NCBI RefSeq assembly: GCF_000411255.1
Contig: NZ_KE150412.1
Span: forward strand, 1,223,817 to 1,287,816
From: Paenibacillus sp. HGH0039
GTDB lineage: Bacteria > Bacillota > Bacilli > Paenibacillales > NBRC-103111
Direction: 5' to 3'
DNA length: 64,000 bases
A program made the translations under genes and the position numbers. Shown here piece by piece: positions 1 to 64,000 of the stretch (position 1 is its first letter; the number at the start of each line of letters is the position of its first letter). Under the pieces are notes generated by a model, which worked only from the letters and a program-made list of their open reading frames with translations, was not told where the DNA came from and searched no databases.

Positions 1-418
1 TCAGACCCTCCTGGGTCATCAGCTGCTCGAGCTGTCTGTACACCATTTCGATCCCTTTGGTGAGAGCTTCGAAATCCTGCGTCTCGCGGCTGGAAACCAG
101 CGCACGGTCGAAATTGTCGATGACCGGCAGCATTTGTTCGATCAGCTTAAGAGAAGCGTATTTCGCAAACTCTTCTTTCTCCTGGCGTGTGCGGCGGCGG
201 AAATTGTCGAAATCGGCCTGAGCGCGCAGCAAACGCTGCTGGCTCTCCTCGGCCGCTTTACGAAGCTCATCCAGCTCCGCGTTCCGGCCGGAGGCCGCGC
301 CTTCCGCATCAGGAGCCGTTGCTTCGGCAGCTTCTGCGTGTTCCGCGTCATATGTAGCTTCTTCTGCTTCCGCGGCGTTCGTATCCGGGTTGATGTTCTT
401 TGTTTCTTCGGTACTCAC
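1..418 (-). CDS. grpE: GrpE nucleotide exchange factor (3' part outside the window)
   Basis: GrpE releases ADP from DnaK in the cytoplasmic DnaK-DnaJ chaperone cycle. The 139 visible codons give an acidic, Ala/Glu-rich N-terminus (about residues 1-45), then a long helix suited to GrpE dimerisation, with RAQADFDNFRRRTRQEK and MLPVIDNFDRAL as the recognisable family stretches. The start is a GTG at 418 with AAGGAGGTGA upstream. It lies 117 bp downstream of hrcA on the same strand, the standard hrcA-grpE-dnaK-dnaJ heat-shock order, so dnaK is expected just beyond base 1. It is presumably controlled with hrcA from the CIRCE site. About a quarter to a third of the protein is missing. Confidence 0.95.
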   Translation of the reverse strand, partial: MSTEETKNINPDTNAAEAEEATYDAEHAEAAEATAPDAEGAASGRNAELDELRKAAEESQQRLLRAQADFDNFRRRTRQEKEEFAKYASLKLIEQMLPVIDNFDRALVSSRETQDFEALTKGIEMVYRQLEQLMTQEGL

Positions 419-535
419 TTGTCGTGTTCACCTCCTTGAAAGAGTGGACGGGCCCGCGTCTGCCGGCCACGTTTAAGTTTGCCCCAGCTAATCCCGCTTA
501 AACTTCGTGTAGAATCTCATTGTAAGCCTGTCACT

Positions 536-1561
536 TTATTTGTACCACCTTGACAGAAGAACTTCCATATTGGCGGACAAGTGCTCGAGAAGCCGGATCA
601 CTTTGGCATATTCCATCCGTGTAGGTCCGAGTATCCCGATCGTTCCAAGCGGCTGATCGTCATACGAATAGGTCGCCGTAATCAGGCTGCAATCGTTCAT
701 AGCGGCCAGACTGTTCTCCGAACCGATCTTGATTTGAAGTCCTGTAGGCGATGAAGTCACCAATTTGAATAAAACCGGAGTTTGCTCCAGCAGATCCAAA
801 ATATTTTTAACTTTATCCACATCTTTAAATTCCGGCTGTGTCAGCATATTGGTCGTGCCGCCCAGGAAAATGCGGTCTTTCTCGTCATTCTCAAGCACGC
901 TTTCGACCATGTTCAGAAGCTCGTGGTAGCCCACGGCGTACTTATTCAGCTCGCCGGCCACTTCCGTATAGAGCTTCGACTTAAACTGCAGCAGCGGCAC
1001 TCCTTGAAGGCGTGCGTTCAACAAATTGACGACCTTCTCGATTTCGTTCATCGGCAATCCCGGGGGGATCGCGACGGTTTTGTTCTCGACATGCCCCGTA
1101 TTCGTCACGATAATCGCAACGGCGGTCTTGTCGTTAAGCGGAATAATCTGCAGATGTTTCAGCGTATTGGTAAAAACCTCGGGGCCGAGCACGATCGATG
1201 TGTAATTGGTCAAACCCGACAGCATATTCGCCGTGTGCTGGATGACCTCTTCCATCTCCTGGACCTTCTCCGCGAAGAACAGCTTGACTGTCTCCAGCTC
1301 GTGAGCGTCCAGCGTACCGTGTCGCACCAGGTGGTCTACATAATAACGGTACCCTTTATGAGAAGGAATACGGCCTGCTGACGTATGCGGCTGCTCCAGA
1401 AAGCCCAATTCTTCGAGATCCGACATTTCGTTGCGGATCGTGGCCGGACTGAAACCGACATCGCCCCGTTTGGAAATGCTTCTGGAACCGATCGGCTCCG
1501 CGGAACGAATATAATCATCTACAATGGCATTCAAAATCATCCGCTGACGCTCCGTCAACAT
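536..1561 (-). CDS. hrcA: Heat-inducible transcription repressor HrcA
   Basis: HrcA represses the dnaK and groE operons by binding CIRCE operators; its folding depends on GroEL. The protein is 341 residues, the usual length. It has an N-terminal winged helix (TERQRMILNAIVDDYIRSAE, then SPATIRNEMSDLEELGFL and HTSAGRIPS) followed by the GAF-like and dimerisation regions. I chose ATG 1561 because AAAGGAGGAG lies at good spacing. An in-frame GTG at 1633 would start inside the CIRCE operator and is rejected. It is the first gene of the hrcA-grpE operon and is autoregulated through the perfect CIRCE just upstream. Confidence 0.97.
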   Translation of the reverse strand: MLTERQRMILNAIVDDYIRSAEPIGSRSISKRGDVGFSPATIRNEMSDLEELGFLEQPHTSAGRIPSHKGYRYYVDHLVRHGTLDAHELETVKLFFAEKVQEMEEVIQHTANMLSGLTNYTSIVLGPEVFTNTLKHLQIIPLNDKTAVAIIVTNTGHVENKTVAIPPGLPMNEIEKVVNLLNARLQGVPLLQFKSKLYTEVAGELNKYAVGYHELLNMVESVLENDEKDRIFLGGTTNMLTQPEFKDVDKVKNILDLLEQTPVLFKLVTSSPTGLQIKIGSENSLAAMNDCSLITATYSYDDQPLGTIGILGPTRMEYAKVIRLLEHLSANMEVLLSRWYK

Positions 1562-1626
1562 AGTAACTCCTCCTTTACATATGGGTAAACCGCCGCATAA
1601 TGCGCCGATCGTGCCAATCCGCTTCG

Positions 1627-1653
1627 TTAGCACTCAACCTTAACGAGTGCTAA
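1627..1653. promoter_or_regulatory. CIRCE operator (HrcA binding site)
   Basis: A perfect inverted repeat, TTAGCACTC - 9 bp - GAGTGCTAA, identical to the CIRCE consensus. It lies 66 bp upstream of the hrcA start and just downstream of a sigma-A-like promoter, so bound HrcA would block its own operon. Confidence 0.97.
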
Positions 1654-1664
1654 TTCCTAATACA

Positions 1665-1694
1665 AAAATAACAGACCTTTCGGCCTGTTGTCAA
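1665..1694 (-). promoter_or_regulatory. Probable sigma-A promoter of hrcA-grpE
   Basis: On the minus strand TTGACA (1694-1689) is separated by 18 bp from TATTTT (1670-1665). The predicted transcription start falls at or just before the CIRCE operator, as in other Firmicutes. The -10 is imperfect. Confidence 0.6.
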
Positions 1695-1696
1695 GT

Positions 1697-2158
1697 TCAA
1701 TCCAACTCCCGGAGTACCGCAATCTCGTCGCAGCAGTACTGTTTTTTACAGTGGATGCAATCGGTCCACACTTTTTCCGGAAAGATATGTTTCGGCACGA
1801 TTCTGAAGCCGTTTTTCTGAAAAAATTTCACTTCGTAAGTGAGGGCCATTACTTTCGTAACGGTCAGGCGCTGCGCCTCCTCCAGCAAGGAATCCACTAG
1901 TTTGGTACCGACGCCCTGACCCTTATAATCCTCGGAAACGCCCAGCGAGCGAATCTCCACCAGATTCTCACCGAGCCTCGTCAGCGACCCGCAGCCGATC
2001 AGCGCACCTTCGTCTTCCGCGACTACAAAAGTATCCAAATGCTGCCGGACCATCTCGCGGTCTCGGGGGAGCATAATCCCCTGACGTGCATATCCTTGTA
2101 TAATATGTACGAGTTCTTCTATATCGTCTTCCGTTGCTCTGCGGCAAGCCACTGTCAT
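1697..2158 (-). CDS. GNAT acetyltransferase, probable class III N-acetylglutamate synthase (ArgA-like)
   Basis: A 153-residue single-domain GNAT protein. The acetyl-CoA pyrophosphate loop is visible in VSEDYKGQGVGTKLVDSLL, and the C-terminal KHIFPEKVWTDCIHCKKQYC block is typical of the short stand-alone ArgA-like family, in which some members acetylate glutamate for arginine synthesis. The C-terminal cysteines (CIHC, YCC) stand out. The start is uncertain: ATG 2158 has a weak GGTGGG nearby, while ATG 2173 would add five residues. It sits alone between hemW and hrcA. An ARG-box-like sequence overlaps its probable promoter about 100 bp upstream, which supports an arginine role. The substrate is inferred, not proven. 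Confidence 0.75.
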   Translation of the reverse strand: MTVACRRATEDDIEELVHIIQGYARQGIMLPRDREMVRQHLDTFVVAEDEGALIGCGSLTRLGENLVEIRSLGVSEDYKGQGVGTKLVDSLLEEAQRLTVTKVMALTYEVKFFQKNGFRIVPKHIFPEKVWTDCIHCKKQYCCDEIAVLRELD

Positions 2159-2211
2159 CTCGCATCCCACCATTCGCCTGCTGAAAATATATGAAAAAAT
2201 AGGAACAAATC

Positions 2212-2298
2212 AAAAAAAACCACTTGTACAATTGCTATGCGGAAATAGTATATTGAATAAATATACATCAGCATGCATAATCGCACAAGTGGCTTTTT
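2212..2298. repeat. Long-loop inverted repeat around the ARG-box-like site
   Basis: Arms CCACTTGT (2220-2227) and ACAAGTGG (2285-2292) are flanked outside by A8 and a T5 run. A second inverted repeat, GTATATT/AATATAC (2248-2254 and 2260-2266), lies inside. The A/T flanks look like a bidirectional terminator, but the loop of about 57 bases is long for one. It lies between the hemW stop and the acetyltransferase gene. Confidence 0.5.
2247..2269 (-). promoter_or_regulatory. ARG-box-like operator overlapping a -10 element
   Basis: The 14-mer TGAATAAATATACA (2254-2267, plus strand) fits the ArgR/AhrC half-operator pattern TGNATNNNNATNCA. The minus strand carries TATACT at 2252-2247 directly beside it, a plausible -10 for the downstream acetyltransferase; the -35 is poor. 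The site lies inside a long-loop inverted repeat. Assignment rests on sequence pattern and gene context only. Confidence 0.55.
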
Positions 2299-2370
2299 GT
2301 AAAATTTTGAATGGATTTTGAAGCGTAAATGACGAGCGTTCTCCAGCCTGGGCCACGCCCTTCCCTGCCG

Positions 2371-3522
2371 TTATTCGAGGAACGAAGCAAACACGTCGTT
2401 GCCGAACAAGATTCCTTGTTCCGACAAACGGATCTTGTTTCCGGCACGCTCCAGAAGTCCGCGTTTGATCAGACTGTCCAGAATCCCGCCGAATTTCTCC
2501 TCCACCGGAACACCGAATTGAGCGGTAAAATCGTCTCCGCTAATTCCTTCCAAGAGACGCAGGCCGACCATCATGAAGTCCTCCATCGCCTCCTGCTCCG
2601 TCACAGGGAATCTTTCCAGATGCGGGAGGCCTTCTTTCGTCCGGTCAATATAAGGCTGGACGCCTTTGACATTCACATGACGGTGTCCTTCGGCGTAGCC
2701 GTGAGCTCCCGCGCCAAGGCCGTAATAAGGCTGATTGCGCCAGTACGTCGTGTTGTGCCGGCTTTCGTAACCGGGGCGCGCGAAATTGCTGATTTCATAC
2801 TGCCCGTAGCCCGCTTCTTTCAACCGGCGCATAATGAGCAGATACATGTCCAGCTCGTCGTCCTCGCTCGGGAGCGGAAGCTGGTTTTTGTGGTACATCG
2901 TGTGGAACAAGGTGTTCTCTTCCACCTTCAAGCTGTAGATCGAATAATGCTTGAGATCAAGGGCCAGTGCCGCGTTCAGTGTCTTCTCCATCATTTCCGG
3001 CGTCTGGTTAGGCAGCCCGAACATCAAGTCGATCGACATGTTGTCGAAGCCCGCTTTCGCCGTATTTTCCAGGCTTCGGTAAACATCGTCCGTGTTATGA
3101 ATGCGGCCGATCGTCTCCAGCAGGCCGTTGTCGAACGACTGGACGCCGAACGAAATGCGGTTGACGCCGCCTTCTTTCATCGCTGTCAGCTTTTCAAGGT
3201 CCGTCGTCCCGGGGTTCGCCTCCATGGAAAATTCCAGATTCTCATGCTGAGCCGGGAAATACGTTCTCACCAGCTTCAGAAAATGCGTCATCTGATCCGG
3301 CAGCAGAACCGTTGGCGTGCCTCCTCCCACGAAGATCGTCGCGATCTTTCCGGGCGGCTGCGCCTGCACCGTGCGCTCCATCTCACGCTCAAGGGCATCC
3401 AGATAGTCCATGACGGGCTGCCCTTTAAGGACATAAGAATTGAAATCGCAGTAAAAGCATTTGTTCGTGCAGAAAGGGATATGGATATAAACCGCCTCGG
3501 GGGCGGTATAACGTGTGTTCAT
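2371..3522 (-). CDS. hemW: Heme chaperone HemW (radical SAM, formerly annotated HemN-like)
   Basis: HemW is a radical SAM protein thought to deliver heme to target proteins. The 383 residues begin with the cluster motif CTNKCFYCDF (Cys18, Cys22, Cys25) followed by Phe27. True HemN coproporphyrinogen dehydrogenase has a fourth cysteine there, so the CxxxCxxCxF form marks HemW. FVGGGTPTVL is the SAM-binding glycine motif. HNTTYWRNQPYYGLGAGAHG carries the HemW-type HNxxYW heme motif. ATG 3522 follows AAAGGAAC. It lies downstream of lepA, as in Bacillus, but a terminator separates the two. Confidence 0.93.
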   Translation of the reverse strand: MNTRYTAPEAVYIHIPFCTNKCFYCDFNSYVLKGQPVMDYLDALEREMERTVQAQPPGKIATIFVGGGTPTVLLPDQMTHFLKLVRTYFPAQHENLEFSMEANPGTTDLEKLTAMKEGGVNRISFGVQSFDNGLLETIGRIHNTDDVYRSLENTAKAGFDNMSIDLMFGLPNQTPEMMEKTLNAALALDLKHYSIYSLKVEENTLFHTMYHKNQLPLPSEDDELDMYLLIMRRLKEAGYGQYEISNFARPGYESRHNTTYWRNQPYYGLGAGAHGYAEGHRHVNVKGVQPYIDRTKEGLPHLERFPVTEQEAMEDFMMVGLRLLEGISGDDFTAQFGVPVEEKFGGILDSLIKRGLLERAGNKIRLSEQGILFGNDVFASFLE

Positions 3523-3604
3523 TGCGGGTAGTTCCTTTCCAGAAAGGGTCGGGCCTCACGGCCGTTCCTTCATTGTACTATGAAAAGCGGAAAAGATCGA
3601 AGGC

Positions 3605-3634
3605 AATAAAAATAGGAGCACGCGGCTCCTATTT
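3605..3634 (-). terminator. Rho-independent terminator of lepA
   Basis: On the minus strand AAATAGGAGC, a 5-base loop and GCTCCTATTT form a 10-bp stem running into TTTTATT, about 20 bp after the lepA stop. Confidence 0.85.
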
Positions 3635-3652
3635 CTCGGTCCTACACTCAAC

Positions 3653-5470
3653 TTAGTTGTCGTCGATACGAAGTACCGCCATGAACGCTTCCTGCGGCAC
3701 TTCCACGCTGCCGACCTGCTTCATCCGCTTCTTGCCTTCCTTCTGCTTCTCCAGCAGTTTCCTTTTCCGCGAGATGTCGCCGCCGTAACATTTAGCCAGA
3801 ACGTTCTTCCGCATCGCCTTGACGGTTTCGCGCGAAATGATTTTCTGTCCGATTGCGGCCTGGATCGGCACTTCGAACATTTGCCGCGGGATAAGCTCTT
3901 TGAGCTTTTCGCAAATAATGCGGCCCCGGTTGTAGGCACCGTCCCGGTGAACGATGAAAGACAAGGCATCCACCTGCTCGCCGTTCAGCATAATATCCAT
4001 TTTGACCAGGTTGGATTTCTTGTACCCGGAAATTTCATAATCGAACGAGGCGTAACCCTTCGTCCGGGATTTCAGAAGATCGAAGAAGTCATACACGATT
4101 TCCGCAAGCGGAATGTCGTAAGACAGCGTTACCCGGTTCGTGTCCAGGTACTCCATGTTGATGAACTCGCCGCGTTTGCCCTGGCACAGTTCCATGATCG
4201 CGCCGACAAAGTCGTTCGGCACGATGACCGACGCCTTCACGTAAGGCTCCTCAACGTATTCGATCCGCTGGGGATCCGGATAATTCGACGGATTGTCGAT
4301 CTCCATGATCTCGCCGTTCGTCATCGTGATGCGGTAAATAACGCTTGGCGCCGTCGTAATAAGCGGAATGTTGAATTCGCGCTCGATGCGTTCCTGGATG
4401 ATCTCCATATGGAGAAGGCCCAGGAATCCGCAGCGGAAACCGAAGCCGAGCGCGGAGGACGTCTCCGGCTCGTAAGTGAGCGACGCGTCGTTAAGCTCCA
4501 GCTTCTCGAGCGCTTCGCGCAGATCGTTGTAATCCGATGTTTCGATCGGGTACAGCCCGCAGAATACCATCGGATTGATTTTGCGGTAGCCGGGCAGCGG
4601 TTCCGCCGCCGGTTTGACGGCGTTCGTGACCGTATCCCCGACGCGCGTGTCGCCGACGTTCTTGATCCCGGCTACGACAAAGCCGACATCGCCGACGTTC
4701 AGCTCGTCTACGATGGACATGCGCGGCTTGAAGGCGCCGACTTCGATCACGTCGAAGACTTTGCCCGTCGCCATGAACTTGATTTTCGTGCCGGCCTTGA
4801 TAGCGCCGTCCACGACACGCACGTACACGATAACGCCTTTGTACGGGTCGTAGTGCGAATCGAAGATGAGCGCTTTCAGCGGCTCGTCCGGATCGCCCTG
4901 CGGGGCGGGTACCTTCTGGCACACCTGCTCCAAAATTTCCTTGATGCCGATACCGGCTTTGGCGGAAGCCAGAACCGCTTCACTCGCATCCAGTCCGATC
5001 ACGTCTTCGACTTCCTGCTTGACGCGTTCCGGATCGGCACTCGGCAGATCGATCTTGTTGATGACCGGGAGAATCTCCAGATTGTTGTCCAGGGCCAGGT
5101 ATACGTTAGCCAGCGTCTGGGCTTCAATCCCCTGAGCCGCATCCACAACGAGCAGCGCGCCTTCGCAGGCGGCCATACTCCTCGAAACTTCATACGTAAA
5201 GTCGACGTGTCCCGGAGTGTCGATCAGGTTCAGGATATATTCCTGACCGTCGTCGGCCTTGTAGTTCAGGCGTACCGCCTGAAGCTTGATGGTGATACCG
5301 CGTTCCCGCTCAAGGTCCATCTGATCGAGAACCTGTTCCTGCATTTCACGGGACGAAAGAGCCCCTGTGAATTCAAGGATGCGGTCCGCGAGCGTAGATT
5401 TACCGTGATCAATATGTGCGATAATCGAAAAGTTTCGAATTTGCTTTTGTCTTTGCCGAATGTCAGTCAT
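3653..5470 (-). CDS. lepA: Elongation factor 4 (LepA), ribosomal GTPase
   Basis: LepA (EF4) is a translational GTPase that acts on ribosomes under stress and in initiation or ribosome biogenesis. The 605 residues show G1 AHIDHGKST, the switch region [14 protein letters not shown]3 DTPGHVDF and G4 [11 protein letters not shown]-like domains and the LepA-specific C-terminal domain ([33 protein letters not shown]) follow. I chose ATG 5470 ([19 protein letters not shown]) after GGGGGTTAGG; a GTG at 5485 would add five unusual residues. It has its own extended -10 promoter and a terminator, so it can be a single-gene unit. Confidence 0.97.
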
Positions 5471-5505
5471 GCCTAACCCCCACACAGTTACATACAGTAC
5501 CTTTT

Positions 5506-5534
5506 ATTATATCAGTCCGGCGGGGCCGCGGCAA
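5506..5534 (-). promoter_or_regulatory. Promoter of lepA
   Basis: On the minus strand TTGCCG (5534-5529), 17 bp, then TATAAT (5511-5506) with an upstream TG (extended -10). It lies about 35 bp before the lepA start. Confidence 0.65.
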
Positions 5535-5561
5535 TGCTAAACCGTTATGGGGCGTTTTGCC

Positions 5562-6074
5562 TTATTTGACGACCCATTCGAACATCGAAACCACGCCGTC
5601 CATCCCGCTTTGAGCGGTGATTTGCAGCAAATCTCCCAGCTTGTTGCCCAGGTGGTTCATCGATCCGGCCTCAAGCGGATCTCCCGTCCCGAGCGGACGG
5701 GGCGTCGGTTTCGGCGGGGCCGGGGTCTCCGCAGGCCGGTTCGCGCTTTCCGCCGTCCGGGCGGAACCGGCGTTACCGGCCGCCGCATCCGGGCCTGCCG
5801 CCGGGCTTGGCGCGGCAGCCCCCGGTCCCGGCGCCTGGCTTGGAACGCCAGGCTGCTGCCCGCCGCTCCGGCCGCCTCCGGTCCGGATGAACGTCTCCTC
5901 CGGCAGGGAGCCGGGCGCGGCGGGACTGCTCCCGCTTGTTCGCGCCGCTCCCCCGGAGCCGCCTCCCGGGCCCTCGATGCGGTTCATGCCCCGCGAGGCC
6001 AGGTCCACCCCGAACATGGTGCAGAAGCAAAGAATAATTCCGTATACGAACAGCTTCCAGTACCAGCGCGGCAT
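5562..6074 (-). CDS. yqxA: YqxA-like (DUF3679) membrane-anchored protein next to spoIIP
   Basis: A 170-residue protein with one N-terminal membrane segment (about residues 7-23, LFVYGIILCFCTMFGV). The DUF3679 signature GVDLASRGMNRIEG follows directly. The rest is a Gly/Pro/Ala/Ser-rich linker (about residues 35-125) and a C-terminal helix (NHLGNKLGDLLQITAQSGM). Position identifies it: YqxA lies between spoIIP and lepA in B. subtilis too, and is shorter there, so the low-complexity insert is the difference here. GGAGGGATCATC precedes ATG 6074. Function unknown; the spoIIP neighbour suggests sporulation expression. Confidence 0.8.
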   Translation of the reverse strand: MPRWYWKLFVYGIILCFCTMFGVDLASRGMNRIEGPGGGSGGAARTSGSSPAAPGSLPEETFIRTGGGRSGGQQPGVPSQAPGPGAAAPSPAAGPDAAAGNAGSARTAESANRPAETPAPPKPTPRPLGTGDPLEAGSMNHLGNKLGDLLQITAQSGMDGVVSMFEWVVK

Positions 6075-6161
6075 GATGATCCCTCCGGTTCGTGATTTGA
6101 ATTTTGCTTGATTGGAACAACCCCTTGTCCGTTCCGCTTCCAGCCTTTACCGCCACGCGGC

Positions 6162-7373
6162 TCACGACTTTTTGCCTTGCGCGGGAGCCGTTACTTTTTC
6201 CGCATCCAGAATCACTTCCGACACCGCTTTTGCCAGCAGCTCCACCGTCCGGTAACACTCCTCCAGAGAGTTGTAAGGGCCGCCGACTTCAATCAGCACG
6301 CTATTCGGCGAGAAGTTCTGATTGTAGACGCCGTTTACCTCGTGGCCTGTCTTTGCGTGAATGCCTTTGGAAACGCCGGGCGCCTTCGCTTCCAACGTAT
6401 CGTGGATTTTCCCCGCGAAAGCTTCGTTTTCTTTCCACTTGGGATTGTCTCCTCCCAGAATAAAATACACCTGCGCGTAGTCTTTGCCGTTCAGCGTTAC
6501 CGTCGTGCGTTTGCGTTCCTGTGAATCGCGGTGGATATCAAAGAAAAACTTCAGGTCCGGATGTGCGTTCGCGGCGGCTTCCAGCGTCTGGAGAGAATAT
6601 TTATAAGAGTAGGCATATTTGAAATCTTTAATCATATTCGGGTATATGGCATCGGAATGAACGGCCCCTACCCCTTCTTTTTCCAACGCTTCCGCCAGTT
6701 TCTTGCCGATCATCGTCACGTTCGTTTTGGCATCGTAGGCTTTATCCGGATCGGTGACGCCTTTGAGCTCGGGGAGGAACGATTCGTTGCTGTGAGACTG
6801 ATAAATAAAAGCGATGTTCCGGCCCGGTCCTTTGGGCTTCTGATCCGCGGGTGCCTGGCTTGGCGCGGGAGACGGGGCGGAGGATGCTTCCGGGGCCGTG
6901 CCGCCGGCTGTCCCGTTCACCGCTCCTTCCGCGGGTGTGTATTCGACCGGACTGCTTGCATCGCCGTCTTTGCCCGAGCGCAGCACGGTGCTCTTGTCCG
7001 CTTTCAGGCCGGGGACCTCCTGGGCAATCAGACTTTTCGGATCGCCGGGGTTTACATCGGTTAGGAACCGGACGGCAAAGCTCATCATATTTTGCTGGGA
7101 AAAAGTGAATTTACGGGTGTCGTTCCTCAGATGAGGGACTTCCAATCCGAGCATGTCGAGAAAAAACTGATTGGAGACCGAAGCCGCCAACCCCTTCATG
7201 GATGAAACGGGAGATGTGGACAGCCTCGATTGCAGCATGCTCCCGACTCCGAGCAGGATAAACAGGCAGAGGGTAAACAAGCTGAGCGATATCGTGGTCT
7301 TTCCGATGACTCCGGCGCTCTGGAACGTTTGGCGGATTTTGCTGAGATTGAAGGTGACGGCATTCCTTTTCAT
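6162..7373 (-). CDS. spoIIP: Stage II sporulation protein P, peptidoglycan hydrolase
   Basis: SpoIIP is the amidase/endopeptidase of the SpoIID-SpoIIM-SpoIIP machine that thins septal peptidoglycan during forespore engulfment. The 403 residues have an N-terminal membrane anchor (about 26-48, TTISLSLFTLCLFILLGVG), then a low-complexity Ala/Pro/Ser linker near 150-180. The catalytic domain contains the metal-ligand-like IYQSHSNESF and FFDIHRDSQ plus GHEVNGVYNQNFSPNSVLIE. ATG 7373 follows CTAGGAGG; an upstream in-frame start at 7457 lacks a ribosome site. It lies between gpr and yqxA, the Bacillus order. Confidence 0.93.
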   Translation of the reverse strand: MKRNAVTFNLSKIRQTFQSAGVIGKTTISLSLFTLCLFILLGVGSMLQSRLSTSPVSSMKGLAASVSNQFFLDMLGLEVPHLRNDTRKFTFSQQNMMSFAVRFLTDVNPGDPKSLIAQEVPGLKADKSTVLRSGKDGDASSPVEYTPAEGAVNGTAGGTAPEASSAPSPAPSQAPADQKPKGPGRNIAFIYQSHSNESFLPELKGVTDPDKAYDAKTNVTMIGKKLAEALEKEGVGAVHSDAIYPNMIKDFKYAYSYKYSLQTLEAAANAHPDLKFFFDIHRDSQERKRTTVTLNGKDYAQVYFILGGDNPKWKENEAFAGKIHDTLEAKAPGVSKGIHAKTGHEVNGVYNQNFSPNSVLIEVGGPYNSLEECYRTVELLAKAVSEVILDAEKVTAPAQGKKS

Positions 7374-7518
7374 GGGGATTCCTCCTAGCGAATGGGCTTG
7401 AACATGTCCGGATTTAGGCGTCTCGCGCCTCGCGGCGGCGAATCTATCTACTCCCAATCTATGAACTTCGCTCTTTCACTAGAACTCTCTCTCCGAAAAA
7501 AATCCGCCGCCCCGCGCG

Positions 7519-7548
7519 CAAAAAAAAACCGGTTCCCTGAGGAACCGG
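7519..7548 (-). terminator. Terminator of gpr
   Basis: On the minus strand CCGGTTCC-TCAG-GGAACCGG is followed by nine T residues, 17 bp after the gpr stop. Confidence 0.9.
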
Positions 7549-7564
7549 CCCGGAGCTGCGCTAC

Positions 7565-8566
7565 TTAGTGCGTATAGGCGGCCACGTTCGCCGAATCTAC
7601 CGCCTCGTGCAGAGCCGCATTCAGCCCGGAAGCGATGATATTCGCGATATCTTCGATAAATTCGTCAATTTCCTTCGGGGTGACGAGAAGATCGTGCCCG
7701 AGCGGATTCAGCACCTCGCGGACAAGCGACAGCCGCTCTTGTTCCGGCAGATCGTCCAGCATGCCGAGAATCTCATGCGTGTTTGACGTCTGGGTGCGGA
7801 AATGGTGCTGCATCATGTCGATGCACGAATTTACAATCGTGGATGCGTACACGACCGTCGGCACACCGATTGCGATGACCGGCACGCCAAGTGTCTCCAG
7901 AGTCAGGCCGCGGCGTTTGTTGCCGATACCGGAACCGGGATTGATCCCGGTGTCCGCGATCTGGATCGTCGTATTCACCCTCTCCAGCGCGCGCGAAGCA
8001 AGAGCATCCACGGCGATCACGAGATCCGGTCTCGACTTCTCGACAATACCTTCGACGATTTCGCTGCTCTCAATGCCTGTCGTGCCCAGTACGCCCGGAG
8101 CAACCGCGCTGACGGGACGGTAGCCGGGGCTCACCTGGCCCGGCATCAACTCGAAATAGTGCCGAGTGACGAGGATGTTTTCAACCACGAGCGGGCCGAG
8201 CGCATCGGGAGTCACGTTCCAGTTACCGAGCCCGACGATCAGCACCTTGGAATCTTTGCCGATTCCCGCTTTCTGCAAATACTGCTCAAACACCTGGGCG
8301 AACTTTGTAGCTACACGGTCTTGGAGCTGCGTATCTTTTTTTCTCAAATCAGGCACTTCGATCGTCATATACTGACCCGGCATCTTGCCGATGGCCTGTG
8401 CCCCTTCATCGTTTAAAACCTGAATCTGGGTAATGCGCATGCCGCCGTCTTCCCATATATCCGAGACCACTCCCGGTATTTCGGGGCTTTTCCTTGCTTC
8501 GGACGCCAGTTCTCTCGCCTCGAGCGCAAGATCGGTCCGGACCGTATACGCGCTAAGATCCGCCAT
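7565..8566 (-). CDS. gpr: Germination protease Gpr (spore SASP endopeptidase)
   Basis: Gpr degrades small acid-soluble DNA-binding proteins at spore germination. It is made as a zymogen in the forespore and trimmed at its N-terminus. The 333 residues show SASP-like VRTDLALEARELASEA near the expected propeptide cleavage region (residues 8-25). They also carry the family blocks VGLGNWNVTPDALGP, VIAVDALASR and DTGINPGSGIGNKR. ATG 8566 follows CAGGAGGAGATCTTA. It is divergent from rpsT, terminated on its own, and lies upstream of spoIIP. No clear sigma-G promoter was identified. Confidence 0.95.
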   Translation of the reverse strand: MADLSAYTVRTDLALEARELASEARKSPEIPGVVSDIWEDGGMRITQIQVLNDEGAQAIGKMPGQYMTIEVPDLRKKDTQLQDRVATKFAQVFEQYLQKAGIGKDSKVLIVGLGNWNVTPDALGPLVVENILVTRHYFELMPGQVSPGYRPVSAVAPGVLGTTGIESSEIVEGIVEKSRPDLVIAVDALASRALERVNTTIQIADTGINPGSGIGNKRRGLTLETLGVPVIAIGVPTVVYASTIVNSCIDMMQHHFRTQTSNTHEILGMLDDLPEQERLSLVREVLNPLGHDLLVTPKEIDEFIEDIANIIASGLNAALHEAVDSANVAAYTH

Positions 8567-8675
8567 TAAGATCTCCTCCTGTCCATTCTGTATGACCCTA
8601 GTTTGCGGACACGGACCCTAATTTATACCGATGAACGTTCTCAGAGAGCGGGTGCGGAAAGCTCCCCGTCAGCTA

Positions 8676-8704
8676 TTGATTTTTAAAAGTCAGCGTGTTA
8701 AAAT
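8676..8704 (+). promoter_or_regulatory. Promoter of rpsT
   Basis: TTGATT (8676-8681), 17 bp, TAAAAT (8699-8704), about 65 bp upstream of the rpsT start. Confidence 0.65.
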
Positions 8705-8769
8705 ACCTAGAGTTGTCAACAATCATGGAAAACGTTCGATTGTGTACCTGAAGTAGGAGGTGAATGTCA

Positions 8770-9042
8770 ATGCCAAACATCAAATCCGCGATCAAAAGAG
8801 TGAAAGTAAGTGAAAAACGTCGCCTGCGCAACGCTTCCGAGAAGTCCGCTCTTCGTACAGCTGTTAAAGCTTTCGAAACAACGGTTGCCAGCAATAACGT
8901 AGATTCCGCTAAAGAAGCTCTGATCAACGCTACCAAAAAATTGGACAAAGCAGCTTCTAAAGGATTAATCCATAAAAATGCAGCTAGCCGCAAGAAGTCC
9001 CGTTTAGCGAAGAAGCTCAACGCTCTTTCCGCACAAGGCTAA
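8770..9042 (+). CDS. rpsT: 30S ribosomal protein S20
   Basis: S20 binds 16S rRNA early in small-subunit assembly. The 90 residues are Lys/Arg/Ala-rich, three-helix, and begin with the family signature [12 protein letters not shown], ending [22 protein letters not shown] chose ATG 8770 because AGGAGG (8755-8760) is nine bases away; ATG 8764 is only three bases from it. It is one of the few plus-strand genes, divergent from gpr, with its own promoter and terminator. Confidence 0.97.
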
Positions 9043-9066
9043 TAAGCAGGACCTACACATAGGTGA

Positions 9067-9103
9067 TAAAAAGACCGGAGCCCCTGGCTCCGGTCTTTTT
9101 TTT
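9067..9103 (+). terminator. Terminator of rpsT
   Basis: An 11-bp stem AGACCGGAGCC/GGCTCCGGTCT with a 3-base loop, followed by a T8 run. Confidence 0.93.
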
Positions 9104-9304
9104 GTACAGATGGCGAGTCTGGCCGTCCGCAAAGGAACCCGCATATAGTTTGCCGGTCTGCTGTGCGCAAGTATCCGGCGTCCCATTGATGATTCGGCCG
9201 TACAAAAAGATCGGCCTAAGCGGCCGGCCCCGGGCATCGGCTCTTGGGTTTTGAACCAACCGGCCAGTTGGCCGGTCTGTCTGTATCCCTTCTTCCCGCT
9301 CGGC

Positions 9305-10324
9305 TTAAGCCGCCAAACCGAGAAGAAAGAGTTCAAGGCCGAGTACCTTGTCGATGCCGCCGCTCTTCATTTTAAAATCGAGATCGGCCAGTTGCGACAC
9401 GATCCGGCTCAGCTTTTCGATATCGTAAGCCCGGGCTTGTCCCTCCGCTACCTTCACGGCGTACGGGTGCAGGCCAAGCTGTCCCGCGATTTGCTGGTGC
9501 GAATAGCTCTGCTTGGAGAGCTCTTTCACCTGGAGCATGATCCGGAATTGGCGGGCCATCAGCATCACGATCTTGATCGGCTCCTCTTTCTGCTTGAGGA
9601 GCTCCTCCAGGAGCGCGAACGCCCGGTCCAGCCGCAGCTGGACCACCTGCTCGATCAGAATGAATACATTCTGCTCCGTGCTGCGAACCACAAGAGAATC
9701 GATCAGCTCGGGGGTCGCTGTCCCTCCCCGCCCTACGTTGAGAGAGATCTTCTCGATCTCCGCGGCCAGCGACTGAAGATGCCCGCCCGTGTACAGCACG
9801 AGCTGGTCGACGACTCCTTCCGCAAGCTCGAAGGATTCCCGCTTCGCCTGCCGGCGTACCCAGGCTTGCAGCTCTTCGGCCGTCAGCGGAAGGCAGGGCA
9901 CGAGCGCTTTTTTTTCTTTGAGCTGCTTCACCAGCTTTTTCCTCTCGTCGAGCTTGTCCACGGAAACCGTAAAGACAAGGACGGTAAAATCGACGGGAGC
10001 CCCTAAATACTCCGTTAAACGGTCCAGTTGGTGGTCGACCTTGCCGCTGTCCCTGCTGCCTGTGAGAAACTGGGCATTCCCGGCTATGATCAGTTTGCGG
10101 GGCACCATAAAAGGCAGCGTCTCGGCGTCGGCAATGACGTTCTGCACCGGAACCTCATTCAAATCGTATTTGCTTACCGCAAAATCGAGATGTTCCGGTT
10201 CGATCATTTTGTCGGTAAGTTTCCGGATAAACTGCTCGATCAGATAAGACTCGCTTCCATAGGCGACGTACACCGGAGCGAATTTTTGTTCATCTATGCT
10301 TTTCATCGCTTGTTTGTAATCCAT
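9305..10324 (-). CDS. holA: DNA polymerase III delta subunit (clamp loader)
   Basis: HolA is the clamp-loader subunit that opens the beta sliding clamp. The 339 residues have the usual family layout: an N-terminal domain (FAPVYVAYGSESYLIEQF), a middle AAA-like region (KLIIAGNAQFLTG, GAPVDFTVLVFTVSVDKLDERKK) and a C-terminal helical collar with VKVAEGQARAYDIEKLSRI. ATG 10324 (MDYKQAMKSIDEQ) follows AGAGGGG; the 12 codons upstream lack a ribosome site. In B. subtilis holA also lies between comEC and rpsT. Here the sigma/anti-sigma pair sits between comEC and holA, and rpsT is convergent. Confidence 0.93.
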   Translation of the reverse strand: MDYKQAMKSIDEQKFAPVYVAYGSESYLIEQFIRKLTDKMIEPEHLDFAVSKYDLNEVPVQNVIADAETLPFMVPRKLIIAGNAQFLTGSRDSGKVDHQLDRLTEYLGAPVDFTVLVFTVSVDKLDERKKLVKQLKEKKALVPCLPLTAEELQAWVRRQAKRESFELAEGVVDQLVLYTGGHLQSLAAEIEKISLNVGRGGTATPELIDSLVVRSTEQNVFILIEQVVQLRLDRAFALLEELLKQKEEPIKIVMLMARQFRIMLQVKELSKQSYSHQQIAGQLGLHPYAVKVAEGQARAYDIEKLSRIVSQLADLDFKMKSGGIDKVLGLELFLLGLAA

Positions 10325-10358
10325 TCGTTCGTTCCCCTCTGCATAAATCCCTGCTCCC

Positions 10359-10388
10359 ATCTTACCAATGACAAAGGGATTACGTCAA
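10359..10388 (-). promoter_or_regulatory. Promoter of holA overlapped by an inverted repeat
   Basis: On the minus strand TTGACG (10388-10383), 18 bp, TAAGAT (10364-10359). The spacer contains one arm (10372-10384) of a 13-bp inverted repeat CAAAGGGATTACG whose partner is at 10410-10422, so the promoter and repeat cannot be separated. Confidence 0.6.
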
Positions 10389-10422
10389 AACGGAATCCCA
10401 CCGTCTTGCCGTAATCCCTTTG
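10372..10422. repeat. 13-bp perfect inverted repeat upstream of holA
   Basis: CAAAGGGATTACG at 10372-10384 and its exact reverse complement at 10410-10422, with a short ACGG/CCGT helix in the loop. There is no T-run, so it is not an ordinary terminator. The rest of the gap, 10425-10632, shows nothing recognisable. Confidence 0.7.
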
Positions 10423-10632
10423 CCCGAGCAGAAAGAGAATACGCTGCCACCGCATGTTACCCGTACAAGCAGCATCTATTTAAACACCGGAGAAGAGCTC
10501 TAGAAACTCTTGACCGAGTGACAGTAAACCCGCGTTTTCTCCTGTCGTTCTCCTCAGCTTTGCGATAATTTCTCTTTGACCGATTGTTAATACAGCATAC
10601 GCGCTAACCCGCCAAAGGTGCGTGTCAGACAC

Positions 10633-10660
10633 AAAAAGAAGCATGCCTTATTTGGCACGC
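10633..10660 (-). terminator. Terminator overlapping the anti-sigma stop codon
   Basis: On the minus strand GCGTGCC-AAATAA-GGCATGC then TTCTTTTTG. The left arm encodes the last residues and the loop holds the TAA stop, so the terminator begins inside the gene. Confidence 0.75.
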
Positions 10661-11844
10661 TCCTGCTTTGTTTTCAAGGAGACGACATACTCCTGCTTCG
10701 TGTTCCCGCTGCTTACTTCGTAGACGAACTCGTCGTTGCCGTTCCAGCCGACAAGCCGCAGCGTATCGGTTTCTTTCCACTGCTTGGCGGAAACGTAAAC
10801 GGAAGTTCCGTCCGTTTTGACAATCGTAAGCTTACGCTCTTCGATCTTCGCGCTCAGCTTGCCGTCGGGAGACGTTCCTCCGGTGCCTGCGGCGGTGAAT
10901 GTGTGGGCATCTTTCTTGTCCGGATCGGTCGTGGCGATCTTGCCGCCCGTCTGTCCGTCTCCCGATCCCGAAGTACCGCCGGACGTATCGCCGGGGCTTG
11001 GGGATACTCCGTGGTCCGCAGGCGGATTGTCGGTACCGCCCGCGACCTTGCCTTCGTTCGCAGAAGCATTCGGCTGTTTATCTGGCTGCGGAGTAGAAGT
11101 CGTTCCCGGTTGTTCCTTGCGGGATCCTTCCTCTTTCGGAGAATCCGCATCCGATTTCTGCTGCCCTGCACCGCTTCCCTTGTCTGTATCTCCGGTCGAT
11201 GCGGTGCGGTCCGTCTGATTCCCTTCGCCGTTTGAATCCGTCTGCGGCTTGCCGGCGCTTTTGGAATCTCCGGGCGTTTGGGACGCAGGCGGCGCCGTCG
11301 GCGTACCGCCGCTTTGCTTGCCCGATCCGCTCACGTCCGGAACGGCGGTCGGCTGCACCGATTTTGCCGCCGTATCCGCGTTTTCCGTCTTTGCTCCGGT
11401 CAAGGCCGAAAACATGCCCGCCGGACCCGATTGAGCCGGACGGTCCATGTTGAACGCGAAAAATCCGAGTACAAAGCCGGCGGCCACAACGCCGCTGACT
11501 GTTTTCCAGGAGACATGCGCGGCTATGCGGCGAGTCCAAGGAAGCTGTTCCGGGGAACGCGGGGAACGGCCGACTGCGCGAGACAGACCTGCGGCTTCTT
11601 CGCGCCGGTTGGACTTTTCTTCATCCAGCCGCTCAAGCTGCGGAAGAATCGAATCGACGATACTGAATGGCGGCATGATTTTCGGAAGGTTTTCCAATTC
11701 CTTGGACAGCATGCGCAGCCTCTGCAGCATGGTGCCGCATTCCGAACATTGTTGGACATGCTGATTGAGACGCTGCCGCTCCAGATCGTTCAAATCTCCG
11801 TCGAGATCTCTCTGCATCAGCTCTTTCACCTCTTTGCAATTCAT
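10648..11844 (-). CDS. Membrane anti-sigma factor with zinc-finger-like N-terminus
   Basis: A 398-residue probable anti-sigma factor for the ECF sigma encoded just upstream. Residues 1-55 form a ZAS-type (zf-HC2) domain: Cys3, then HVQQCSEC with the usual His-x3-Cys-x2-Cys spacing. One membrane segment follows (about 115-137, VSGVVAAGFVLGFFAF). An extracytoplasmic Thr/Ser/Pro/Gly/Gln-rich stretch of roughly 170 residues leads to a small C-terminal domain (LSAKIEERKLTIVKTDGTSV; LRLVGWNGNDEFVYEV) that may sense a signal. Its ATG overlaps the sigma stop as ATGA, so the two are translationally coupled. The signal is unknown. Confidence 0.85.
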   Translation of the reverse strand: MNCKEVKELMQRDLDGDLNDLERQRLNQHVQQCSECGTMLQRLRMLSKELENLPKIMPPFSIVDSILPQLERLDEEKSNRREEAAGLSRAVGRSPRSPEQLPWTRRIAAHVSWKTVSGVVAAGFVLGFFAFNMDRPAQSGPAGMFSALTGAKTENADTAAKSVQPTAVPDVSGSGKQSGGTPTAPPASQTPGDSKSAGKPQTDSNGEGNQTDRTASTGDTDKGSGAGQQKSDADSPKEEGSRKEQPGTTSTPQPDKQPNASANEGKVAGGTDNPPADHGVSPSPGDTSGGTSGSGDGQTGGKIATTDPDKKDAHTFTAAGTGGTSPDGKLSAKIEERKLTIVKTDGTSVYVSAKQWKETDTLRLVGWNGNDEFVYEVSSGNTKQEYVVSLKTKQERAK

Positions 11845-12389
11845 CCCCGAACACCTCCTTTCTGATATTCATGGAGTAACCCTTGAAGCTGCTGTCTCGC
11901 CCGAAAAAGATAGGATTTAACCGTGTTCAGCGGAAGCCCCAGGCAATCCGCAATCTCGTGATAGGAGAAATCCTGCAAATACCGCAAAACAACGACCGAT
12001 CGGTGGTGCTCGGGCAGTTTCTCGATAGCTTCTTGAATATCCTGCGCCAAGTAACCGATCATCACTTCGTCCTCAACGTCCTTGGGGGTGGTGAACGTAA
12101 GTTCGTGTTCTTCAATCGATACGGTCGGCTTCGTCTTGCGGAATTTGTCGATGCAGATATTGGTCACAATACGCTGAACCCATGTTTTAAAAAGAGCTTT
12201 CTCTTCATAAGACTGGATTTTCGTATAAATACGAATAAGCGCTTCTTGCGAGGCATCGAGGGCATCCTGCTCATTACCCAGCAGGTAATAAGCCGTGCGG
12301 TAGACATGGGTTTCAATTTGTCTTAATAAGGTAACTAGCGCTTCCCGGTCACCCGATTGTGCCGCTTTTACCATTTCGGGCGCTACCAC
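11841..12389 (-). CDS. ECF-type RNA polymerase sigma factor
   Basis: A 182-residue sigma-70 family protein with only regions 2 and 4, as in ECF sigmas. Region 2 has AYYLLGNEQDALDASQEALI and FKTWVQRIVTNICIDKFRK. Region 4 has LPEHHRSVVVLRYLQDFSYH and the helix-turn-helix EIADCLGLPLNTVKSYLFRA. I chose GTG 12389 (VAPEMVKAAQSGD) because AGAGGGGG lies six to seven bases before it; a TTG at 12410 would put the ribosome site inside the gene. It is co-transcribed with its anti-sigma and probably drives its own promoter. The exact ECF subgroup is not assigned. Confidence 0.92.
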   Translation of the reverse strand: MVAPEMVKAAQSGDREALVTLLRQIETHVYRTAYYLLGNEQDALDASQEALIRIYTKIQSYEEKALFKTWVQRIVTNICIDKFRKTKPTVSIEEHELTFTTPKDVEDEVMIGYLAQDIQEAIEKLPEHHRSVVVLRYLQDFSYHEIADCLGLPLNTVKSYLFRARQQLQGLLHEYQKGGVRG

Positions 12390-12417
12390 AAGAATCCCCC
12401 TCTCTTGCAACTATACA

Positions 12418-12444
12418 GACGCATTTATGTACATGAATGTTGCA
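12418..12444 (-). promoter_or_regulatory. ECF-type, probably autoregulatory promoter
   Basis: On the minus strand TGCAAC (12444-12439), 17 bp, CGTC (12421-12418). This resembles promoters of Bacillus SigM/SigW/SigX (TGAAAC-16/17-CGTC or CGTA). The implied start is only about 20 nt before the GTG, just leaving room for the ribosome site. The remainder of the gap to the comEC stop (12445-12697) holds a weak hairpin near 12620-12640 and nothing else recognised. Confidence 0.6.
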
Positions 12445-12697
12445 ACTTATCATCAAATTTAGGACTTTCATTCTATAAGAATATCAAAAAATTTTCCGAA
12501 GGTACACTTAAGCCGGAGATAATTAACAAAATGGGGAAAGTACGCGTAATAAGCGAACAATTCCCAACTCCCGATTGAATCTTCCGCATTAAAAAACTCC
12601 GTCCCTTAACAATAGCACAAGATTGTTGCTAAAATGTTTCTTTCGGCTGAAAACAACCTTAAAATTGCCTGCCGTCCGCAAAAAAATTCCAATTCGA

Positions 12698-15526
12698 TCA
12701 ACTATCCCCCGAAACTGCAGGCTTACCGGGCAATACCGAACGGACGTAAATCTTCCCGCTTCTTACCAGCAGTTGGATCTCCCCCAGTAAATCCGTCCGG
12801 AGGACCCGGATATCATTTCTTTCCAGTCTTGCAACTACGTCCGGTGAAGGATGTCTGTACATATTTTTGACCCCTGCGGAAATAAGCGCGGTCCGCGGCT
12901 TCCAGTAGCCGATCCAGTCGCTTCCGGTTGACGTTTTGCTGCCGTGGTGGGCCACTTTAAGAACATCGATCCCGGGAGTCGCCGGGGTACCGTTTTCCGT
13001 GCCGTCCGCTTCTTTCGCGCCGTTGTCAGACTGCGGAAGTTTCGTCCCGTGCGCTTCATTTGTGGAGTTCCGCGATTGCAGAAGTTCCATGACACGGCGC
13101 TCCGCTTTCACATCCATATCCCCGGTAAAAAGCCACCTCGTCCCTTCCATTTCCAGCAGAAAAACGACGGAAACGCCGTTCTGCTCGTTTTCCAGAACAA
13201 TGGGGTTATCGGTGGAGCCGTAAATATCCTGTGCGGCCGACGGCGCAGGCTCGGCTCCGGTTTTTCCTGCCGTCCGCTGAGCGGGAAATGCAAGTTGTCC
13301 AGATCCGGATGCGGCCGGGTGCGAGTCCTTACCCGCCGGAATCTGCCCGTTCTCCGGCAGCGGGGCGAGAAAATCGAGCCGTGTTCGGTTGTCCATTCGG
13401 AGTGTTTTCCCGTAAGCGGCGGAAATAAGCGGGATTTTCTTATCGACAACGGTACGGAACAGCTTCTCTACTTGCGGACCGGACTTGTAGGTGCCGTTGA
13501 AAATGAACGTCTCCACCGGAATGTCCTCCAGGACAGCCTGGAGACCCCCGCTGTGGTCGGCATCTTCATGGGTCAGGATAACGGCATCGAGTTTGTGGAC
13601 ACCTCTTTTTTTCAGAAGGGGAACCAGCGTTTTCCTTCCTACCTCGTAAGGGTCGGCGCGCAGCTTCCATTCCTCTCCGGGCTTGCGGAAAGATACGGTC
13701 CCTCCTCCGTCTACCAGTATATATTTACGCTCCGGTGTCCGTATGAGGATGCTGTCTCCCTGTCCGACGTCGATCATATCCACGCAGGCCTCTGAGTTCC
13801 AGCGATCGGGCGTGTAACCGTAATAAAGAAGCCCGAACCAGCCGAGACCCAGCACGATTACGGCTGCCGAAGACGTTCTGTACCGGGAAAACATACTCCG
13901 CCCGGGAGCAAGCACATCAAGCTGCGGAGTGCCGGCCTCATTTTGAACGCGGCGGTTCCGCACCAAACGTTCGAGGCCTCCGCAAATGCCGGCAAGCAGG
14001 AGATAGTAAACCGCGATCCAAAAAACCGAAGGGGACGGCCAGATCGTCCGGAATCCCTCCCACTGATCCAGCCACTCGACGATGCGGAAAACAAATCCGG
14101 TCCCGCTTTCGGTTACCCAAGCGCCCAAACGGCCGAGCGGAACATACACCAGTCCGAGACATGTCGCAATCAAGCCCGCAGGGAAAATGAGCAGGCTGAA
14201 AACCGGCACGAGGGCCGCGTTAGCCAGCCAGGAAAGCAGCGAAAATTGATTGAAATAATAGATGGAGACGGGAAACGAAACAAGCTGGGACACAAGGGTA
14301 ATGGCAGCGGTATTGCGGAGTACGGCGTTCTTGAGGGGCAAAAGGGCGGTAACGCGGGGAACGCCGACGATCAATCCGAGCGTCACCAGAAAAGAAAGCT
14401 GAAAGCTGACGTCCAGCAAATAATAGGGGTTCCAGATCAAAAGCCCCAACCCGACGAGGCAGGCGATTTGCAAAATATCTTTAATTCGGTTTTTACGGAC
14501 GGCGAGGAGGCCGATCATCGTCATCAGGCCCGCCCGCACAATGGACGGAGAAGCTCCCGTCAGAAGGATATAGAGAGGCAGCAAAAAGACGGCAACGAGC
14601 AGATATGTTTCTTTGGGCAGCCCGAGCCTTTTCAGTACCCAGATCAGAACGCCCAGAAAAACAGCCACATTCAGCCCCGAAATCGCGAGAATATGAGTCA
14701 GCCCGAGATTCGAAAATTGGGCGTACCGGTCGGGGTCCATATCATCGGTTAATCCGATGAGCATGCTTTTCATAAAGCCCGCCTGTCCGGGCGTGAAAAT
14801 TCCGTCGATGCGGCCGCCCAGATAGCCGCGGAGGGCATCCGTCGTCCGCAGGAGGCGCTCGGCCGCCAGCCGCGGACTCGTGAGAGCGGCGGTTATAGAC
14901 GCCGGCGGACCGTGCTGCACCTGCTGGGCGCCTTTGACGACCAGCAGCCAGTGTTTGCCCTGCTGGCGCAAATAGCGGCGGTAGTCGAATCCGCCGAAGT
15001 TCCGCGCGGCAGCGGGCTCCTGCAGCTCGCCCCGCATGGCGAGCCGGTCTCCCCGCCGCCAGGCTGCGGCGGCGCTCTGCTCCGCCGGACTCAGCAGGCG
15101 CAGGGACACCTGCACCCGCTCCTCCGGCGGAGCCCCTGCGGCAGCGTCTGCTTCGCTGCCGCTCTCCCCGAGCTGCGAAACGCGCAGCTCGAAGGAGGCT
15201 CTGTCGCCGTCGACGGCGACAGGAGAGGCCAGCGTGCCCGCCACGCTCACCTGGCTGCCTTGGGAGGCAACCGCGGCTGCGGCGGGCAGAGCGGTGCTGT
15301 TACGCCGGTCCGTATCGGCGTAATAGCAGCAGGCTGCGGCGGCGACAAGCACCGCAGCGGTCCATCGGCGCTTCGGCAGACGAAGCGCCATGACACCCGC
15401 GGCCGCGGCGGCGAAAGCTGCGCCGCTCCAGGCGGTCATCCACGGTTTGGACGCGTATATGGCCGCCCCGTAGCCGATAACCCACAAAACCGTCAAACCT
15501 ACTATGTCATTACGGTTTAAACGCAT
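12698..15526 (-). CDS. comEC: Competence DNA channel protein ComEC/Rec2
   Basis: ComEC forms the inner-membrane channel that imports single-stranded DNA during transformation. The 942 residues comprise an N-terminal DUF4131/OB region with two or three membrane segments (about 1-215), the multi-spanning Competence domain (about 235-540, with GLTHILAISGLNVAVFLG) and a C-terminal metallo-beta-lactamase-like domain. That domain shows DVGQGDSILIRTPERK, LTHEDADHSGG and KVAHHGSKTS. It is longer than the B. subtilis protein partly because of a Pro/Ser/Ala-rich insert before KVAHHG. ATG 15526 has only a weak GAAGAGAG. A terminator after comEB lies between it and comEB, so it may have its own promoter. 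Confidence 0.95.
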   Translation of the reverse strand: MRLNRNDIVGLTVLWVIGYGAAIYASKPWMTAWSGAAFAAAAAGVMALRLPKRRWTAAVLVAAAACCYYADTDRRNSTALPAAAAVASQGSQVSVAGTLASPVAVDGDRASFELRVSQLGESGSEADAAAGAPPEERVQVSLRLLSPAEQSAAAAWRRGDRLAMRGELQEPAAARNFGGFDYRRYLRQQGKHWLLVVKGAQQVQHGPPASITAALTSPRLAAERLLRTTDALRGYLGGRIDGIFTPGQAGFMKSMLIGLTDDMDPDRYAQFSNLGLTHILAISGLNVAVFLGVLIWVLKRLGLPKETYLLVAVFLLPLYILLTGASPSIVRAGLMTMIGLLAVRKNRIKDILQIACLVGLGLLIWNPYYLLDVSFQLSFLVTLGLIVGVPRVTALLPLKNAVLRNTAAITLVSQLVSFPVSIYYFNQFSLLSWLANAALVPVFSLLIFPAGLIATCLGLVYVPLGRLGAWVTESGTGFVFRIVEWLDQWEGFRTIWPSPSVFWIAVYYLLLAGICGGLERLVRNRRVQNEAGTPQLDVLAPGRSMFSRYRTSSAAVIVLGLGWFGLLYYGYTPDRWNSEACVDMIDVGQGDSILIRTPERKYILVDGGGTVSFRKPGEEWKLRADPYEVGRKTLVPLLKKRGVHKLDAVILTHEDADHSGGLQAVLEDIPVETFIFNGTYKSGPQVEKLFRTVVDKKIPLISAAYGKTLRMDNRTRLDFLAPLPENGQIPAGKDSHPAASGSGQLAFPAQRTAGKTGAEPAPSAAQDIYGSTDNPIVLENEQNGVSVVFLLEMEGTRWLFTGDMDVKAERRVMELLQSRNSTNEAHGTKLPQSDNGAKEADGTENGTPATPGIDVLKVAHHGSKTSTGSDWIGYWKPRTALISAGVKNMYRHPSPDVVARLERNDIRVLRTDLLGEIQLLVRSGKIYVRSVLPGKPAVSGDS

Positions 15527-15725
15527 TTCTCATCTCTCTTCCTGTATGTGTGATAAGCTCATTCGTTGCGTTTCGGAACTAGAACACGCAAGTTCTTTCA
15601 GTCCATTTCACTCCGCTCCTGCTTAGACAGGGAAACCGTATAATCGCCGGCGCTTCCTTCCCTCACCAGGTAAACGCATCCCTCCTGCGCAGGCCGCGCC
15701 CCGTATCCTTTTGTTCCGCCGGACA

Positions 15726-15770
15726 ACAAAAAGAACCCCCGCTGCTCTACTGGAGCGGCGGAGGTTCTTC
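15726..15770 (-). terminator. Terminator downstream of comEB
   Basis: On the minus strand AAGAACCTCCGCCGCTC, loop, GAGCAGCGGGGGTTCTT, then TTTG. It lies in the 326-bp comEB-comEC gap; the rest of that gap (15527-15725) shows no gene or clear promoter. Confidence 0.85.
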
Positions 15771-15852
15771 CTCACGCTATTTGTGTTCCGTTCAGTGAAA
15801 CAGCTTGCCGGGGTTCGTTTCCCGCAGACAAAAAGCCGTTCGCCGAACTCAT

Positions 15853-16365
15853 TCAGTTGACAATCCGGTGGTCCGTTCCCTCGGGCGGCTCGTATCCCTG
15901 TATTTGGCGGAAGGCAATTCCCCTCGCAGCCATCAAGGCATTCACCTTGTCACTGTCCTTCGGATAAGGCCGGTGAAACACGATCTCCCGCACCCCGCTG
16001 TTGGCCAGCATATTCGAGCAGGTCCAGCACGGCTGATCCGTTACGTAGACGCTGGAACCCTCGCGGTCTTCGCGGTCGGTGAACAGAAGCAGGTTCTGCT
16101 CCGCATGAATCGTACGGATACAGCGCTGCTTGCGTATCATTTCTTCCTTACCGTCCGCGACGTGCAGCTCGTACTCCTCGACAAGCATGCATCCTTCCTC
16201 GGAGCAGTCCGGAACTCCCATGGGCGCCCCGTTGTATGCCGTGCCGAGAAGCTTCTTGCCCTGCACGAGCACGGCTCCGACATGCCGGCGGCTGCACTGC
16301 GAGCGCGTGGAAGCCATATAGGCGATATCCATGAAGTAAGTGTCCCAGTCTTTGCGCCCCGTCAT
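15853..16365 (-). CDS. comEB: dCMP deaminase family protein ComEB
   Basis: A 170-residue zinc cytidine/dCMP deaminase. The catalytic set is TIHAEQN (His-Ala-Glu) and TDQPCWTCSNM (Pro-Cys-x2-Cys), with the substrate-loop RSQCSRRHVGAVLV and YNGAPMG. It converts dCMP to dUMP for thymidylate synthesis. The comE location is conserved, but in B. subtilis the gene is dispensable for DNA uptake. It starts eight bases after the metY stop, so it belongs to a metY-comEB unit here and is cut off from comEC by a terminator. Confidence 0.93.
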   Translation of the reverse strand: MTGRKDWDTYFMDIAYMASTRSQCSRRHVGAVLVQGKKLLGTAYNGAPMGVPDCSEEGCMLVEEYELHVADGKEEMIRKQRCIRTIHAEQNLLLFTDREDREGSSVYVTDQPCWTCSNMLANSGVREIVFHRPYPKDSDKVNALMAARGIAFRQIQGYEPPEGTDHRIVN

Positions 16366-16373
16366 GACCGCAC

Positions 16374-17681
<1,308 letters not shown>

Positions 17682-17806
17682 TTATCGCGTTGATTGGGCC
17701 TATTTTCTCATATTTCCTCGTAAAATGAAAGAAAGTTTAGTAGATTTTCTCAATTCCGACATTTACGCATGCTCTTCTTTTCTTCATACCGCCTTCCAAA
17801 ATCCCC

Positions 17807-18460
17807 TCAAGGATTAATTTGCAGGTAAGGCTTCATCTTCGCGAGCATTTTTTCCCCGATTCCCTTGATATCCAGCAACTGCTCGGCCCTTTTAAACTTC
17901 CCGTGCTGTTCCCGGTATGCAAGGATCGCTTTCCCTTTGCTTTCGCCGATTCCGGGCAGTTCCATCAATTGCTGCAGGTTGGCTGTATTAATATCGATTT
18001 TGGGACCCGGCGGGATTTTCTTGTCTGCTGCGGGCCCGCCGGACTCCTTCTTCCCGGGAACCGCTTCATTCCCTCCGGCGACATTTCGCTGCTGATCCGC
18101 CTGCGCAGGATTGTCATCGGCGGCCGCCCCTTTCCGGGATGAAGCCGGGGCCTGCTCCGAGCCGCCTCCGGTAGCGCCTGCCGCGGAATCCTCCGCCCCC
18201 GCTTGCTTACTCCCGGCGCCTACTTCTTCCTTCGCCTCCGTTTTCGCTGACGATGACGGTGACGAAGGCTTCTCCGAAGGCGATACCGGCTTCGTTCCTT
18301 CTATCGTTTGCGCCATGGAGGCGTTCAACGCCGTAAAACCTTGCGGTACGGTGCCTCGCGGGCTCACTAGCAGCCAGACTCCCAATCCTGCCGCGATTAC
18401 GGCAGCGGAGCCCGCCAGAACGCCCCGGCTTTTCCAACTCTGAAAATTCCAGTTCAACAT
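17807..18460 (-). CDS. comEA: Competence DNA receptor ComEA, helix-hairpin-helix protein
   Basis: ComEA is the membrane-bound DNA receptor that hands DNA to ComEC. The 217 residues have an N-terminal membrane anchor (about 12-33, GVLAGSAAVIAAGLGVWLLV), then about 110 residues of Ser/Ala/Glu/Gly-rich linker. The C-terminal double HhH DNA-binding domain follows (INTANLQQLMELPGIGESKG and LLDIKGIGEKMLAKM). I see no SLBB/soluble-ligand domain of the kind present between anchor and HhH in B. subtilis ComEA. AAAGGAGTG precedes ATG 18460. It is divergent from comER. Confidence 0.92.
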   Translation of the reverse strand: MLNWNFQSWKSRGVLAGSAAVIAAGLGVWLLVSPRGTVPQGFTALNASMAQTIEGTKPVSPSEKPSSPSSSAKTEAKEEVGAGSKQAGAEDSAAGATGGGSEQAPASSRKGAAADDNPAQADQQRNVAGGNEAVPGKKESGGPAADKKIPPGPKIDINTANLQQLMELPGIGESKGKAILAYREQHGKFKRAEQLLDIKGIGEKMLAKMKPYLQINP

Positions 18461-18701
18461 GAAACACTCCTTTGATTTTTTGAATAAACGGTTTTACACC
18501 ACAGGAAACCGGCATAATTGTGTGAGAATGTTCATACCGTTAAGAAAACGTTCCTGCGTTTTTTGTCCCTGCATAAAGATGTAAACTTTGTCGGCGCCCG
18601 CTTCTGTAATGAGTCGGGTGTAATGAATCCGTTCCGGTATGCGGCACCGGTCCTATTGCCGGAAGGAGACCTGTCCGACTATTTCATGAGGAGGGTTGTC
18701 G

Positions 18702-19532
18702 ATGAAAGCGGGATTTATCGGTACGGGCAGCATGGGAAGTATTCTGATCGAAGCGCTCATCCATTCGGGAGCGCTCAATCCTGAGCAAATCTGCGCCGCA
18801 AACCGCACTCCCGGCAAAGTACAACGGTTGGCGGAAACCTACGCCGGACTAACCGCCGCCTCCAGCAACGCGGAAGCCGCAGCGGGCCGTGATGTCGTTT
18901 TTTTATGCGTGAAGCCCCTTGATTATAAGCGAGTCATTGACGAAATCCGGCCGGTCCTGGAGCCGGCTCAAATCGTCGTATCCATTACGAGCCCGGTTCT
19001 GCTTAAGCATCTGGAAGATCAGCTTCCCTGCAAGGTGACGAAGATTATACCGAGTATCACCAATTACGTTCTCAGCGGATCTACTCTGTGTATACACGGG
19101 GAGCGCATGTATCCTGAGGATAAGGAATGGATTGAAAATCTTCTGACTCACATTTCCACACCTGTCAGAGTCTCCGAGGCATATACCCGGATCAGCTCCG
19201 ATTTATCGAGCTGTGCGCCGGCCTTCCTGGCCTTTTTTCTCCAAAAATATATCGAAGCCGCAGTGGCGGAGACGGGGATATCTCCCGAAGAAGCAACGAT
19301 TCTCGCTTCCGAAATGACGCTGGGCACGGGCAAACTTCTGACGACGGGCGGTTTCGATCCGGTTTCGCTTCAAAAAAGGGTACGCGTTCCGGGAGGAATT
19401 ACGGCTGAGGGATTGCGATTGATGGAGCAAGATCTGGACGGCATGTTTAACCGGTTAATCGGGATCACGCATGCGAAATACGAAGAGGATCTGGAGAAAT
19501 TGGAAATGGTATTTACGACAAAAAAACAATAG
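18702..19532 (+). CDS. comER: ComER, pyrroline-5-carboxylate reductase-like protein
   Basis: A 276-residue member of the ProC family, placed opposite comEA exactly as comER is in Bacillus. The Rossmann motif is AGFIGTGSMGSILIEALIHSG; VVFLCVKPLDYKRVI and KIIPSITNYVLSG match ProC blocks. The C-terminal dimerisation region has the VRVPGGITAEGLR loop. Its role in competence or sporulation signalling is not settled. I chose ATG 18702 because GAGGAGG lies seven bases before it; a TTG at 18696 is too close. It is convergent with leuS. Confidence 0.9.
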   Translation: MKAGFIGTGSMGSILIEALIHSGALNPEQICAANRTPGKVQRLAETYAGLTAASSNAEAAAGRDVVFLCVKPLDYKRVIDEIRPVLEPAQIVVSITSPVLLKHLEDQLPCKVTKIIPSITNYVLSGSTLCIHGERMYPEDKEWIENLLTHISTPVRVSEAYTRISSDLSSCAPAFLAFFLQKYIEAAVAETGISPEEATILASEMTLGTGKLLTTGGFDPVSLQKRVRVPGGITAEGLRLMEQDLDGMFNRLIGITHAKYEEDLEKLEMVFTTKKQ

Positions 19533-19841
19533 GAAGTGGAAAAAAGCGGTAAAATAGAGAGGGATGAAACAGTAGGATTATCGGGCAATCAGACCTAAAA
19601 GCTTGTAGGTAAAGGGAGCTTGGCCGAGCGTGGTTAAATAACGGATGCGGAATTGTTGAAGCGAACAAACGCGAAGTGAACTTGAACTCTAATTGGTTTC
19701 CCGGGGCCGTCCGACGGCGAAGACCGCTTTTCTGAAAAAGAAAGGCGGCTCCGCCGTTTCGGGCTGTCCGGAGGACCGCCGGCAGTTCCAGCTTCCCTCA
19801 CGGGGAGCGGACCTGCCGGGTACCCCTAAATATCGGGCTGT
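19533..19841. other. 309-bp gap between convergent comER and leuS
   Basis: No gene is visible. Bases 19744-19755 form GGCG-GCTC-CGCC, followed on the minus strand by TTTCTTTTT, a possible leuS terminator. Bases 19616-19660 (GGAGCTTGGCCGAGCGTGG onward) look faintly like the acceptor and D-arm of a leucine or serine tRNA, but no matching acceptor strand or T-arm follows. Confidence 0.4.
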
Positions 19842-22289
19842 TTATCCGACTACAATGTTGACGAGCTTGCCTTTCACGGCAATGATTTTGCGGACGGTTT
19901 TGCCGGCGCTCAGCTCTTTTACTTTATCCAGGCCAAGCGCGAGCTCCTGCATGCCCGCTTCGTCGAGATCTTTGGCGACTTTGACACGGTCGGCGATTTT
20001 GCCGTTCACTTGAACGACAATCTCCACCTCGTCGTCCACCGTCCAAGCCTCCTCGTAAACCGGCCACGCTTCGTACGTGATGGAGCCGGTTCCGCCGAGC
20101 TTTTGCCACAGTTCTTCGGCAATATGCGGAGCGAGCGGGGAAAGCAATTGAACAAAATGCTTCACGGCTGTTTTCGGCAGAGCTTCTGTCTTATAAGCCT
20201 CATTGACAAAAATCATCAGCTGGCTGATAGCGGTATTGAAACGGAGCGCTTCGAAATCTTCCGTTATTTTCTTCACCGTACGGTGCCATGTGCGTTTGAA
20301 CGCGACTCCGCCGGCATTCTCGTCCTCGGAAATTTTTCCGCTCAATGCCCCGTTCTCGTCCACGAACAGACGCCATACGCGGTTTAGGAAGCGGTAGGAG
20401 CCTTCCACGCCGTTGGTGTTCCAAGGCTTCGTCGCTTCAAGCGGCCCCATGAACATCTCGTACATACGCAGGGTATCGGCACCGAATTCATTGACGATAT
20501 CGTCGGGATTCACCACGTTGCCGCGGGATTTGGACATTTTCTCCATGTTCTCTCCGAGAATCATCCCTTGGTTGACGAGTTTGTGGAACGGCTCCTTCGT
20601 TTGGACCACGCCGAGATCGTAAAGCACTTTATGCCAGAAGCGCGCGTAGAGCAGATGAAGAACCGCGTGCTCCGCTCCGCCGATATAAAGATCGACCGGC
20701 AGCCATTCCTTCTGCTTCTCGGGGGAGCAGATTGCATCGTTGTTGCGCGGATCGATAAAGCGCAGGTAATACCAGCAGCTTCCCGCCCATTGCGGCATCG
20801 TATTCGTCTCGCGGCGGGCTTTCATGCCTGTTTCGGGATCGACCGTGTTTACCCAGTCTTCCACGTTGGCAAGCGGAGATTCGCCGGTTCCGGACGGCTT
20901 GATGTGCTCGACCTGCGGAAGCAGAAGCGGAAGCTGGTCTTCGGGCACGGTTTTCATCGTTCCGTCTTCAAGATGGAGAATCGGAATCGGTTCGCCCCAG
21001 TAGCGCTGACGGCTGAACAGCCAGTCGCGCAGGCGGTACGTTACTTTGCCCTTGCCCTTGCCGTTCTCCTCCAGCCAGGCGATCATGGACGCAATAGCCT
21101 CTTCCTTGCCCATTCCGTCGATAAAGCCGGAATTCACGTGCGGTCCTTCTCCGTCATAAGCGGCCTCCTGCACATTGCCGCCCTGTACGACTTCGATGAT
21201 CGGCAGGTCGTATTGCTTGGCGAATTCCCAGTCACGTTCGTCGTGTCCAGGTACAGCCATGATGGCGCCTGTACCGTAACCGGCCAGCACGTAGTCCGCG
21301 ATCCAGATCGGCAGCTTGGCGCCGTTCACGGGATTAACGGCATAAGCGCCGGTAAATACGCCGGACTTTTCTTTGGCCAGATCCGTACGCTCCAGGTCGC
21401 TTTTGCGTGCGGCTTTCTCCTGGTACGCTTTCACGTCGGCATCCTGCCCCGACGCCGTAATCTTGGCAACCAGCTCATGCTCCGGAGCCAGGACGCAGTA
21501 GGTCGCTCCGAAAAGCGTATCCGGACGAGTCGTAAAGACCGTCAGGCTGTCTCCTTCATGCCCGTCGATAGCGAAAGTGACTTCCGCCCCTTTGGATTTG
21601 CCAATCCAGTTGCGCTGCATATCTTTGATACTTTCGGACCAGTCCAGCTCCTCCAGATCTTCCAAGAGGCGCTCGGCGTACTCGGTAATCCGCAGCACCC
21701 ACTGGCGCATCGGTTTGCGGATGACGGGGTGGCTTCCGCGTTCGCTTTTGCCGTCGATCACTTCTTCGTTGGCCAGAACGGTTCCGAGCGCGGGACACCA
21801 GTTCACGGGAACTTCGTCCACGTAAGCGAGGCCCTTTTTGTACAGCTGGATAAAAATCCATTGGGTCCACTTGTAGTACTCGGGATCCGTCGTGGAAATT
21901 TCGCGCTCCCAATCGTACGAGAAGCCCAGCGATTTGATCTGGCGGCGGAAATTCTCGATATTCTGCTTCGTAAACTCGCGCGGATCGTTGCCCGTGTCGA
22001 GTGCGTACTGCTCGGCCGGCAGACCGAAGGCATCCCAGCCCATCGGATGGAGTACATTGAAGCCGCGCATGCGCTTAAAACGGGAAACGATATCGGTAGC
22101 CGTATACCCTTCCGGGTGGCCTACGTGGAGTCCTGCGCCGGACGGATACGGAAACATATCCAGCGCGTAAAATTTCGGTTTACCCGCTTCGTCCGAAGTC
22201 CGGAAGGTTTGGTTGTCGTCCCAGTATTTCTGCCATTTAGGCTCGATTACCTGAGGGTTGTAACCCTGCTGTTCTTTTTCATGTGCCAT
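19842..22289 (-). CDS. leuS: Leucyl-tRNA synthetase
   Basis: LeuRS charges tRNA-Leu and edits mischarged products. The 815 residues are class I: the HIGH-type motif is in [19 protein letters not shown], the CP1 editing domain includes [20 protein letters not shown], and the KMSKS loop is [25 protein letters not shown] and the C-terminal domain ([16 protein letters not shown]) complete it. I chose ATG 22289 ([13 protein letters not shown]) with AGGAGGACC upstream; a start at 22325 would fall at the T-box terminator. Regulation is by the upstream leucine T-box. Confidence 0.97.
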
Positions 22290-22325
22290 GTGTGTAGGTC
22301 CTCCTGACGTTATCATCGCAACCAA

Positions 22326-22664
22326 AAAACCTCCCGTCTCTAGCTCTTACGGCTAGGGACGAGAGGTTGTATATTCCCCGTGGTACCACCCTAGTTAACA
22401 AGCGGCATGCTTTGCCGGTTGTTCACTCAAGTCCCTTAACGCGGGCTAAACGGTCCGGTTACTGGGCAGTACATCTTCGCTTCCGTCCGGCTTCCTGCCG
22501 GATGACAGGCACAGCTGCAAGGAAACGGCCGTACTGCGGTTCGCCTTCCGGCTCGGAGGTGAGCTCGCCTTCATCATGTACCGGCTTCCACCGACCGCCG
22601 GTTCTCTGGAAACATGCGTGCAAAGGGATGATCCTCTTCATAGCTGGTGCGATTACACAAATTT
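22326..22664 (-). ncRNA. T-box leader with leucine specifier (tRNA-Leu-sensing riboswitch)
   Basis: The minus strand carries the T-box core AGGGTGGTACCACGGGG (22395-22379). A strong terminator follows (AACCTCTCGTC ... ACGGGAGGTTTTTTGG, ending near 22326), and the core can pair with its left arm to form the antiterminator. Stem I shows CCAGAGAACCGGCGGTCGG and GGTGGAAGCC; in the specifier loop CTC (22563-22561), followed by A, is a leucine codon. Uncharged tRNA-Leu would stabilise the antiterminator and allow leuS expression. Confidence 0.93.
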
Positions 22665-22670
22665 GTAATG

Positions 22671-22700
22671 ATTATAGGCAATATTGAAGCTCTTTGTCAA
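22671..22700 (-). promoter_or_regulatory. Promoter of the T-box-leuS transcript
   Basis: On the minus strand TTGACA (22700-22695), 18 bp, TATAAT (22676-22671). Both hexamers are perfect. It sits just beyond the yqeM stop. Confidence 0.88.
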
Positions 22701-22714
22701 GTAAAGCGCTGTTT

Positions 22715-23503
22715 TTAGGCAAGAGGCTTGCGGGCCGCATAAAAAAGTCTGCGGGAATCCGGAGAAAACTCCGCATCCCAGTCAAAATCGGCGGAAATCC
22801 GGATATCCGCGAAGCCCGCCGCCTCCAGCCTCTCCTTCAGCCAGCGCGGTTCGTACGCACGCTGTCTGTGGGTCTCTTCGATGCGCCGGAAAAGCGGCTC
22901 CCCGCCGCGTGCGGACGAAGCGTCCTCACGGACGAAAATCGTCAGCGCGTGCTCGATTTCCGTGCGTTCCTCGTCGAGCTCGCAGGTCCACAGGTACGCC
23001 ACATCCTCTTCGTCGAAGACGAAAGGCTGCAGGGAAGCGTACTCCTCGAACTGGGCCGGGCTGTGGACATCGAACAGCAGAACGCCGCCGCCTCGCAGCC
23101 CCCGGTACGCCTGCTCCAGAGCTTCAATTATCTCCTCTTCCTCGAGGAGATAATTGAAGCAGTCGCAGAAGGAGATCACCGTGTCGGCCGGCTCCGGCAG
23201 CTCCCAGTCGCGCATGTCCTGCTGCAGCCACAGGATGTCCGGTTTCGTTCCGCTCCCGGCCTCTTCTTCGGCTTTATGCCGGGCAACGGCCAGCATATCG
23301 TCGGACAAGTCGATTCCGACGACTTTGCAGCCGAGCTTCGCGAGCGGCACGGCAATGTTTCCCGTGCCGCAGCCGAGATCGACAACGGTTTCCGGACGGA
23401 GGCCGTAAGCCTCCCAAGCCTGCCGGGCGTAGGAAATCCATGCCTCGTACGGCATGTCTTCCATCAGCCGGTCGTACGTATAAGCAAAATCACGATACGA
23501 CAT
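22715..23503 (-). CDS. yqeM: SAM-dependent methyltransferase YqeM
   Basis: A 262-residue class I methyltransferase; substrate unknown. Motif I is VVDLGCGTGNIAVPLA, the acidic loop KVVGIDLSDDMLAVA, and post-motifs are DTVISFCDCFNYLL and GGVLLFDVHS. I chose ATG 23503 (MSYRDFAYTYDRLM) after AGAGGAGA, two bases beyond the cvfB stop. Position in the yqeG-to-yqeM cluster matches B. subtilis yqeM. It ends the cluster, with the leuS promoter directly downstream. Confidence 0.88.
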   Translation of the reverse strand: MSYRDFAYTYDRLMEDMPYEAWISYARQAWEAYGLRPETVVDLGCGTGNIAVPLAKLGCKVVGIDLSDDMLAVARHKAEEEAGSGTKPDILWLQQDMRDWELPEPADTVISFCDCFNYLLEEEEIIEALEQAYRGLRGGGVLLFDVHSPAQFEEYASLQPFVFDEEDVAYLWTCELDEERTEIEHALTIFVREDASSARGGEPLFRRIEETHRQRAYEPRWLKERLEAAGFADIRISADFDWDAEFSPDSRRLFYAARKPLA

Positions 23504-23504
23504 G

Positions 23505-24389
23505 TCAGTTCTCCTCTTGCTTGAGATACGTCCAGTTTTCCTCCTGGTACACCAGGCCATCCTTCATCAGCTTGCCAAGCGCGCGTTTGAAGGCGGACTT
23601 GCTGATGCCGAACTTGGATTTGATCAAATCCGCCTCGGTCTGGTCCGAGTAAGGCATGGCGCCGCCCGGACGTTCGCGGAGAACCGCCAGAACCCGCTCG
23701 GCGTCTTCGTCCCGTCCTTTTTCCTTCGGCTGCCGCATCGACAGATTCACGCGTCCGTCTTCACGGATGTACGTAACCCGGACGCTGACTTCCTCGCCGA
23801 CTCTGAGAAGGCGAGAGCGCTCCGTCGAGGGGATCAGTCCGATGACGCCGAAGCCGACGACTCCGCCGTCGCAGACGACGAACGTTCCCATTTGCAGCGG
23901 TTTGTACACGCGCGCGTCCAGCCACTGGTTTCTCCAGGCCTGCGGGGCCGGAAAACATTTTTCTGTGAGAATATCTTCACCGGCAAGGCGTGCAACCAGT
24001 CTTCCCTGGCGGTCATGATCCATCGTCACGAATACTTTGTCCCCCACTTGAGGGCGAAGTTCGTGAAGCTCCGGCATTTCCTTGAACGGCAGCAGGAGAT
24101 TCCGGCCGATGCCCATTTCCAGAAAGGCTCCGAAACGCGGATGCAGGTCCACGACCTCAAGCAGCGCCAGTTCTCCGAGAAGCAGCATCGGCCGGTTCAT
24201 CGTGGCTGCCATGCGGTCTTCCGAATCGTAATAAATGAAAACTTCGGCCTGCTGGCCGGCTTTCAGTTTCCGATTCGTTTCCGCATACGGGAGCAGCACT
24301 TCCCGTTCCCCGTCGGTTACGAAATAACCGTACGGCGATACTTCTCTCGTTACATCGAGCGTTACGAGAGTTCCCGCTTCCAGACTCAT
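23505..24389 (-). CDS. cvfB: S1-domain RNA-binding protein CvfB/YitL
   Basis: A 294-residue protein with tandem OB/S1-like domains followed by a winged helix. The N-terminal S1-like fold shows VTREVSPYGYFVTDGEREV, a third S1 copy contains VGEEVSVRVTYIREDGRVNL, and the C-terminal winged helix is AMPYSDQTEADLIKSKFGIS to LMKDGLVYQEENWTYL. CvfB affects virulence gene expression in Staphylococcus by binding RNA. Its ATG overlaps the rsfS stop by four bases. B. subtilis has no S1 gene at this place in the cluster, so this is an insertion relative to that order. Confidence 0.88.
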   Translation of the reverse strand: MSLEAGTLVTLDVTREVSPYGYFVTDGEREVLLPYAETNRKLKAGQQAEVFIYYDSEDRMAATMNRPMLLLGELALLEVVDLHPRFGAFLEMGIGRNLLLPFKEMPELHELRPQVGDKVFVTMDHDRQGRLVARLAGEDILTEKCFPAPQAWRNQWLDARVYKPLQMGTFVVCDGGVVGFGVIGLIPSTERSRLLRVGEEVSVRVTYIREDGRVNLSMRQPKEKGRDEDAERVLAVLRERPGGAMPYSDQTEADLIKSKFGISKSAFKRALGKLMKDGLVYQEENWTYLKQEEN

Positions 24390-24733
24390 ACGCGTTCCAC
24401 AACCCTTGCGTCGGACCAGAGACGCTCGATGTTGTAGTATTCCCGGTCGTCCCGGTGGAACACATGGACAACGACGTCACCCAGATCCACAAGCACCCAG
24501 CGTGCGGTATCATAGCCTTCCAGGCCGCGGACGGTGACACCGTGCTGATCCGCTTTTTTGCGGATTTCCGTGGCGATAGCCTGCACCTGCGTCTCCGAAT
24601 TACCGTTGCAAATCACGAAATAATCGGCCACCAGGGAAATTTCCTGAAGGTCCAGAGCCACCACGTTAATGGCTTTCTTGTCTTCTGCCGCATCCACAAC
24701 CAGATTCATCAACTGTTCCGGATTTACTGTCAT
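24386..24733 (-). CDS. rsfS: Ribosome silencing factor RsfS (YqeL)
   Basis: RsfS binds ribosomal protein L14 and blocks subunit joining when nutrients are short. The 115 residues have the family blocks VVALDLQEISLVADYFVICN, RGLEGYDTARWVLVDLGDVV and VHVFHRDDREYYNIERLWSD. I chose ATG 24733 (MTVNPEQLMNLVV) after AAGGAGG. It is coupled to cvfB downstream and follows yqeK after a 133-bp gap. Confidence 0.94.
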   Translation of the reverse strand: MTVNPEQLMNLVVDAAEDKKAINVVALDLQEISLVADYFVICNGNSETQVQAIATEIRKKADQHGVTVRGLEGYDTARWVLVDLGDVVVHVFHRDDREYYNIERLWSDARVVERV

Positions 24734-24866
24734 CCCATCATCCTCCTTCTTGCTGGACGGTATCACAAAATCGTTCACGTAACCAGCATGTACACCCTAT
24801 ATTAAATTCCGTTCGTTATCATTTGGTTCATTAATTCCGTTAGTCATATGCTCTTATCACCCAGTA

Positions 24867-25433
24867 TTACACGTCTAATTCGAGGATTAAACGGTTGCGC
24901 GTCAGCACGGTGAGCGGGTAAATGCGTCTGCCCTTCTGCAGAAGGAACGAAAGCGTGGAGTCGAACCCGGCCAACAGGGCCCGTTCCAGACTCGTTTCAG
25001 CCAGCTCGCGGATCTTGTCCACGCCGGGGAAATCCCTTCCGGGTTCCATATAATCGGCCAGACAGACGACCTTCTCCAGAGTGGACATATTTTCCCTGCC
25101 CGATGTATGATAGCGGATCGCATTCAGCACATCCTCGTCCTTCACGCCGAACCGGGCGGAAGCGATCCAAGCCCCGGCATGAGCATGCCAAAGTTCTTTA
25201 TCGAAGGAAAGGACGTCCGTCTGAAATCCGCTCTCGCGAATCGCACCGGCCTGCTTCTCTACGGGCCAGTATTTGCACACATCGTGCAAAATCGCGGCCC
25301 GGTCCGCTTTCTCCTCATCCGCGCCAAACCGCCGGGCCAGGATTACGGCTGTTTCCATGACACCTAGAGTATGCCGCCACCGTTTTTCGGGCATTTCCTC
25401 TTTTACAGTCTTCATCATCTCTTCACGATTCAT
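24867..25433 (-). CDS. yqeK: HD-domain diadenosine tetraphosphatase YqeK
   Basis: A 188-residue HD-domain hydrolase of the YqeK family, which cleaves Ap4A symmetrically. Metal-binding motifs are RWRHTLGV, ILHDVCKYWP, HAHAGAWIA, RYHTSGRENM and LADYMEPGRD. The start is ATG 25433 (MNREEMMKTVKEEMPEK), which overlaps the end of nadD by 11 bases. A longer in-frame reading starting at 25592 would lie inside nadD and is rejected. Coupling to nadD matches B. subtilis. Confidence 0.92.
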   Translation of the reverse strand: MNREEMMKTVKEEMPEKRWRHTLGVMETAVILARRFGADEEKADRAAILHDVCKYWPVEKQAGAIRESGFQTDVLSFDKELWHAHAGAWIASARFGVKDEDVLNAIRYHTSGRENMSTLEKVVCLADYMEPGRDFPGVDKIRELAETSLERALLAGFDSTLSFLLQKGRRIYPLTVLTRNRLILELDV

Positions 25434-26010
25434 ACAAGCCCATCCCTTCGATATAATCGTGTACGGGAGCCGTGACGAGATAGCGGACGGTACGGCCTTC
25501 CCGCCTCCGGGTCCGGATATCCGTGGAGGAAATGTCCAGAAGCGGCATCGGAGCCAGACGGACGCCCTGCCGGATGAACGCCGGAAGCGCATCCGGTTGA
25601 AGCTCGAAGCCGGGTCTTTGAAGACCGATGAAGCCGATCATCTTCATGATCTCTCCGATTTCACGCCATTTGGGGAGATACTCGACCATGTCGGCCCCGA
25701 TAATGTAGTGAAATTCGTGCTCCGGGTACCGGTCTTTCAGCTCCCGGATCGTATCGACGGAGTACGAAACCCCGCCTTTGCGGAGTTCGTGATCGAACGG
25801 ACGGAAAGCGGGATTGTCCGATACGGCGCGGCACACCATCTCCCAGCGCTGCTGGGCCGAAGCCTTGGGGGCATTCGGTTTATGCGGCGGAACATTGGCG
25901 GGCATAAACCACACCTCGTCCAGCCCGCAGGCGGTCCGGGCGCATTCCCCCGCAACCAGATGGCCGGTATGCACAGGATCGAAGGTCCCGCCCATGATTC
26001 CTATCCGCAT
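25423..26010 (-). CDS. nadD: Nicotinate-nucleotide adenylyltransferase
   Basis: NadD makes deamido-NAD from nicotinate mononucleotide and ATP. The 195 residues show the nucleotidyltransferase motif MGGTFDPVHTGHLVAGE, the substrate loop PPHKPNAPKASAQQRWEM, FIIGADMVEYLPKW-like HYIIGADMVEYLPKW and the second ATP motif ISSTDIRTRRREG. It lies between yhbY and yqeK as in Bacillus. Confidence 0.95.
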   Translation of the reverse strand: MRIGIMGGTFDPVHTGHLVAGECARTACGLDEVWFMPANVPPHKPNAPKASAQQRWEMVCRAVSDNPAFRPFDHELRKGGVSYSVDTIRELKDRYPEHEFHYIIGADMVEYLPKWREIGEIMKMIGFIGLQRPGFELQPDALPAFIRQGVRLAPMPLLDISSTDIRTRRREGRTVRYLVTAPVHDYIEGMGLYES

Positions 26011-26131
26011 GTCGCCACCTCCTCCGGCGGTCCGCCGTTATTTTCCACAGGCTCCTAAAGACTGTACGCAAGCCCTTATAGAACCGGCGGACCGTGTCCG
26101 ATATCTTGCTGAAATACGCCTCTGATCCAGT

Positions 26132-26428
26132 CTAGGATTTCGGCAGCTCGATCTGTTTGTTATCGCGCGATTCTTTATAGAGGACGATCGTACGTCCGAT
26201 GACCTGAACCAGCTCGGCGCCCGCGCCTTCCGCCAATTCTCTGGCAACTTCCTTGCAGTCCGCCTCATAGTTGTTGAGTACCGAGATTTTCATCAATTCC
26301 CGAACCTCGATCGCTTCTACGATATGTTGAATCAAATGCTCGTTCACTCCGCCTTTACCTACTTGAAAGACCGGGGTCAAATGGTGCGCCAGTGAGCGCA
26401 GATGTCTTTTTTGTTTTCCTGTTAGCAT
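26132..26428 (-). CDS. yhbY: YhbY-family RNA-binding protein (YqeI)
   Basis: A 98-residue CRS1/YhbY-domain protein associated with large-subunit ribosome assembly. LTGKQKRHLRSLAHHL, VFQVGKGGVNEHLIQHI and KISVLNNYEADCKEVA are family blocks, with the GxxG-like loop GKGG. I chose ATG 26428; an upstream TTG (26446) would overlap the aroE stop. It sits between aroE and nadD. Confidence 0.92.
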   Translation of the reverse strand: MLTGKQKRHLRSLAHHLTPVFQVGKGGVNEHLIQHIVEAIEVRELMKISVLNNYEADCKEVARELAEGAGAELVQVIGRTIVLYKESRDNKQIELPKS

Positions 26429-26442
26429 AACTTCTGATTCCC

Positions 26443-27312
26443 TCAATTCCCGATAAATGATTGCTCTACGGCCTGCCGCATCGCCGCTGCAGGCGCAGGG
26501 ACGCCGGTCCAGTATTCGAACGCGTAGGCCCCCTGGTAAATAAACATCCCGAGTCCGCCGTGAGTGACGGCTCCTCTTGCTTTAGCTTCTTTCAAAAAAC
26601 GGGTTTCCAGCGGGTTGTAAACGAGATCGCTGACAACCGCGCCTTCCCGGAGCCGATGACCGTCCAGATCCAAAGGCATCTCTTCGATATTCGGGTACAT
26701 GCCCGATGAAGTCGAGTTGATGATCAGATCGGCGTCACTGATAATGTTTCCTAATTCGTGGAGCCCCATGCCGACAGCGCTTGTTTCGGCGCGGACGGTA
26801 GAGGCGAGCTCCTGAGCTTTCTCCGCCGTCCGGTTGGCGATGGCGATAAACGACGGGCCCTCCTTCGCCAGGGCATATGAAATCCCCCGGGCCGCTCCGC
26901 CCGCTCCGATCAGCAGCACTTTTTTGCCGCGGAGATCCATGCCCGTTTCTTCTTTAAGCGAACGGACATATCCGATTCCGTCCGTGTTGTAGCCGATCAG
27001 TTTACCGCCGCGGTTGACGACGGTGTTCACGGCGCCGAGGGCCTGCGCATCGGCGTCGATCTCATCGAGATACTTCATCACGTTGACTTTGTGCGGGATC
27101 GTCACGTTGACTCCGCCGAAACCGAGCGCGCGGATACCGGCTACGGCCTCCTCCAGCTGCTCCGGCAGCACGTGAAACGCGGCATACGCTCCGTTGATCC
27201 CCGCTTCGCCGAAGGCCCGGTTCATCATAATCGGAGAGCGGGAGTGCCGCACCGGATCTCCGAATACTCCGTACAGAATCGTACCGCTGTCCAAAGACGG
27301 CTTGTTACCCAT
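26443..27312 (-). CDS. aroE: Shikimate dehydrogenase
   Basis: AroE reduces 3-dehydroshikimate to shikimate with NADPH in aromatic amino acid synthesis. The 289 residues show the substrate site GDPVRHSRSPIMMNRAF, catalytic lysine in VNVTIPHKVNVM and aspartate in IGYNTDGIG. The nucleotide motif is LIGAGGAARGISYAL, with NRTAEKA as the NADP-selective loop. GMFIYQGAYAFEYWTG closes the active site. It lies within the yqe cluster. Confidence 0.95.
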   Translation of the reverse strand: MGNKPSLDSGTILYGVFGDPVRHSRSPIMMNRAFGEAGINGAYAAFHVLPEQLEEAVAGIRALGFGGVNVTIPHKVNVMKYLDEIDADAQALGAVNTVVNRGGKLIGYNTDGIGYVRSLKEETGMDLRGKKVLLIGAGGAARGISYALAKEGPSFIAIANRTAEKAQELASTVRAETSAVGMGLHELGNIISDADLIINSTSSGMYPNIEEMPLDLDGHRLREGAVVSDLVYNPLETRFLKEAKARGAVTHGGLGMFIYQGAYAFEYWTGVPAPAAAMRQAVEQSFIGN

Positions 27313-27396
27313 GGTCGGTCTCTCCCCCGTGCATTCTTTATGTGCCGGACCTGCCTGCCAAAACGCAAACGCCTGGCGTACCAGGGCCTGTCCGGT

Positions 27397-28512
27397 TTAA
27401 ATAAGCGAATCGCGCTGGACGATCTTAACGCCTTTCGGTACATGAACGGCCAGTTCCGCGCCCGCTTCGCTGTTAATTTTGATCCAGCCGAGGCCGGAGA
27501 TCAGCACGTCGAGCTTTTTGCCCTTCGAAATGTGAATCGTCTGTTTAACGAGAGGCGGCAGCTCTTCCAGATCTTTCACCACAGGCGGGGTAAGCAAAGT
27601 CCCTTTGTGGTTCGCGTACAGCTCGTCCGCTTTTTCCAGCTTCGTGCGATGGATGGGAATGGCCCCCGAAGAGTAAATCGTAAACGACTGGCGCTCGCCG
27701 CGGACAAAATCGAACCGGGCTAACGACCCGAAAAACAGGGTTTGTCCTTCGTTCAATTGATACACCATCGGTTTAAGCGGCTTGCCCGGCATCAGCTTAC
27801 CCAGGTCTTTCTTGGAGACAAGCTCCGTCAGCCGGTGCTTGTACACGATTCCCGGCGTATCGATAATAAAATGTCCATCATCGAGCGGAATCTCAACCAT
27901 ATCGAGCGTCGTGCCCGGATATTGGGAGGTGGTCAGCTCCGAATCCAGATCGCTGTAATCGGAAATAAGCCGATTGATGAGCGTAGACTTGCCCACGTTG
28001 GTCGCTCCGACGACGTAGACGTCTTTGCCGTTCCGGTGTTCGTCCACCGCCTGAAGAACCCGGTCGAAACCCATGTTCTTCTTGGCGCTGCAAAGCACGA
28101 CTTCCACAACCTTCAGGCCTTGTTCCTTAGCCTGCTTGCGGACCCAGTTCACGATCCGGTTCCAATTGGTCACTTTCGGGAGCAGGTCGATTTTGTTGAC
28201 GACCAGAATGATCGGGTTGCCTCCGACGAAACGGGCCAGACCGCTGATCAAACTGCCTTCGAAGTCGAAAATATCGACGATATTGATGACGAGCGCTTCT
28301 TTGTGCCCCACGTGCCCGAGCAGTTTCAGAAAATCGTCCTGGTTGAGCGTAATGCTCGACGCTTCATTATAGTTCTTGATGCGGAAACAGCGCTGGCAAA
28401 TAACCGGTTCTTTCTCGAGAGCCTGCGCGGGGGTGTACCCGAGCGCATGAGGATCTTCGAGCTGAAGCTTGACACCGCAGCCTCCGCAATGGATAACTTC
28501 TTCTTGGGTCAT
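27397..28512 (-). CDS. yqeH: Circularly permuted ribosome-assembly GTPase YqeH
   Basis: YqeH is needed for 30S assembly. The 371 residues open with a treble-clef zinc finger (IHCGGCGVKLQ and VICQRCFRIKNY). The GTPase motifs follow in permuted order: G4 VVNKIDLLPK and G5 CSAKKNMG come before G1 VVGATNVGKSTLINRL and G3 IDTPGIV. The permutation defines the YqeH/YlqF group. It lies downstream of yqeG with an 86-bp gap containing two inverted repeats. Confidence 0.95.
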   Translation of the reverse strand: MTQEEVIHCGGCGVKLQLEDPHALGYTPAQALEKEPVICQRCFRIKNYNEASSITLNQDDFLKLLGHVGHKEALVINIVDIFDFEGSLISGLARFVGGNPIILVVNKIDLLPKVTNWNRIVNWVRKQAKEQGLKVVEVVLCSAKKNMGFDRVLQAVDEHRNGKDVYVVGATNVGKSTLINRLISDYSDLDSELTTSQYPGTTLDMVEIPLDDGHFIIDTPGIVYKHRLTELVSKKDLGKLMPGKPLKPMVYQLNEGQTLFFGSLARFDFVRGERQSFTIYSSGAIPIHRTKLEKADELYANHKGTLLTPPVVKDLEELPPLVKQTIHISKGKKLDVLISGLGWIKINSEAGAELAVHVPKGVKIVQRDSLI

Positions 28513-28531
28513 GAATCCTCCTTAAAATGAA

Positions 28532-28600
28532 CGGCGGGGGCTTCCGTTAAGCGTTGTTCCCCCGCAAGCAAAGTGAAGCTTTCCCGTGAAGGAAAGCTTT
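28532..28600. repeat. Two hairpins between yqeG and yqeH
   Basis: GCGGGGG/CCCCCGC arms lie about 20 bases apart (near 28532-28566), then AAGCTTTCC-loop-GGAAAGCTT (near 28577-28597). On the coding strand neither is followed by a proper T-run, so they look like mRNA structure or a weak terminator. Confidence 0.45.
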
Positions 28601-29108
28601 ATTTATTCTTCGAGATGTAATTGTTGGCCAGCTTCTCGATGCGCCGGTTGATTCGTGTAAAGAAACCTTCATCATGGATGGAGATAGGCGCAACAAGAAT
28701 GGTATATAAACCGAGCCGGTTCCCTCCCAGCACGTCTGTCAGCATCTGATCACCGATCACAACCGTCTGCTCTGCAGTTGTATCCATCAGTGCCAATGCT
28801 TTGCGAAAGGCCGTGTTCGTCGGTTTGCGCGCGGCATGAATGAACGGGATAGACAGCGGCAGGGCAAATGTGGATACCCTTGTTTCCTGGTTGTTCGATA
28901 CGATGACGACCTTGAAACCGAGCTGCTTCACATGCCCGAGCCAATTCACGAGCTCCGGTGTCGCATCGGCCACCTTGGCACCGACAAGCGTGTTGTCGAG
29001 ATCCGTGATGATTCCGCGGATTCCGCTCTGCCAAAGCTCCTCCAGATTGATATCGTAAATCGTCTGCACGAATTGTTTCGGCACCAGTTTTTTAAACAAC
29101 AGCGTCAC
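28599..29108 (-). CDS. yqeG: YqeG-type HAD phosphatase
   Basis: A HAD-superfamily (IIIA) phosphatase of about 169 residues; physiological substrate unknown. The nucleophile motif is IITDLDNTLVG, motif II VVIVSNNQETR, the lysine of motif III in HAARKPTNTAF and motif IV VVIGDQMLTDVLGGNR. The start is inferred: GTG 29108 after AAGAGGTTGGG fits the length of B. subtilis YqeG. In-frame codons reaching 29249 run through the promoter and are rejected. It opens the yqe cluster. Confidence 0.9.
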   Translation of the reverse strand: MTLLFKKLVPKQFVQTIYDINLEELWQSGIRGIITDLDNTLVGAKVADATPELVNWLGHVKQLGFKVVIVSNNQETRVSTFALPLSIPFIHAARKPTNTAFRKALALMDTTAEQTVVIGDQMLTDVLGGNRLGLYTILVAPISIHDEGFFTRINRRIEKLANNYISKNK

Positions 29109-29133
29109 CCCAACCTCTTTCGAATCTATAGGA

Positions 29134-29163
29134 ACTATACCATACATGTCCAATTCCTTGCAA
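29134..29163 (-). promoter_or_regulatory. Promoter of the yqeG cluster
   Basis: On the minus strand TTGCAA (29163-29158), 18 bp, TATAGT (29139-29134), about 26 bp before the chosen yqeG start. Confidence 0.6.
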
Positions 29164-29283
29164 AAAGAAAAAGGAAGCGTTTCAGGCCGTGCCCGGACGG
29201 GAAATTCCCGTATTCTCAGCATTCCCTTGCGGCCGCCCGTTCCATTCACCCGCCGAAGCTTGCCCCGGATTCTCTCTGCCGGA

Positions 29284-29321
29284 AAAAAGAAAGGCCGTTC
29301 TCCGGTTAACGGAAAACAGCC
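29284..29321 (-). terminator. Terminator of the moxR-DUF58-transglutaminase operon
   Basis: On the minus strand GGCTGTTTTCCG-TTAAC-CGGAGAACGGCC, then TTTCTTTTTT, about 45 bp after the transglutaminase stop. The stem has a few mismatches. Confidence 0.75.
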
Positions 29322-29364
29322 TGCAGCTTACGCCATGAATTCGGCCCATCGGTAGGTGCCGGTT

Positions 29365-31632
29365 TTATTTCATCTGCTCGCGCAGCCGTTTCACATGGCC
29401 CTGAACGGCCTCCAGATCCTGCTCGGTTACGGATGAGCGGCTGTACTTGGCCTTCTCGAACATCGCGAGAACCGGCGAAAGTTCGCCCGACAGCCAGTAG
29501 CTCTGGGTCATCCAGCGGGAAGCGGCTTCCCGGAACGTTTCATGCTCGAACCGTTCGTAGCCTTTGCGTCTTCCGTACCGCAGAAGCCGGTTGACCTCTT
29601 GAATAACCCCCTGCGCGTAATTAACCGCTTTGGGATCGCGTCCGAACGGCGGCAGCAGTTTCTTGCCGCTGCTCAGCCGGATGGCCGTTACGACGACAGC
29701 CGTAAGCAGAACGAGGCCGCTGAGCGTATACAGCACGTAACGGACCCAAGGGGCCGCGCCGGATTGAGCCTGGGACGTCTTCGCCTCGGCCGGTGCCGGT
29801 GTCGGCATCTCGGTAGCCGTCGACGTTTCGGGCGCATACGACTGCGGCAGCGAAAATCCGGCAGTCGGCTCGAACGGCAGCCAGCCGTAGCCCTCGAAAT
29901 AAACCTCCACCCAGGAGTGAGCGTCTGAATTGCGGACGGTGTAGGTGCCCTCGGCGTCCGGATCGGACATGCCGCCCCTCAGGTTTCCGATACCGGCGGG
30001 ACGGCTGTTATCGGAAGAACCCGATGCGTAGCCTTTGACCCAGCGGGCCGGAATGCCGAGCGACCGGGTCATCACGACCATCGCCGACGAATAGTAGTCG
30101 CAGTAGCCTTCCTGGATTTCGAACAGGAAGCGGTCGACGAAATCTTTGCTTTTCCCCTTGGATACGTCGGGGGTGTTCGTATACGGATACTTGCTGGACA
30201 AGTAAAGCTCCAGCTCATGCACTTTCTCGTAGGCGGTCGGAGCTTCCTTCGTCACTTCTTTGGCAAGCTCCGTCACCCTCTCGGGCAGCCGGTCGGGGAG
30301 CTGGAGATAGTCGTTCCACTCGGACCGGTTCAGCCTGCTCATATCGACTTTCTTGAGCCCGCTTAAATCGAGCAGCGGGATGTTGGACACGAGCTCGTAC
30401 TGCTTCGGGTAGTTCGATTTCGCGTTAAACCGCAGCTCCGCCTGGCGCGCGGACCACCGGAGAGACCCCAGCTGCGCCGGATCGGAGCGTGTTCCGTCAG
30501 GACCTTCCTCCTGAATGTCGACCTTCGACATCGGATAAGCCCCGAACAGCACCGGGTATACTTCGTTGCTGCGCATTTTGACCGTCTGCTTCACTTCTTC
30601 GGTCTTCAGCTTGGACGTGTCGATGCCGGTATCCGCGGGAAGCTTGCCGCCGGAGTCCACGGAGCTCTGGCGGGCCCGTCTGTCCGCCGGACTCGCTTCC
30701 CAGCCGCTGCCGGTGTACAAAGCCCGGGTTTCCCCGCGGTAATACGTGCGGCTTGTCGTGTCAACGGTGAAAACCGGCGTGTAATCGTACTGGAACTGTC
30801 CGCCGAGCTGCGCGTCGTTGCGGCTGTAGCCCGACGATTTCAGCAGCGGATCGTTCGGGTCCTGCACCATCGTCCGTCCGGAATCGTCGCTGCTCGGCAG
30901 GAAGGTCACCGCCTCGCCGTTATACTGCCGCCAGGCCGTATACGGATCAGTGAGAACCGGATCGACCGCCGGTACGAGCGCACCCAGGGTGAGCGTCAGG
31001 GCGATAATCAGCACGACCGGCACGATCAGCGGGCCGGGATTGTCCGAAAGCCGCTTCCAGCTCTCGGGCGCTTTGTTCTTGAGCTGGGATAAATGGCGCA
31101 CGACCAGCATGCACAATCCGCTGAAAATAACCGCCGCTACCTGCGGCCATAACTGCAGGGTGCTGAACGAATCGCGGACGCCGAAAAACAAAATGGCCAA
31201 AATGACGATAAAAGAAATCCACAGTTTAGACCGGGACGCCCACATAGCCATCAGGAACACCCACCAGGCGGCTAAACCGAACCATAAATAAGGGAATAAT
31301 TGCGAAACATTGGCCTGAAACCACTCCATCGGACCGTCCATCTGAGACAAGGGGACAAACCGGTATTGAAGCACAACCGCGTGAACGACCAGTACCAGGA
31401 CGATCTGCAGAAGTTCTCTGACCAAATGATGAATCCGCGGGATGAAGAACGTCGCGCAGACCGTAATCAGCGTCCAGTTTACGGCTTTCAGAGTTTCGGG
31501 CAGCCACAATCCGTCCTCGCGGGAAATCCATCCGGTGAACTGAAATAGAAACAGCAGGACGAAGAGCGCCATCCACTTCTTCGTTCCGTCTTCGCCGGCC
31601 ATAAACCGGAAAACGTTCCAGATGCTACGCAT
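29365..31632 (-). CDS. Membrane transglutaminase-like protein (TgpA type)
   Basis: A 755-residue protein with about six N-terminal membrane segments (residues 20-220). An extracytoplasmic TGc domain has catalytic Cys in EGYCDYYSSAMVVMTRSLGI, His in RNSDAHSWVEVYFEGYGW and Asp/Glu near LPFEPTAGF. One more membrane segment (WVRYVLYTLSGLVLLTAVVV) leads to a cytosolic DUF4129-like tail. This layout is shared with TgpA-like proteins encoded beside MoxR and DUF58 genes. Its gene overlaps the DUF58 stop by eight bases. Function is unproven; roles in envelope maintenance are suspected. Confidence 0.9.
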   Translation of the reverse strand: MRSIWNVFRFMAGEDGTKKWMALFVLLFLFQFTGWISREDGLWLPETLKAVNWTLITVCATFFIPRIHHLVRELLQIVLVLVVHAVVLQYRFVPLSQMDGPMEWFQANVSQLFPYLWFGLAAWWVFLMAMWASRSKLWISFIVILAILFFGVRDSFSTLQLWPQVAAVIFSGLCMLVVRHLSQLKNKAPESWKRLSDNPGPLIVPVVLIIALTLTLGALVPAVDPVLTDPYTAWRQYNGEAVTFLPSSDDSGRTMVQDPNDPLLKSSGYSRNDAQLGGQFQYDYTPVFTVDTTSRTYYRGETRALYTGSGWEASPADRRARQSSVDSGGKLPADTGIDTSKLKTEEVKQTVKMRSNEVYPVLFGAYPMSKVDIQEEGPDGTRSDPAQLGSLRWSARQAELRFNAKSNYPKQYELVSNIPLLDLSGLKKVDMSRLNRSEWNDYLQLPDRLPERVTELAKEVTKEAPTAYEKVHELELYLSSKYPYTNTPDVSKGKSKDFVDRFLFEIQEGYCDYYSSAMVVMTRSLGIPARWVKGYASGSSDNSRPAGIGNLRGGMSDPDAEGTYTVRNSDAHSWVEVYFEGYGWLPFEPTAGFSLPQSYAPETSTATEMPTPAPAEAKTSQAQSGAAPWVRYVLYTLSGLVLLTAVVVTAIRLSSGKKLLPPFGRDPKAVNYAQGVIQEVNRLLRYGRRKGYERFEHETFREAASRWMTQSYWLSGELSPVLAMFEKAKYSRSSVTEQDLEAVQGHVKRLREQMK

Positions 31633-32872
31633 AGATCTTCATCCCTCCTCCCAGCACAGCCGGCAGCTCCGTCAGCGCGTGCACGCCGTAACCCATAAAG
31701 CCTAGGCTGTGCAGGCGGCGGACCCACACGTCCGTGGAGCCTCCCTTGGCGCCGCAGACGCACAGGTGACAGGCGAGCATGCGCTGTTTGTCGGTCCAGT
31801 GGAGCAGCGACAGGAGATCGGAGTTCTTCGCCGGCGTGATATACACAACCAAAGCTCCCGGCGAGAACATGCCGTCCGCGTTGTTGACCACCTGCTGCAG
31901 CGGACGTAAGCCATCGGGCTCCACCTCCACCAGGTGATCCATCAGGACGTCCTCATGCCGGGCGCCCGTCTTGGGTACGGCCATCAGGGATTCGCGGCCG
32001 GAGGAAACGAGCCCTACCGCGATATTCCTCTGGGTGCCGAAATGCAGCAGGGAAGCGGCGATGGAAACCGCCAGTTCGAATTCGGCGGGACTGCCGTAAT
32101 TCTGCTTGCTCCGGTCGAGCACGAGCACCATCTTCGGGAGCGTTTCCCGCTCGAATTCCTTCGACTTCCACGTTCCCGTACGCGCCGTGGCGTTCCAGTG
32201 GACACGTGAAAGCCTGTCCCCGTGAATGTACTCCCTCACGCCGTTGATCTGCGTCGTTTCCCGCTGCATCCTAGCGGTTACGGAGTGATGCCTTGCCCCT
32301 CGCGGGGACTGGGAAAACTGCGCCCAGTGGCGGATCTCGATCATTTGGGGCATCACGACAAAGCCGTACGGCAGGTGAACGCTGCCTTTGTGCTCGTAGA
32401 GCCCGAAGACGTCTTCCGTCGCGAACTCCGCGCGCTCCAGGGAGTAATGGCCCCGGCGCAGGGGCGGCGTTTTGTAAACGAATTCTCCTTTGCGCATCCA
32501 GTTCAGGACCACGGAACCCTTCATCACGGTCTTCTCCCCGCTGCTTCGCACCAGCTCGTCTTCGATGAGCAGGTACGGGATGGGCCAGACGCCGGGAACC
32601 TGGATTTTAAGCTTGATCTGCAGGGACTGCCCCGCCTGGACCTTACCGGTTCCGTCCGCCGCCGATATTTCACGCACCGCCTGCGTCTGACGGATGCCGC
32701 TCCATTTGCCGAGAACCAGATAAGCGGAGAGCAGGCATACAACGGCAAACAGCGTGGAAGCGAGCTTACCGCCCTGAAAGAGCAGGAACATCAGGCTGGC
32801 AAAGAACAGGAAGGATAAAATCAGGGTCGCCTGTCTTCCCTTCTGAGCCGCGGTAGGTTTGAAAAGCTTCAT
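31625..32872 (-). CDS. DUF58-domain protein
   Basis: A 415-residue protein with two N-terminal membrane segments (about 15-60, LILSFLFFASLMFLLF and LASTLFAVVCLLSAYLVLG). A beta-rich region and the DUF58 signature RVHWNATARTGTWKSKEFE follow, then a von Willebrand A-like fold (MVLVLDRSKQNYG). DUF58 proteins act with MoxR ATPases. Its start overlaps the moxR stop by four bases and its end overlaps the transglutaminase gene, so the three are tightly coupled. Confidence 0.9.
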   Translation of the reverse strand: MKLFKPTAAQKGRQATLILSFLFFASLMFLLFQGGKLASTLFAVVCLLSAYLVLGKWSGIRQTQAVREISAADGTGKVQAGQSLQIKLKIQVPGVWPIPYLLIEDELVRSSGEKTVMKGSVVLNWMRKGEFVYKTPPLRRGHYSLERAEFATEDVFGLYEHKGSVHLPYGFVVMPQMIEIRHWAQFSQSPRGARHHSVTARMQRETTQINGVREYIHGDRLSRVHWNATARTGTWKSKEFERETLPKMVLVLDRSKQNYGSPAEFELAVSIAASLLHFGTQRNIAVGLVSSGRESLMAVPKTGARHEDVLMDHLVEVEPDGLRPLQQVVNNADGMFSPGALVVYITPAKNSDLLSLLHWTDKQRMLACHLCVCGAKGGSTDVWVRRLHSLGFMGYGVHALTELPAVLGGGMKIYA

Positions 32873-33834
32873 TTCGCTTTCTCCAGCCTGACGGGCACTT
32901 TCGTATGCGCCAGTATCGAAGCGAAAACGGAACGGGAGGTTTCTCCTTCCATTCGTGCTTCCGAAGAAAGAATAATCCGGTGGCCGAGTACGTAAGGGGC
33001 CAAATATTTCACATCGTCCGGGAGGACATAGTCGCGGCCGTTCAAGTACGCGTAAGCTTTCGAAGCCTGCACGAGGGCCAGCGTAGCGCGCGGACTGGCT
33101 CCCAGCTCGACGGCCGGGTGCTCCCGGGTGCTGCGGGTAATGTCCACCAGATACTTCGCGATGCCTTCGTCGAGGTAGACCGACCGCACTTCTTCCTGCA
33201 TGCTGAGAATCTGTTCCGCACCGACAACTTCATGAAGCTGTTCCATGGGGTGCTCCTTGCTTTGCGACGCGATCATTTGAAGCTCCGTTGCGCTGTCCGG
33301 GTACCCCAGACTGAATTTGATCATAAACCGGTCAAGCTGGGCTTCCGGGAGCAGATACGTGCCTTCGAAGTCGATGGGATTCTGGGTCGCAAGAAGCATA
33401 AACGGGCGCGGAAGCGGGTACATCTCGCCGTCTACCGTCACGTGATGCTCTTCCATCGCTTCCAGGAGAGCCGATTGGGTTTTGGTGGTGGCGCGGTTGA
33501 TTTCATCGACAAGCAGAATGTTGGCCATAACGGGACCGGGGCGGAAAAAGAAAGCTTCATTCTTCGGATGATAGATCGAAACGCCGGTAATATCCGTCGG
33601 CAGCAGGTCCGGATTGCACTGAATCCGGCGGAATTGGCCTTGTATGGAGCGGGCGAGGGATTTGACGAGAACCGTCTTCCCCGTCCCGGGCACATCTTCG
33701 AGAAGTACGTGACCGCCGGCAAGAAGTGCGGTTAACAGCAGCATGATTTCTTCGCTTTTGCCTAATATACATGAATCCAAATTGGATCTGATTCTGGAAA
33801 TCTCGCTCATATGAGGTTGGGACACAGCAGCCAT
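32869..33834 (-). CDS. MoxR-family AAA+ ATPase
   Basis: A 321-residue AAA+ ATPase of the MoxR/RavA clade, thought to be a chaperone for metal or complex assembly of partner vWA/DUF58 proteins. Walker A is LEDVPGTGKTVLVKSLA, Walker B ILLVDEINRATTKTQSALLE, sensor 1 MLLATQNPIDFEGTYLLPEAQ, and the arginine finger region LDRFMIKFSLGYP. ATG 33834 follows AAGGAGGA. It is the first gene of the operon with DUF58 and transglutaminase. Confidence 0.93.
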   Translation of the reverse strand: MAAVSQPHMSEISRIRSNLDSCILGKSEEIMLLLTALLAGGHVLLEDVPGTGKTVLVKSLARSIQGQFRRIQCNPDLLPTDITGVSIYHPKNEAFFFRPGPVMANILLVDEINRATTKTQSALLEAMEEHHVTVDGEMYPLPRPFMLLATQNPIDFEGTYLLPEAQLDRFMIKFSLGYPDSATELQMIASQSKEHPMEQLHEVVGAEQILSMQEEVRSVYLDEGIAKYLVDITRSTREHPAVELGASPRATLALVQASKAYAYLNGRDYVLPDDVKYLAPYVLGHRIILSSEARMEGETSRSVFASILAHTKVPVRLEKAK

Positions 33835-34076
33835 TCGGTACGAATCCTCCTTCGGATAAAAAGGGTTTGAAGTCCTATTTTTTATATTACAGGAAAGTAG
33901 AAAGCGAGTACAACAAAACCCCTTCTAAATTTATTAAAAAACCGACAGTTGGTGGAAAAGAAGCTAAAAGGAGCAAGCTTCCTCGGTTTTTGTTACGGGA
34001 GGATGACTGTGTAATGACGGCAGGATTACGAATGAATGTCAAAGAAATGACAGAGAAAACAGCAAATCCGAAACAA
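33835..34076. other. AT-rich gap upstream of moxR
   Basis: This gap is much more AT-rich than its flanks. On the minus strand it contains CCTGTAATATAAAAAATAGG, a possible -10 region for moxR, but no clear -35 was found. No gene is seen. Confidence 0.4.
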
Positions 34077-34112
34077 CGAAAAAACACCCCGTTTCCCGAG
34101 AAAACGGAGTGT
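34077..34112 (-). terminator. Terminator of the spoVA operon
   Basis: On the minus strand ACACTCCGTTTTC-TCG-GGAAACGGGGTGT is followed by TTTTTTCG, 17 bp after the spoVAE stop. Confidence 0.9.
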
Positions 34113-34129
34113 CGATCTGCGGCTGCGCT

Positions 34130-34480
34130 TCAGCCTTTGGGACGGACGAACAAAGCGGCGAGAAACGAGAAGATGATCGCCGCCGAAATACCGGCGCTCG
34201 TGACTTTGAAAATCCCCGTTACGATGCCGATCCAGCCGCTTGACTGGATTTCCTTGATGGCGCCGTGCACCAGCGCGTTGCCGAAGCTCGTGATCGGAAC
34301 GCTGGCGCCGGCTCCCGCAAAACGGACGAGAGGCTCGTACAGCCCGAAGCCGTCAAGGATCGCTCCGGCCACGACGAGCGTCGTCATCGTATGAGCCGGT
34401 GTCAGTTTGCCCAGGTCCAGCAGCAGCTGACCGATGACGCAGATGGCTCCGCCGACGAGAAATGCCCATAAAAACTGCAT
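34130..34480 (-). CDS. spoVAE: Stage V sporulation protein AE (SpoVAEb type)
   Basis: A 116-residue integral membrane protein with three to four hydrophobic segments ([50 protein letters not shown]). It is paralogous to SpoVAC through the shared [20 protein letters not shown] block. With SpoVAC and SpoVAD it forms the channel that moves calcium-dipicolinate into the forespore and out at germination. I chose ATG 34480 because AGGAGGGA in the end of spoVAD precedes it; a longer in-frame reading runs through spoVAD in the wrong frame. Confidence 0.93.
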
Positions 34481-34482
34481 GA

Positions 34483-35502
34483 TTAGAGTCCCTCCTGTCT
34501 TTCTATCGCAACGGCATGCGCAATGCAGGGAATGGATTCCCCCTGCTGAAACGACAGCGGGGACAGCAGGGCGCCCGTGGCGACGACCAGCAGGCGGCGG
34601 ATGTCGCCTTGCTCCATTCTTTTCAGCAGGTGGCCGTATGTAACGACGGCCGAGCAGCCGCAGCCGCTGCCTCCGGCCTGCACGCCCTGCTTCCGGATGT
34701 CGTAGATCATCAGGCCGCAATCGTTGAACGTGGTGCTGTTCATGGCGATTCTCTGCTCCTTCAGCAGCTCGTTTACGATCTGAAAGCCTACGGTGGCGAG
34801 ATCGCCCGTTACGATAAGATCGTAATAATCGGGGGAGCGCTTCATGTCCCGGAAATGAGCGGTGATCGTATCGGCTGCCGCCGGGGCCATCGCGGCGCCC
34901 ATGTTGAACGGGTCCGTAATCCCCATGTCGATCACCTTGCCGATCGTAGCCGAAGTAACGACGGGCCCCGTGCCTTTCTGGGCTACGACGGAAGCTCCGG
35001 CGCCCGTTACCGTATACTGGGCCGTGGGGGGCTTCTGGGAGCCGTATTCCGTCGGATAACGGAACTGCTTCTCTACGGTGCAGTTGTGGCTGCACGTGCC
35101 GCTCAGGACATAGTCTCCTCCTCCCGAGGCTACGATCAGCGAAGACACGGCCAGGCTTTCCATCGAGGTGGAGCAAGCGCCGAAGACGCCCAGGTAAGGA
35201 ATCGCCAGCGTCCGGGCGGCGAAGCTGCTGGAAATAATCTGGTTCATGAGGTCGCCGCCGACGTAGAACTGAATCTGATCCTTCTGGAGACCGGCTTTCT
35301 TGATCGCGAGGTTGGCCGCGTCTTCCATAAGCGCCTTCTCCGCTTTTTCCCAGCTCTTCTGCTTCAAGGTATTGTCCTGGTGAATGAGATCGAAATCGTT
35401 GGCGAGGGGTCCCTCGCCCTCATCGGGCCCGACAACCGTGGCGGTGGAGATCAGAACCGGAGGCTTCCGGAACTCCCAGGATTGACCTTTTCGAATAATC
35501 AA
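34483..35502 (-). CDS. spoVAD: Stage V sporulation protein AD
   Basis: SpoVAD is a thiolase/FabH-fold protein on the spore inner membrane that binds dipicolinic acid. The 339 residues include [51 protein letters not shown] and [11 protein letters not shown]. The start is TTG 35502, overlapping the spoVAC stop, with GGAGG ten bases before it. The start also gives an N-terminus ([10 protein letters not shown]) close to known SpoVAD proteins. It is the middle gene of spoVAC-AD-AE. Confidence 0.94.
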
Positions 35503-35975
35503 TGTGCCCCGCCTCCGAAGATCAGACTGAAAATGCCGACGAAGAAGGCGGCCACTACGCCGAACACGATAACGGAGCCGGCCAGTTTAAACATATTGCT
35601 GGCGGTGCCGAGAATCAGTCCCTCGCTGCGGTGCTCAATGGCAGCCGAACACATCGAGTTAGCGAAGCCCGTTACCGGCACAGCCGTTCCCGCTCCGGCC
35701 CACTGGGCGATTTTGTCGTACACGCCGAGGCAGGTCAGGATGACGGAAATGAGAATCAGCACTGACACGGTAGGATTCGAAGCGGCTTCCTTGCTGAAGC
35801 CGAACACTTTCTCAAACAGCATCATGAGCGCCTGCCCGATAATGCATATAAAACCGCCCACAACGAAGGCGCGGATACAGTTGGCGACGACCGGTCTTTT
35901 CGGCTCGTTTTTTTTCGCGATAGCCTGGTATTGCTGCTGGGTTAATGTCGCGTTTTTCTTTTTCTGGTTGGCCAC
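35499..35975 (-). CDS. spoVAC: Stage V sporulation protein AC
   Basis: A 158-residue membrane protein with about four segments after a basic N-terminal 30 residues. In B. subtilis SpoVAC acts as a mechanosensitive channel in DPA release. The GAGTAVPVTGFANSMCSAAI block pairs with the matching block in SpoVAE. It follows the DUF421 gene by 18 bp. spoVAA, spoVAB and spoVAEa are absent here, as in the reduced or mobile spoVA operons. Confidence 0.93.
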   Translation of the reverse strand: MANQKKKNATLTQQQYQAIAKKNEPKRPVVANCIRAFVVGGFICIIGQALMMLFEKVFGFSKEAASNPTVSVLILISVILTCLGVYDKIAQWAGAGTAVPVTGFANSMCSAAIEHRSEGLILGTASNMFKLAGSVIVFGVVAAFFVGIFSLIFGGGAH

Positions 35976-35993
35976 TTGCCTGTCCCCCTCTTC

Positions 35994-36869
35994 TTATTCC
36001 GTTCCGTTTGTACTTTTCCCGCCGCCGGAGAGCTGCTTCAGCACACCCCGCAGGGCCGAGGCCGTCTGTTCGTACTTGATCCGGGCATTGAGATCGGTAG
36101 CGGAATTCGCAAACGTATCGAGATCTGCCGTGCATTGGCGGAGTGTGGAAATCAGCTCCACCTGTGGTTTCTCGAGACTGATTCCTCTTGTATCGTCATA
36201 CAAATCGACGTACAGCTTATTTTGATCGCCTATCTGAGCGAGAAAAACATTGTCCGCGGTCGCGTTTATTTTAGCCAATTGTTTATTCAGCCATTCCCTT
36301 GTAAGCGAGGAGGCCGACAGCTCGTCGTCATCGACTACCCCGTCCACGATGACCGTGTGGGGAAGCTTGTCCGGGCCCATCTTCAGCCCAAGGTCGCCGG
36401 GCGTAAGCGGCTGCTTCTCTTTTTTGAGCAGGACGCTGAGATCCCCGCTCGCTTCCAGCATGGCGAATTCGACGTCCGCCACCTGAAAAATACTCTTCGT
36501 GCGGAGCTGTTCCATCAGTTCGTCGGCCGTGTACCGCTCCTTCTTCAAATGATGTTCCAGAACACGTCCGTTACGGATGACGACTGTCCCTTTTCCTTCA
36601 AAAAAATGGCGGAGCCATTTGCTTTTCAGCGTCGTGAGTTCAAGGAGAAAAGGAACCACAAACCAAACCGCAAGCGCGGCAATCCCGTGCAAGTAATGGG
36701 CTTCAATATCGGTTGACAAGAAGCCTGCCAATTCTCCCAGGGTGATACCCGTTACATATTCAAAAAAAGAAAGCTGGGAAATTTGCTTTTTACCCAAAAT
36801 ACGGGTGATGGCAAAAAGCATGGCGATCGCACCGAGCGACCGCAACACAATGACTCCAATACCCTCCAC
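35994..36869 (-). CDS. DUF421 membrane protein with DUF1657-like tail (2Duf-like spore protein)
   Basis: A 291-residue protein with three N-terminal membrane segments (residues about 5-85) and the YetF/DUF421 soluble domain (VIRNGRVLEHHLKKERYTAD, VADVEFAMLEASGDLSVLLK, HTVIVDGVVDDDEL). The last 50 residues (VELISTLRQCTADLDTFANS) resemble DUF1657. A DUF421 plus DUF1657 fusion is the layout of 2Duf, a spore inner-membrane protein encoded in the spoVA-2mob operon that raises spore heat resistance. Here it is the first gene of the spoVAC-AD-AE operon. The start is GTG 36869 after AGAGGAGG. The DUF1657 match is by eye only. Confidence 0.8.
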   Translation of the reverse strand: MEGIGVIVLRSLGAIAMLFAITRILGKKQISQLSFFEYVTGITLGELAGFLSTDIEAHYLHGIAALAVWFVVPFLLELTTLKSKWLRHFFEGKGTVVIRNGRVLEHHLKKERYTADELMEQLRTKSIFQVADVEFAMLEASGDLSVLLKKEKQPLTPGDLGLKMGPDKLPHTVIVDGVVDDDELSASSLTREWLNKQLAKINATADNVFLAQIGDQNKLYVDLYDDTRGISLEKPQVELISTLRQCTADLDTFANSATDLNARIKYEQTASALRGVLKQLSGGGKSTNGTE

Positions 36870-36917
36870 GGCTTAGCCTCCTCTCTTAACCAGAGCAGTT
36901 GATTGCATGACTCTCCT

Positions 36918-36946
36918 TAGCATGTCCGCAAGGGGCACAGGTATGA
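36918..36946 (-). promoter_or_regulatory. Sigma-G-like promoter of the 2Duf-spoVA operon
   Basis: On the minus strand TCATA (36946-36942), 17 bp, CATGCTA (36924-36918). This is one mismatch in each element from the forespore sigma-G pattern GYATR-N16/18-CATAMTA. It lies about 50 bp before the first gene, whose products are forespore proteins. Confidence 0.55.
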
Positions 36947-36968
36947 AAGGAAGGCATTGGAAAAACAA

Positions 36969-36999
36969 GAAAACGGCTTCCTCAGCAGAAGCCGTTTTC
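36969..36999 (-). terminator. Terminator of the small hydrophobic peptide gene
   Basis: GAAAACGGCTTC-7-GAAGCCGTTTTC; on the minus strand it is followed by TTGTTTTTCC. It starts 13 bp after the stop of the 22-codon gene. Confidence 0.8.
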
Positions 37000-37012
37000 C
37001 GGTGATCCGTTA

Positions 37013-37081
37013 TCAGAAAAGAAACAAAATCGCCACAAGCAGTATAAACAAAACGAGTACAATCAGCATGTTCAGGTTCAC
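37013..37081 (-). CDS. 22-residue hydrophobic membrane peptide
   Basis: A very short gene in the 417-bp gap between the DUF421 gene and the giant repeat gene. It reads MNLNMLIVLVLFILLVAILF plus two residues from GTG 37081. AAGGAG lies eight bases upstream, a TATAAT-type -10 lies about 55 bp upstream (37142-37135 as CATATAAT), and a good terminator lies directly downstream. These four signs together argue it is real. The membrane stretch resembles the tail of YjcZ-family sporulation peptides (xxVLFILLxI), but the Gly/Tyr-rich head is missing, so the family is uncertain. The -35 is poor. Confidence 0.55.
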   Translation of the reverse strand: MNLNMLIVLVLFILLVAILFLF

Positions 37082-37221
37082 AGCCGTTTCTCCTTCAAGC
37101 GAGATTTCGAACATGGAACATTCAGGGATACCCCATTATATGCGTCTAGTGCCGCAAATGATTGTTCGGAAGGTGACGGACGATCCGCCTATTTTATAAA
37201 AAAAGGAGGCTTTCCCCCAGC

Positions 37222-37247
37222 ACAAACACACAGACGAACATAAGATA
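37222..37247 (+). promoter_or_regulatory. Sigma-K-like promoter of the giant repeat gene
   Basis: AC (37222-37223), 15 bp, CATAAGATA (37239-37247), which fits the mother-cell sigma-K pattern AC-N16-CATANNNTA with a spacer one base short. The implied start is about 33 bases before the TTG. No sigma-A promoter is seen here. Confidence 0.55.
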
Positions 37248-37286
37248 AAAGGCAAATATCCAAAAATTAGAAGGAGGAACTTCCTC

Positions 37287-37916
37287 TTGTCTTTTCCCAG
37301 CGACAGTCAATTTTTTCCCGTGACTTTAAACGGCGTTCCCGTAGGCGATCCGGTTGCGGATGTGAGTCCGGCCAGCACGGATATCGTCGGGAATGCCCAG
37401 TTCCCCGCCGCTTACGTTTCATACGACACGATTTATGTCTATTTCCGTCTGAGGCTGAACGGAGACCCCCGCGCCAAAACCGGGTTCGATAACTTTGCCT
37501 GGGGGGTTCTTTTCAATACCGACAACAATCCCGCCACTTACGAATGGGTTCTTGCCGTCAACGGCCAGAATGCCAGTATCGATCTCATCGAAAATAAAAT
37601 AAAAGTGCCGAACACCTTTAACGACCCGGCCGAAGGCATTGACGGAAAAGGGACGCCGGCCTATACGCGCCCGATTATTAATTTCGATCTGGCGCGGGTG
37701 AAGCCGACCGGCGACGGGTCCCGTTTCGGCGGAAATGAAAATTATTTTCTCGATTTTTTCATACCGGCTTCCGTCCTGTTCGGAGCGCTCGGGATTACGA
37801 GTCAGACGCCTCTCCAGTTTATTTTTTTCAGCTCCGCCAACAATAACAACTTCAACAAAGATTTTCTGATTCCCGCAGGCAGCACGTTCACCTCGGGTTT
37901 CAGCGATCCCGTTGCG
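37287..37916 (+). other. N-terminal beta domain of the giant protein
   Basis: Codons 1-210, distinct from the repeats. Features are aromatic-rich strands, a Gly/Asn/Phe-rich stretch (FFSSANNNNFNKDFLIPAGS) and no secretion signal at the first residues SFPSDSQFFPVTLNG. Similar to no repeat unit; resemblance to CBM9-type domains is by eye. Confidence 0.45.
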
Positions 37917-40900
37917 CCTCAAGGGTTTAACGCGCAGGCCAGACTCGTCCTGACCAAAACCTTGACCTCTTCGCCGGGAGCGGCCGTCCTGACCGGACAG
38001 GTGGCATCGTATACGGGGACCCTCGCGATATCGAACCAGGGGAAAAGCCAGGCCAACGCCGTGCTGATTACCGATGCGTTAGGACTGGACACGGTGTCCT
38101 CCCTGACCGTCTCCGGCGTTACCCAGGGCCTCTCCACGGTTAATCTGCTGGGCAGCACAATCAGTTGGAACGCGGGAAATCTTGCACCCGGCCAAACTGT
38201 GACACTGACCTTTACCGTGCAGGGAGCTTTCCTGACTGCCGGAGACGGCAGCCGCATCCTGAATACGGCCGCGGGAACCGGATTCGACAGTCTGACCGGA
38301 CAGGTGATTACAGCCGGACCGGCAACGAACTCTATTGCCGTCGTAACGGCGGGAGGCGTCACGGGCACCGTATACAACGGGATGACCGCACTGCCCCTTG
38401 CCGGCGCCGCCTTGCAGCTTACAAACGCCCAGAATCAGGTGCCCGTTAACCAAACGAGTGGAACCGGAGGGGCGTACGGCTTTTCCAATCTGGTACCGGG
38501 AACTTATAATCTCACGGTTTCTTTTGCCGGATTCGTTGCCCAAACCGTATCTGTAACGGTTAACGCCGGGACCGTCACTCCGCTGGACATCACCCTGCGG
38601 CCCCAGCCGGCTTCTCTGAGCGGAACCGTTGCGGATCAGGCGGGAAACGCGCTTCCCGGAGCCGTTATCCGCGTCAAATCCCCGTTCGGCGCCATCGTCG
38701 CCGAAACGACTGCCGACGCGGCGGGACAATACCAGCTCTCGGTTCCCGCCGGAACGTATACCGTAATCGCGACTGCGAACGGCTTCCAGTCCGAGGTTCG
38801 TACCCTGCAGCTTCAGCCGGCGCAAAGCGTATCCGCTTCGTTTAACCTTGCGGCTCTGCCGGGTACCGTAAACGGCGTGATCACCGTCTCCGGCACAGGA
38901 ACTCCACTTGCCGGAGCGCTCGTAGAAGCGTTAAACGAACGAGGCCAGCAGATCGCTGCCGCCGTCAGTGCCGCGGACGGGTCGTATGCGATAAACAGCC
39001 TCGCGCCGGGCAATTACCGCATCCGCGCAAGCGAAGCCGCATTCACGACGGATATTGCCGGAGCGGCGGTCCGCGCGGGTCAGACGGCAACCGTCAATAT
39101 CGGCTTAAGCCCTGCTCCGGGCACGCTTACCGGCCAGGTAACGGATGCTTTGTCCGGTGTACCGTTAAGCGGCGCCGTCGTCCGTGTCGTCACGGTTGAA
39201 GGGATAACCGCGGCAACCACGGTAACCGATGCCGGAGGAACTTACGTCATCAACAGTCTGCAGCCAACCAATTATACGGTCACGTTCAGCGAAACAGCGT
39301 ATGCCAGCCAGACGACAGGCGTTTCGATTGCGCCCGGCGCCCAAAGCGTGCTGAATATCGCGCTGCAGCAGTTGGCGGGCTCCATTACCGGAATGGTGAC
39401 GGACCTGAACGGGAATCCTCTGGAAAATGCGGTGGTCCGCGTTTTCATGAACAGTTTTGTCGTCGCCACGCTGAATGCCGACCAGAACGGACGGTTCGAC
39501 ATTCACGGGCTCGCTCCCGGTTCCTACACGGTCCGTGCCGAAACACCGGGTTACCAGCGCCAACTGATCGGCGCCTTCATCCAGCCCGGAGAAATTGTTG
39601 AGGTCGATTTCGCCCTGGCTCCTCAGCCCGGCACTTTAACGGGAACCGTTACAGCGGGGACGTCGCCCGTATCGGGAGCGGTCCTCGTGGTGCGTCAGAC
39701 GGACAACAGTGTAATCGGGCGGACGATTACTTCCGCCGACGGCACTTACGTACTGGAGGAGCTGGCGCCGGGAACTTATACGGCTGCCGTTTTTGCCGAC
39801 GGGCTCCAGACTCAGATTAAAGGTTTCAGTATAACCGCCGGACAGACGACCACCGTTTCCTTTAACCTGGAGCCTTTACCGGGGATTGTTGCCGGAACCG
39901 TATACAACGCCTCCACTAACCAGCTCCTTGCGGATATTCCCGTTGCGGTACGCATTGTGGACACGAACGGACTTGTGATCCAGAGTTTGTTTACGGACCA
40001 GTTCGGCGCATTTACGGCTCCTAACCTGGCACCCGGCAGTTACACGACGATCGTGTCCTCCACTGACTTTCAGACGAATCTCGTCAGCTTCCTGATCGCC
40101 GCCGGACAGACAACGACGATCCGCGTGAGTCTGATTCCGAGCCCCGGACAGATCAGCGGAACGGTAACCGCCGCGGGAACGGACACGGGCATTTCCGGCG
40201 CCTCCGTCCGGATCAGCAACTATACGGGGACGCTGATCACTACCGCTCTTACCGACAGCAGCGGTTATTTCAGGGCAGAGGGCCTGGCTCCCGACACGTA
40301 CATCGTCACGGCTTCCCAAACGGGCTTCCAGCAGGGGAGCATCGGAGCCATTGTGAGCTCCGGTCAAACGACGACCACCGGTCTCAGCCTGCTCCCGTTT
40401 CCCGGATCGGTCAGCGGTGCGGTCTCCCCCGCCGTGGACGGGACCGTGATCCAGATTTACGACCGGAACAATCTGCTGATCAACGAAGAGCTGGTGACCG
40501 CGGGGAACGGGACGTTCCGATTCGATTCGCTCGCGCCGGGCGCCTATATCGTGACGGCAACACCGCCCGGCTACGCCTTAGCGAAAGCGGGCACAGTCGT
40601 GGAAGCCGGCCGGGAATCAAGCGTGTCGCTTACTCTCTCCCCGCTGTTGTCGGTTCTTACGGGCCGCATCACGGATACCGCGGGCAGCCCTTTAGATACC
40701 GCCGTCATCCGGATCTTGGACGGGAATGAAACCTTGCTGGGAACGGGTCATGCCGATGCAAACGGCGCTTATGTCGTCGACAACATTCCCGCAGGCAATC
40801 ATTTTCTTGTGGCTGCGGCTCCCGGATTCTCGACCGTTGTCCTTGGCGTCGCAACCCTCCCCGGTGTGGATTTGACGGGAATCGATATCCGCCTCGTCCC

Positions 40901-42998
40901 CGATTCCGGGTCCGTCAGCGGTCAAATAACGAACGCTTCGGACGGGAGCCCGCTTCCTTCCGCTACTGTATTGATCCGCAGCGCGGACGTGAGCAACCTT
41001 CTTATTGCGACAGCTACCAGTTCCCTGTTCGGCAATTTCTTCGTAAGCGGTCTGTCTCCGGGTGCTTATACCGTGGTTGCGGAAGCGGAGGGATTCGCGG
41101 CAGGCACGGCCGGAGCCATCGTGGTCAGCGATCAGGAAACGGCAGCCAGTCTGGCTCTCCGGCCCCTAAGCGGCGTAGTAACGGGCAGCATAACGGACCG
41201 CTCGGGCGCTATCCTGACCGGTTCGGAAATCCAGATCAAGATCTTCAACGAAGCGGGGATTCTCCTGTTCGCTTACCTGGCCGATGCAGACGGGCGCTTT
41301 ACAACGCCGGAGCTGGCGCCCGGCAACTATGTCCTTACGGCATCCGCTCCGGGCTTCGCTTCCGCCTCCGTGCTCGCCGCGGTCACTGCCGGTTCGACGG
41401 GCACCGTTACGCTCGTTTTGACCCAGCAAAATTCGCTTCTGACCGGCAATGTCATCAACCGGAACGGATCCGCTCCCGTGCCCGGAAGCATTGTCACTCT
41501 GCTGAACGCGGCCGGTCAGACGGTCGATCAATCGGTTTCCGATCTGAGCGGAAATTTTACGATCGACAACGTAACCGCCGGTGCCTATACGCTGAGCGTT
41601 ACCTGTGACGGTTTCGGCAGCACCTCCCTCGGTGTCGTGCTCCGGCCCGGGCAAACGACGGCCGTCACCGTCCCGCTGGAGCCGTCACCCGGCAGTGTCA
41701 GCGGCTTCGTCATCGACCGTGTTACTTCGGCCCCCCTGGCGGGAGCGGACGTCCGGATCGAAGATGCGGCCGGTGTGCCGGTTAATACGGTTCAAACCGA
41801 CAGCAGCGGGTTTTATCTCTTCAATAATCTCAGTTCCGGAGATTATAAAGTGACAGCCGAAGCGGCCGGTTTCGGCTCGCAAAACGGCGGTGCTCCGGTA
41901 GCTCCCGGACGGAACACCGATTACAGCTTTGCCTTGATCCCGCTGCCTGCTTCTCTATCCGGCACGGTGAGTAGCGCAGCCGGCGCCAGGCCTCTTGCCG
42001 GTGTCCTTGTGGAAGTCCGCCAGCTCAACACATACGGCACTGTCCTAACGGATACGACGACCGATGCGGCCGGCCGTTATACGCTGGGCGGCCTTCCTCC
42101 CGGCAATTACACGGCCGTGTTCAGCCTATCGGGCTTCGGACAGCAGACAGACGCCTTTTATGCCGCCCCCGGGCAAAATACGGTCGTGGACGCCCGGTTG
42201 TCTCCGACGTCAAACGATTTGAACGGGACGGTCGTGACACCGCCAACCGTTCCCGTGTTTCCGCCACCCCCGGTGGTGGACGTCTACGACGACCGGAATA
42301 CGCCGGTCGTGACGGTCCCGACGGACCCGTCCGGGCAGTTCACGGCTGACGGGATAGCCGCGGGCGACTACACGGTCGTCGTGCAGAAGCCCGGCCTGTC
42401 GTACAGCCAGCAGGTTGTAACGGTGGTCCCCGGCTTTGCCCCGAATGTCGTCCTCTCCCCGGGGAGCCCGTCGCTTGCCGTTACGGGCGCCGTTCTGGAC
42501 GAATCGACCGGCAATCCGGTTCCGGGCGCCTCCGTCCAGATTCTGAACGAGAATTTAACGCCGGTCGACCGGACGCTAGCCGACGGAACGGGTGTGTTCC
42601 TGCTGGGCAGCCTGCGCCCCGGAAGTTACACGGTTACCGTATCCAGCGAGCTCTTCGGCTCCAAGTCGGCCGCAGTTTCCCTGGCTGCCGGAACTCCGGC
42701 TCCCCCTGTAAACGTGGCGTTGAACCCTTTGTTCGGCACTTTGACGGGCACGGTGACGGACAGGAACGGACGGCTCTTATCCAACGTGTTCGTTCAGCTC
42801 TTCGATCCTTCCGGGCTCTTCCTGAGAAGTGTGACGACCAGTACCCGGGGCGTGTATACGGTCACTAATCTGGCCCCCGGCTTCTACTCCGCGCGCTTCA
42901 CGCTCGAAGACAAACAACCGGCCGTGCGCACACTGATCATCGCCGCGAATGAAACGACCGTTCTAAATGTCGTCCTGGAGGACGATACGGAGGAATAA
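37287..42998 (+). CDS. Giant 18-repeat carboxypeptidase-regulatory-like surface protein
   Basis: A 1903-residue protein and the only long plus-strand gene between 20 and 60 kb. Residues 1 to about 210 form a beta-rich domain (FDNFAWGVLFNTDNNPATYEW; ENYFLDFFIPASVLFGALG) reminiscent of CBM9/DOMON folds. About 215-350 is DUF11-like (VASYTGTLAISNQGKSQANA, LAPGQTVTLTFTV). From about 352 to the end come some 18 tandem repeats of 80-89 residues with the pattern SGTVTD..G.PL.GA.V, TDA.G.Y....L.PG.Y.V, matching CarboxypepD_reg-like beta-sandwiches. There is no signal peptide, LPXTG, S-layer or membrane segment, and only one cysteine (repeat 13). The start is TTG 37287 with AGGAGG nine bases before it. 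The sigma-K-like promoter and spore-gene neighbours suggest a spore coat or exosporium protein; this is inference. Confidence 0.85.
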   Translation: MSFPSDSQFFPVTLNGVPVGDPVADVSPASTDIVGNAQFPAAYVSYDTIYVYFRLRLNGDPRAKTGFDNFAWGVLFNTDNNPATYEWVLAVNGQNASIDLIENKIKVPNTFNDPAEGIDGKGTPAYTRPIINFDLARVKPTGDGSRFGGNENYFLDFFIPASVLFGALGITSQTPLQFIFFSSANNNNFNKDFLIPAGSTFTSGFSDPVAPQGFNAQARLVLTKTLTSSPGAAVLTGQVASYTGTLAISNQGKSQANAVLITDALGLDTVSSLTVSGVTQGLSTVNLLGSTISWNAGNLAPGQTVTLTFTVQGAFLTAGDGSRILNTAAGTGFDSLTGQVITAGPATNSIAVVTAGGVTGTVYNGMTALPLAGAALQLTNAQNQVPVNQTSGTGGAYGFSNLVPGTYNLTVSFAGFVAQTVSVTVNAGTVTPLDITLRPQPASLSGTVADQAGNALPGAVIRVKSPFGAIVAETTADAAGQYQLSVPAGTYTVIATANGFQSEVRTLQLQPAQSVSASFNLAALPGTVNGVITVSGTGTPLAGALVEALNERGQQIAAAVSAADGSYAINSLAPGNYRIRASEAAFTTDIAGAAVRAGQTATVNIGLSPAPGTLTGQVTDALSGVPLSGAVVRVVTVEGITAATTVTDAGGTYVINSLQPTNYTVTFSETAYASQTTGVSIAPGAQSVLNIALQQLAGSITGMVTDLNGNPLENAVVRVFMNSFVVATLNADQNGRFDIHGLAPGSYTVRAETPGYQRQLIGAFIQPGEIVEVDFALAPQPGTLTGTVTAGTSPVSGAVLVVRQTDNSVIGRTITSADGTYVLEELAPGTYTAAVFADGLQTQIKGFSITAGQTTTVSFNLEPLPGIVAGTVYNASTNQLLADIPVAVRIVDTNGLVIQSLFTDQFGAFTAPNLAPGSYTTIVSSTDFQTNLVSFLIAAGQTTTIRVSLIPSPGQISGTVTAAGTDTGISGASVRISNYTGTLITTALTDSSGYFRAEGLAPDTYIVTASQTGFQQGSIGAIVSSGQTTTTGLSLLPFPGSVSGAVSPAVDGTVIQIYDRNNLLINEELVTAGNGTFRFDSLAPGAYIVTATPPGYALAKAGTVVEAGRESSVSLTLSPLLSVLTGRITDTAGSPLDTAVIRILDGNETLLGTGHADANGAYVVDNIPAGNHFLVAAAPGFSTVVLGVATLPGVDLTGIDIRLVPDSGSVSGQITNASDGSPLPSATVLIRSADVSNLLIATATSSLFGNFFVSGLSPGAYTVVAEAEGFAAGTAGAIVVSDQETAASLALRPLSGVVTGSITDRSGAILTGSEIQIKIFNEAGILLFAYLADADGRFTTPELAPGNYVLTASAPGFASASVLAAVTAGSTGTVTLVLTQQNSLLTGNVINRNGSAPVPGSIVTLLNAAGQTVDQSVSDLSGNFTIDNVTAGAYTLSVTCDGFGSTSLGVVLRPGQTTAVTVPLEPSPGSVSGFVIDRVTSAPLAGADVRIEDAAGVPVNTVQTDSSGFYLFNNLSSGDYKVTAEAAGFGSQNGGAPVAPGRNTDYSFALIPLPASLSGTVSSAAGARPLAGVLVEVRQLNTYGTVLTDTTTDAAGRYTLGGLPPGNYTAVFSLSGFGQQTDAFYAAPGQNTVVDARLSPTSNDLNGTVVTPPTVPVFPPPPVVDVYDDRNTPVVTVPTDPSGQFTADGIAAGDYTVVVQKPGLSYSQQVVTVVPGFAPNVVLSPGSPSLAVTGAVLDESTGNPVPGASVQILNENLTPVDRTLADGTGVFLLGSLRPGSYTVTVSSELFGSKSAAVSLAAGTPAPPVNVALNPLFGTLTGTVTDRNGRLLSNVFVQLFDPSGLFLRSVTTSTRGVYTVTNLAPGFYSARFTLEDKQPAVRTLIIAANETTVLNVVLEDDTEE
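38341..42998 (+). repeat. About 18 degenerate tandem protein repeats (about 86 codons each)
   Basis: Units begin with an S/T-x-S/T-G-x-V/I motif, for example ASLSGTVADQAGNALPGAVI, TLTGTVTAGTSPVSGAVL, SVSGQITNASDGSPLPSATV and TLTGTVTDRNGRLLSNVFVQ, and each has a L-x-PG-x-Y segment. The copies differ widely in DNA and protein sequence, so the array is old, not a recent slippage product. Unit 16 has an unusual proline run (VFPPPPVVDVYD). Confidence 0.85.
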
Positions 42999-43006
42999 AC
43001 GAATCA

Positions 43007-43048
43007 CACAAAAATCCCCGCCGGGTTTCTCCGGCGGGGATTTTTGTG
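43007..43048. terminator. Bidirectional terminator, 18-bp perfect stem
   Basis: CACAAAAATCCCCGCCGG, 6-base loop, CCGGCGGGGATTTTTGTG. It serves the giant gene (stop at 42998) on the plus strand and the converging CDF gene on the minus strand. Confidence 0.93.
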
Positions 43049-43094
43049 ATCTTTTCTACGGTTTAAAAGGTTTAAACGATTCGATTGGAGGCCG

Positions 43095-44081
43095 TTACCG
43101 GTTGGCGGTAGGCACCCAGTCCTTCACGCCGTTATCTTCGAGAATTCCCAGCGTGACGTCCGCGATATCGGGGTCTCCCAGCAGCTTGTCGCGCACACGG
43201 AATTTGATATCGTCCGCTTCGGCAAGCGTCAGGCCCGGTTTCAGTTCGATCAAGCCTTCCACATGGTAGTACCGGCCTTCCTGAAGAACGCGCAGCTGAT
43301 AAATGTCCGTCACCAGCGTTTCGGAAAAAATAATCCCGGACACCTTGTCCTCCACGTCGGGAGGCGCGGATACGCCGATCAGGCCGACCATATTGTCGTA
43401 GCCGACGCGGAACGCGACGAATATCATAAGCAAACCGATCAGGATAGTCATCAGTCCGTCAAGGGCGCTGAAATTCGTAAGCGAGGTAACCACTACCGCA
43501 ATAAGAGCCAGCAGAGCACCCGTAGTCGCAACCAGATCTTCGTAGAAAACGAGCCGCGTCGGAGGGGCCGCACGTTTCACATGTTTGAAGGAAGCTTTGA
43601 CGATTCCAAAACCGGACGCTTCCGCCCTGGACTCTTTGATGACCTCCTTCATCGCCTTGTACAGCACGTAGCCGTCAATCACGATCGACAGGATCAGAAC
43701 CGAAAGATTCAGCCAAAATCCGTGTGATTCGGCCGGATGCTGCAGCAGGTGCAGCCCTTCTCTTATCGTTTCGTAGGCCATGAAGGTGACGACGAGAACC
43801 GCAATCATGCAGAAAATATTGATGACGCGGCCGAAACCCGTCGGAAATCGGCGGGTCGCCTTTTTCTCCGCAAGTACGCTTCCGGTAAATACGAACATCT
43901 GGTTGACGGCATCCGCAATGGAGTGCATGGTGGATGCGAACATGGCACCGCTGCCCGTGAGCGAAGCGGCGACACCTTTTACGATAGCAATAATCGTATT
44001 GCCCAAGGCCGCCGTAGCCGAAGACATATTGCCTTTCTTGATCAACTCCAACCAATTCGTGCGTTCAGCATCCGGGTCCAT
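43095..44081 (-). CDS. Cation diffusion facilitator (CDF) transporter
   Basis: A 328-residue CDF antiporter that exports a divalent cation. It has six expected membrane segments. Metal-site residues are visible as the HSIADAVNQ His-x3-Asp in segment 2 and FYEDLVATTGALLAL in segment 5. A C-terminal cytosolic ferredoxin-like domain (RYYHVEGLIELKPGLTLAEA) follows. The metal (Zn, Co, Fe, Mn) cannot be told from this. I chose ATG 44081 (MDPDAERTNWLELIKKG) with AGGAGG twelve bases before it; in-frame codons up to 44231 overlap a structured leader. Confidence 0.88.
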   Translation of the reverse strand: MDPDAERTNWLELIKKGNMSSATAALGNTIIAIVKGVAASLTGSGAMFASTMHSIADAVNQMFVFTGSVLAEKKATRRFPTGFGRVINIFCMIAVLVVTFMAYETIREGLHLLQHPAESHGFWLNLSVLILSIVIDGYVLYKAMKEVIKESRAEASGFGIVKASFKHVKRAAPPTRLVFYEDLVATTGALLALIAVVVTSLTNFSALDGLMTILIGLLMIFVAFRVGYDNMVGLIGVSAPPDVEDKVSGIIFSETLVTDIYQLRVLQEGRYYHVEGLIELKPGLTLAEADDIKFRVRDKLLGDPDIADVTLGILEDNGVKDWVPTANR

Positions 44082-44192
44082 AAGAAAATAAATCCTCCTA
44101 AGTAAAAAGGTAGTTAGGGATAGGTTACCACGAAACCATTCCGCCAAATCATCCATACGCGGACGGGTAAGAGCGGTTTCATTTTCAACCCG

Positions 44193-44261
44193 AAAAAACC
44201 CCTTTCGTTTGCGGCGCTTCGGGCAAGTCATCCTTGCCGGCAGCCGTGCAATAGAAAGGGG
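44193..44261 (-). promoter_or_regulatory. Structured terminator-like element before the CDF gene
   Basis: On the minus strand CCCCTTTC (44261-44254) pairs with GAAAGGGG (44206-44199) and is followed by six T residues. Inside is a perfect GGCAAG-5-CTTGCC hairpin (44238-44222). It could be the terminator of the acidic protein gene 20 bp upstream, or a ligand-controlled attenuator of the CDF gene starting about 110 bp downstream. No known riboswitch class was recognised. Confidence 0.5.
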
Positions 44262-44281
44262 ATCTCCTGTGTCCGGACCGG

Positions 44282-44572
44282 TCAGCTCCAGACGTTCTGT
44301 CTTTCCTTGGACTGGATCGCGCCCGACGGGTCCAGATCCACTTCGCCGTCGGCCGCCGAATCGTCGGCCCGCAGCCCGATCCGCTCGTGGGCGCTGACAT
44401 CCTCGAATATTTTGAGCGGAATCGTATCGTCGGCGGACTTGCCGCCTGTCGTTACATCTTCAAAAGAGGACTGGCGGATTTCACCGCCCCGGGTATCCGT
44501 TAAGCCCTCGGCTCCGGGACCAGCCTTTGCCGGCGTGTCCGTTTGCTTGCCGCTCTCGGTCTGCCTGTTCAC
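44282..44572 (-). CDS. Acidic hydrophilic protein of unknown function
   Basis: A 96-residue protein, low in hydrophobic residues and rich in Asp, Glu, Gly, Thr and Ser. It carries two conserved-looking cores, IRQSSFEDVTTGGKSADDTI and LKIFEDVSAHERIGLRADDS. There is no signal peptide or membrane segment. The start GTG 44572 has GAGGAGGA eight bases away, which is the best evidence it is a gene. It is followed by the terminator-like element at 44193-44261. It lies 111 bp after the ABC permease gene. I do not recognise a family. Confidence 0.6.
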   Translation of the reverse strand: MNRQTESGKQTDTPAKAGPGAEGLTDTRGGEIRQSSFEDVTTGGKSADDTIPLKIFEDVSAHERIGLRADDSAADGEVDLDPSGAIQSKERQNVWS

Positions 44573-44683
44573 TGCGCATTCCTCCTCGTCATCGTCGTCG
44601 CTATCCTCGCGGAAAGGTTCCGATGATAGGTTTCCCGACTGCCGAACATGCTACTCCCGCCGTTCCGTCTCCCCTTACCCGGC

Positions 44684-45583
44684 TTATTTGAAGCCGGTCA
44701 TGGCGATGCCGCGGATAATCTGCTTCTGAAACAGCAGAAACACCGCAAGCAGAGGCAGGATAGAGATAGCGGCGCCCGCCATGATAAGCGTCCAGCTCCC
44801 GCTGTCACCCGATTCGCTGGAGAAGAACGCAAGCCCGACGGGGATCGTCAGATGCTCCGGCGTCTGCGTGACGATCAGCGGCCAGATAAACGCGTTCCAG
44901 CTGCCCAGAAAGGTTAAAATGCACAGCGTAGCCAGCGCCGGCTTGACCAGCGGAACGACCACGCGGAGCAGGATGCCCCACTCGCCCATCCCGTCGATAC
45001 GGGCCGCATCGAGCAGATCGCGCGGAACGGATTCCATGAACTGCTTCATGAGAAAGATGCCGAACGCGGAGATGAGGCCCGGGAAAAGAACCCCCAGGTA
45101 AGTGTCGACCAGCTCCAGCTTGGCGGCAAGCAGATACCAGGGGATGATGAGCATTTCGGTCGGAACCATCAGCGTACTTAGTATGCCGACGAAAATAACG
45201 GTTTTACCCGGAAACGTAAATTTCGCCAGAATGTATCCGACCACCGTATCGAAAAAGCAGACGGAGACCGTCGTAATGACGGCAACGATCAGACTATTGA
45301 CGATCCAGGTCGCATACAGCGTCTCCGCGAAAAGCGTCCGGACGTTGCCCAAGGTTGCCTCCGGCGGAATCAAGCTCAGAGAAAACACATCCTGCGGCGT
45401 TTTTAACGTGGTCGCGATCATCCATAGGAAAGGAAACAGCATCACAATCGCGCCCGCGCCCAGAAGAAAATAAGCGGAAAAGGCGGACGCACGGATACGG
45501 TACCGGGCTGTACGCTTGACTGCTTGTTCGCTGCCCCGCCTCCGGAGTCCGGCATGCTCCGCGGCCCAATCATATTTGCTCAT
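44684..45583 (-). CDS. ABC sugar-type transporter permease (MalG-like)
   Basis: A 299-residue inner-membrane permease of the carbohydrate CUT1 type. Six membrane segments are expected, starting with AYFLLGAGAIVMLFPFLWMI. The EAA loop that contacts the ATPase is LDAARIDGMGEWGILLRVVV. AAAGGAGAACGG precedes ATG 45583, 13 bp after the partner permease. It is the last gene of the amidohydrolase-binding protein-permease-permease operon. Substrate is unknown. Confidence 0.92.
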   Translation of the reverse strand: MSKYDWAAEHAGLRRRGSEQAVKRTARYRIRASAFSAYFLLGAGAIVMLFPFLWMIATTLKTPQDVFSLSLIPPEATLGNVRTLFAETLYATWIVNSLIVAVITTVSVCFFDTVVGYILAKFTFPGKTVIFVGILSTLMVPTEMLIIPWYLLAAKLELVDTYLGVLFPGLISAFGIFLMKQFMESVPRDLLDAARIDGMGEWGILLRVVVPLVKPALATLCILTFLGSWNAFIWPLIVTQTPEHLTIPVGLAFFSSESGDSGSWTLIMAGAAISILPLLAVFLLFQKQIIRGIAMTGFK

Positions 45584-45596
45584 GGCCGTTCTCCTT

Positions 45597-46466
45597 TTAA
45601 TACTCGACTTTTCGGTTTAACGTTTTAAGCTGCAGCAGCGACAAGAGAAGAATAAGGAGGAACAAGACGACGGTAGCCGCGGTCGCCTGCCCCATATTGA
45701 ACTGCTTGAACGCGAGCTCGTAAATATACACCACGACGGATTTCGTAGAGTTAAGCGGCCCGCCCCCGGACGTCATGTTCAAAATCTGGGTGAAAGACTG
45801 CAAATACGAAATACTTGCAATAATGACGGAAAACAGCAGGACCGGGTTCAGCAGGGGTAACGTCACATGCACGAACCGCTGCCACACACCCGCTCCGTCG
45901 ATGGCGGCCGCTTCCTCGTATTCTTTCGGGATATTTTCCAGCCCCGTGAGGAAAATCAGCATTTGAAAGCCGAGGTTCTGCCAGATCATAGCGGCGGTGA
46001 CGATAAAAATAGCCTGGTCCGGCGAACCCAGGAACAGTTGGGACGGCAGGCCCAATTTGAGCAAAAGGCCATTGACGATGCCGTTCTTCATGAAAATCCA
46101 GCGGAACACCCAGCTCACGGCTACGACGCTGGTGACGTAGGGCAGGAAGTAGACCGTCCGGAAAAAAGCTCTGAACCGGATAATCCGCCGAAGAAGCAGG
46201 GCAACGGCAAGTCCGGCCGCAAGCTGCCCGGGTACCCCGATCAGGACGTAAACGGCCGTATTTCGGAGCGAAATCAGGAATACCGGGTCGTGGTATAAAG
46301 CCAGGTAATTGGAGAAACCGACGAACGGCTTCTCCTCCGACAGCAGATCCCACTCGCGGAAGCCGACCAGAAAGGAATACACGATGGGGACGATCCGGAC
46401 GCCGATGAAAAACAGCAGCGGAACGAGTAGGCAAGCGTAGACGAAAAAGAGCCGCTGCCGCTTCAT
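45597..46466 (-). CDS. ABC sugar-type transporter permease (MalF-like)
   Basis: A 289-residue permease pairing with the MalG-like protein. The first segment is FFVYACLLVPLLFFIGVRIV and the EAA loop EEAAAIDGAGVWQRFVHVTL. Its ATG overlaps the binding-protein stop as ATGA. The usual third component, an ATPase, is not encoded nearby; CUT1 systems in Firmicutes often share an MsmX-type ATPase from elsewhere in the genome. Confidence 0.92.
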   Translation of the reverse strand: MKRQRLFFVYACLLVPLLFFIGVRIVPIVYSFLVGFREWDLLSEEKPFVGFSNYLALYHDPVFLISLRNTAVYVLIGVPGQLAAGLAVALLLRRIIRFRAFFRTVYFLPYVTSVVAVSWVFRWIFMKNGIVNGLLLKLGLPSQLFLGSPDQAIFIVTAAMIWQNLGFQMLIFLTGLENIPKEYEEAAAIDGAGVWQRFVHVTLPLLNPVLLFSVIIASISYLQSFTQILNMTSGGGPLNSTKSVVVYIYELAFKQFNMGQATAATVVLFLLILLLSLLQLKTLNRKVEY

Positions 46467-47872
46467 TTTTTAGCCTGCTTCGCCCAATAGTCGTCGTAAA
46501 GCTTCTGGGTTTTGGCTACCAGTTCCTCGAAAGCCTTCTCCGCGGGAACTTTATTCAGCACGACACTGTCCGCGGCCTGCACGAAATAGTCCCGCTCCAG
46601 CTTTTCATCCACGAAGAAGTGGGCGTTGGCATCGCCGAGCTGGCGGATGAACGGGCCGATTTTCTCGTCCTTGGCGTACTTATCCTGAAGGGCGACGGCC
46701 TTGGATGCCGGCAGCTCGCCGACTTTTTCCACCCACTGCTCCTGCACCTCCTTGCTCGTCAAAAACTTGAGGAATTCGGTTGCCGCCTCGAGTTTTTTCC
46801 CTTTGGCGTTCTTGGTGATTCCGTTGGCCCAGAAAGAAGCTTGCGTGGCTTTTCCTTTGTACGCGGGCAGCGGGGCGACGGCGAAATTCAGATTCGGGGC
46901 ATCCTTCTTGAGTCCGCCGAGCTGGAACGAGCCGTCGATATTCATCGCCGCATGGCCGCCTTTGAACGCCGTAATATCATCGTTGTAAAAATCTTTCGTT
47001 CCAACCTTATGTACGGTGGCAAAATCAAGCAGGTACTTGAACGCTTCAAGTCCCGCAGGTGTCTCGTTCCATAGGACGCGCTTGCGGTCTTCGCTGATAT
47101 CTTTGCCGCCAGCCTGATACACAAGCGCATCCCGGTACCAGTGATGCAGCTGGGAATTCGGCTGCCAGGCCATGCCTTCGACGACAAATTCGCCTTTGGC
47201 GTCCTTCTCGGTGAGCTTCTTCGAGTAGTCCACCAGTTCCTCCCATGTCGCGGGAGGTTTCGCCGGGTCCAGCCCCGCTTTTGCAAACAAATCCTTGTTG
47301 TAGTATAGCCCCAGCGTCCGGACGGCCGTCGGAATCGCATAATAGCTGCCGCCGATTTGGGCCGCTTCAACGAATGGGAAAAATTCTTCCTTGATCTTCG
47401 AATCCGGGAATGATTCCTTCGGCAAAGGCTGTAAATAACCCGATGCCGTGTATTTCGGAAGCCAGCCGTAGTATAGGTTGATTACATCCGGTCCTTTGCC
47501 GGCCGGAATCAGCGTCGCCACCTTTTCGTTATACTGGTCGTAAGGAAAATTGGTTTGTTTGACGGTAATGTTCGGGTGCGTTTTTTCGAATTCTTTAATA
47601 AGCGAATTGATGAGATCCACCTTGACCGGATACTGGTACTGCCAGTACTCGATCGTGACTTTCTCGTCCTTGCCCGCGTCCCCGGATTGCTGCCCGGATG
47701 CGTCTTTGGCGCCGTCTCCGGAAACGGACCTGCTCCCCGAGCAGCCGGCCATCAAACCCGCGCTCAACGCGGCGGCCAGCGTTAACGCCGCAAGACGGAA
47801 AAGCGCGGGCTGCGCCTTGCCTTTTTGGCGTTTCTCTGTGTTCCTGTTGTCTTTTGCTAATTTGCTGCTCAT
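46463..47872 (-). CDS. Extracellular solute-binding lipoprotein (CUT1 type)
   Basis: A 469-residue lipoprotein that delivers solute to the two permeases. After a basic N-terminus comes a hydrophobic stretch and the lipobox LSAGLMAGC with Cys44. The mature part has the family 1 binding-protein blocks IEYWQYQYPVKVDLINSLIK, DVINLYYGWLPKYTASGYLQ, FKGGHAAMNIDGSFQLGG and SFWANGITKNAKGK. Its ATG overlaps the amidohydrolase stop (ATGA). A sugar or sugar-acid ligand is likely but not shown. Confidence 0.92.
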   Translation of the reverse strand: MSSKLAKDNRNTEKRQKGKAQPALFRLAALTLAAALSAGLMAGCSGSRSVSGDGAKDASGQQSGDAGKDEKVTIEYWQYQYPVKVDLINSLIKEFEKTHPNITVKQTNFPYDQYNEKVATLIPAGKGPDVINLYYGWLPKYTASGYLQPLPKESFPDSKIKEEFFPFVEAAQIGGSYYAIPTAVRTLGLYYNKDLFAKAGLDPAKPPATWEELVDYSKKLTEKDAKGEFVVEGMAWQPNSQLHHWYRDALVYQAGGKDISEDRKRVLWNETPAGLEAFKYLLDFATVHKVGTKDFYNDDITAFKGGHAAMNIDGSFQLGGLKKDAPNLNFAVAPLPAYKGKATQASFWANGITKNAKGKKLEAATEFLKFLTSKEVQEQWVEKVGELPASKAVALQDKYAKDEKIGPFIRQLGDANAHFFVDEKLERDYFVQAADSVVLNKVPAEKAFEELVAKTQKLYDDYWAKQAKK

Positions 47873-48819
47873 AGAACTTCAACCCCTTTATGTTCTTGAA
47901 CGCTTGCGGCTGTTTCCGGTAGACGGAGCAGCCTTCTCGCGTTATTGCCGAAAATGCTCTGTATGTCCGTTTCATTGAAGCGCAGTTCCCTGCATACGCG
48001 GACCTGATCCTGTAAGTAGCGGTAAACGTACCCGCGGGGAAAGCCGCTGGAATCCGATCCGTAAACGACGCGTTCGGGACCGATCAGCTCCACGGTTTTG
48101 CGGAACAGGGTTTCCAGCGTCAGGTCGTAGGGCGTCCACCGCATCCACTGGTTGGAGCCGGACGTGTCGACGATCACGTTCGGGCATCCCCAGCACAGGT
48201 GCAGCAGCTCCTGGTAGTAGCCCGCTCCGAAGTGCGGAATGAGGATCGGGATGTCCGTAAATTCCCGGGCCACGTTAAAAATGGCCAAGGGGTTGATGTT
48301 CCGGTGCTGCACGATTCCGCCCGTATGCCCCAGAAGCCCGAAGTGGATCAACACGGGCAGCTTGCGCTCCGCCAGGAAGCTCCAAACCGGCCGGAGCGAC
48401 GGATCGTCCAGCGACGTTTGGATAAGCGGGCCGAACAATTTGTAACCCCGGAGCCCCAGTTCGTCTACGGCCCGCTGCAGCTCTTCCACCGCATCCGGCG
48501 CTTCGATGGAATGATGGGCGAAGCCCGTAAATTTGCCGGGATACTTAGAAATTTGCTCCTTTAGATCGTCGTTTCCCTTCGCGGTAAGAAAATTCAATCC
48601 CCCGATTCCGTACTTGTCGAGCTCATCGGCCCAGCGGTCGATAACCGGCCTCCCCGCACCCGGACCGTTGTCCGGTCCGGACGGAAAATCCCAAGTAAGC
48701 CGCATCCGCTCTCCCCGCTTGGCCTGCGCGCCGTCGATCACTTCATCGTGTTTGACAAACTGCTGCGCGTAAGGCAGGTGCCCGTGAATATCGAAGACTT
48801 TGAACCCGTCTTTGAACAT
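47869..48819 (-). CDS. Amidohydrolase-2 family metal hydrolase or decarboxylase
   Basis: A 316-residue TIM-barrel enzyme of the COG2159 group, whose members include decarboxylases and lactonases. Metal and active-site residues are visible as VFDIHGHLPY (His-x-His), VLIHFGLLGHTGG, LIPHFGAGYYQELLH and VVYGSDSSGFPRGYV. I chose ATG 48819 after AAGGAGGAACGG; in-frame codons up to 48918 run through the leader. It is the first gene of the transporter operon, so its substrate may be the transported compound or a derivative of it. Confidence 0.85.
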   Translation of the reverse strand: MFKDGFKVFDIHGHLPYAQQFVKHDEVIDGAQAKRGERMRLTWDFPSGPDNGPGAGRPVIDRWADELDKYGIGGLNFLTAKGNDDLKEQISKYPGKFTGFAHHSIEAPDAVEELQRAVDELGLRGYKLFGPLIQTSLDDPSLRPVWSFLAERKLPVLIHFGLLGHTGGIVQHRNINPLAIFNVAREFTDIPILIPHFGAGYYQELLHLCWGCPNVIVDTSGSNQWMRWTPYDLTLETLFRKTVELIGPERVVYGSDSSGFPRGYVYRYLQDQVRVCRELRFNETDIQSIFGNNARRLLRLPETAASVQEHKGVEVL

Positions 48820-48920
48820 TGTCCGTTCCTCCTTCTCCTGCTGCTCCGCTTGCATCCCCCGGCACCGTTCACCCCCTGAAAGAACCGGGATTCCTTCGCT
48901 AGGGCAGGTGCCCGTCAACT

Positions 48921-48957
48921 AAAAAAGACACTATCCGCGTTAAGCGAAATAGTGTCT
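48921..48957 (-). terminator. Early terminator in the amidohydrolase operon leader
   Basis: On the minus strand AGACACTATTTCGC-TTAA-GCGGATAGTGTCT (close pairing) followed by TTTTTT. It lies about 45-80 nt after a consensus promoter and 100 bp before the amidohydrolase start. It acts either as an attenuator or as the end of a short RNA. Confidence 0.8.
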
Positions 48958-49007
48958 CCAGTGGTCTGGTCAACAATTTATTCTTTTATCCAATGGGAAT
49001 ACTAGGA

Positions 49008-49036
49008 ATTATAAAACGCCGCCGAAAAACTGTCAA
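49008..49036 (-). promoter_or_regulatory. Consensus sigma-A promoter upstream of the amidohydrolase operon
   Basis: On the minus strand TTGACA (49036-49031), 17 bp, TATAAT (49013-49008). Between it and the terminator is a direct repeat GACCAGACCA (near 48963-48973), a possible regulator site. It lies 35 bp after the ktrB stop. Confidence 0.9.
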
Positions 49037-49071
49037 ACTCTTTTTTCTGTTCCCTGCGAAGATGCGGCCCC

Positions 49072-50427
49072 TTACCCGATTGTAATTTTTCCTTCCGGGT
49101 AGCGGTACAGCTCTTTCGTCCCCTTCGGTGTCAGCGCGTAGGCAAGTGTCAGCGGACCCAGCCGGCCGACAAACATCAGGATCGCCATCAGCACCTTGCT
49201 CGGGGAAGTAAGCTCCGGCGTCAGCCCCAGGGAAATGCCGGCCGTACCGAAAGCGGACGTCACCTCGAACAATATTTTGATAAAAGGACCGTCCTGCAGA
49301 ACCGAGAGAATCATCGTTCCCGTTACGACCAGAATGAGAGACATCAGCGTCAGCGTCGTCGCTTTATAAATGCGTTCCTCCGGGAGTCTTTTGCGGAAAA
49401 ACACGATATCCTCCTTGCCCCGGACCATCGTAATGACGGCGCCTATGAGAATCGCGAACGTCGTGATTTTGATCCCTCCGCCCGCTGAACCCGGCGCCGC
49501 CCCGATAAACATAAGGATAATCACAAAGAACTGGGTTGCCTGGCGGAACGATTCGATATCAAGCGTATTTACGCCCGTCGACCGGGTCGTTGCCGACTGG
49601 AAGAAGGCGGCGAAGATTTTGCCCGGAAGACTTAGCGGCTGCATCGTCAGCGGGTTCGTGTACTCGAAGATAAAGACAACGACGGAACCGAGCAGAATCA
49701 GCAGGCCCGTTGCCGTAAGCACAACTTTGGAGTGGAGCGTCAGCTTCCGGGTCCGCTTGAAGTCAAGCAAGTCCGCTATGACGATAAATCCGATCCCCCC
49801 CAGAACCATAAGCCCGATAACTACGATATTCACGTAAGGATCGTTCACATACGCCATCAGGCTTCCCTGGGCTCCGGGCAGACTGCTGAACAAATCGAAG
49901 CCGGCGTTGTTGAAGATGGAAATACTATGAAAAACGCCAAAGTAAACCGCTTGTCCAAGCGGCATGTCGAAAGCCCAGCGTACCGTCAGGAGAACCGCTC
50001 CCGCCAACTCAATGGCAAGCGCATAGGTCAGCACCTTGCGGATCAGCCGCACGATGCCCTCCACGGACCCTTGATTCATCGCTTCCTGCAAAAGAAGCCG
50101 CTCCTTGAGGGTGATCCGCTTGCGCAGCACGAGCGCGATCAAGGTCGCCATCGTCATAAATCCGAGCCCGCCCACCTGGACCAGCATAAGGATGACGATC
50201 TGGCCGAACAGCGAAAAATGCACCCCCGCGTTCAGCACGGAAAGCCCCGTCACACATGCGGCCGAAGTCGACATAAAAAAAGCGTCCAAGTAAGAGATCG
50301 GCTCTCCGGTAGAGGAGGCGGCAGGCAGCGAAAGCAATACCGATCCTATTAAAATGATAGCCAGGATTCCGAGCGCCAAAATTTGCGGAGGCGTGAAACG
50401 GATCAGAATCCTTCGTTTTTTACCCAT
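49072..50427 (-). CDS. ktrB: Potassium uptake channel subunit KtrB
   Basis: KtrB is the Na-dependent K channel subunit that works with a cytosolic KtrA/RCK gating ring. The 451 residues hold the four M1-P-M2 repeats with pore-loop motifs TSAACVTGLSV, FHSISIFNNAGFDL, QSATTRSTGVNTLD and EVTSAFGTAGISLGLTP. The intramembrane-gate-like glycine segment GAAPGSAGGGIKITT is present. AAGGAGAGTAAC precedes ATG 50427. No ktrA gene is adjacent, so its partner must lie elsewhere, as for B. subtilis ktrD. Confidence 0.93.
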   Translation of the reverse strand: MGKKRRILIRFTPPQILALGILAIILIGSVLLSLPAASSTGEPISYLDAFFMSTSAACVTGLSVLNAGVHFSLFGQIVILMLVQVGGLGFMTMATLIALVLRKRITLKERLLLQEAMNQGSVEGIVRLIRKVLTYALAIELAGAVLLTVRWAFDMPLGQAVYFGVFHSISIFNNAGFDLFSSLPGAQGSLMAYVNDPYVNIVVIGLMVLGGIGFIVIADLLDFKRTRKLTLHSKVVLTATGLLILLGSVVVFIFEYTNPLTMQPLSLPGKIFAAFFQSATTRSTGVNTLDIESFRQATQFFVIILMFIGAAPGSAGGGIKITTFAILIGAVITMVRGKEDIVFFRKRLPEERIYKATTLTLMSLILVVTGTMILSVLQDGPFIKILFEVTSAFGTAGISLGLTPELTSPSKVLMAILMFVGRLGPLTLAYALTPKGTKELYRYPEGKITIG

Positions 50428-50472
50428 GTTGTTACTCTCCTTCTCACAAACACATTCCCCTCTATCCTACCC

Positions 50473-50512
50473 AAAAAAGAAAAGGAAAGCCACCTGATCC
50501 GGTGAACTTTCC
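50473..50512 (-). terminator. Terminator of the SGNH hydrolase gene
   Basis: On the minus strand GAAAGTTCACC-GGATCA-GGTGGCTTTC, then CTTTTCTTTTTT. It sits about 55 bp past the stop. Confidence 0.8.
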
Positions 50513-50566
50513 CGAGATTAAGGGACGGAGCCCTTCACGGGCACGCGTCGGCCTATTTCTTCCGTC

Positions 50567-51115
50567 TTATATGTATTTGCGGACGGCTTCTATCACTCTA
50601 TCGGCGCAGGCCCGGTTGCCCGCTTCGCTGAGGTGCAGCTTATCCTCGCAGATAAAGTTTTGCAGATCGCGCTTGACGACGGCGTTCAAGTCGTTGATTT
50701 CCACGCCGTGCTGCTTCATGAGCTTCGCTGCGGCCGCATTGTATGCGTCTATTTCCGCATTGCTTCTGCCCACGGCATCAACCGGAACGGGAGTAGTCGT
50801 CGCAAAAATAACCGCCGCTCCCGTTCTTCGCAGCTCATTGAGAATCCGTCCGAGCGTCACAATGTATTCATCCAGGGAGGTCAGCGCTTCGACCATGGGC
50901 GCCTCATGATGAAGATCCCAAAGCCCGTTGTTCCAATGGATGATATCCGGCGTCCCCAGATCTCTGATCCACAAGTTCGCCCCCCAGAGCGTATGTTTGG
51001 CAAAACGGCCGTTTTCCTCCGGCCCTACGACTTCGGCCTTTCCCTCTAATGCGGCCCTCACCAGCGGCTGATAGCCGATCCGGATCGAATCCCCGAGCAG
51101 CAGCACTTTTTTCAT
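50567..51115 (-). CDS. SGNH/GDSL-type hydrolase
   Basis: A 182-residue SGNH hydrolase. Block I nucleophile is LLLGDSIRIGY, block III Asn is IIHWNNGLWDLH, and block V Asp/His is DKLHLSEAGNRACAD. No signal peptide is present, so it is probably a cytosolic esterase or acetylesterase acting on small or carbohydrate-linked esters. ATG 51115 (MKKVLLLGDS) has AGGAGG ten bases before it. It lies downstream of an oxidoreductase gene after 70 bp. Confidence 0.88.
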   Translation of the reverse strand: MKKVLLLGDSIRIGYQPLVRAALEGKAEVVGPEENGRFAKHTLWGANLWIRDLGTPDIIHWNNGLWDLHHEAPMVEALTSLDEYIVTLGRILNELRRTGAAVIFATTTPVPVDAVGRSNAEIDAYNAAAAKLMKQHGVEINDLNAVVKRDLQNFICEDKLHLSEAGNRACADRVIEAVRKYI

Positions 51116-51185
51116 CTTCACGCAGCCTCCTGTTATTCCATGATGAACATGCATCGGCATACAGCCGCAGTTCCCCGCCGGGCCT

Positions 51186-52175
51186 TCATCCGTGCCCGCC
51201 CGTCAGCAAGATCTTCCCCGGCATGCCGGACTCAAAAGCCGCCACGGCGGCATGCACCTCGTCCAGTCCGTAGCCGGCGGCGATCTTCATCAGGCTCAGC
51301 CTTCCGTCCCGGACAAGCTCCATAATCTCCTCGAACGTCCCGATCCAATCCGCCGCGGAAGCATGGCGGATCCAGTGCCGGAGCCAGAACGGCCGGGCGT
51401 CCACCCGGTACAGCCGGGACATCGCCGCCCAATCCGCCGGCACCCCCGACAGCAGCCCGATGCTGAACACGGTGCCGCCGGGCCGGACGCAGCCGGCGAG
51501 AGCCGCTCCATCCGGGCCGCCTATGCTGTCCACGGCCGCGGTCGCTCCCAGGCCGCCCGTCTTGGACAGCACCGCCTCGCGAAGCGGCGTGCCGGCGGTG
51601 TCGATGACGTGAGCCGCGCCGAGGCGCAGCAGCTCCTCCGTATGAGCTGCGCTGCGGGTAACCGCAATGAGCTCATAGTTGAAAACCGCCGCCAGCTGCG
51701 CGAACACTCGGCCGATCGCCGAGCCGCCGGCGTTGACGACGAGCGTATCGCCGTACTTCAGGCGAAGCGCCCCGCAAACCGCCCAGGCGGTCACCGGGTT
51801 GATATAGAGCTGGGCGGCCGTCTCGTCGGGAATGTCCGGCGGAACCGGGATCGCCAGCCCGGCGGGCGCGAGGACCGATTCCTGCCAAGTCCCTTCGCCG
51901 CGCAGCGGGAGAACCCGTCTGCCGAGCAGCTCCGGCGGCACGGAAAGGCCCGTCTCCTCGACGATGCCCACGCCTTCGTAGCCGGGCACCGCAGGGAGGG
52001 CGATCCGGTGGGCATAGGCCCCGCGCACGGGGATCAGGTCCGACGGATTGATGGGCCGGGCCAGCATCCGCACCCGGATCTCGCCCGGCCCCGGCGGGAC
52101 GACAGGGGTGCGGCGGATCTCCAGCACTTCAGCCGGAGGGCCGAACCGGTCGTAATAGACACTTTTGTTAGGCAC
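51186..52175 (-). CDS. Zinc-independent MDR-family oxidoreductase
   Basis: A 329-residue medium-chain dehydrogenase/reductase with the quinone oxidoreductase/enoyl reductase layout. It has the GroES-like half (GEIRVRMLARPINPSDLIPV, VPGYEGVGIVEETG) and a Rossmann half (YGDTLVVNAGGSAIGRVFAQ). The zinc-binding cysteines of alcohol dehydrogenases are absent. INPSDL and AGGSAIGR point to the ETR/Zta group reducing enones or enoyl thioesters with NADPH. I chose GTG 52175 after GGGAGAGAACAGC; in-frame codons upstream are Arg-rich and lack a ribosome site. Base composition is very GC-rich. Confidence 0.82.
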   Translation of the reverse strand: MPNKSVYYDRFGPPAEVLEIRRTPVVPPGPGEIRVRMLARPINPSDLIPVRGAYAHRIALPAVPGYEGVGIVEETGLSVPPELLGRRVLPLRGEGTWQESVLAPAGLAIPVPPDIPDETAAQLYINPVTAWAVCGALRLKYGDTLVVNAGGSAIGRVFAQLAAVFNYELIAVTRSAAHTEELLRLGAAHVIDTAGTPLREAVLSKTGGLGATAAVDSIGGPDGAALAGCVRPGGTVFSIGLLSGVPADWAAMSRLYRVDARPFWLRHWIRHASAADWIGTFEEIMELVRDGRLSLMKIAAGYGLDEVHAAVAAFESGMPGKILLTGGHG

Positions 52176-52322
52176 GCTGTTCTCTCCCGTGATGTCAATT
52201 TTCCGAAGCCGGGCCAGGGGCGACGTACGGTGGACGGATCTGCGGCATAAGCGCGGATGGGCTTCCTTCCGTTTGCGGCCCGTGGGCCGCACAACGGTTA
52301 TGCGCCAACTGCCGCTCCCTGT

Positions 52323-53012
52323 TTACGGCTTATCCGGCACGCTCTCCCCGGGCTCTCCGAATGAAATGCCTTCTTCCCCGTCGAGCCGCACCCGGCATCC
52401 GTCTGTCCTGACGGCCAGCGAATGGGGGTGCGAGCTTCTTTCGCCCGCGAACCAGACCCGGCCTTTTTTGACTACGATAAAAAGCCCGTTCTCGTCGCCG
52501 ACCGGCGCGAACGTATCGCTCGGAGTCTTCCAGGCCTCCAGCCCTGCCTTCCGCTTTAAATCCCGCAATGTGGCGGACACATCGTCTACCGGCATTCCGA
52601 TTTCGCTGACGCACAGAAAATCTTCTTCGCCGAACGGTTTCCGCGACGCATTCTCAAGATTATGCCGGGCAATCAGTTCGACAATATTGCCGGCCGGGTC
52701 TTTGAAATAAACCGCATGGGCGTTCCAGCTTTCGAAATGAACGACAGGGTCCTCCTCCTGGCCGAGAAGTTCCACCCTGTCCCGGAGCCAACCGGCCGCT
52801 TCTTCAATCTTATTCTCCGGGATGTTGAAAGCGAAATGATAGAAACTATCGCTGTCCGGCGCCGAGCGGACGAAAGTCACGTTCGTGTTTCCCGCCCGGA
52901 ATGAAAAGGATGTTTCGGTGTCCCCGGTGACAGGCAGCCGCAGCCGCTCTCCGTAAAACTCCTTTAATCCGGTTAGATTCGAAGCACGGAGGGTAAGGTC
53001 CAAAATCTTCAT
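52323..53012 (-). CDS. VOC (glyoxalase/bleomycin resistance) family protein
   Basis: A 229-residue VOC-superfamily protein. The first module runs from LTLRASNLTGLKEFYGERLR to AVYFKDPAGNIVELIARH, with the metal-ligand Glu in the last motif. The second, shorter module (VSEIGMPVDDVSATLRDLKR to NGLFIVVKKGR) gives the two-module fold, followed by a C-terminal extension. It may bind or open a small aromatic or lactone, but no substrate can be assigned. AAGGAG precedes ATG 53012. Confidence 0.82.
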   Translation of the reverse strand: MKILDLTLRASNLTGLKEFYGERLRLPVTGDTETSFSFRAGNTNVTFVRSAPDSDSFYHFAFNIPENKIEEAAGWLRDRVELLGQEEDPVVHFESWNAHAVYFKDPAGNIVELIARHNLENASRKPFGEEDFLCVSEIGMPVDDVSATLRDLKRKAGLEAWKTPSDTFAPVGDENGLFIVVKKGRVWFAGERSSHPHSLAVRTDGCRVRLDGEEGISFGEPGESVPDKP

Positions 53013-53159
53013 GATGATAACTCCTTAAGATGAGATATAGTCGGGGGATGAGCAAGTTCATAATCACGAAAGTCCGGTTAAAATCACTAAACCGGGCTGC
53101 GGAGGGCCCATTTCGATAGCCCGTTCCGTGTTCACTTTACGAGCATCCTTCGTCTTCCC

Positions 53160-53654
53160 CTAAACCGCTTCGCGCCTGCGGTCGCCGAGCACGACGGACG
53201 TTTCGATCTGCCGGTCCGGTATGGTCCAGTACGTGCGCAGCAGCCGCTCCTTCTCCGCCTCGGGAACGAGAGAGAAGCCGTTTTTGAGATAAAAGGCGAT
53301 CGCCCAGGAAGCATCCGCCCACGTACCGATCAGGAACGGTTTCTCCGTCAGGTTCGTCAAATAAGCCAGCAGCCGGCTGCCGATGCCTCCCTTGCGCTGG
53401 TCTGTCCGCACATAGGCGTGCCGGATCAGGGAGACGTCGCCTTTGTCCTGGATGCCCATCACCCCGATCAGACGCCCGCCGTCCTCATACCCCCAGAACA
53501 CGACCCCGCCGCCGATTTCGCTCTGCAGTTCCTCCATCGTCATGTAAGGCTCGTGAAACCGGTCGGCCGGTATAATTCCTTTGTAGGCGACCGCCGCATC
53601 GTTAATAATGTCGTAAATATCACGGATATCTTGTTCGGTACAAATTCGGATCAT
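53160..53654 (-). CDS. GNAT family N-acetyltransferase
   Basis: A 164-residue GNAT protein similar to phosphinothricin/L-amino-acid acetyltransferases. RICTEQDIRDIYDIINDAAV is the first strand and helix, and the acetyl-CoA loop is VRTDQRKGGIGSRLLAYL. FYLKNGFSLVPEAEKERLLR is the C-terminal strand pair. GGGAGG lies nine bases before ATG 53654. Substrate unknown. Confidence 0.87.
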   Translation of the reverse strand: MIRICTEQDIRDIYDIINDAAVAYKGIIPADRFHEPYMTMEELQSEIGGGVVFWGYEDGGRLIGVMGIQDKGDVSLIRHAYVRTDQRKGGIGSRLLAYLTNLTEKPFLIGTWADASWAIAFYLKNGFSLVPEAEKERLLRTYWTIPDRQIETSVVLGDRRREAV

Positions 53655-53713
53655 AAGTGAATGCCTCCCGTTAATCGTGGTCTTGCGCCCTCGGCAAGTA
53701 AAACCCGGGGGTC

Positions 53714-53946
53714 CTAAGCAAAGAGAGTGTCTTTGGCCAAACAGGTGTAAGGGCTGTCCAGCCGGATTTCAAGGTCATAGACGGCCGGTCGGCCGGTCCG
53801 TTCCAAAAACCGCATGAACGCAGCCATCCGTGCTGACAGCTTCAGCCTTACGGGACGTCGTTTTCGGCTTCACGCCGGGTCAGCTTTTTTTCGGCCGATT
53901 CATGCCACAAGGCGCTGATTCCGTTCAATTTGAGAAAAGCGTTCAC
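53714..53946 (-). pseudogene. Frameshifted small gene in the 404-bp gap
   Basis: From GTG 53946 (after AAAGGGATG) the minus strand codes MNAFLKLNGISALWHESAEK to ENDVP then TAA at about 53850. Restoring one C in the CCC run there continues with VRLKLSARMAAFMRFLERTG to CLAKDTLFA and a TAG at 53714, giving a coherent 77-residue basic protein. The length is one base short of whole codons, as expected for a single deletion. An extended -10 promoter lies just upstream. No family recognised. It could be a decayed gene, a sequencing error or programmed frameshifting. The rest of the gap shows nothing but promoter and terminator. Confidence 0.5.
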
Positions 53947-53985
53947 GCCTGTTCATCCCTTTGCCGCACAGCCGTTATTTTCCTG

Positions 53986-53994
53986 ATTATACCA
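53986..53994 (-). promoter_or_regulatory. Extended -10 promoter of the frameshifted gene
   Basis: TGGTATAAT on the minus strand (53994-53986), about 40 bp before GTG 53946. No good -35 is present, as tolerated for extended -10 promoters. Confidence 0.55.
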
Positions 53995-54018
53995 TAGGGT
54001 TCTATCCCCTCCGCAACT

Positions 54019-54050
54019 AAAAAAGGCCCCCTCTACAAAGGAGGAGGCCC
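54019..54050 (-). terminator. Terminator of ridA
   Basis: On the minus strand GGGCCTCCTC-loop-GAGGGGGCC then TTTTTT, starting 9 bp after the ridA stop. Confidence 0.85.
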
Positions 54051-54058
54051 TGAGGGGG

Positions 54059-54469
54059 TCAATCTCCGAACCCGGAGGAAGTTTCCTTCACAATGGCCTG
54101 AACTTCGATCTCCACCAGCAGTTCGGGATCGATTAAGGCCCGCACCTCCACCATCGTGGATGCCGGACGAATATCCTTGAAAAATTCCCCGTGGGCTTTG
54201 CCGATCTCTTCCCACCGGCCGATATCCGTTACGAACATGCGCGTCCTTACGACATCGGCCAGTTTGGCTCCCGCCCGGTTAAGCGCCTCTTCGATAATGC
54301 CCAGTGCGAATTTCGTCTGGGCGTACGCGTCGCCTATGCCTACAACGGCTCCGTCTTTCATGGCGGTCGTTCCCGCTACTTCAACGATATTGCCGACCCT
54401 TACCGCTCTGCTGTATCCGACAACAGGCTCCCACGGCGAACCGGATGAGATATTCTTTCTTTTGGTCAT
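54059..54469 (-). CDS. RidA/YjgF-family protein
   Basis: A 136-residue member of the RidA/YjgF/UK114 family; RidA proper deaminates reactive enamine/imine intermediates. [20 protein letters not shown] is the N-terminal signature, and [20 protein letters not shown] contains the key Arg. The [10 protein letters not shown] form belongs to a subgroup whose enzymatic role is less certain than RidA itself. It forms a trimer in known members. It is followed by its own terminator. Confidence 0.88.
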
Positions 54470-54535
54470 GATTTCTCTCTTCCTCTCCGATAAATCTGAT
54501 TGCCGTCCGTTCTTTATTCTTTCGCAGACCTGCGA

Positions 54536-55105
54536 TTAACGCTTGGCAAAAACGGCCGCTCCGCCCGATCCGAGCACCATAAACGCTTCCCCGGACGGTG
54601 AAAAACCGCCCTTCTGCCAGCCGTCGAGCCGTGGAATCTCCAGCATAACAGCTCCGGCCAAATACCGGTACCCTCTGGAGAAAACATTCTCCAGGATCAC
54701 GGAAGCTCTCGGCCACCACGGGTAAATGACCTCCAGCCTCCAGCCTTCGGCGTTCATCTGAATGCCGTCTCCGCCGTCCAGCCCGAAGACGCCGATCTCT
54801 TCCCCCGTCTCGGGCACGGTGAATTTTAACCCGCAACCGGCGAGATGCCGTTCGGTCTTCGCCTCGTCGCGTTCCCTGACAAGCCGCTGCCCGGAAAAGG
54901 CATCCGTGATGCTGTATCCGCTGCCGATCAGGACGATCCGGCCGTCTCCGTCCCAGCCGCCGGCCGTTACTCCCGCAGCCGCAATAACCGTCTGCAGACG
55001 CCAGGGCGGCGGTGGTTCTCCCGGAATCAGACGCCTGGCTTGACGCAGCAGATCCCGTTCAAAGTCCGTCCTTGGATCGGCCGGATCTTTTTTCGAAAAT
55101 AGCAT
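54536..55105 (-). CDS. Hypothetical protein, 189 residues
   Basis: A cytosolic-looking protein with no membrane segment. Stretches such as GGWDGDGRIVLIGSGYSITD, GIQMNAEGWRLEVIYPWWPR and SGEAFMVLGSGGAAVF suggest a beta-rich fold with several Gly/Trp turns. The coding frame matches neighbours in GC3. It lies between DUF1361 (43 bp) and ridA (66 bp) on the same strand. I do not recognise a family. Confidence 0.7.
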   Translation of the reverse strand: MLFSKKDPADPRTDFERDLLRQARRLIPGEPPPPWRLQTVIAAAGVTAGGWDGDGRIVLIGSGYSITDAFSGQRLVRERDEAKTERHLAGCGLKFTVPETGEEIGVFGLDGGDGIQMNAEGWRLEVIYPWWPRASVILENVFSRGYRYLAGAVMLEIPRLDGWQKGGFSPSGEAFMVLGSGGAAVFAKR

Positions 55106-55148
55106 AACATTCTCCTCTCCGCCTAAACAAGCTGCCTATGGGAGCTTC

Positions 55149-55835
55149 TTATGCACGCGCAGCCGCCCGGCCCGCCTGATGGACAACAAAATAAAACGAC
55201 ACATAAACAATCCCGATCATAAGACCGAACAGCAGGGAGAAAAGCATCGCCGGAGCATGAAGGCTCTCCATGGCGATCTGTTTAATGAGGCTTACATCCG
55301 TCAGCACGTCCCAACTGTTTAGCCGGTGCACTCTGCCCAGCAGTACGCCGTAGCCGCCGAGCAGCGCTGTCGCCGCCACAAAGCCCCAGGCAAGCAGGGA
55401 ACCTGCGGCAAGCCGAATAAGCGAATGAACCTGATACAGGGAATATACGCAGAGCAGCAGACCGTTCCACGCAAATAATACGAGAACGAGCAGATCGTAC
55501 CAGTACCGGAACGCAAACGTTCCTTGAGCGGAGGCATAGAGCCCCTTCATCGCGGTTAAATGAACCAGGTCCGTCACGATATAAGGGGCGTTCGGATAGA
55601 ACAGCAGCCAGCCTCCCCCCAGAACGACGATGATAGCGGCTCTCATCCCGCTTTGTACCCGGCGTCCGGTCTCGTAAGCGATAAACGAGAACACGAACGG
55701 AACCCAGGCCAGAAATAAATTCCAAGTCAAAAAATCGTAATACGTCTTGTTCCGGAAAACGGAATAGACCAGCAGCGTAAGTGCCGACAGAGCCGCCAGA
55801 AACGCGGCCGATTTCCACGCAGACAGGTGTACCAT
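55149..55835 (-). CDS. DUF1361 membrane protein
   Basis: A 228-residue protein with about six to seven membrane segments. The DUF1361 signature LLFYPNAPYIVTDLVHL follows segment three, and FLAWVPFVFSF and LGGYGVLLGRVHRLNSWD are typical companions. Function unknown. AAGGAGCAAGA precedes ATG 55835. The next gene upstream ends 45 bp away, so they may be co-transcribed. Confidence 0.88.
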   Translation of the reverse strand: MVHLSAWKSAAFLAALSALTLLVYSVFRNKTYYDFLTWNLFLAWVPFVFSFIAYETGRRVQSGMRAAIIVVLGGGWLLFYPNAPYIVTDLVHLTAMKGLYASAQGTFAFRYWYDLLVLVLFAWNGLLLCVYSLYQVHSLIRLAAGSLLAWGFVAATALLGGYGVLLGRVHRLNSWDVLTDVSLIKQIAMESLHAPAMLFSLLFGLMIGIVYVSFYFVVHQAGRAAARA

Positions 55836-55880
55836 TCTTGCTCCTTCTTCCGCGGGGACAACGGCGTCATTCTCATCCGC

Positions 55881-56657
55881 CTAATCCTGCAGGGAGAAAA
55901 CCTCATAAGATCCGGCATAGATCAGCCCCAATTTCTCCGCAAGCCCCTTGGACTTCAAATTTGCCGCATCCCAGCTCGGATACAGATTGTGCTCCAGGCA
56001 GTGCAGCAGAAACGCGGCCGCAACCCGGGTCGCCAATCCGAACTTCCGGTAGTCCGGGTGGGTCATAATGCCGATTTCCACGCCCGTACGGCATACCATC
56101 GCGGTCGTGCAGGCGGCTGCGACTTCGCCTTCCGCTCGGATGCAGTAGCCGAACCCGGTCTCCATAAATTGTTCCGCCGTGTCATAATTCACGAAGTGAT
56201 AATGCTGGAGCGGGTCGCGGAACATGTCCCGCGCCAGCTCCGGCGTGATCTTTTCCACTATGTAATCCGGATGCTCCGCCAGCTCCTTCAAAGAGCCGGG
56301 CCGCAGCGACGCCGGGGAAAACATGTACCGCTCGCCTCGGATCAGCTTGCCGCCGTGGATGCTCCGTGCCCGCTGCACCCAGCCTGGGGATGAAGGCATA
56401 ATATAGCAGTGGGCGGGAAGCTCCTCCAGCCATTGCTCGGCGGAAGGGCCGGCGGAATCACCGGCGAAATAGGCGAAGCTCCCCTGATTGATCTGCGCGC
56501 TCGAAGGATTCGTCAAGGAATCGACGAAGATTCGAATATCACCGGCGGCCTGACCTTCCAGCACGCTGTCTATACAGACGTCCACCCGGCGGACCTCTTC
56601 AAACAGTTTTGTCAGATGCGGCCTTATGGCGGCGTTTACTTTTGTCATCGTGTACAT
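55881..56657 (-). CDS. GNAT-type acetyltransferase (PF12746-like)
   Basis: A 258-residue protein with a poorly conserved N-terminal half and a C-terminal GNAT half. The latter has AACTTAMVCRTGVEIGIMTH, the acyl-CoA loop DYRKFGLATRVAAAFLLHCL and NLYPSWDAANLKSKGLAEKL. The layout fits the two-part GNAT_acetyltran family. Start ATG 56657 or 56648 cannot be decided because the ribosome site is weak. Substrate unknown. Confidence 0.8.
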   Translation of the reverse strand: MYTMTKVNAAIRPHLTKLFEEVRRVDVCIDSVLEGQAAGDIRIFVDSLTNPSSAQINQGSFAYFAGDSAGPSAEQWLEELPAHCYIMPSSPGWVQRARSIHGGKLIRGERYMFSPASLRPGSLKELAEHPDYIVEKITPELARDMFRDPLQHYHFVNYDTAEQFMETGFGYCIRAEGEVAAACTTAMVCRTGVEIGIMTHPDYRKFGLATRVAAAFLLHCLEHNLYPSWDAANLKSKGLAEKLGLIYAGSYEVFSLQD

Positions 56658-56716
56658 GGCCTTGATTGTCTCCAGTCTGTGTCCGTCGTGATGCCGCTCC
56701 GGTTGCCGGAGCCGTT

Positions 56717-57313
56717 TTACTGCATGCTGTCCGTGTTGGCGGACAATCTTTTCATCTCTTCATCGGTAAAATTTTGGACCGATTTCTGTTTGGCGAATTT
56801 TTCGCTGTTGAATTGCGCGGATTTGTTTCTCGGAATGGACAAGCTGTTCCATTCTTCTTTTTTGAGCAGCTTGGCCGCATAGACGATCTGCCCGACGTGG
56901 TAAGGATAATGGGCCAGCTGCCGGTTAATGGCTTCGATCACGGTATGGCCTTCGTTGCGGATATAAATAATCTGCTCCAGTTGACCCGGACTCAAGGAAT
57001 CCAGCGCATGGAATAAGCAGTTCCAGCCTTCGTTCCACTTGTCCAGAAGCTGCTCTTTGTCCGAAAGGCCGTGCCCGAATTCGGCGTCGCGGTCGCGCCA
57101 GTCTTTTTCCCCGTCCGTCGTAAGAAAATCGGTCCAGCGGGAAAGCATATTCCCGCCCAGATGGGCCACTATCGTCGCAATGCTGTTCGTGTCTTCGTTG
57201 TAAGCCGTAAACAACTGCTCCGGCTCCAGCTGGTTCATCGCTTTCTCCCCGAGTGTTTTGTAGTAGAGAAATTGTTTGCGGGCACTTTCCAGGTAAGTCT
57301 GATTCGCACTCAT
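56717..57313 (-). CDS. DinB/DUF1572-like protein
   Basis: A 198-residue four-helix protein of the DinB/DUF1572 group, related to mycothiol- or bacillithiol-dependent and metal-binding enzymes. NSIATIVAHLGGNMLSRWTD and EAINRQLAHYPYHVGQIVYA contribute the three expected metal-ligand histidines. I chose ATG 57313 (MSANQTYLESARKQF) with GGGGTGACC upstream; a reading from 57466 overlaps the small membrane gene in another frame. It follows that gene by 14 bp. Confidence 0.85.
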   Translation of the reverse strand: MSANQTYLESARKQFLYYKTLGEKAMNQLEPEQLFTAYNEDTNSIATIVAHLGGNMLSRWTDFLTTDGEKDWRDRDAEFGHGLSDKEQLLDKWNEGWNCLFHALDSLSPGQLEQIIYIRNEGHTVIEAINRQLAHYPYHVGQIVYAAKLLKKEEWNSLSIPRNKSAQFNSEKFAKQKSVQNFTDEEMKRLSANTDSMQ

Positions 57314-57327
57314 TTCGGTCACCCCGG

Positions 57328-57486
57328 TTATTTGTTTTTTTTCGACGCGGTCCAGAAAGCCAGCACGACCAGCGGAATCGCGATGATCCACGGAATCGTA
57401 ACCGTCCCTCCGGCAAGCAAAGCGAAAACCATAAGAACCACTATACCCAAAATAATATACAGGCAACCTCTGCCGAATGTCTCCAT
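57328..57486 (-). CDS. 52-residue two-segment membrane protein
   Basis: A short gene immediately upstream of the DinB-like gene. From ATG 57486 it codes METFGRGCLYIILGIVVLMV, a Gly-Gly turn, then IPWIIAIPLVVLAFW and a basic tail TASKKNK, giving two membrane helices. GGGCGG lies close upstream and the DinB-like start is 14 bp downstream, so the pair is probably co-transcribed. The basic C-terminus favours a cytoplasmic tail. No family recognised. Confidence 0.7.
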   Translation of the reverse strand: METFGRGCLYIILGIVVLMVFALLAGGTVTIPWIIAIPLVVLAFWTASKKNK

Positions 57487-57552
57487 CGTACCGCCCAGCC
57501 TCCCTGGTCTCCCTCTGCCGGTTCCTCGGATGCTGCTGATGCCCCTGCTGCT

Positions 57553-58077
57553 CTATTCCTTGTAGAGAGTCTTGTTTAAAATGTCCCGGACAAAACCGGT
57601 TTTCTTCTCACAGTAAGTATCTCTATCATAGCGGAATTCGGCCGCCAAATCTTCCTTAAGCCGCTGATACCGCTCCCGTGCCGCAGGATGGGCACGCAAA
57701 TAATCGCGAAAAGCGATATGCTCCAGATAGCCGCGACCGTCCTTGGGACATACGTAGAGATGATAAGCCATAAAGCCATCCTCGTACGTCCGTTTGAACG
57801 CTTCACGGCCCTCCACACCCAGATTGCCCTCATGCCGGAAGCCCGCTTTCCCCAGACGCTCCGCAATGGCGGGAAACACTTCATAGCTGTCCATAACGAC
57901 ATCAATGTCAATGATCGGTTTGGCTCCCAAGCCTTCCACCGATGTACTGCCTACATGTTCGATGGCAATAACGAGATCGCCGATGTGCTGTTCGAGTTCG
58001 GCTCGTATGCTCTCGAAAGCGGTTTTCCACGCCGGGTCGTAAGGAACTATCCGGACTTCTTTCGTTTTATTCACCAC
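57553..58077 (-). CDS. GrpB/UPF0157 nucleotidyltransferase-like protein
   Basis: A 174-residue GrpB-family protein with a nucleotidyltransferase fold. The signature is IEHVGSTSVEGLGAKPIIDI; FMAYHLYVCPKDGRGYLEHI and FRDYLRAHPAARERYQRLK are the companion blocks. The biochemical role is unknown. GGAGGGG precedes a GTG start at 58077, which overlaps the acetyltransferase gene by 11 bp. Confidence 0.88.
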   Translation of the reverse strand: MVNKTKEVRIVPYDPAWKTAFESIRAELEQHIGDLVIAIEHVGSTSVEGLGAKPIIDIDVVMDSYEVFPAIAERLGKAGFRHEGNLGVEGREAFKRTYEDGFMAYHLYVCPKDGRGYLEHIAFRDYLRAHPAARERYQRLKEDLAAEFRYDRDTYCEKKTGFVRDILNKTLYKE

Positions 58078-58483
58078 AGGGATGCCCCTCCTTCCTGTAT
58101 TTCATGCCGCTGGCAAACACCTCGAAACCGAACCGTTCATAATAACCGATTTTCGGATCCGAGCAAAAAAGCTCCATATGTAATTGACGAGTGATGCACC
58201 GCTGAATAAGCCGCTTCATCAGCTCGCTTCCGATTCCCTTCTTCTGATAGTCCGGATGGACGGCGAGGCCGCATAGAAACGCGGTCATCACGCCGTCCGA
58301 TACGACTCTGCCCGTGCCGATCAGGCGGCCCCCATCATAAGCGCTCGCCACATACCAGCTTCCCCGCATCGTATCGTGGAGCTGCCGTGCGGACAGCTTA
58401 AGGAATTCGTTCCAGCCGAATTGCTCATACAGATCATAAATGGCTTCACCCGAAGGAATTTCGTCCGAATACACAATATTCAT
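58067..58483 (-). CDS. GNAT family N-acetyltransferase
   Basis: A 138-residue GNAT protein. LIGTGRVVSDGVMTAFLCGL leads to the acetyl-CoA loop VHPDYQKKGIGSELMKRLIQ and the end strand GYYERFGFEVFASGM. I chose ATG 58483 (MNIVYSDEIPS) after AAGGAGTG; codons up to 58516 lack a ribosome site. It overlaps grpB-like by 11 bp. Substrate unknown. Confidence 0.88.
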   Translation of the reverse strand: MNIVYSDEIPSGEAIYDLYEQFGWNEFLKLSARQLHDTMRGSWYVASAYDGGRLIGTGRVVSDGVMTAFLCGLAVHPDYQKKGIGSELMKRLIQRCITRQLHMELFCSDPKIGYYERFGFEVFASGMKYRKEGHPCGE

Positions 58484-58535
58484 GTTTTCACTCCTTAATC
58501 GGCCGTGATCTTCCATGCGGCGGCTGCGTCCATTC

Positions 58536-58865
58536 CTATTCGGACTTGCTCACCCACGCGTCGACTAGATCGGTCCGTGTCACCACTTCCGCCGTCCTCA
58601 GAAAAAACCAGAGAAACCCCGCATAAAAACCGATCAGCGGATAGCGGAAAGACGCCGGCTTGTTGCCTTCGAAATAAAAGTGTCCGGTCCAGGCTAACGC
58701 ATAATGTAGAACGGCAAGCGCCAAGGCAATCCGGATGTCGATCCACAGAAAGATCCAGGCCAGAAATGCGGCCAGGAACGCAAAATAATGCAGCGTGCGG
58801 TTTACCGGATTCCGGTGCTCCTCCAAATAATTTTTCATATCCCGTCTGATGCGCCCCAAGTTCAT
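58536..58865 (-). CDS. Mpo1-like (DUF962) membrane protein
   Basis: A 109-residue protein resembling the DUF962/Mpo1 family, whose yeast member is an iron-dependent dioxygenase of fatty-acid alpha-oxidation. EEHRNPVNRTLHYFAFLAAF carries His and Asn residues of the expected HxxxNxxxHxxG-like motif, and HYALAWTGHFYFEGNKPASF the second His cluster. Two to three membrane segments are present. Bacterial role unproven. ATG 58865 follows GGGAGG. Confidence 0.82.
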   Translation of the reverse strand: MNLGRIRRDMKNYLEEHRNPVNRTLHYFAFLAAFLAWIFLWIDIRIALALAVLHYALAWTGHFYFEGNKPASFRYPLIGFYAGFLWFFLRTAEVVTRTDLVDAWVSKSE

Positions 58866-58994
58866 TCAACGACTGTCCTCCCGTTTCCGGTTGTTCTCCG
58901 CTGCTGTTTCTGCACCTGTCTTTCTACTTTACCATTGAACGGTCCTGTTAGGGTATATTTTCCTTCCCCGCCTGCCCGCCCCGCGAATAACGGC

Positions 58995-59025
58995 AAAAAG
59001 AAAAATCCGCAGCGAGTGCGGATTT
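58995..59025 (-). terminator. Terminator of the alkaline phosphatase gene
   Basis: On the minus strand AAATCCGCA-5-TGCGGATTT, then TTCTTTTTG, 58 bp past the stop. Confidence 0.88.
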
Positions 59026-59082
59026 CAATTTCAACAAGAGATTGCGGGTAAGATTTGGCCAAAAAAGTTCAATAAACCCCGT

Positions 59083-60714
59083 TTATTGAATCAAAGCCGC
59101 CGCGTCGCGCGACACCCAAACTTTATTTTTGATCAGCAGGGTCGGCGTGCTAAGCTTGATCGTCTTGCCGTCCGTCAGAGCGATATTTTTGTCTACCGGG
59201 AGCTTGATCGTCTTCGTTCCTTTCGTCACGACGACGACCGGGTTTTCCTTATCCGATTTGTCTACGGTCACTTTGGCTCCTTTGGCCTCCAGGTCGCTTG
59301 CCGGAAGGAACAGCTTGTTTTCCAGCGCGGGCAGGTCCAGTCCCAGAATCAGTTGGAGGTATTTGCCGACGTCGGTGTTCTCGACCACGCCGCTTCCGGC
59401 ATAATCTGTAGGAAGAAAATCATTCGGATGGTAAGCGAACAGTCCGACCTCTTCCGAGGTATGGTCACCGGTGGAGAACGAAACGCCTGCCCGCTCTCCC
59501 AATATGCCGCCGATCACCGGAGAGAGATTGTCTTTCAGCCCTTTCTTGACGGCTTCCTCTTCTTCCTTCGTCAGATCGGATAGCCCGTATTCCTCCTCGA
59601 GCATCTTCTTGTAGTTGGATTCGTTAATTCTGCCTTCCAGCCCGTAGCTCGTATGTTTGGCCTTCGTAAAGATAGGCTGAAGATCCTTCATCGTGTCATA
59701 GTTGGTCATATTGAGTCCGCCCGTGGCATGATCGGATACCGAAATAACGGCGGTGTTTCCGTCTTTTTTGGCAAAATCAATCGCCGCTTTCAGGGCACGG
59801 TCAAAAGCCTGCGTCTCGGTAACGATGCCGACCGGGTCGTTGTCGTGTCCGAACCAGTCGATCTGGCTCGCTTCTACCATTAGGAAAAAGCCGTTTTCGT
59901 TCGAAGAAAGCTTGTTGGCCGCGATCGTCGTCATTTCCGCCAGGGTAGGCTGCTTCTGCGGGTCCAGGTCAAGATCGGCGTCGAGCGCCCCCTCGTTAAA
60001 AAGGCCCCAAATCTTGTTCGTCTGCGAACTGAGCAGATCAATTCGGCTCGTCGCATATTCGTAGCCGTTTGCTTTCAGCACGTTGGTGAGATCTTCCCCG
60101 TCCTTGCGGTTGATTTCTTTATCGCCCGGCACGAGATAACCCGATCCGCCTCCCAGGACGAGATCCACGCCGCTGTATACCATCTGCTCCGCGATGGAAT
60201 GAGCGTTGTCGCGGCTTTCCGCGTGGCTGGCGAAAACCGCCGGCGTAGCGTCCGTAAGCTCGCACGTGAACACAAGTCCCGTGCCCTTGCCCTTCAGGCG
60301 GGCCCCTTCCAGGAGAGTCGGCAGTGGCTTGGCCGCTTCCCGTTCGCGGGGCTTGTCGATGAACGGCATCGTGACCTTATCCGGCGAGATCGATACCGTC
60401 TCGCTCTTCACTTTATGACCGGTTGCGTAAGCCGACGCGCCCGCAGCCGAGTCCGTCGTCAGCGAATCCGACGCGTACGTCCGGACGAGCCCTTTGAAAT
60501 AAGCGTCCATCTCCAAAGGCTTGCCGCCCTGGACCCATCTCGTCAAATTCACGTCCGACAAGCTCATGCCGTCCGTAATAAACAAAATCACGTTTTTGAC
60601 TTCTTTCTTCTCCGCCGGCAAAGCACGGCCTGACTGCGCATGTCCCGTACCGGTCCCCAGACTGCCGCACAGCAGAGCCGAAGTCAGAAGCATCCCAAGC
60701 ATATTTTTAGCCAT
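59083..60714 (-). CDS. Secreted alkaline phosphatase with C-terminal copper-amine-oxidase-like domain
   Basis: A 543-residue exported PhoA-type phosphatase that releases phosphate from monoesters. The signal peptide ends about residue 26 (GTGHA before QSG). Motifs are the metal Asp in VILFITDGMSLSD, the nucleophile Ser in TTDSAAGASAYATG, EASQIDWFGHDNDP, VISVSDHATGGLN and VSFSTGDHTSEEVGLF. The last 80 residues (IKLPVDKNIALTDGKTIKLS, VWVSRDAAALI) look like a copper-amine-oxidase N-like fold, common on Paenibacillus exported enzymes. CAGGAGG precedes ATG 60714. It has a TATAAT at 60760-60755 but a poor -35, as expected of an activator-dependent gene. No PhoP boxes were recognised. Confidence 0.93.
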   Translation of the reverse strand: MAKNMLGMLLTSALLCGSLGTGTGHAQSGRALPAEKKEVKNVILFITDGMSLSDVNLTRWVQGGKPLEMDAYFKGLVRTYASDSLTTDSAAGASAYATGHKVKSETVSISPDKVTMPFIDKPREREAAKPLPTLLEGARLKGKGTGLVFTCELTDATPAVFASHAESRDNAHSIAEQMVYSGVDLVLGGGSGYLVPGDKEINRKDGEDLTNVLKANGYEYATSRIDLLSSQTNKIWGLFNEGALDADLDLDPQKQPTLAEMTTIAANKLSSNENGFFLMVEASQIDWFGHDNDPVGIVTETQAFDRALKAAIDFAKKDGNTAVISVSDHATGGLNMTNYDTMKDLQPIFTKAKHTSYGLEGRINESNYKKMLEEEYGLSDLTKEEEEAVKKGLKDNLSPVIGGILGERAGVSFSTGDHTSEEVGLFAYHPNDFLPTDYAGSGVVENTDVGKYLQLILGLDLPALENKLFLPASDLEAKGAKVTVDKSDKENPVVVVTKGTKTIKLPVDKNIALTDGKTIKLSTPTLLIKNKVWVSRDAAALIQ

Positions 60715-60940
60715 TTTTTACCTCCTGAACCGTTATGTAGTAATTCACTCTTTCATTATAAGCGAATTTAGTTCCGTTTTCTGCACATATCTTCCAACAA
60801 GGAGAAAAAGCCACCTTATTTTGCGGTTCTTTTTTCGTTCTATTTTTGTTTTTTTATGTGATTTAGGCCGAAAGGGTTAAAAAGAAGCCGGAGGACACGC
60901 TAAACTGAGTAGGACACCCACGGAGCGAGGAGGAGTTCAT

Positions 60941-61780
60941 TTGAAAAACGTCTGTTATGACTGCGGTTCTCTGCATATCAGCCGCAAGGAGCTCGCTTAC
61001 ACGAGTATGCCGTCGCGCCACACCCACGATGCTTTCGAAATTATGTATCTCGTATCCGGTCAATTGTATTATTTTATCGGGGACAAAACGTACCAGGTCG
61101 TAGGCGGCGTCCTTCTGTTCATTAACGCCAATGTGCCGCATCAGTTAGTCAACGCGGGCGAGGCCGTCTTCGAGCGCGTTACGCTGCTGTTCAAAGAGGA
61201 GTTTCTGCACGATTTTTTCCGTCTGAAAGACGGCGGGGATCTTCTGTCTTTTTTCTCTGCGGACTTCCATGCCGTTAACCTTTCCGGATATGAGCAGACC
61301 TTTACAGAGGAGCTTTTTCATAAAATGCTCCACGAAGGCGTCCGCAAGCAGATAGGGTTCGAGCAGTATCAGAAAGTGCTGCTGATGGAGCTGCTGCTGT
61401 TTATGAACCGCAAGGTGCGCGAAGCGGACCGGGAGCAGGCTGGGAGCGGCGCATTGCCCACCCACAAAAAAATTTACGCCCTCGTGGAGTACATAAACAG
61501 CCGCTTTTACGAGCGGCTTACGCTGGAAGATCTATCGCAAACGTTCGAAATCAGCCCTTCCCATCTCAGCCGCACCTTTAAAGAAGTGACCGGCTATACC
61601 GCAATCGAATACATCAACACCGTCCGGATCAAAAAAGCGTGCGCCCTGCTCAGGGAAACAAGCTGGAAAGTGCTCGAAATCTGCGAGCGCGTCGGCTTTG
61701 ACAGCCTGACTCATTTCGGCAGAACCTTCAAGCAGATGACAGGCTGCTCGCCCGTCCGTTACCGCCGCAGGCAGCCGTGA
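60941..61780 (+). CDS. AraC-family transcriptional regulator
   Basis: A 279-residue regulator with an N-terminal cupin sensor (SRHTHDAFEIMYLVSGQLYY; VLLFINANVPHQLVNAG) and a C-terminal pair of helix-turn-helix motifs (LEDLSQTFEISPSHLSRTFK and VLEICERVGFDSLTHFGRTF). The start is TTG 60941, five bases after GGAGGAG. It is divergent from the phosphatase gene, sharing a 226-bp gap, so either that gene or a distant sugar locus could be its target. The sensor type suggests a carbohydrate signal; this is inference. Confidence 0.92.
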   Translation: MKNVCYDCGSLHISRKELAYTSMPSRHTHDAFEIMYLVSGQLYYFIGDKTYQVVGGVLLFINANVPHQLVNAGEAVFERVTLLFKEEFLHDFFRLKDGGDLLSFFSADFHAVNLSGYEQTFTEELFHKMLHEGVRKQIGFEQYQKVLLMELLLFMNRKVREADREQAGSGALPTHKKIYALVEYINSRFYERLTLEDLSQTFEISPSHLSRTFKEVTGYTAIEYINTVRIKKACALLRETSWKVLEICERVGFDSLTHFGRTFKQMTGCSPVRYRRRQP

Positions 61781-61800
61781 GCGGCGAGGCGGACGGGCGG

Positions 61801-61880
61801 GGATGGCCAAATAATCCGCCGGGATTGCGGCGGATTGGAAGGCGGCGCCGTTTGGCGCCGAGGCGCCGCTGGCGGACGGG
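61801..61880. repeat. Two-hairpin element, copy A
   Basis: GGATGG, then AATCCGCC-9-GGCGGATT, then GGCGCC-GTTT-GGCGCC and CCGCTGGCGG. A 22-bp core (61844-61865) is identical to copy B. Very GC-rich. Confidence 0.8.
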
Positions 61881-61921
61881 CGAGCGGACGGGCCGCAAAA
61901 CGGCGAGGACGGAAAGCCCCC

Positions 61922-62000
61922 GGATGGACGGCAAAAAATCCGCCTGACTCCGGCGGATTGGTAGGCGCCGTTTGGCGCCGAGGCGGGCCGCTGGCGGCGG
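61922..62000. repeat. Two-hairpin element, copy B, doubling as a terminator
   Basis: GGATGG, then AATCCGCC-7-GGCGGATT, then GGCGCC-GTTT-GGCGCC and CCGCTGGCGG, in the same order as copy A about 120 bp away. On the minus strand the first hairpin runs into TTTTTTG, so this copy can terminate the converging aldo/keto reductase gene. Confidence 0.8.
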
Positions 62001-62036
62001 GGGCGGCCCGCAGGGGCAAGGCTTCGCGTCAATCAC

Positions 62037-63023
<987 letters not shown>

Positions 63024-63060
63024 CCTAGATTCCGCCTCTCCCGTTTTTCCTGAAATAATG

Positions 63061-63630
63061 TCAGTGATTCAAAAAGGGCTGGATTTCCGCCTTGCCGGCG
63101 TGCAGATTATAGAACGAATCCAGCCGCAGGTCCTTGACCAGATACAGGAGGAGGTCATCGTCCACGCGGACCATCTCTCCGGCGGCCGCCTCCCGGTTGC
63201 CCGACATGAGGCCGTTGCCGTCCGGGACGTAGCCTCTCCTGCAGTAAATCCTCTGCGCCGCCCCGTAGTCCTTGTAGAGTCCGACTCCCAGCCCGATCCG
63301 GTGAAAATCTTCGCTTGCCAGCGCCTCGAACTGCTCCAGCAGTTTGGTTCCGATTCCGCTCCGGCGGTAGTCGGGAAAAACATTCAAATCATTGATTTCG
63401 GGAATCCGCCGGTCCCGGAAATACGCATACTCCGATTCCACCTTCAAATGGCCGCAGCCGACCAGCGTCTCTTCCACGAAAGCGAGCAGGGTGACACGGG
63501 TACCCAGCACATTTTCATGAAGGCACTGATCGTAGTAGGCGACCTCCCGGTGCAGCCCGTGCTTGCGGAAAGCCTGCATCCAGATCACCTTAAGCTCCTC
63601 GCTGTCGAGCGGCTTGACTAAAATATTCAT
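63061..63630 (-). CDS. GNAT family N-acetyltransferase
   Basis: A 189-residue GNAT protein. [20 protein letters not shown] carries the acetyl-CoA loop; [20 protein letters not shown] is the C-terminal motif, and an extra approximately 45-residue tail contains [17 protein letters not shown] chose ATG 63630 ([14 protein letters not shown]) after AAAGGGTGGGG; codons up to 63705 overlap the intergenic region. Substrate unknown. Confidence 0.87.
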
Positions 63631-63668
63631 GCCCCCACCCTTTCTGTATCCATTGCTGCTGTCCTCTT

Positions 63669-64000
63669 TTATTCCAGATGCTTCGTACAGTTGTATAAAC
63701 CGCAAGTCCAGTCCCGGTCATCCAGAACTAAAGTCGTGACCGATGTGTTCGTTAAATGTCCGTCGTACTCGGAATCGGGCAGCAAATGTTTCAGCATCGT
63801 CCGGATAAAGGAGCCGTGGCTGACGATCAGTATCCTTTTCCCCTTATGCCTGCTCAAAACCTCGTCCAGAAAAGAGCGGCCCCGGGTTATGACGCTTTCC
63901 GGCTTTTCTATGCCCAAGTCAAGCTCTCTCCATCCCGCACCCCACTTCGCGATACGTTCCTGCTCGGTTGTCCCCTCGATTTCTCCCCCGCCCGCTTCAC
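63669..64000 (-). CDS. Histidine phosphatase family protein (5' part outside the window)
   Basis: The C-terminal 110 codons of a histidine phosphatase/phosphoglycerate-mutase-like protein. IVSHGSFIRTMLKHLL holds the second catalytic histidine; GEIEGTTEQERIAKWGAGWR is the loop carrying the usual acidic residues, and NTSVTTLVLDDRDW the last strand. The RHG nucleophile motif would lie beyond base 64000. It precedes the GNAT gene by 38 bp and may be co-transcribed. Confidence 0.88.
   Translation of the reverse strand, partial: EAGGGEIEGTTEQERIAKWGAGWRELDLGIEKPESVITRGRSFLDEVLSRHKGKRILIVSHGSFIRTMLKHLLPDSEYDGHLTNTSVTTLVLDDRDWTCGLYNCTKHLE

Follow-up and report, generated by a model that had tools for sequence, protein, structure and literature searches.

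A leaderless giant repeat protein of Paenibacillus sp. HGH0039 as a probable spore-surface fibre

A giant gene in the window (the whole 64,000-nucleotide stretch of Paenibacillus sp. HGH0039 DNA analysed here) probably encodes a spore-surface fibre, which would be made in the mother cell and held on the spore through its N-terminal domain. Judged by sequence, the protein is a member of a family that is defined by this domain and occurs in spore-formers of several groups. The features of the gene are as follows.

37271..37277, plus strand: Shine-Dalgarno sequence AAGGAGG
37287..42998, plus strand: giant repeat-protein gene, leaderless, 1903 aa, TTG start
37287..37934, plus strand: N-terminal domain, residues 1–216, family-defining, with a putative anchoring or targeting role
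37947..38285, plus strand: DUF11, residues 221–333 (PF01345, 28.4 bits against a cut-off of 24.6, one stretch)
38358..42983, plus strand: 18 CarboxypepD_reg (transthyretin-like) repeats, residues 358–1899, spacing about 86 aa
42978..42995, plus strand: acidic C-terminal tail EDDTEE
43010..43045, no strand assigned: terminator-like palindrome 3′ of the gene, read by eye from the sequence

The ORF was recovered with a good ribosome-binding site, and Pfam, composition, motif and hydropathy checks agreed with the earlier note, which had described 1903 residues, a TTG start, one cysteine, no signal peptide, anchor or membrane segment, a DUF11-like domain and about 18 carboxypeptidase-regulatory-like repeats. 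The protein contains a single Cys and no LPxTG motif, and its 19-residue Kyte–Doolittle mean peaks at 1.92, indicating no membrane segment. By hydropathy, no signal peptide was found: residues 1–25 contain 0 Lys/Arg, and the maximum 12-residue value within the first 60 residues is 1.15. Pfam placed PF13620 on 18 stretches (771.5 bits; cut-off 32.3), and a purpose-built repeat model also counted 18, forming a chain of Ig-like beads. The palindrome lies directly 3′ of the gene, which therefore seems to be transcribed on its own; Rfam gave no matches in 36800–43200.

The missing export route, to which the earlier note had drawn attention, proved to be a trait of the family. The N-terminal domain begins at the start codon or at most two codons from it in 35/35 loci (27 + 8; near-identical loci are included, and L072, whose start is lost, is omitted). 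That the protein is an ordinary secreted one whose real exported N-terminus was overlooked is suggested by the 29 codons of open frame 5′ of the TTG, and is extremely improbable: these codons contain no ATG, GTG or TTG, for which reason an N-terminus further upstream was rejected, a good Shine-Dalgarno matches the TTG, many relatives have an ATG at the same position, and the upstream frame varies among relatives and has no hydrophobic segment by eye.

Residues 1–216 alone had no NCBIfam match at E ≤ 0.01, and no Pfam match at this threshold was obtained for any of 20 N-terminal domains (that of the window and 19 relatives). In Paenibacillus chitinolyticus the domain is 98% identical. A search of the phage collection with the domain gave no match, and a phage origin was dropped. 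The AlphaFold model of residues 1–350 had a mean pLDDT of 70.3 with several stretches below 50, the N-terminal fold being poorly modelled and the DUF11 part mostly above 75; residues 441–790, within the repeats, were also modelled. VIA-align rows for the 1–350 model mapped to its DUF11 part (residues 217–350), Foldseek rows for the N-terminal model had low scores, and a profile search of PDB sequences with the N-terminal domain returned nothing better than E ~1. In the PDB, the repeats matched the TIE protein of B. anthracis (6fwv) best.

Repeats were counted in 21 full-length proteins, leaving out five others of full length (L010, L059, L061, L064, L065), two cut by contig ends (L013, L023) and five broken ones (L057, L062, L070, L071, L072). 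The number was 18 in 16/21 and 21 in three, and reached 74 and 80 in two Bacillaceae, with a protein of 7366 aa encoded on a Priestia megaterium plasmid. All 16 compared proteins with 18 repeats have an acidic tail. TRF found no tandem repeat at the DNA level in the giant gene, so the repeats are old. The gene is dispensable, as judged from the broken or truncated copies (the five just named) and from the order sample, in which 355/392 genomes had no match. These broken copies, together with a clean absence from two congeners, would fit a relic or selfish repeat gene that is functionless in this species; such a status is very improbable, given that two congeners, at 94% and 88% identity, share an open frame of exactly 1903 codons and that 18 repeats are retained in most of the proteins counted.

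The beads are poor in Lys and Cys and rich in Thr, and the protein has little Lys or Arg. None of the 18 window repeats has a Lys within its first 12 residues and 10/18 are entirely without Lys; isopeptide cross-linking of the window repeats was rejected because this residue is missing. Some repeats of relatives do have an early Lys (4/18 in L021; 14/80 in L075), and the Lys in DUF11 is not conserved throughout the relatives. A positional test took in 10 of the 20 other proteins. LPxTG strings occur in 6/21 relatives, apparently mid-chain by reading of the printed sequences.

SpoIVA was present in 22/22 genomes with a strong match. The earlier note had suggested a search in non-sporulating Paenibacillaceae; in the class sample, presence was confined to SpoIVA-positive genomes, with 16/268 matched against 0/130 SpoIVA-negative genomes (p 0.0015), although these counts are not independent because the hits share descent (14/16 from two genera, 12 from one). 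They also assume that the same 398 genomes underlie both samplings; all 18 matched genomes of the first recur in the second. Where SpoIVA-negative genomes matched at all, in three cases (G684, G726, G157), the protein was of the exported kind. An alternative is that the protein is an adhesin of the vegetative surface or biofilm matrix, released without a signal peptide via lysis or another route. Exported fibrillar adhesins, among them TIE (the top PDB hit of the repeats), typically have such repeats and DUF11, and six distant N-terminal-domain relatives that were examined open with signal-peptide-like leaders (L009, L014, L015, L073, L090, L091). Against an adhesin stand the conserved leaderless start, the export of the SpoIVA-negative versions and the spore-gene contexts of relatives described below, and we regard it as unlikely.

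Upstream of the window gene lies the following element.

37239..37247, plus strand: sigma-K-like -10 box CATAAGATA (consensus CATANNNTA)

A match to CATANNNTA within 150 bp upstream was found at 9/24 loci compared with 13/219 control ORF upstreams (Fisher p 4e-5), the controls being mechanical, uncurated ORFs of ≥150 aa; in 300 resampled control sets the mean was 1.7 and the maximum 6. This count omitted the near-duplicates L010, L059 and L053 and the start-less L072, and kept both the window and L011, which are of the same genus. A second set of loci, without the near-duplicates L115, L119 and L121, had the box in 3/5 (Fisher p 0.003); with one of the window/L011 pair dropped and the second set added, the figure was 11/28 (p 5e-6). 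The box was missing from 15/24 upstream regions; the Priestia and other Bacillaceae loci are without it, and a box plus AC at 15–18 bp occurred at 3/24 loci versus 2/219 controls. Of the sigma-K-like promoter proposed in the earlier note, the -10 box is present and enriched family-wide, but the -35 element is weak. No sigma-70 promoter-like site was found in 36850–37350, which counts little against a vegetative adhesin because just 0.5 would be expected by chance.

On one flank of the giant gene, all on the minus strand, lies a DUF421/DUF1657 gene, behind which are SpoVAC (196 bits; cut-off 164) and SpoVAD (518.5 bits; cut-off 411.8); a cation-efflux gene occupies the other flank. The adjoining spore membrane genes had been taken as a clue to function. 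This argument was rejected, and the adjacency is incidental, since intact flanks without the giant gene occur in 2/4 other genomes of the genus (G002 and G003, where DUF421-SpoVAC-SpoVAD and the cation-efflux gene are about 0.5 kb apart), and in other genera the giant gene has different neighbours.

Contexts in other organisms provide independent but circumstantial evidence pointing to the outer spore layers. On P. megaterium plasmids (4/4 read, of six matched), genes annotated as wecB, polysaccharide biosynthesis and SDR follow on the same strand, with glycosyltransferases and a sulfotransferase then nearby. One of these four plasmids also has a pair of genes with CotX/V domains (148 and 149 bits; cut-off 27), lying past the sugar cluster and some 14 kb away from the giant gene, an arrangement shown for this one plasmid. 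Three other copies (L062, L070, L072), all damaged themselves, are followed 99, 21 and 18 bp downstream, respectively, by a same-strand ORF with two LysM domains and GH18; the single such ORF scanned passes TIGR02899 SafA/ExsA (76.2 bits versus a cut-off of 67.85). A genome of another class has a relative of 372 aa at a distance of 1.9 kb from sigG (502.9 bits; cut-off 457); two genes with SipL/SPOCS domains, of which one scores above and the other below its cut-off, separate the pair. The timing and leaderless evidence would serve equally well for a product of the mother-cell cytoplasm that makes up a parasporal body or fills the gap between coat and exosporium, with no surface fibre. The extended, Lys- and Cys-poor, Thr-rich beads and the Priestia sugar cluster would suit an exposed fibre better, and we give the parasporal or filler role a low probability.

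Among the matches listed in a literature search, with titles and abstract openings as its scope and subscription papers outside it, no paper on this protein family was found. According to PMC5749712, the CRD/appendage proteins of Clostridium taeniosporum, with proposed sigma-K-like promoters, and CrdA, CrdB and CrdC of the B. cereus group are DUF11-repeat spore proteins. They share internal repeats and DUF11 with the window family, which differs in having one DUF11, 18–80 CarboxypepD_reg repeats and another N-terminal domain. TIGR01451 (B_ant_repeat) was absent from the window protein at E ≤ 0.01; a gene neighbouring L012 scores 171.5 bits for this model. F-Anchor-3 of Clostridium aceticum, as described in PMC11952670, is a proposed tether of spore fibres to the exosporium that has DUF11 in common with the window protein, but its framework is DUF4183 and CsxA-like domains. 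The BclA-type nap, including the plasmid-borne BclA1 of P. megaterium, combines a long fibre with a separate N-terminal forespore-localising domain (PMC4674009); its stalk is collagen-like, whereas that of the window protein consists of transthyretin-like beads. DUF4183 (an F-ENA feature), the collagen family (Gly-X-Y) and SLH domains (an S-layer anchor) were absent among the 24 Pfam matches at E ≤ 0.01.

A rod of prealbumin/CnaB-like beads is shared with the Gram-positive fibrillar adhesins and pilins TIE, SdrD, BcpA and SpaA; unlike these, the window protein lacks a signal peptide, sortase motif and isopeptide Lys. Its best NCBIfam score, via the repeats, was to a Kustd1514-type S-layer glycoprotein (NF052345), membership of which was rejected (291.3 bits; cut-off 1400). 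Sporesilk, to judge by a title cited in PMC12617251, would comprise auto-crosslinking protein fibres on endospores, whereas the window repeats are mostly without Lys. B. laterosporus CpbA was dropped as a comparison, being about 28 kDa, with the word "carboxypeptidase" nowhere in the CpbA paper.

As a spore-surface fibre, the protein would be produced in the cytoplasm of the mother cell at a late stage of sporulation; a signal peptide would be unneeded there because this compartment already encloses the forespore. The conserved residues 1–216 may dock onto the outermost spore layer, and DUF11 and the 18 repeats would project as a rod of fixed length. With a length per repeat of 3.5–4.5 nm, on which the estimate rests, the rod would measure roughly 60–80 nm, and 280–360 nm in the 80-repeat version. 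As the rod is nearly without Cys and Lys, disulphides, CnaB isopeptide bonds and Gln-Lys cross-links would be rare or absent; the Thr-rich repeats and the Priestia plasmid sugar cluster suggest possible glycosylation. Lysis of the mother cell would then expose a hairy, nap-like brush that may tune adhesion and wetting.

More tentatively, and with somewhat less than even confidence, we suggest that the family is an undescribed, widespread spore-surface brush. Its N-terminal domain might be a new spore-anchoring module and bear a rod of transthyretin-like beads that, purged of Lys and Cys, could hardly be crosslinked. The number of 18 (or 21) beads might act as a length ruler across genera and have been amplified to 74–80 in Bacillaceae; the Priestia versions are plasmid-borne and adjoin a sugar-modification cluster, and at least one of these plasmids also has CotX crust genes. 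To our knowledge, little has been described of the outer spore layer in Paenibacillaceae. If the proposal is true, it would add a non-collagen spore-surface filament without disulphides or isopeptide bonds and a new N-terminal domain as a potential spore-display anchor. Proteins of 18, 21, 74 and 80 beads would form a natural series for relating fibre length to spore adhesion, and the family would suggest one reason for the outer-spore genes on some P. megaterium plasmids.

The large repeat gene described in the earlier note is real and complete, with a Shine-Dalgarno sequence (AAGGAGG) before its TTG start and a terminator-like palindrome directly 3' of it. The proposed 18 or so repeats and DUF11-like domain were recovered by family search, the repeats also by repeat count.

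37287-42998, + strand: giant gene, 1903 codons, TTG start, complete open frame
Residues 1-216: N-terminal domain, without a match in the family search
Residues 221-333: DUF11 domain
Residues 358-1899: 18 CarboxypepD_reg (PF13620) repeats of ~86 residues each

The protein ends in EDDTEE. A perfect palindrome, GAGGAACTTCCTC (37274-37286), overlaps the Shine-Dalgarno sequence; because both sides are changed in its counterpart in a relative, locus L011 (GAGGAGGCTCCTC), a hairpin hiding the ribosome site may be kept within the genus.

The earlier note allowed for an exported N-terminus overlooked upstream; a scan of the in-frame stretch revealed no further common start codon. The lack of an export route extended to the relatives: the N-terminal domain starts at, or at most two codons from, ATG, GTG or TTG in 27/27 strongly matching loci and then in 8/8 more (near-identical loci included; L072, whose start is lost, left out), with no leader in any. 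All six distant relatives inspected (E from about 1e-3 to 1e-14) begin with a leader that resembles a signal peptide. In Paenibacillus sp. 32352, the giant gene adjoins a 934-aa gene (L012:3499-6303) without apparent leader that carries five DUF11/TIGR01451 stretches.

The window protein is one of a family and not a single oddity. At the limits set, the N-terminal domain matched 8/104 genomes in the family sample (five strong), 37/392 in the order sample (21 below E 1e-30) and 18/398 in the class sample (16 strong). The phylum sample, queried with the N-terminal domain plus DUF11, gave 7/398, N-terminal-domain-strong only in the window's own genome and G544, a genome of another class. Members include P. 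chitinolyticus, P. oenotherae, P. lupini, P. plantiphilus, P. cellulosilyticus, two Paenibacillus sp., a Paenibacillaceae MAG and six Priestia megaterium plasmids. Across four relatives compared, the N-terminal domain showed 49–98% identity and was the best-conserved part in three and approximately equal to the rest of the protein in the fourth. The gene seems to have been lost in several lineages, since copies in L057, L062 (the N-terminal domain alone, 227 aa), L070, L071 and L072 are broken or truncated, sequencing faults being another explanation. A distant relative of the domain (33% identity; L024:6397-7002) occurs outside Bacillota in a MAG labelled Polyangiaceae.

Repeats were counted in 21 full-length proteins: exactly 18 occur in 16 of them (1888–1940 aa), 21 in three of a second genus (g339), 74 in one of 6765 aa from an f12 genome (putatively Bacillaceae from its position near Bacillus-like genomes, not from a name), and 80 in that of P. 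megaterium pBMG2 (7366 aa). The window repeats found their best match at their own position in 18, 15, 11, 12, 10, 13, 9 and 10 of 18 cases in eight proteins with 18 or 21 repeats, and in 7/18 in each of the two giants, against a chance expectation of ~1/18. These positional matches and counts argue for an old array that remained stable in one branch and underwent amplification in another. The 80-repeat gene spans 22.1 kb (L075:899-22999) and the 74-repeat gene 20.3 kb (L113:8304 to L114:8601); 63 of the 74 repeats are wholly without Lys.

Structure modelling of four repeats (residues 441-790), a check proposed earlier, gave a confident all-beta prediction (mean pLDDT 92.7, pTM 0.60) closest to prealbumin-type adhesin stalks, with the B. 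anthracis TIE protein (6fwv) as the top match. The window protein has an unusual composition: Lys and Cys make up 0.84% and 0.05% of it versus 5.7% and 0.57% of 20 other window genes. No repeat among the 18 carries Lys in its first 12 positions, an argument against isopeptide bonds of the CnaB type.

Genomes without a sporulation marker were also searched for relatives. SpoIVA was present in 22/22 genomes with a strong match; in the class sample, strong matches occurred in 16/268 SpoIVA-positive versus 0/130 SpoIVA-negative genomes, a comparison uncorrected for descent in which 12/16 matches come from one genus. SpoIVA was absent from G157, G684 and G726, all with the exported kind, and present in G125, a distant match.

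Of the proposed sigma-K-like promoter, the -10 box CATANNNTA lies upstream in 9/24 loci versus 13/219 controls, and in 3/5 further loci, but the -35 element is weak and 15/24 upstream regions lack the box. Priestia and f12 upstream sequences are without it. In five genomes (L060, L061, L064, L065, L021) the contig stops no more than ~1 kb before the gene, which would fit a shared repeat at that point; all five lack CATANNNTA and carry another conserved upstream block (CATATACATGGAAATAGTAT or near), perhaps another sporulation promoter.

Across the genus the spoVA neighbours are conserved, and adjacency to spore membrane genes had been offered as evidence. However, in G002 and G003 these neighbours and the cation-efflux gene are present but the giant gene is missing, which marks it, from gene order, as an accessory gene at the spoVA site; the neighbour argument falls, and adjacency was ruled out as evidence for a spore role. 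Other contexts were found elsewhere. On the four Priestia plasmids read (of six with a match), genes annotated wecB, polysaccharide biosynthesis and SDR come after the giant gene, accompanied by glycosyltransferases and a sulfotransferase. In strain P-NA14 the identities of these three genes were confirmed (Epimerase_2, Polysacc_synt_2 and RmlD-like), and beyond the sugar cluster, at a distance of ~14 kb from the giant gene, lie two genes with the CotX/V domain. On pBMG2, two genes ~19–24 kb away bear the annotation spore coat protein; the stretches read of the remaining two plasmids contained no spore coat or CotX genes. The HT517 annotation splits the giant gene into three pieces. P. megaterium plasmids carry exosporium genes according to the part consulted of a paper on a strain different from these four records (PMC4674009). 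In three Paenibacillaceae-type loci, all with truncated or frameshifted giant genes, the gene has a 2xLysM+GH18 ORF behind it that runs in the same direction; the one scanned passed the SafA/ExsA LysM model. The G544 relative is short, with the N-terminal domain, a single repeat scoring 32.2 bits (cut-off 32.3) and a Cys-rich tail. It is 1.9 kb away from sigG, and the interval contains two genes with a SipL/SPOCS domain, of which one exceeds the Pfam cut-off and the other falls short of it. Among loci of other genera, seven have the giant gene beside purE-purK (identified by eye).

Repeat proteins of such general make are already known on spores, since the literature describes spore proteins with DUF11 as well as proposed anchors for fibres (PMC5749712, PMC11952670, in the parts consulted). 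Compared with those parts, the window family differs in its own N-terminal domain, CarboxypepD_reg stalk and size, and our literature search found no paper on it. A surface location, a fibre form, glycosylation and a function are each inferred for the window protein, and repeat number may act as a ruler.
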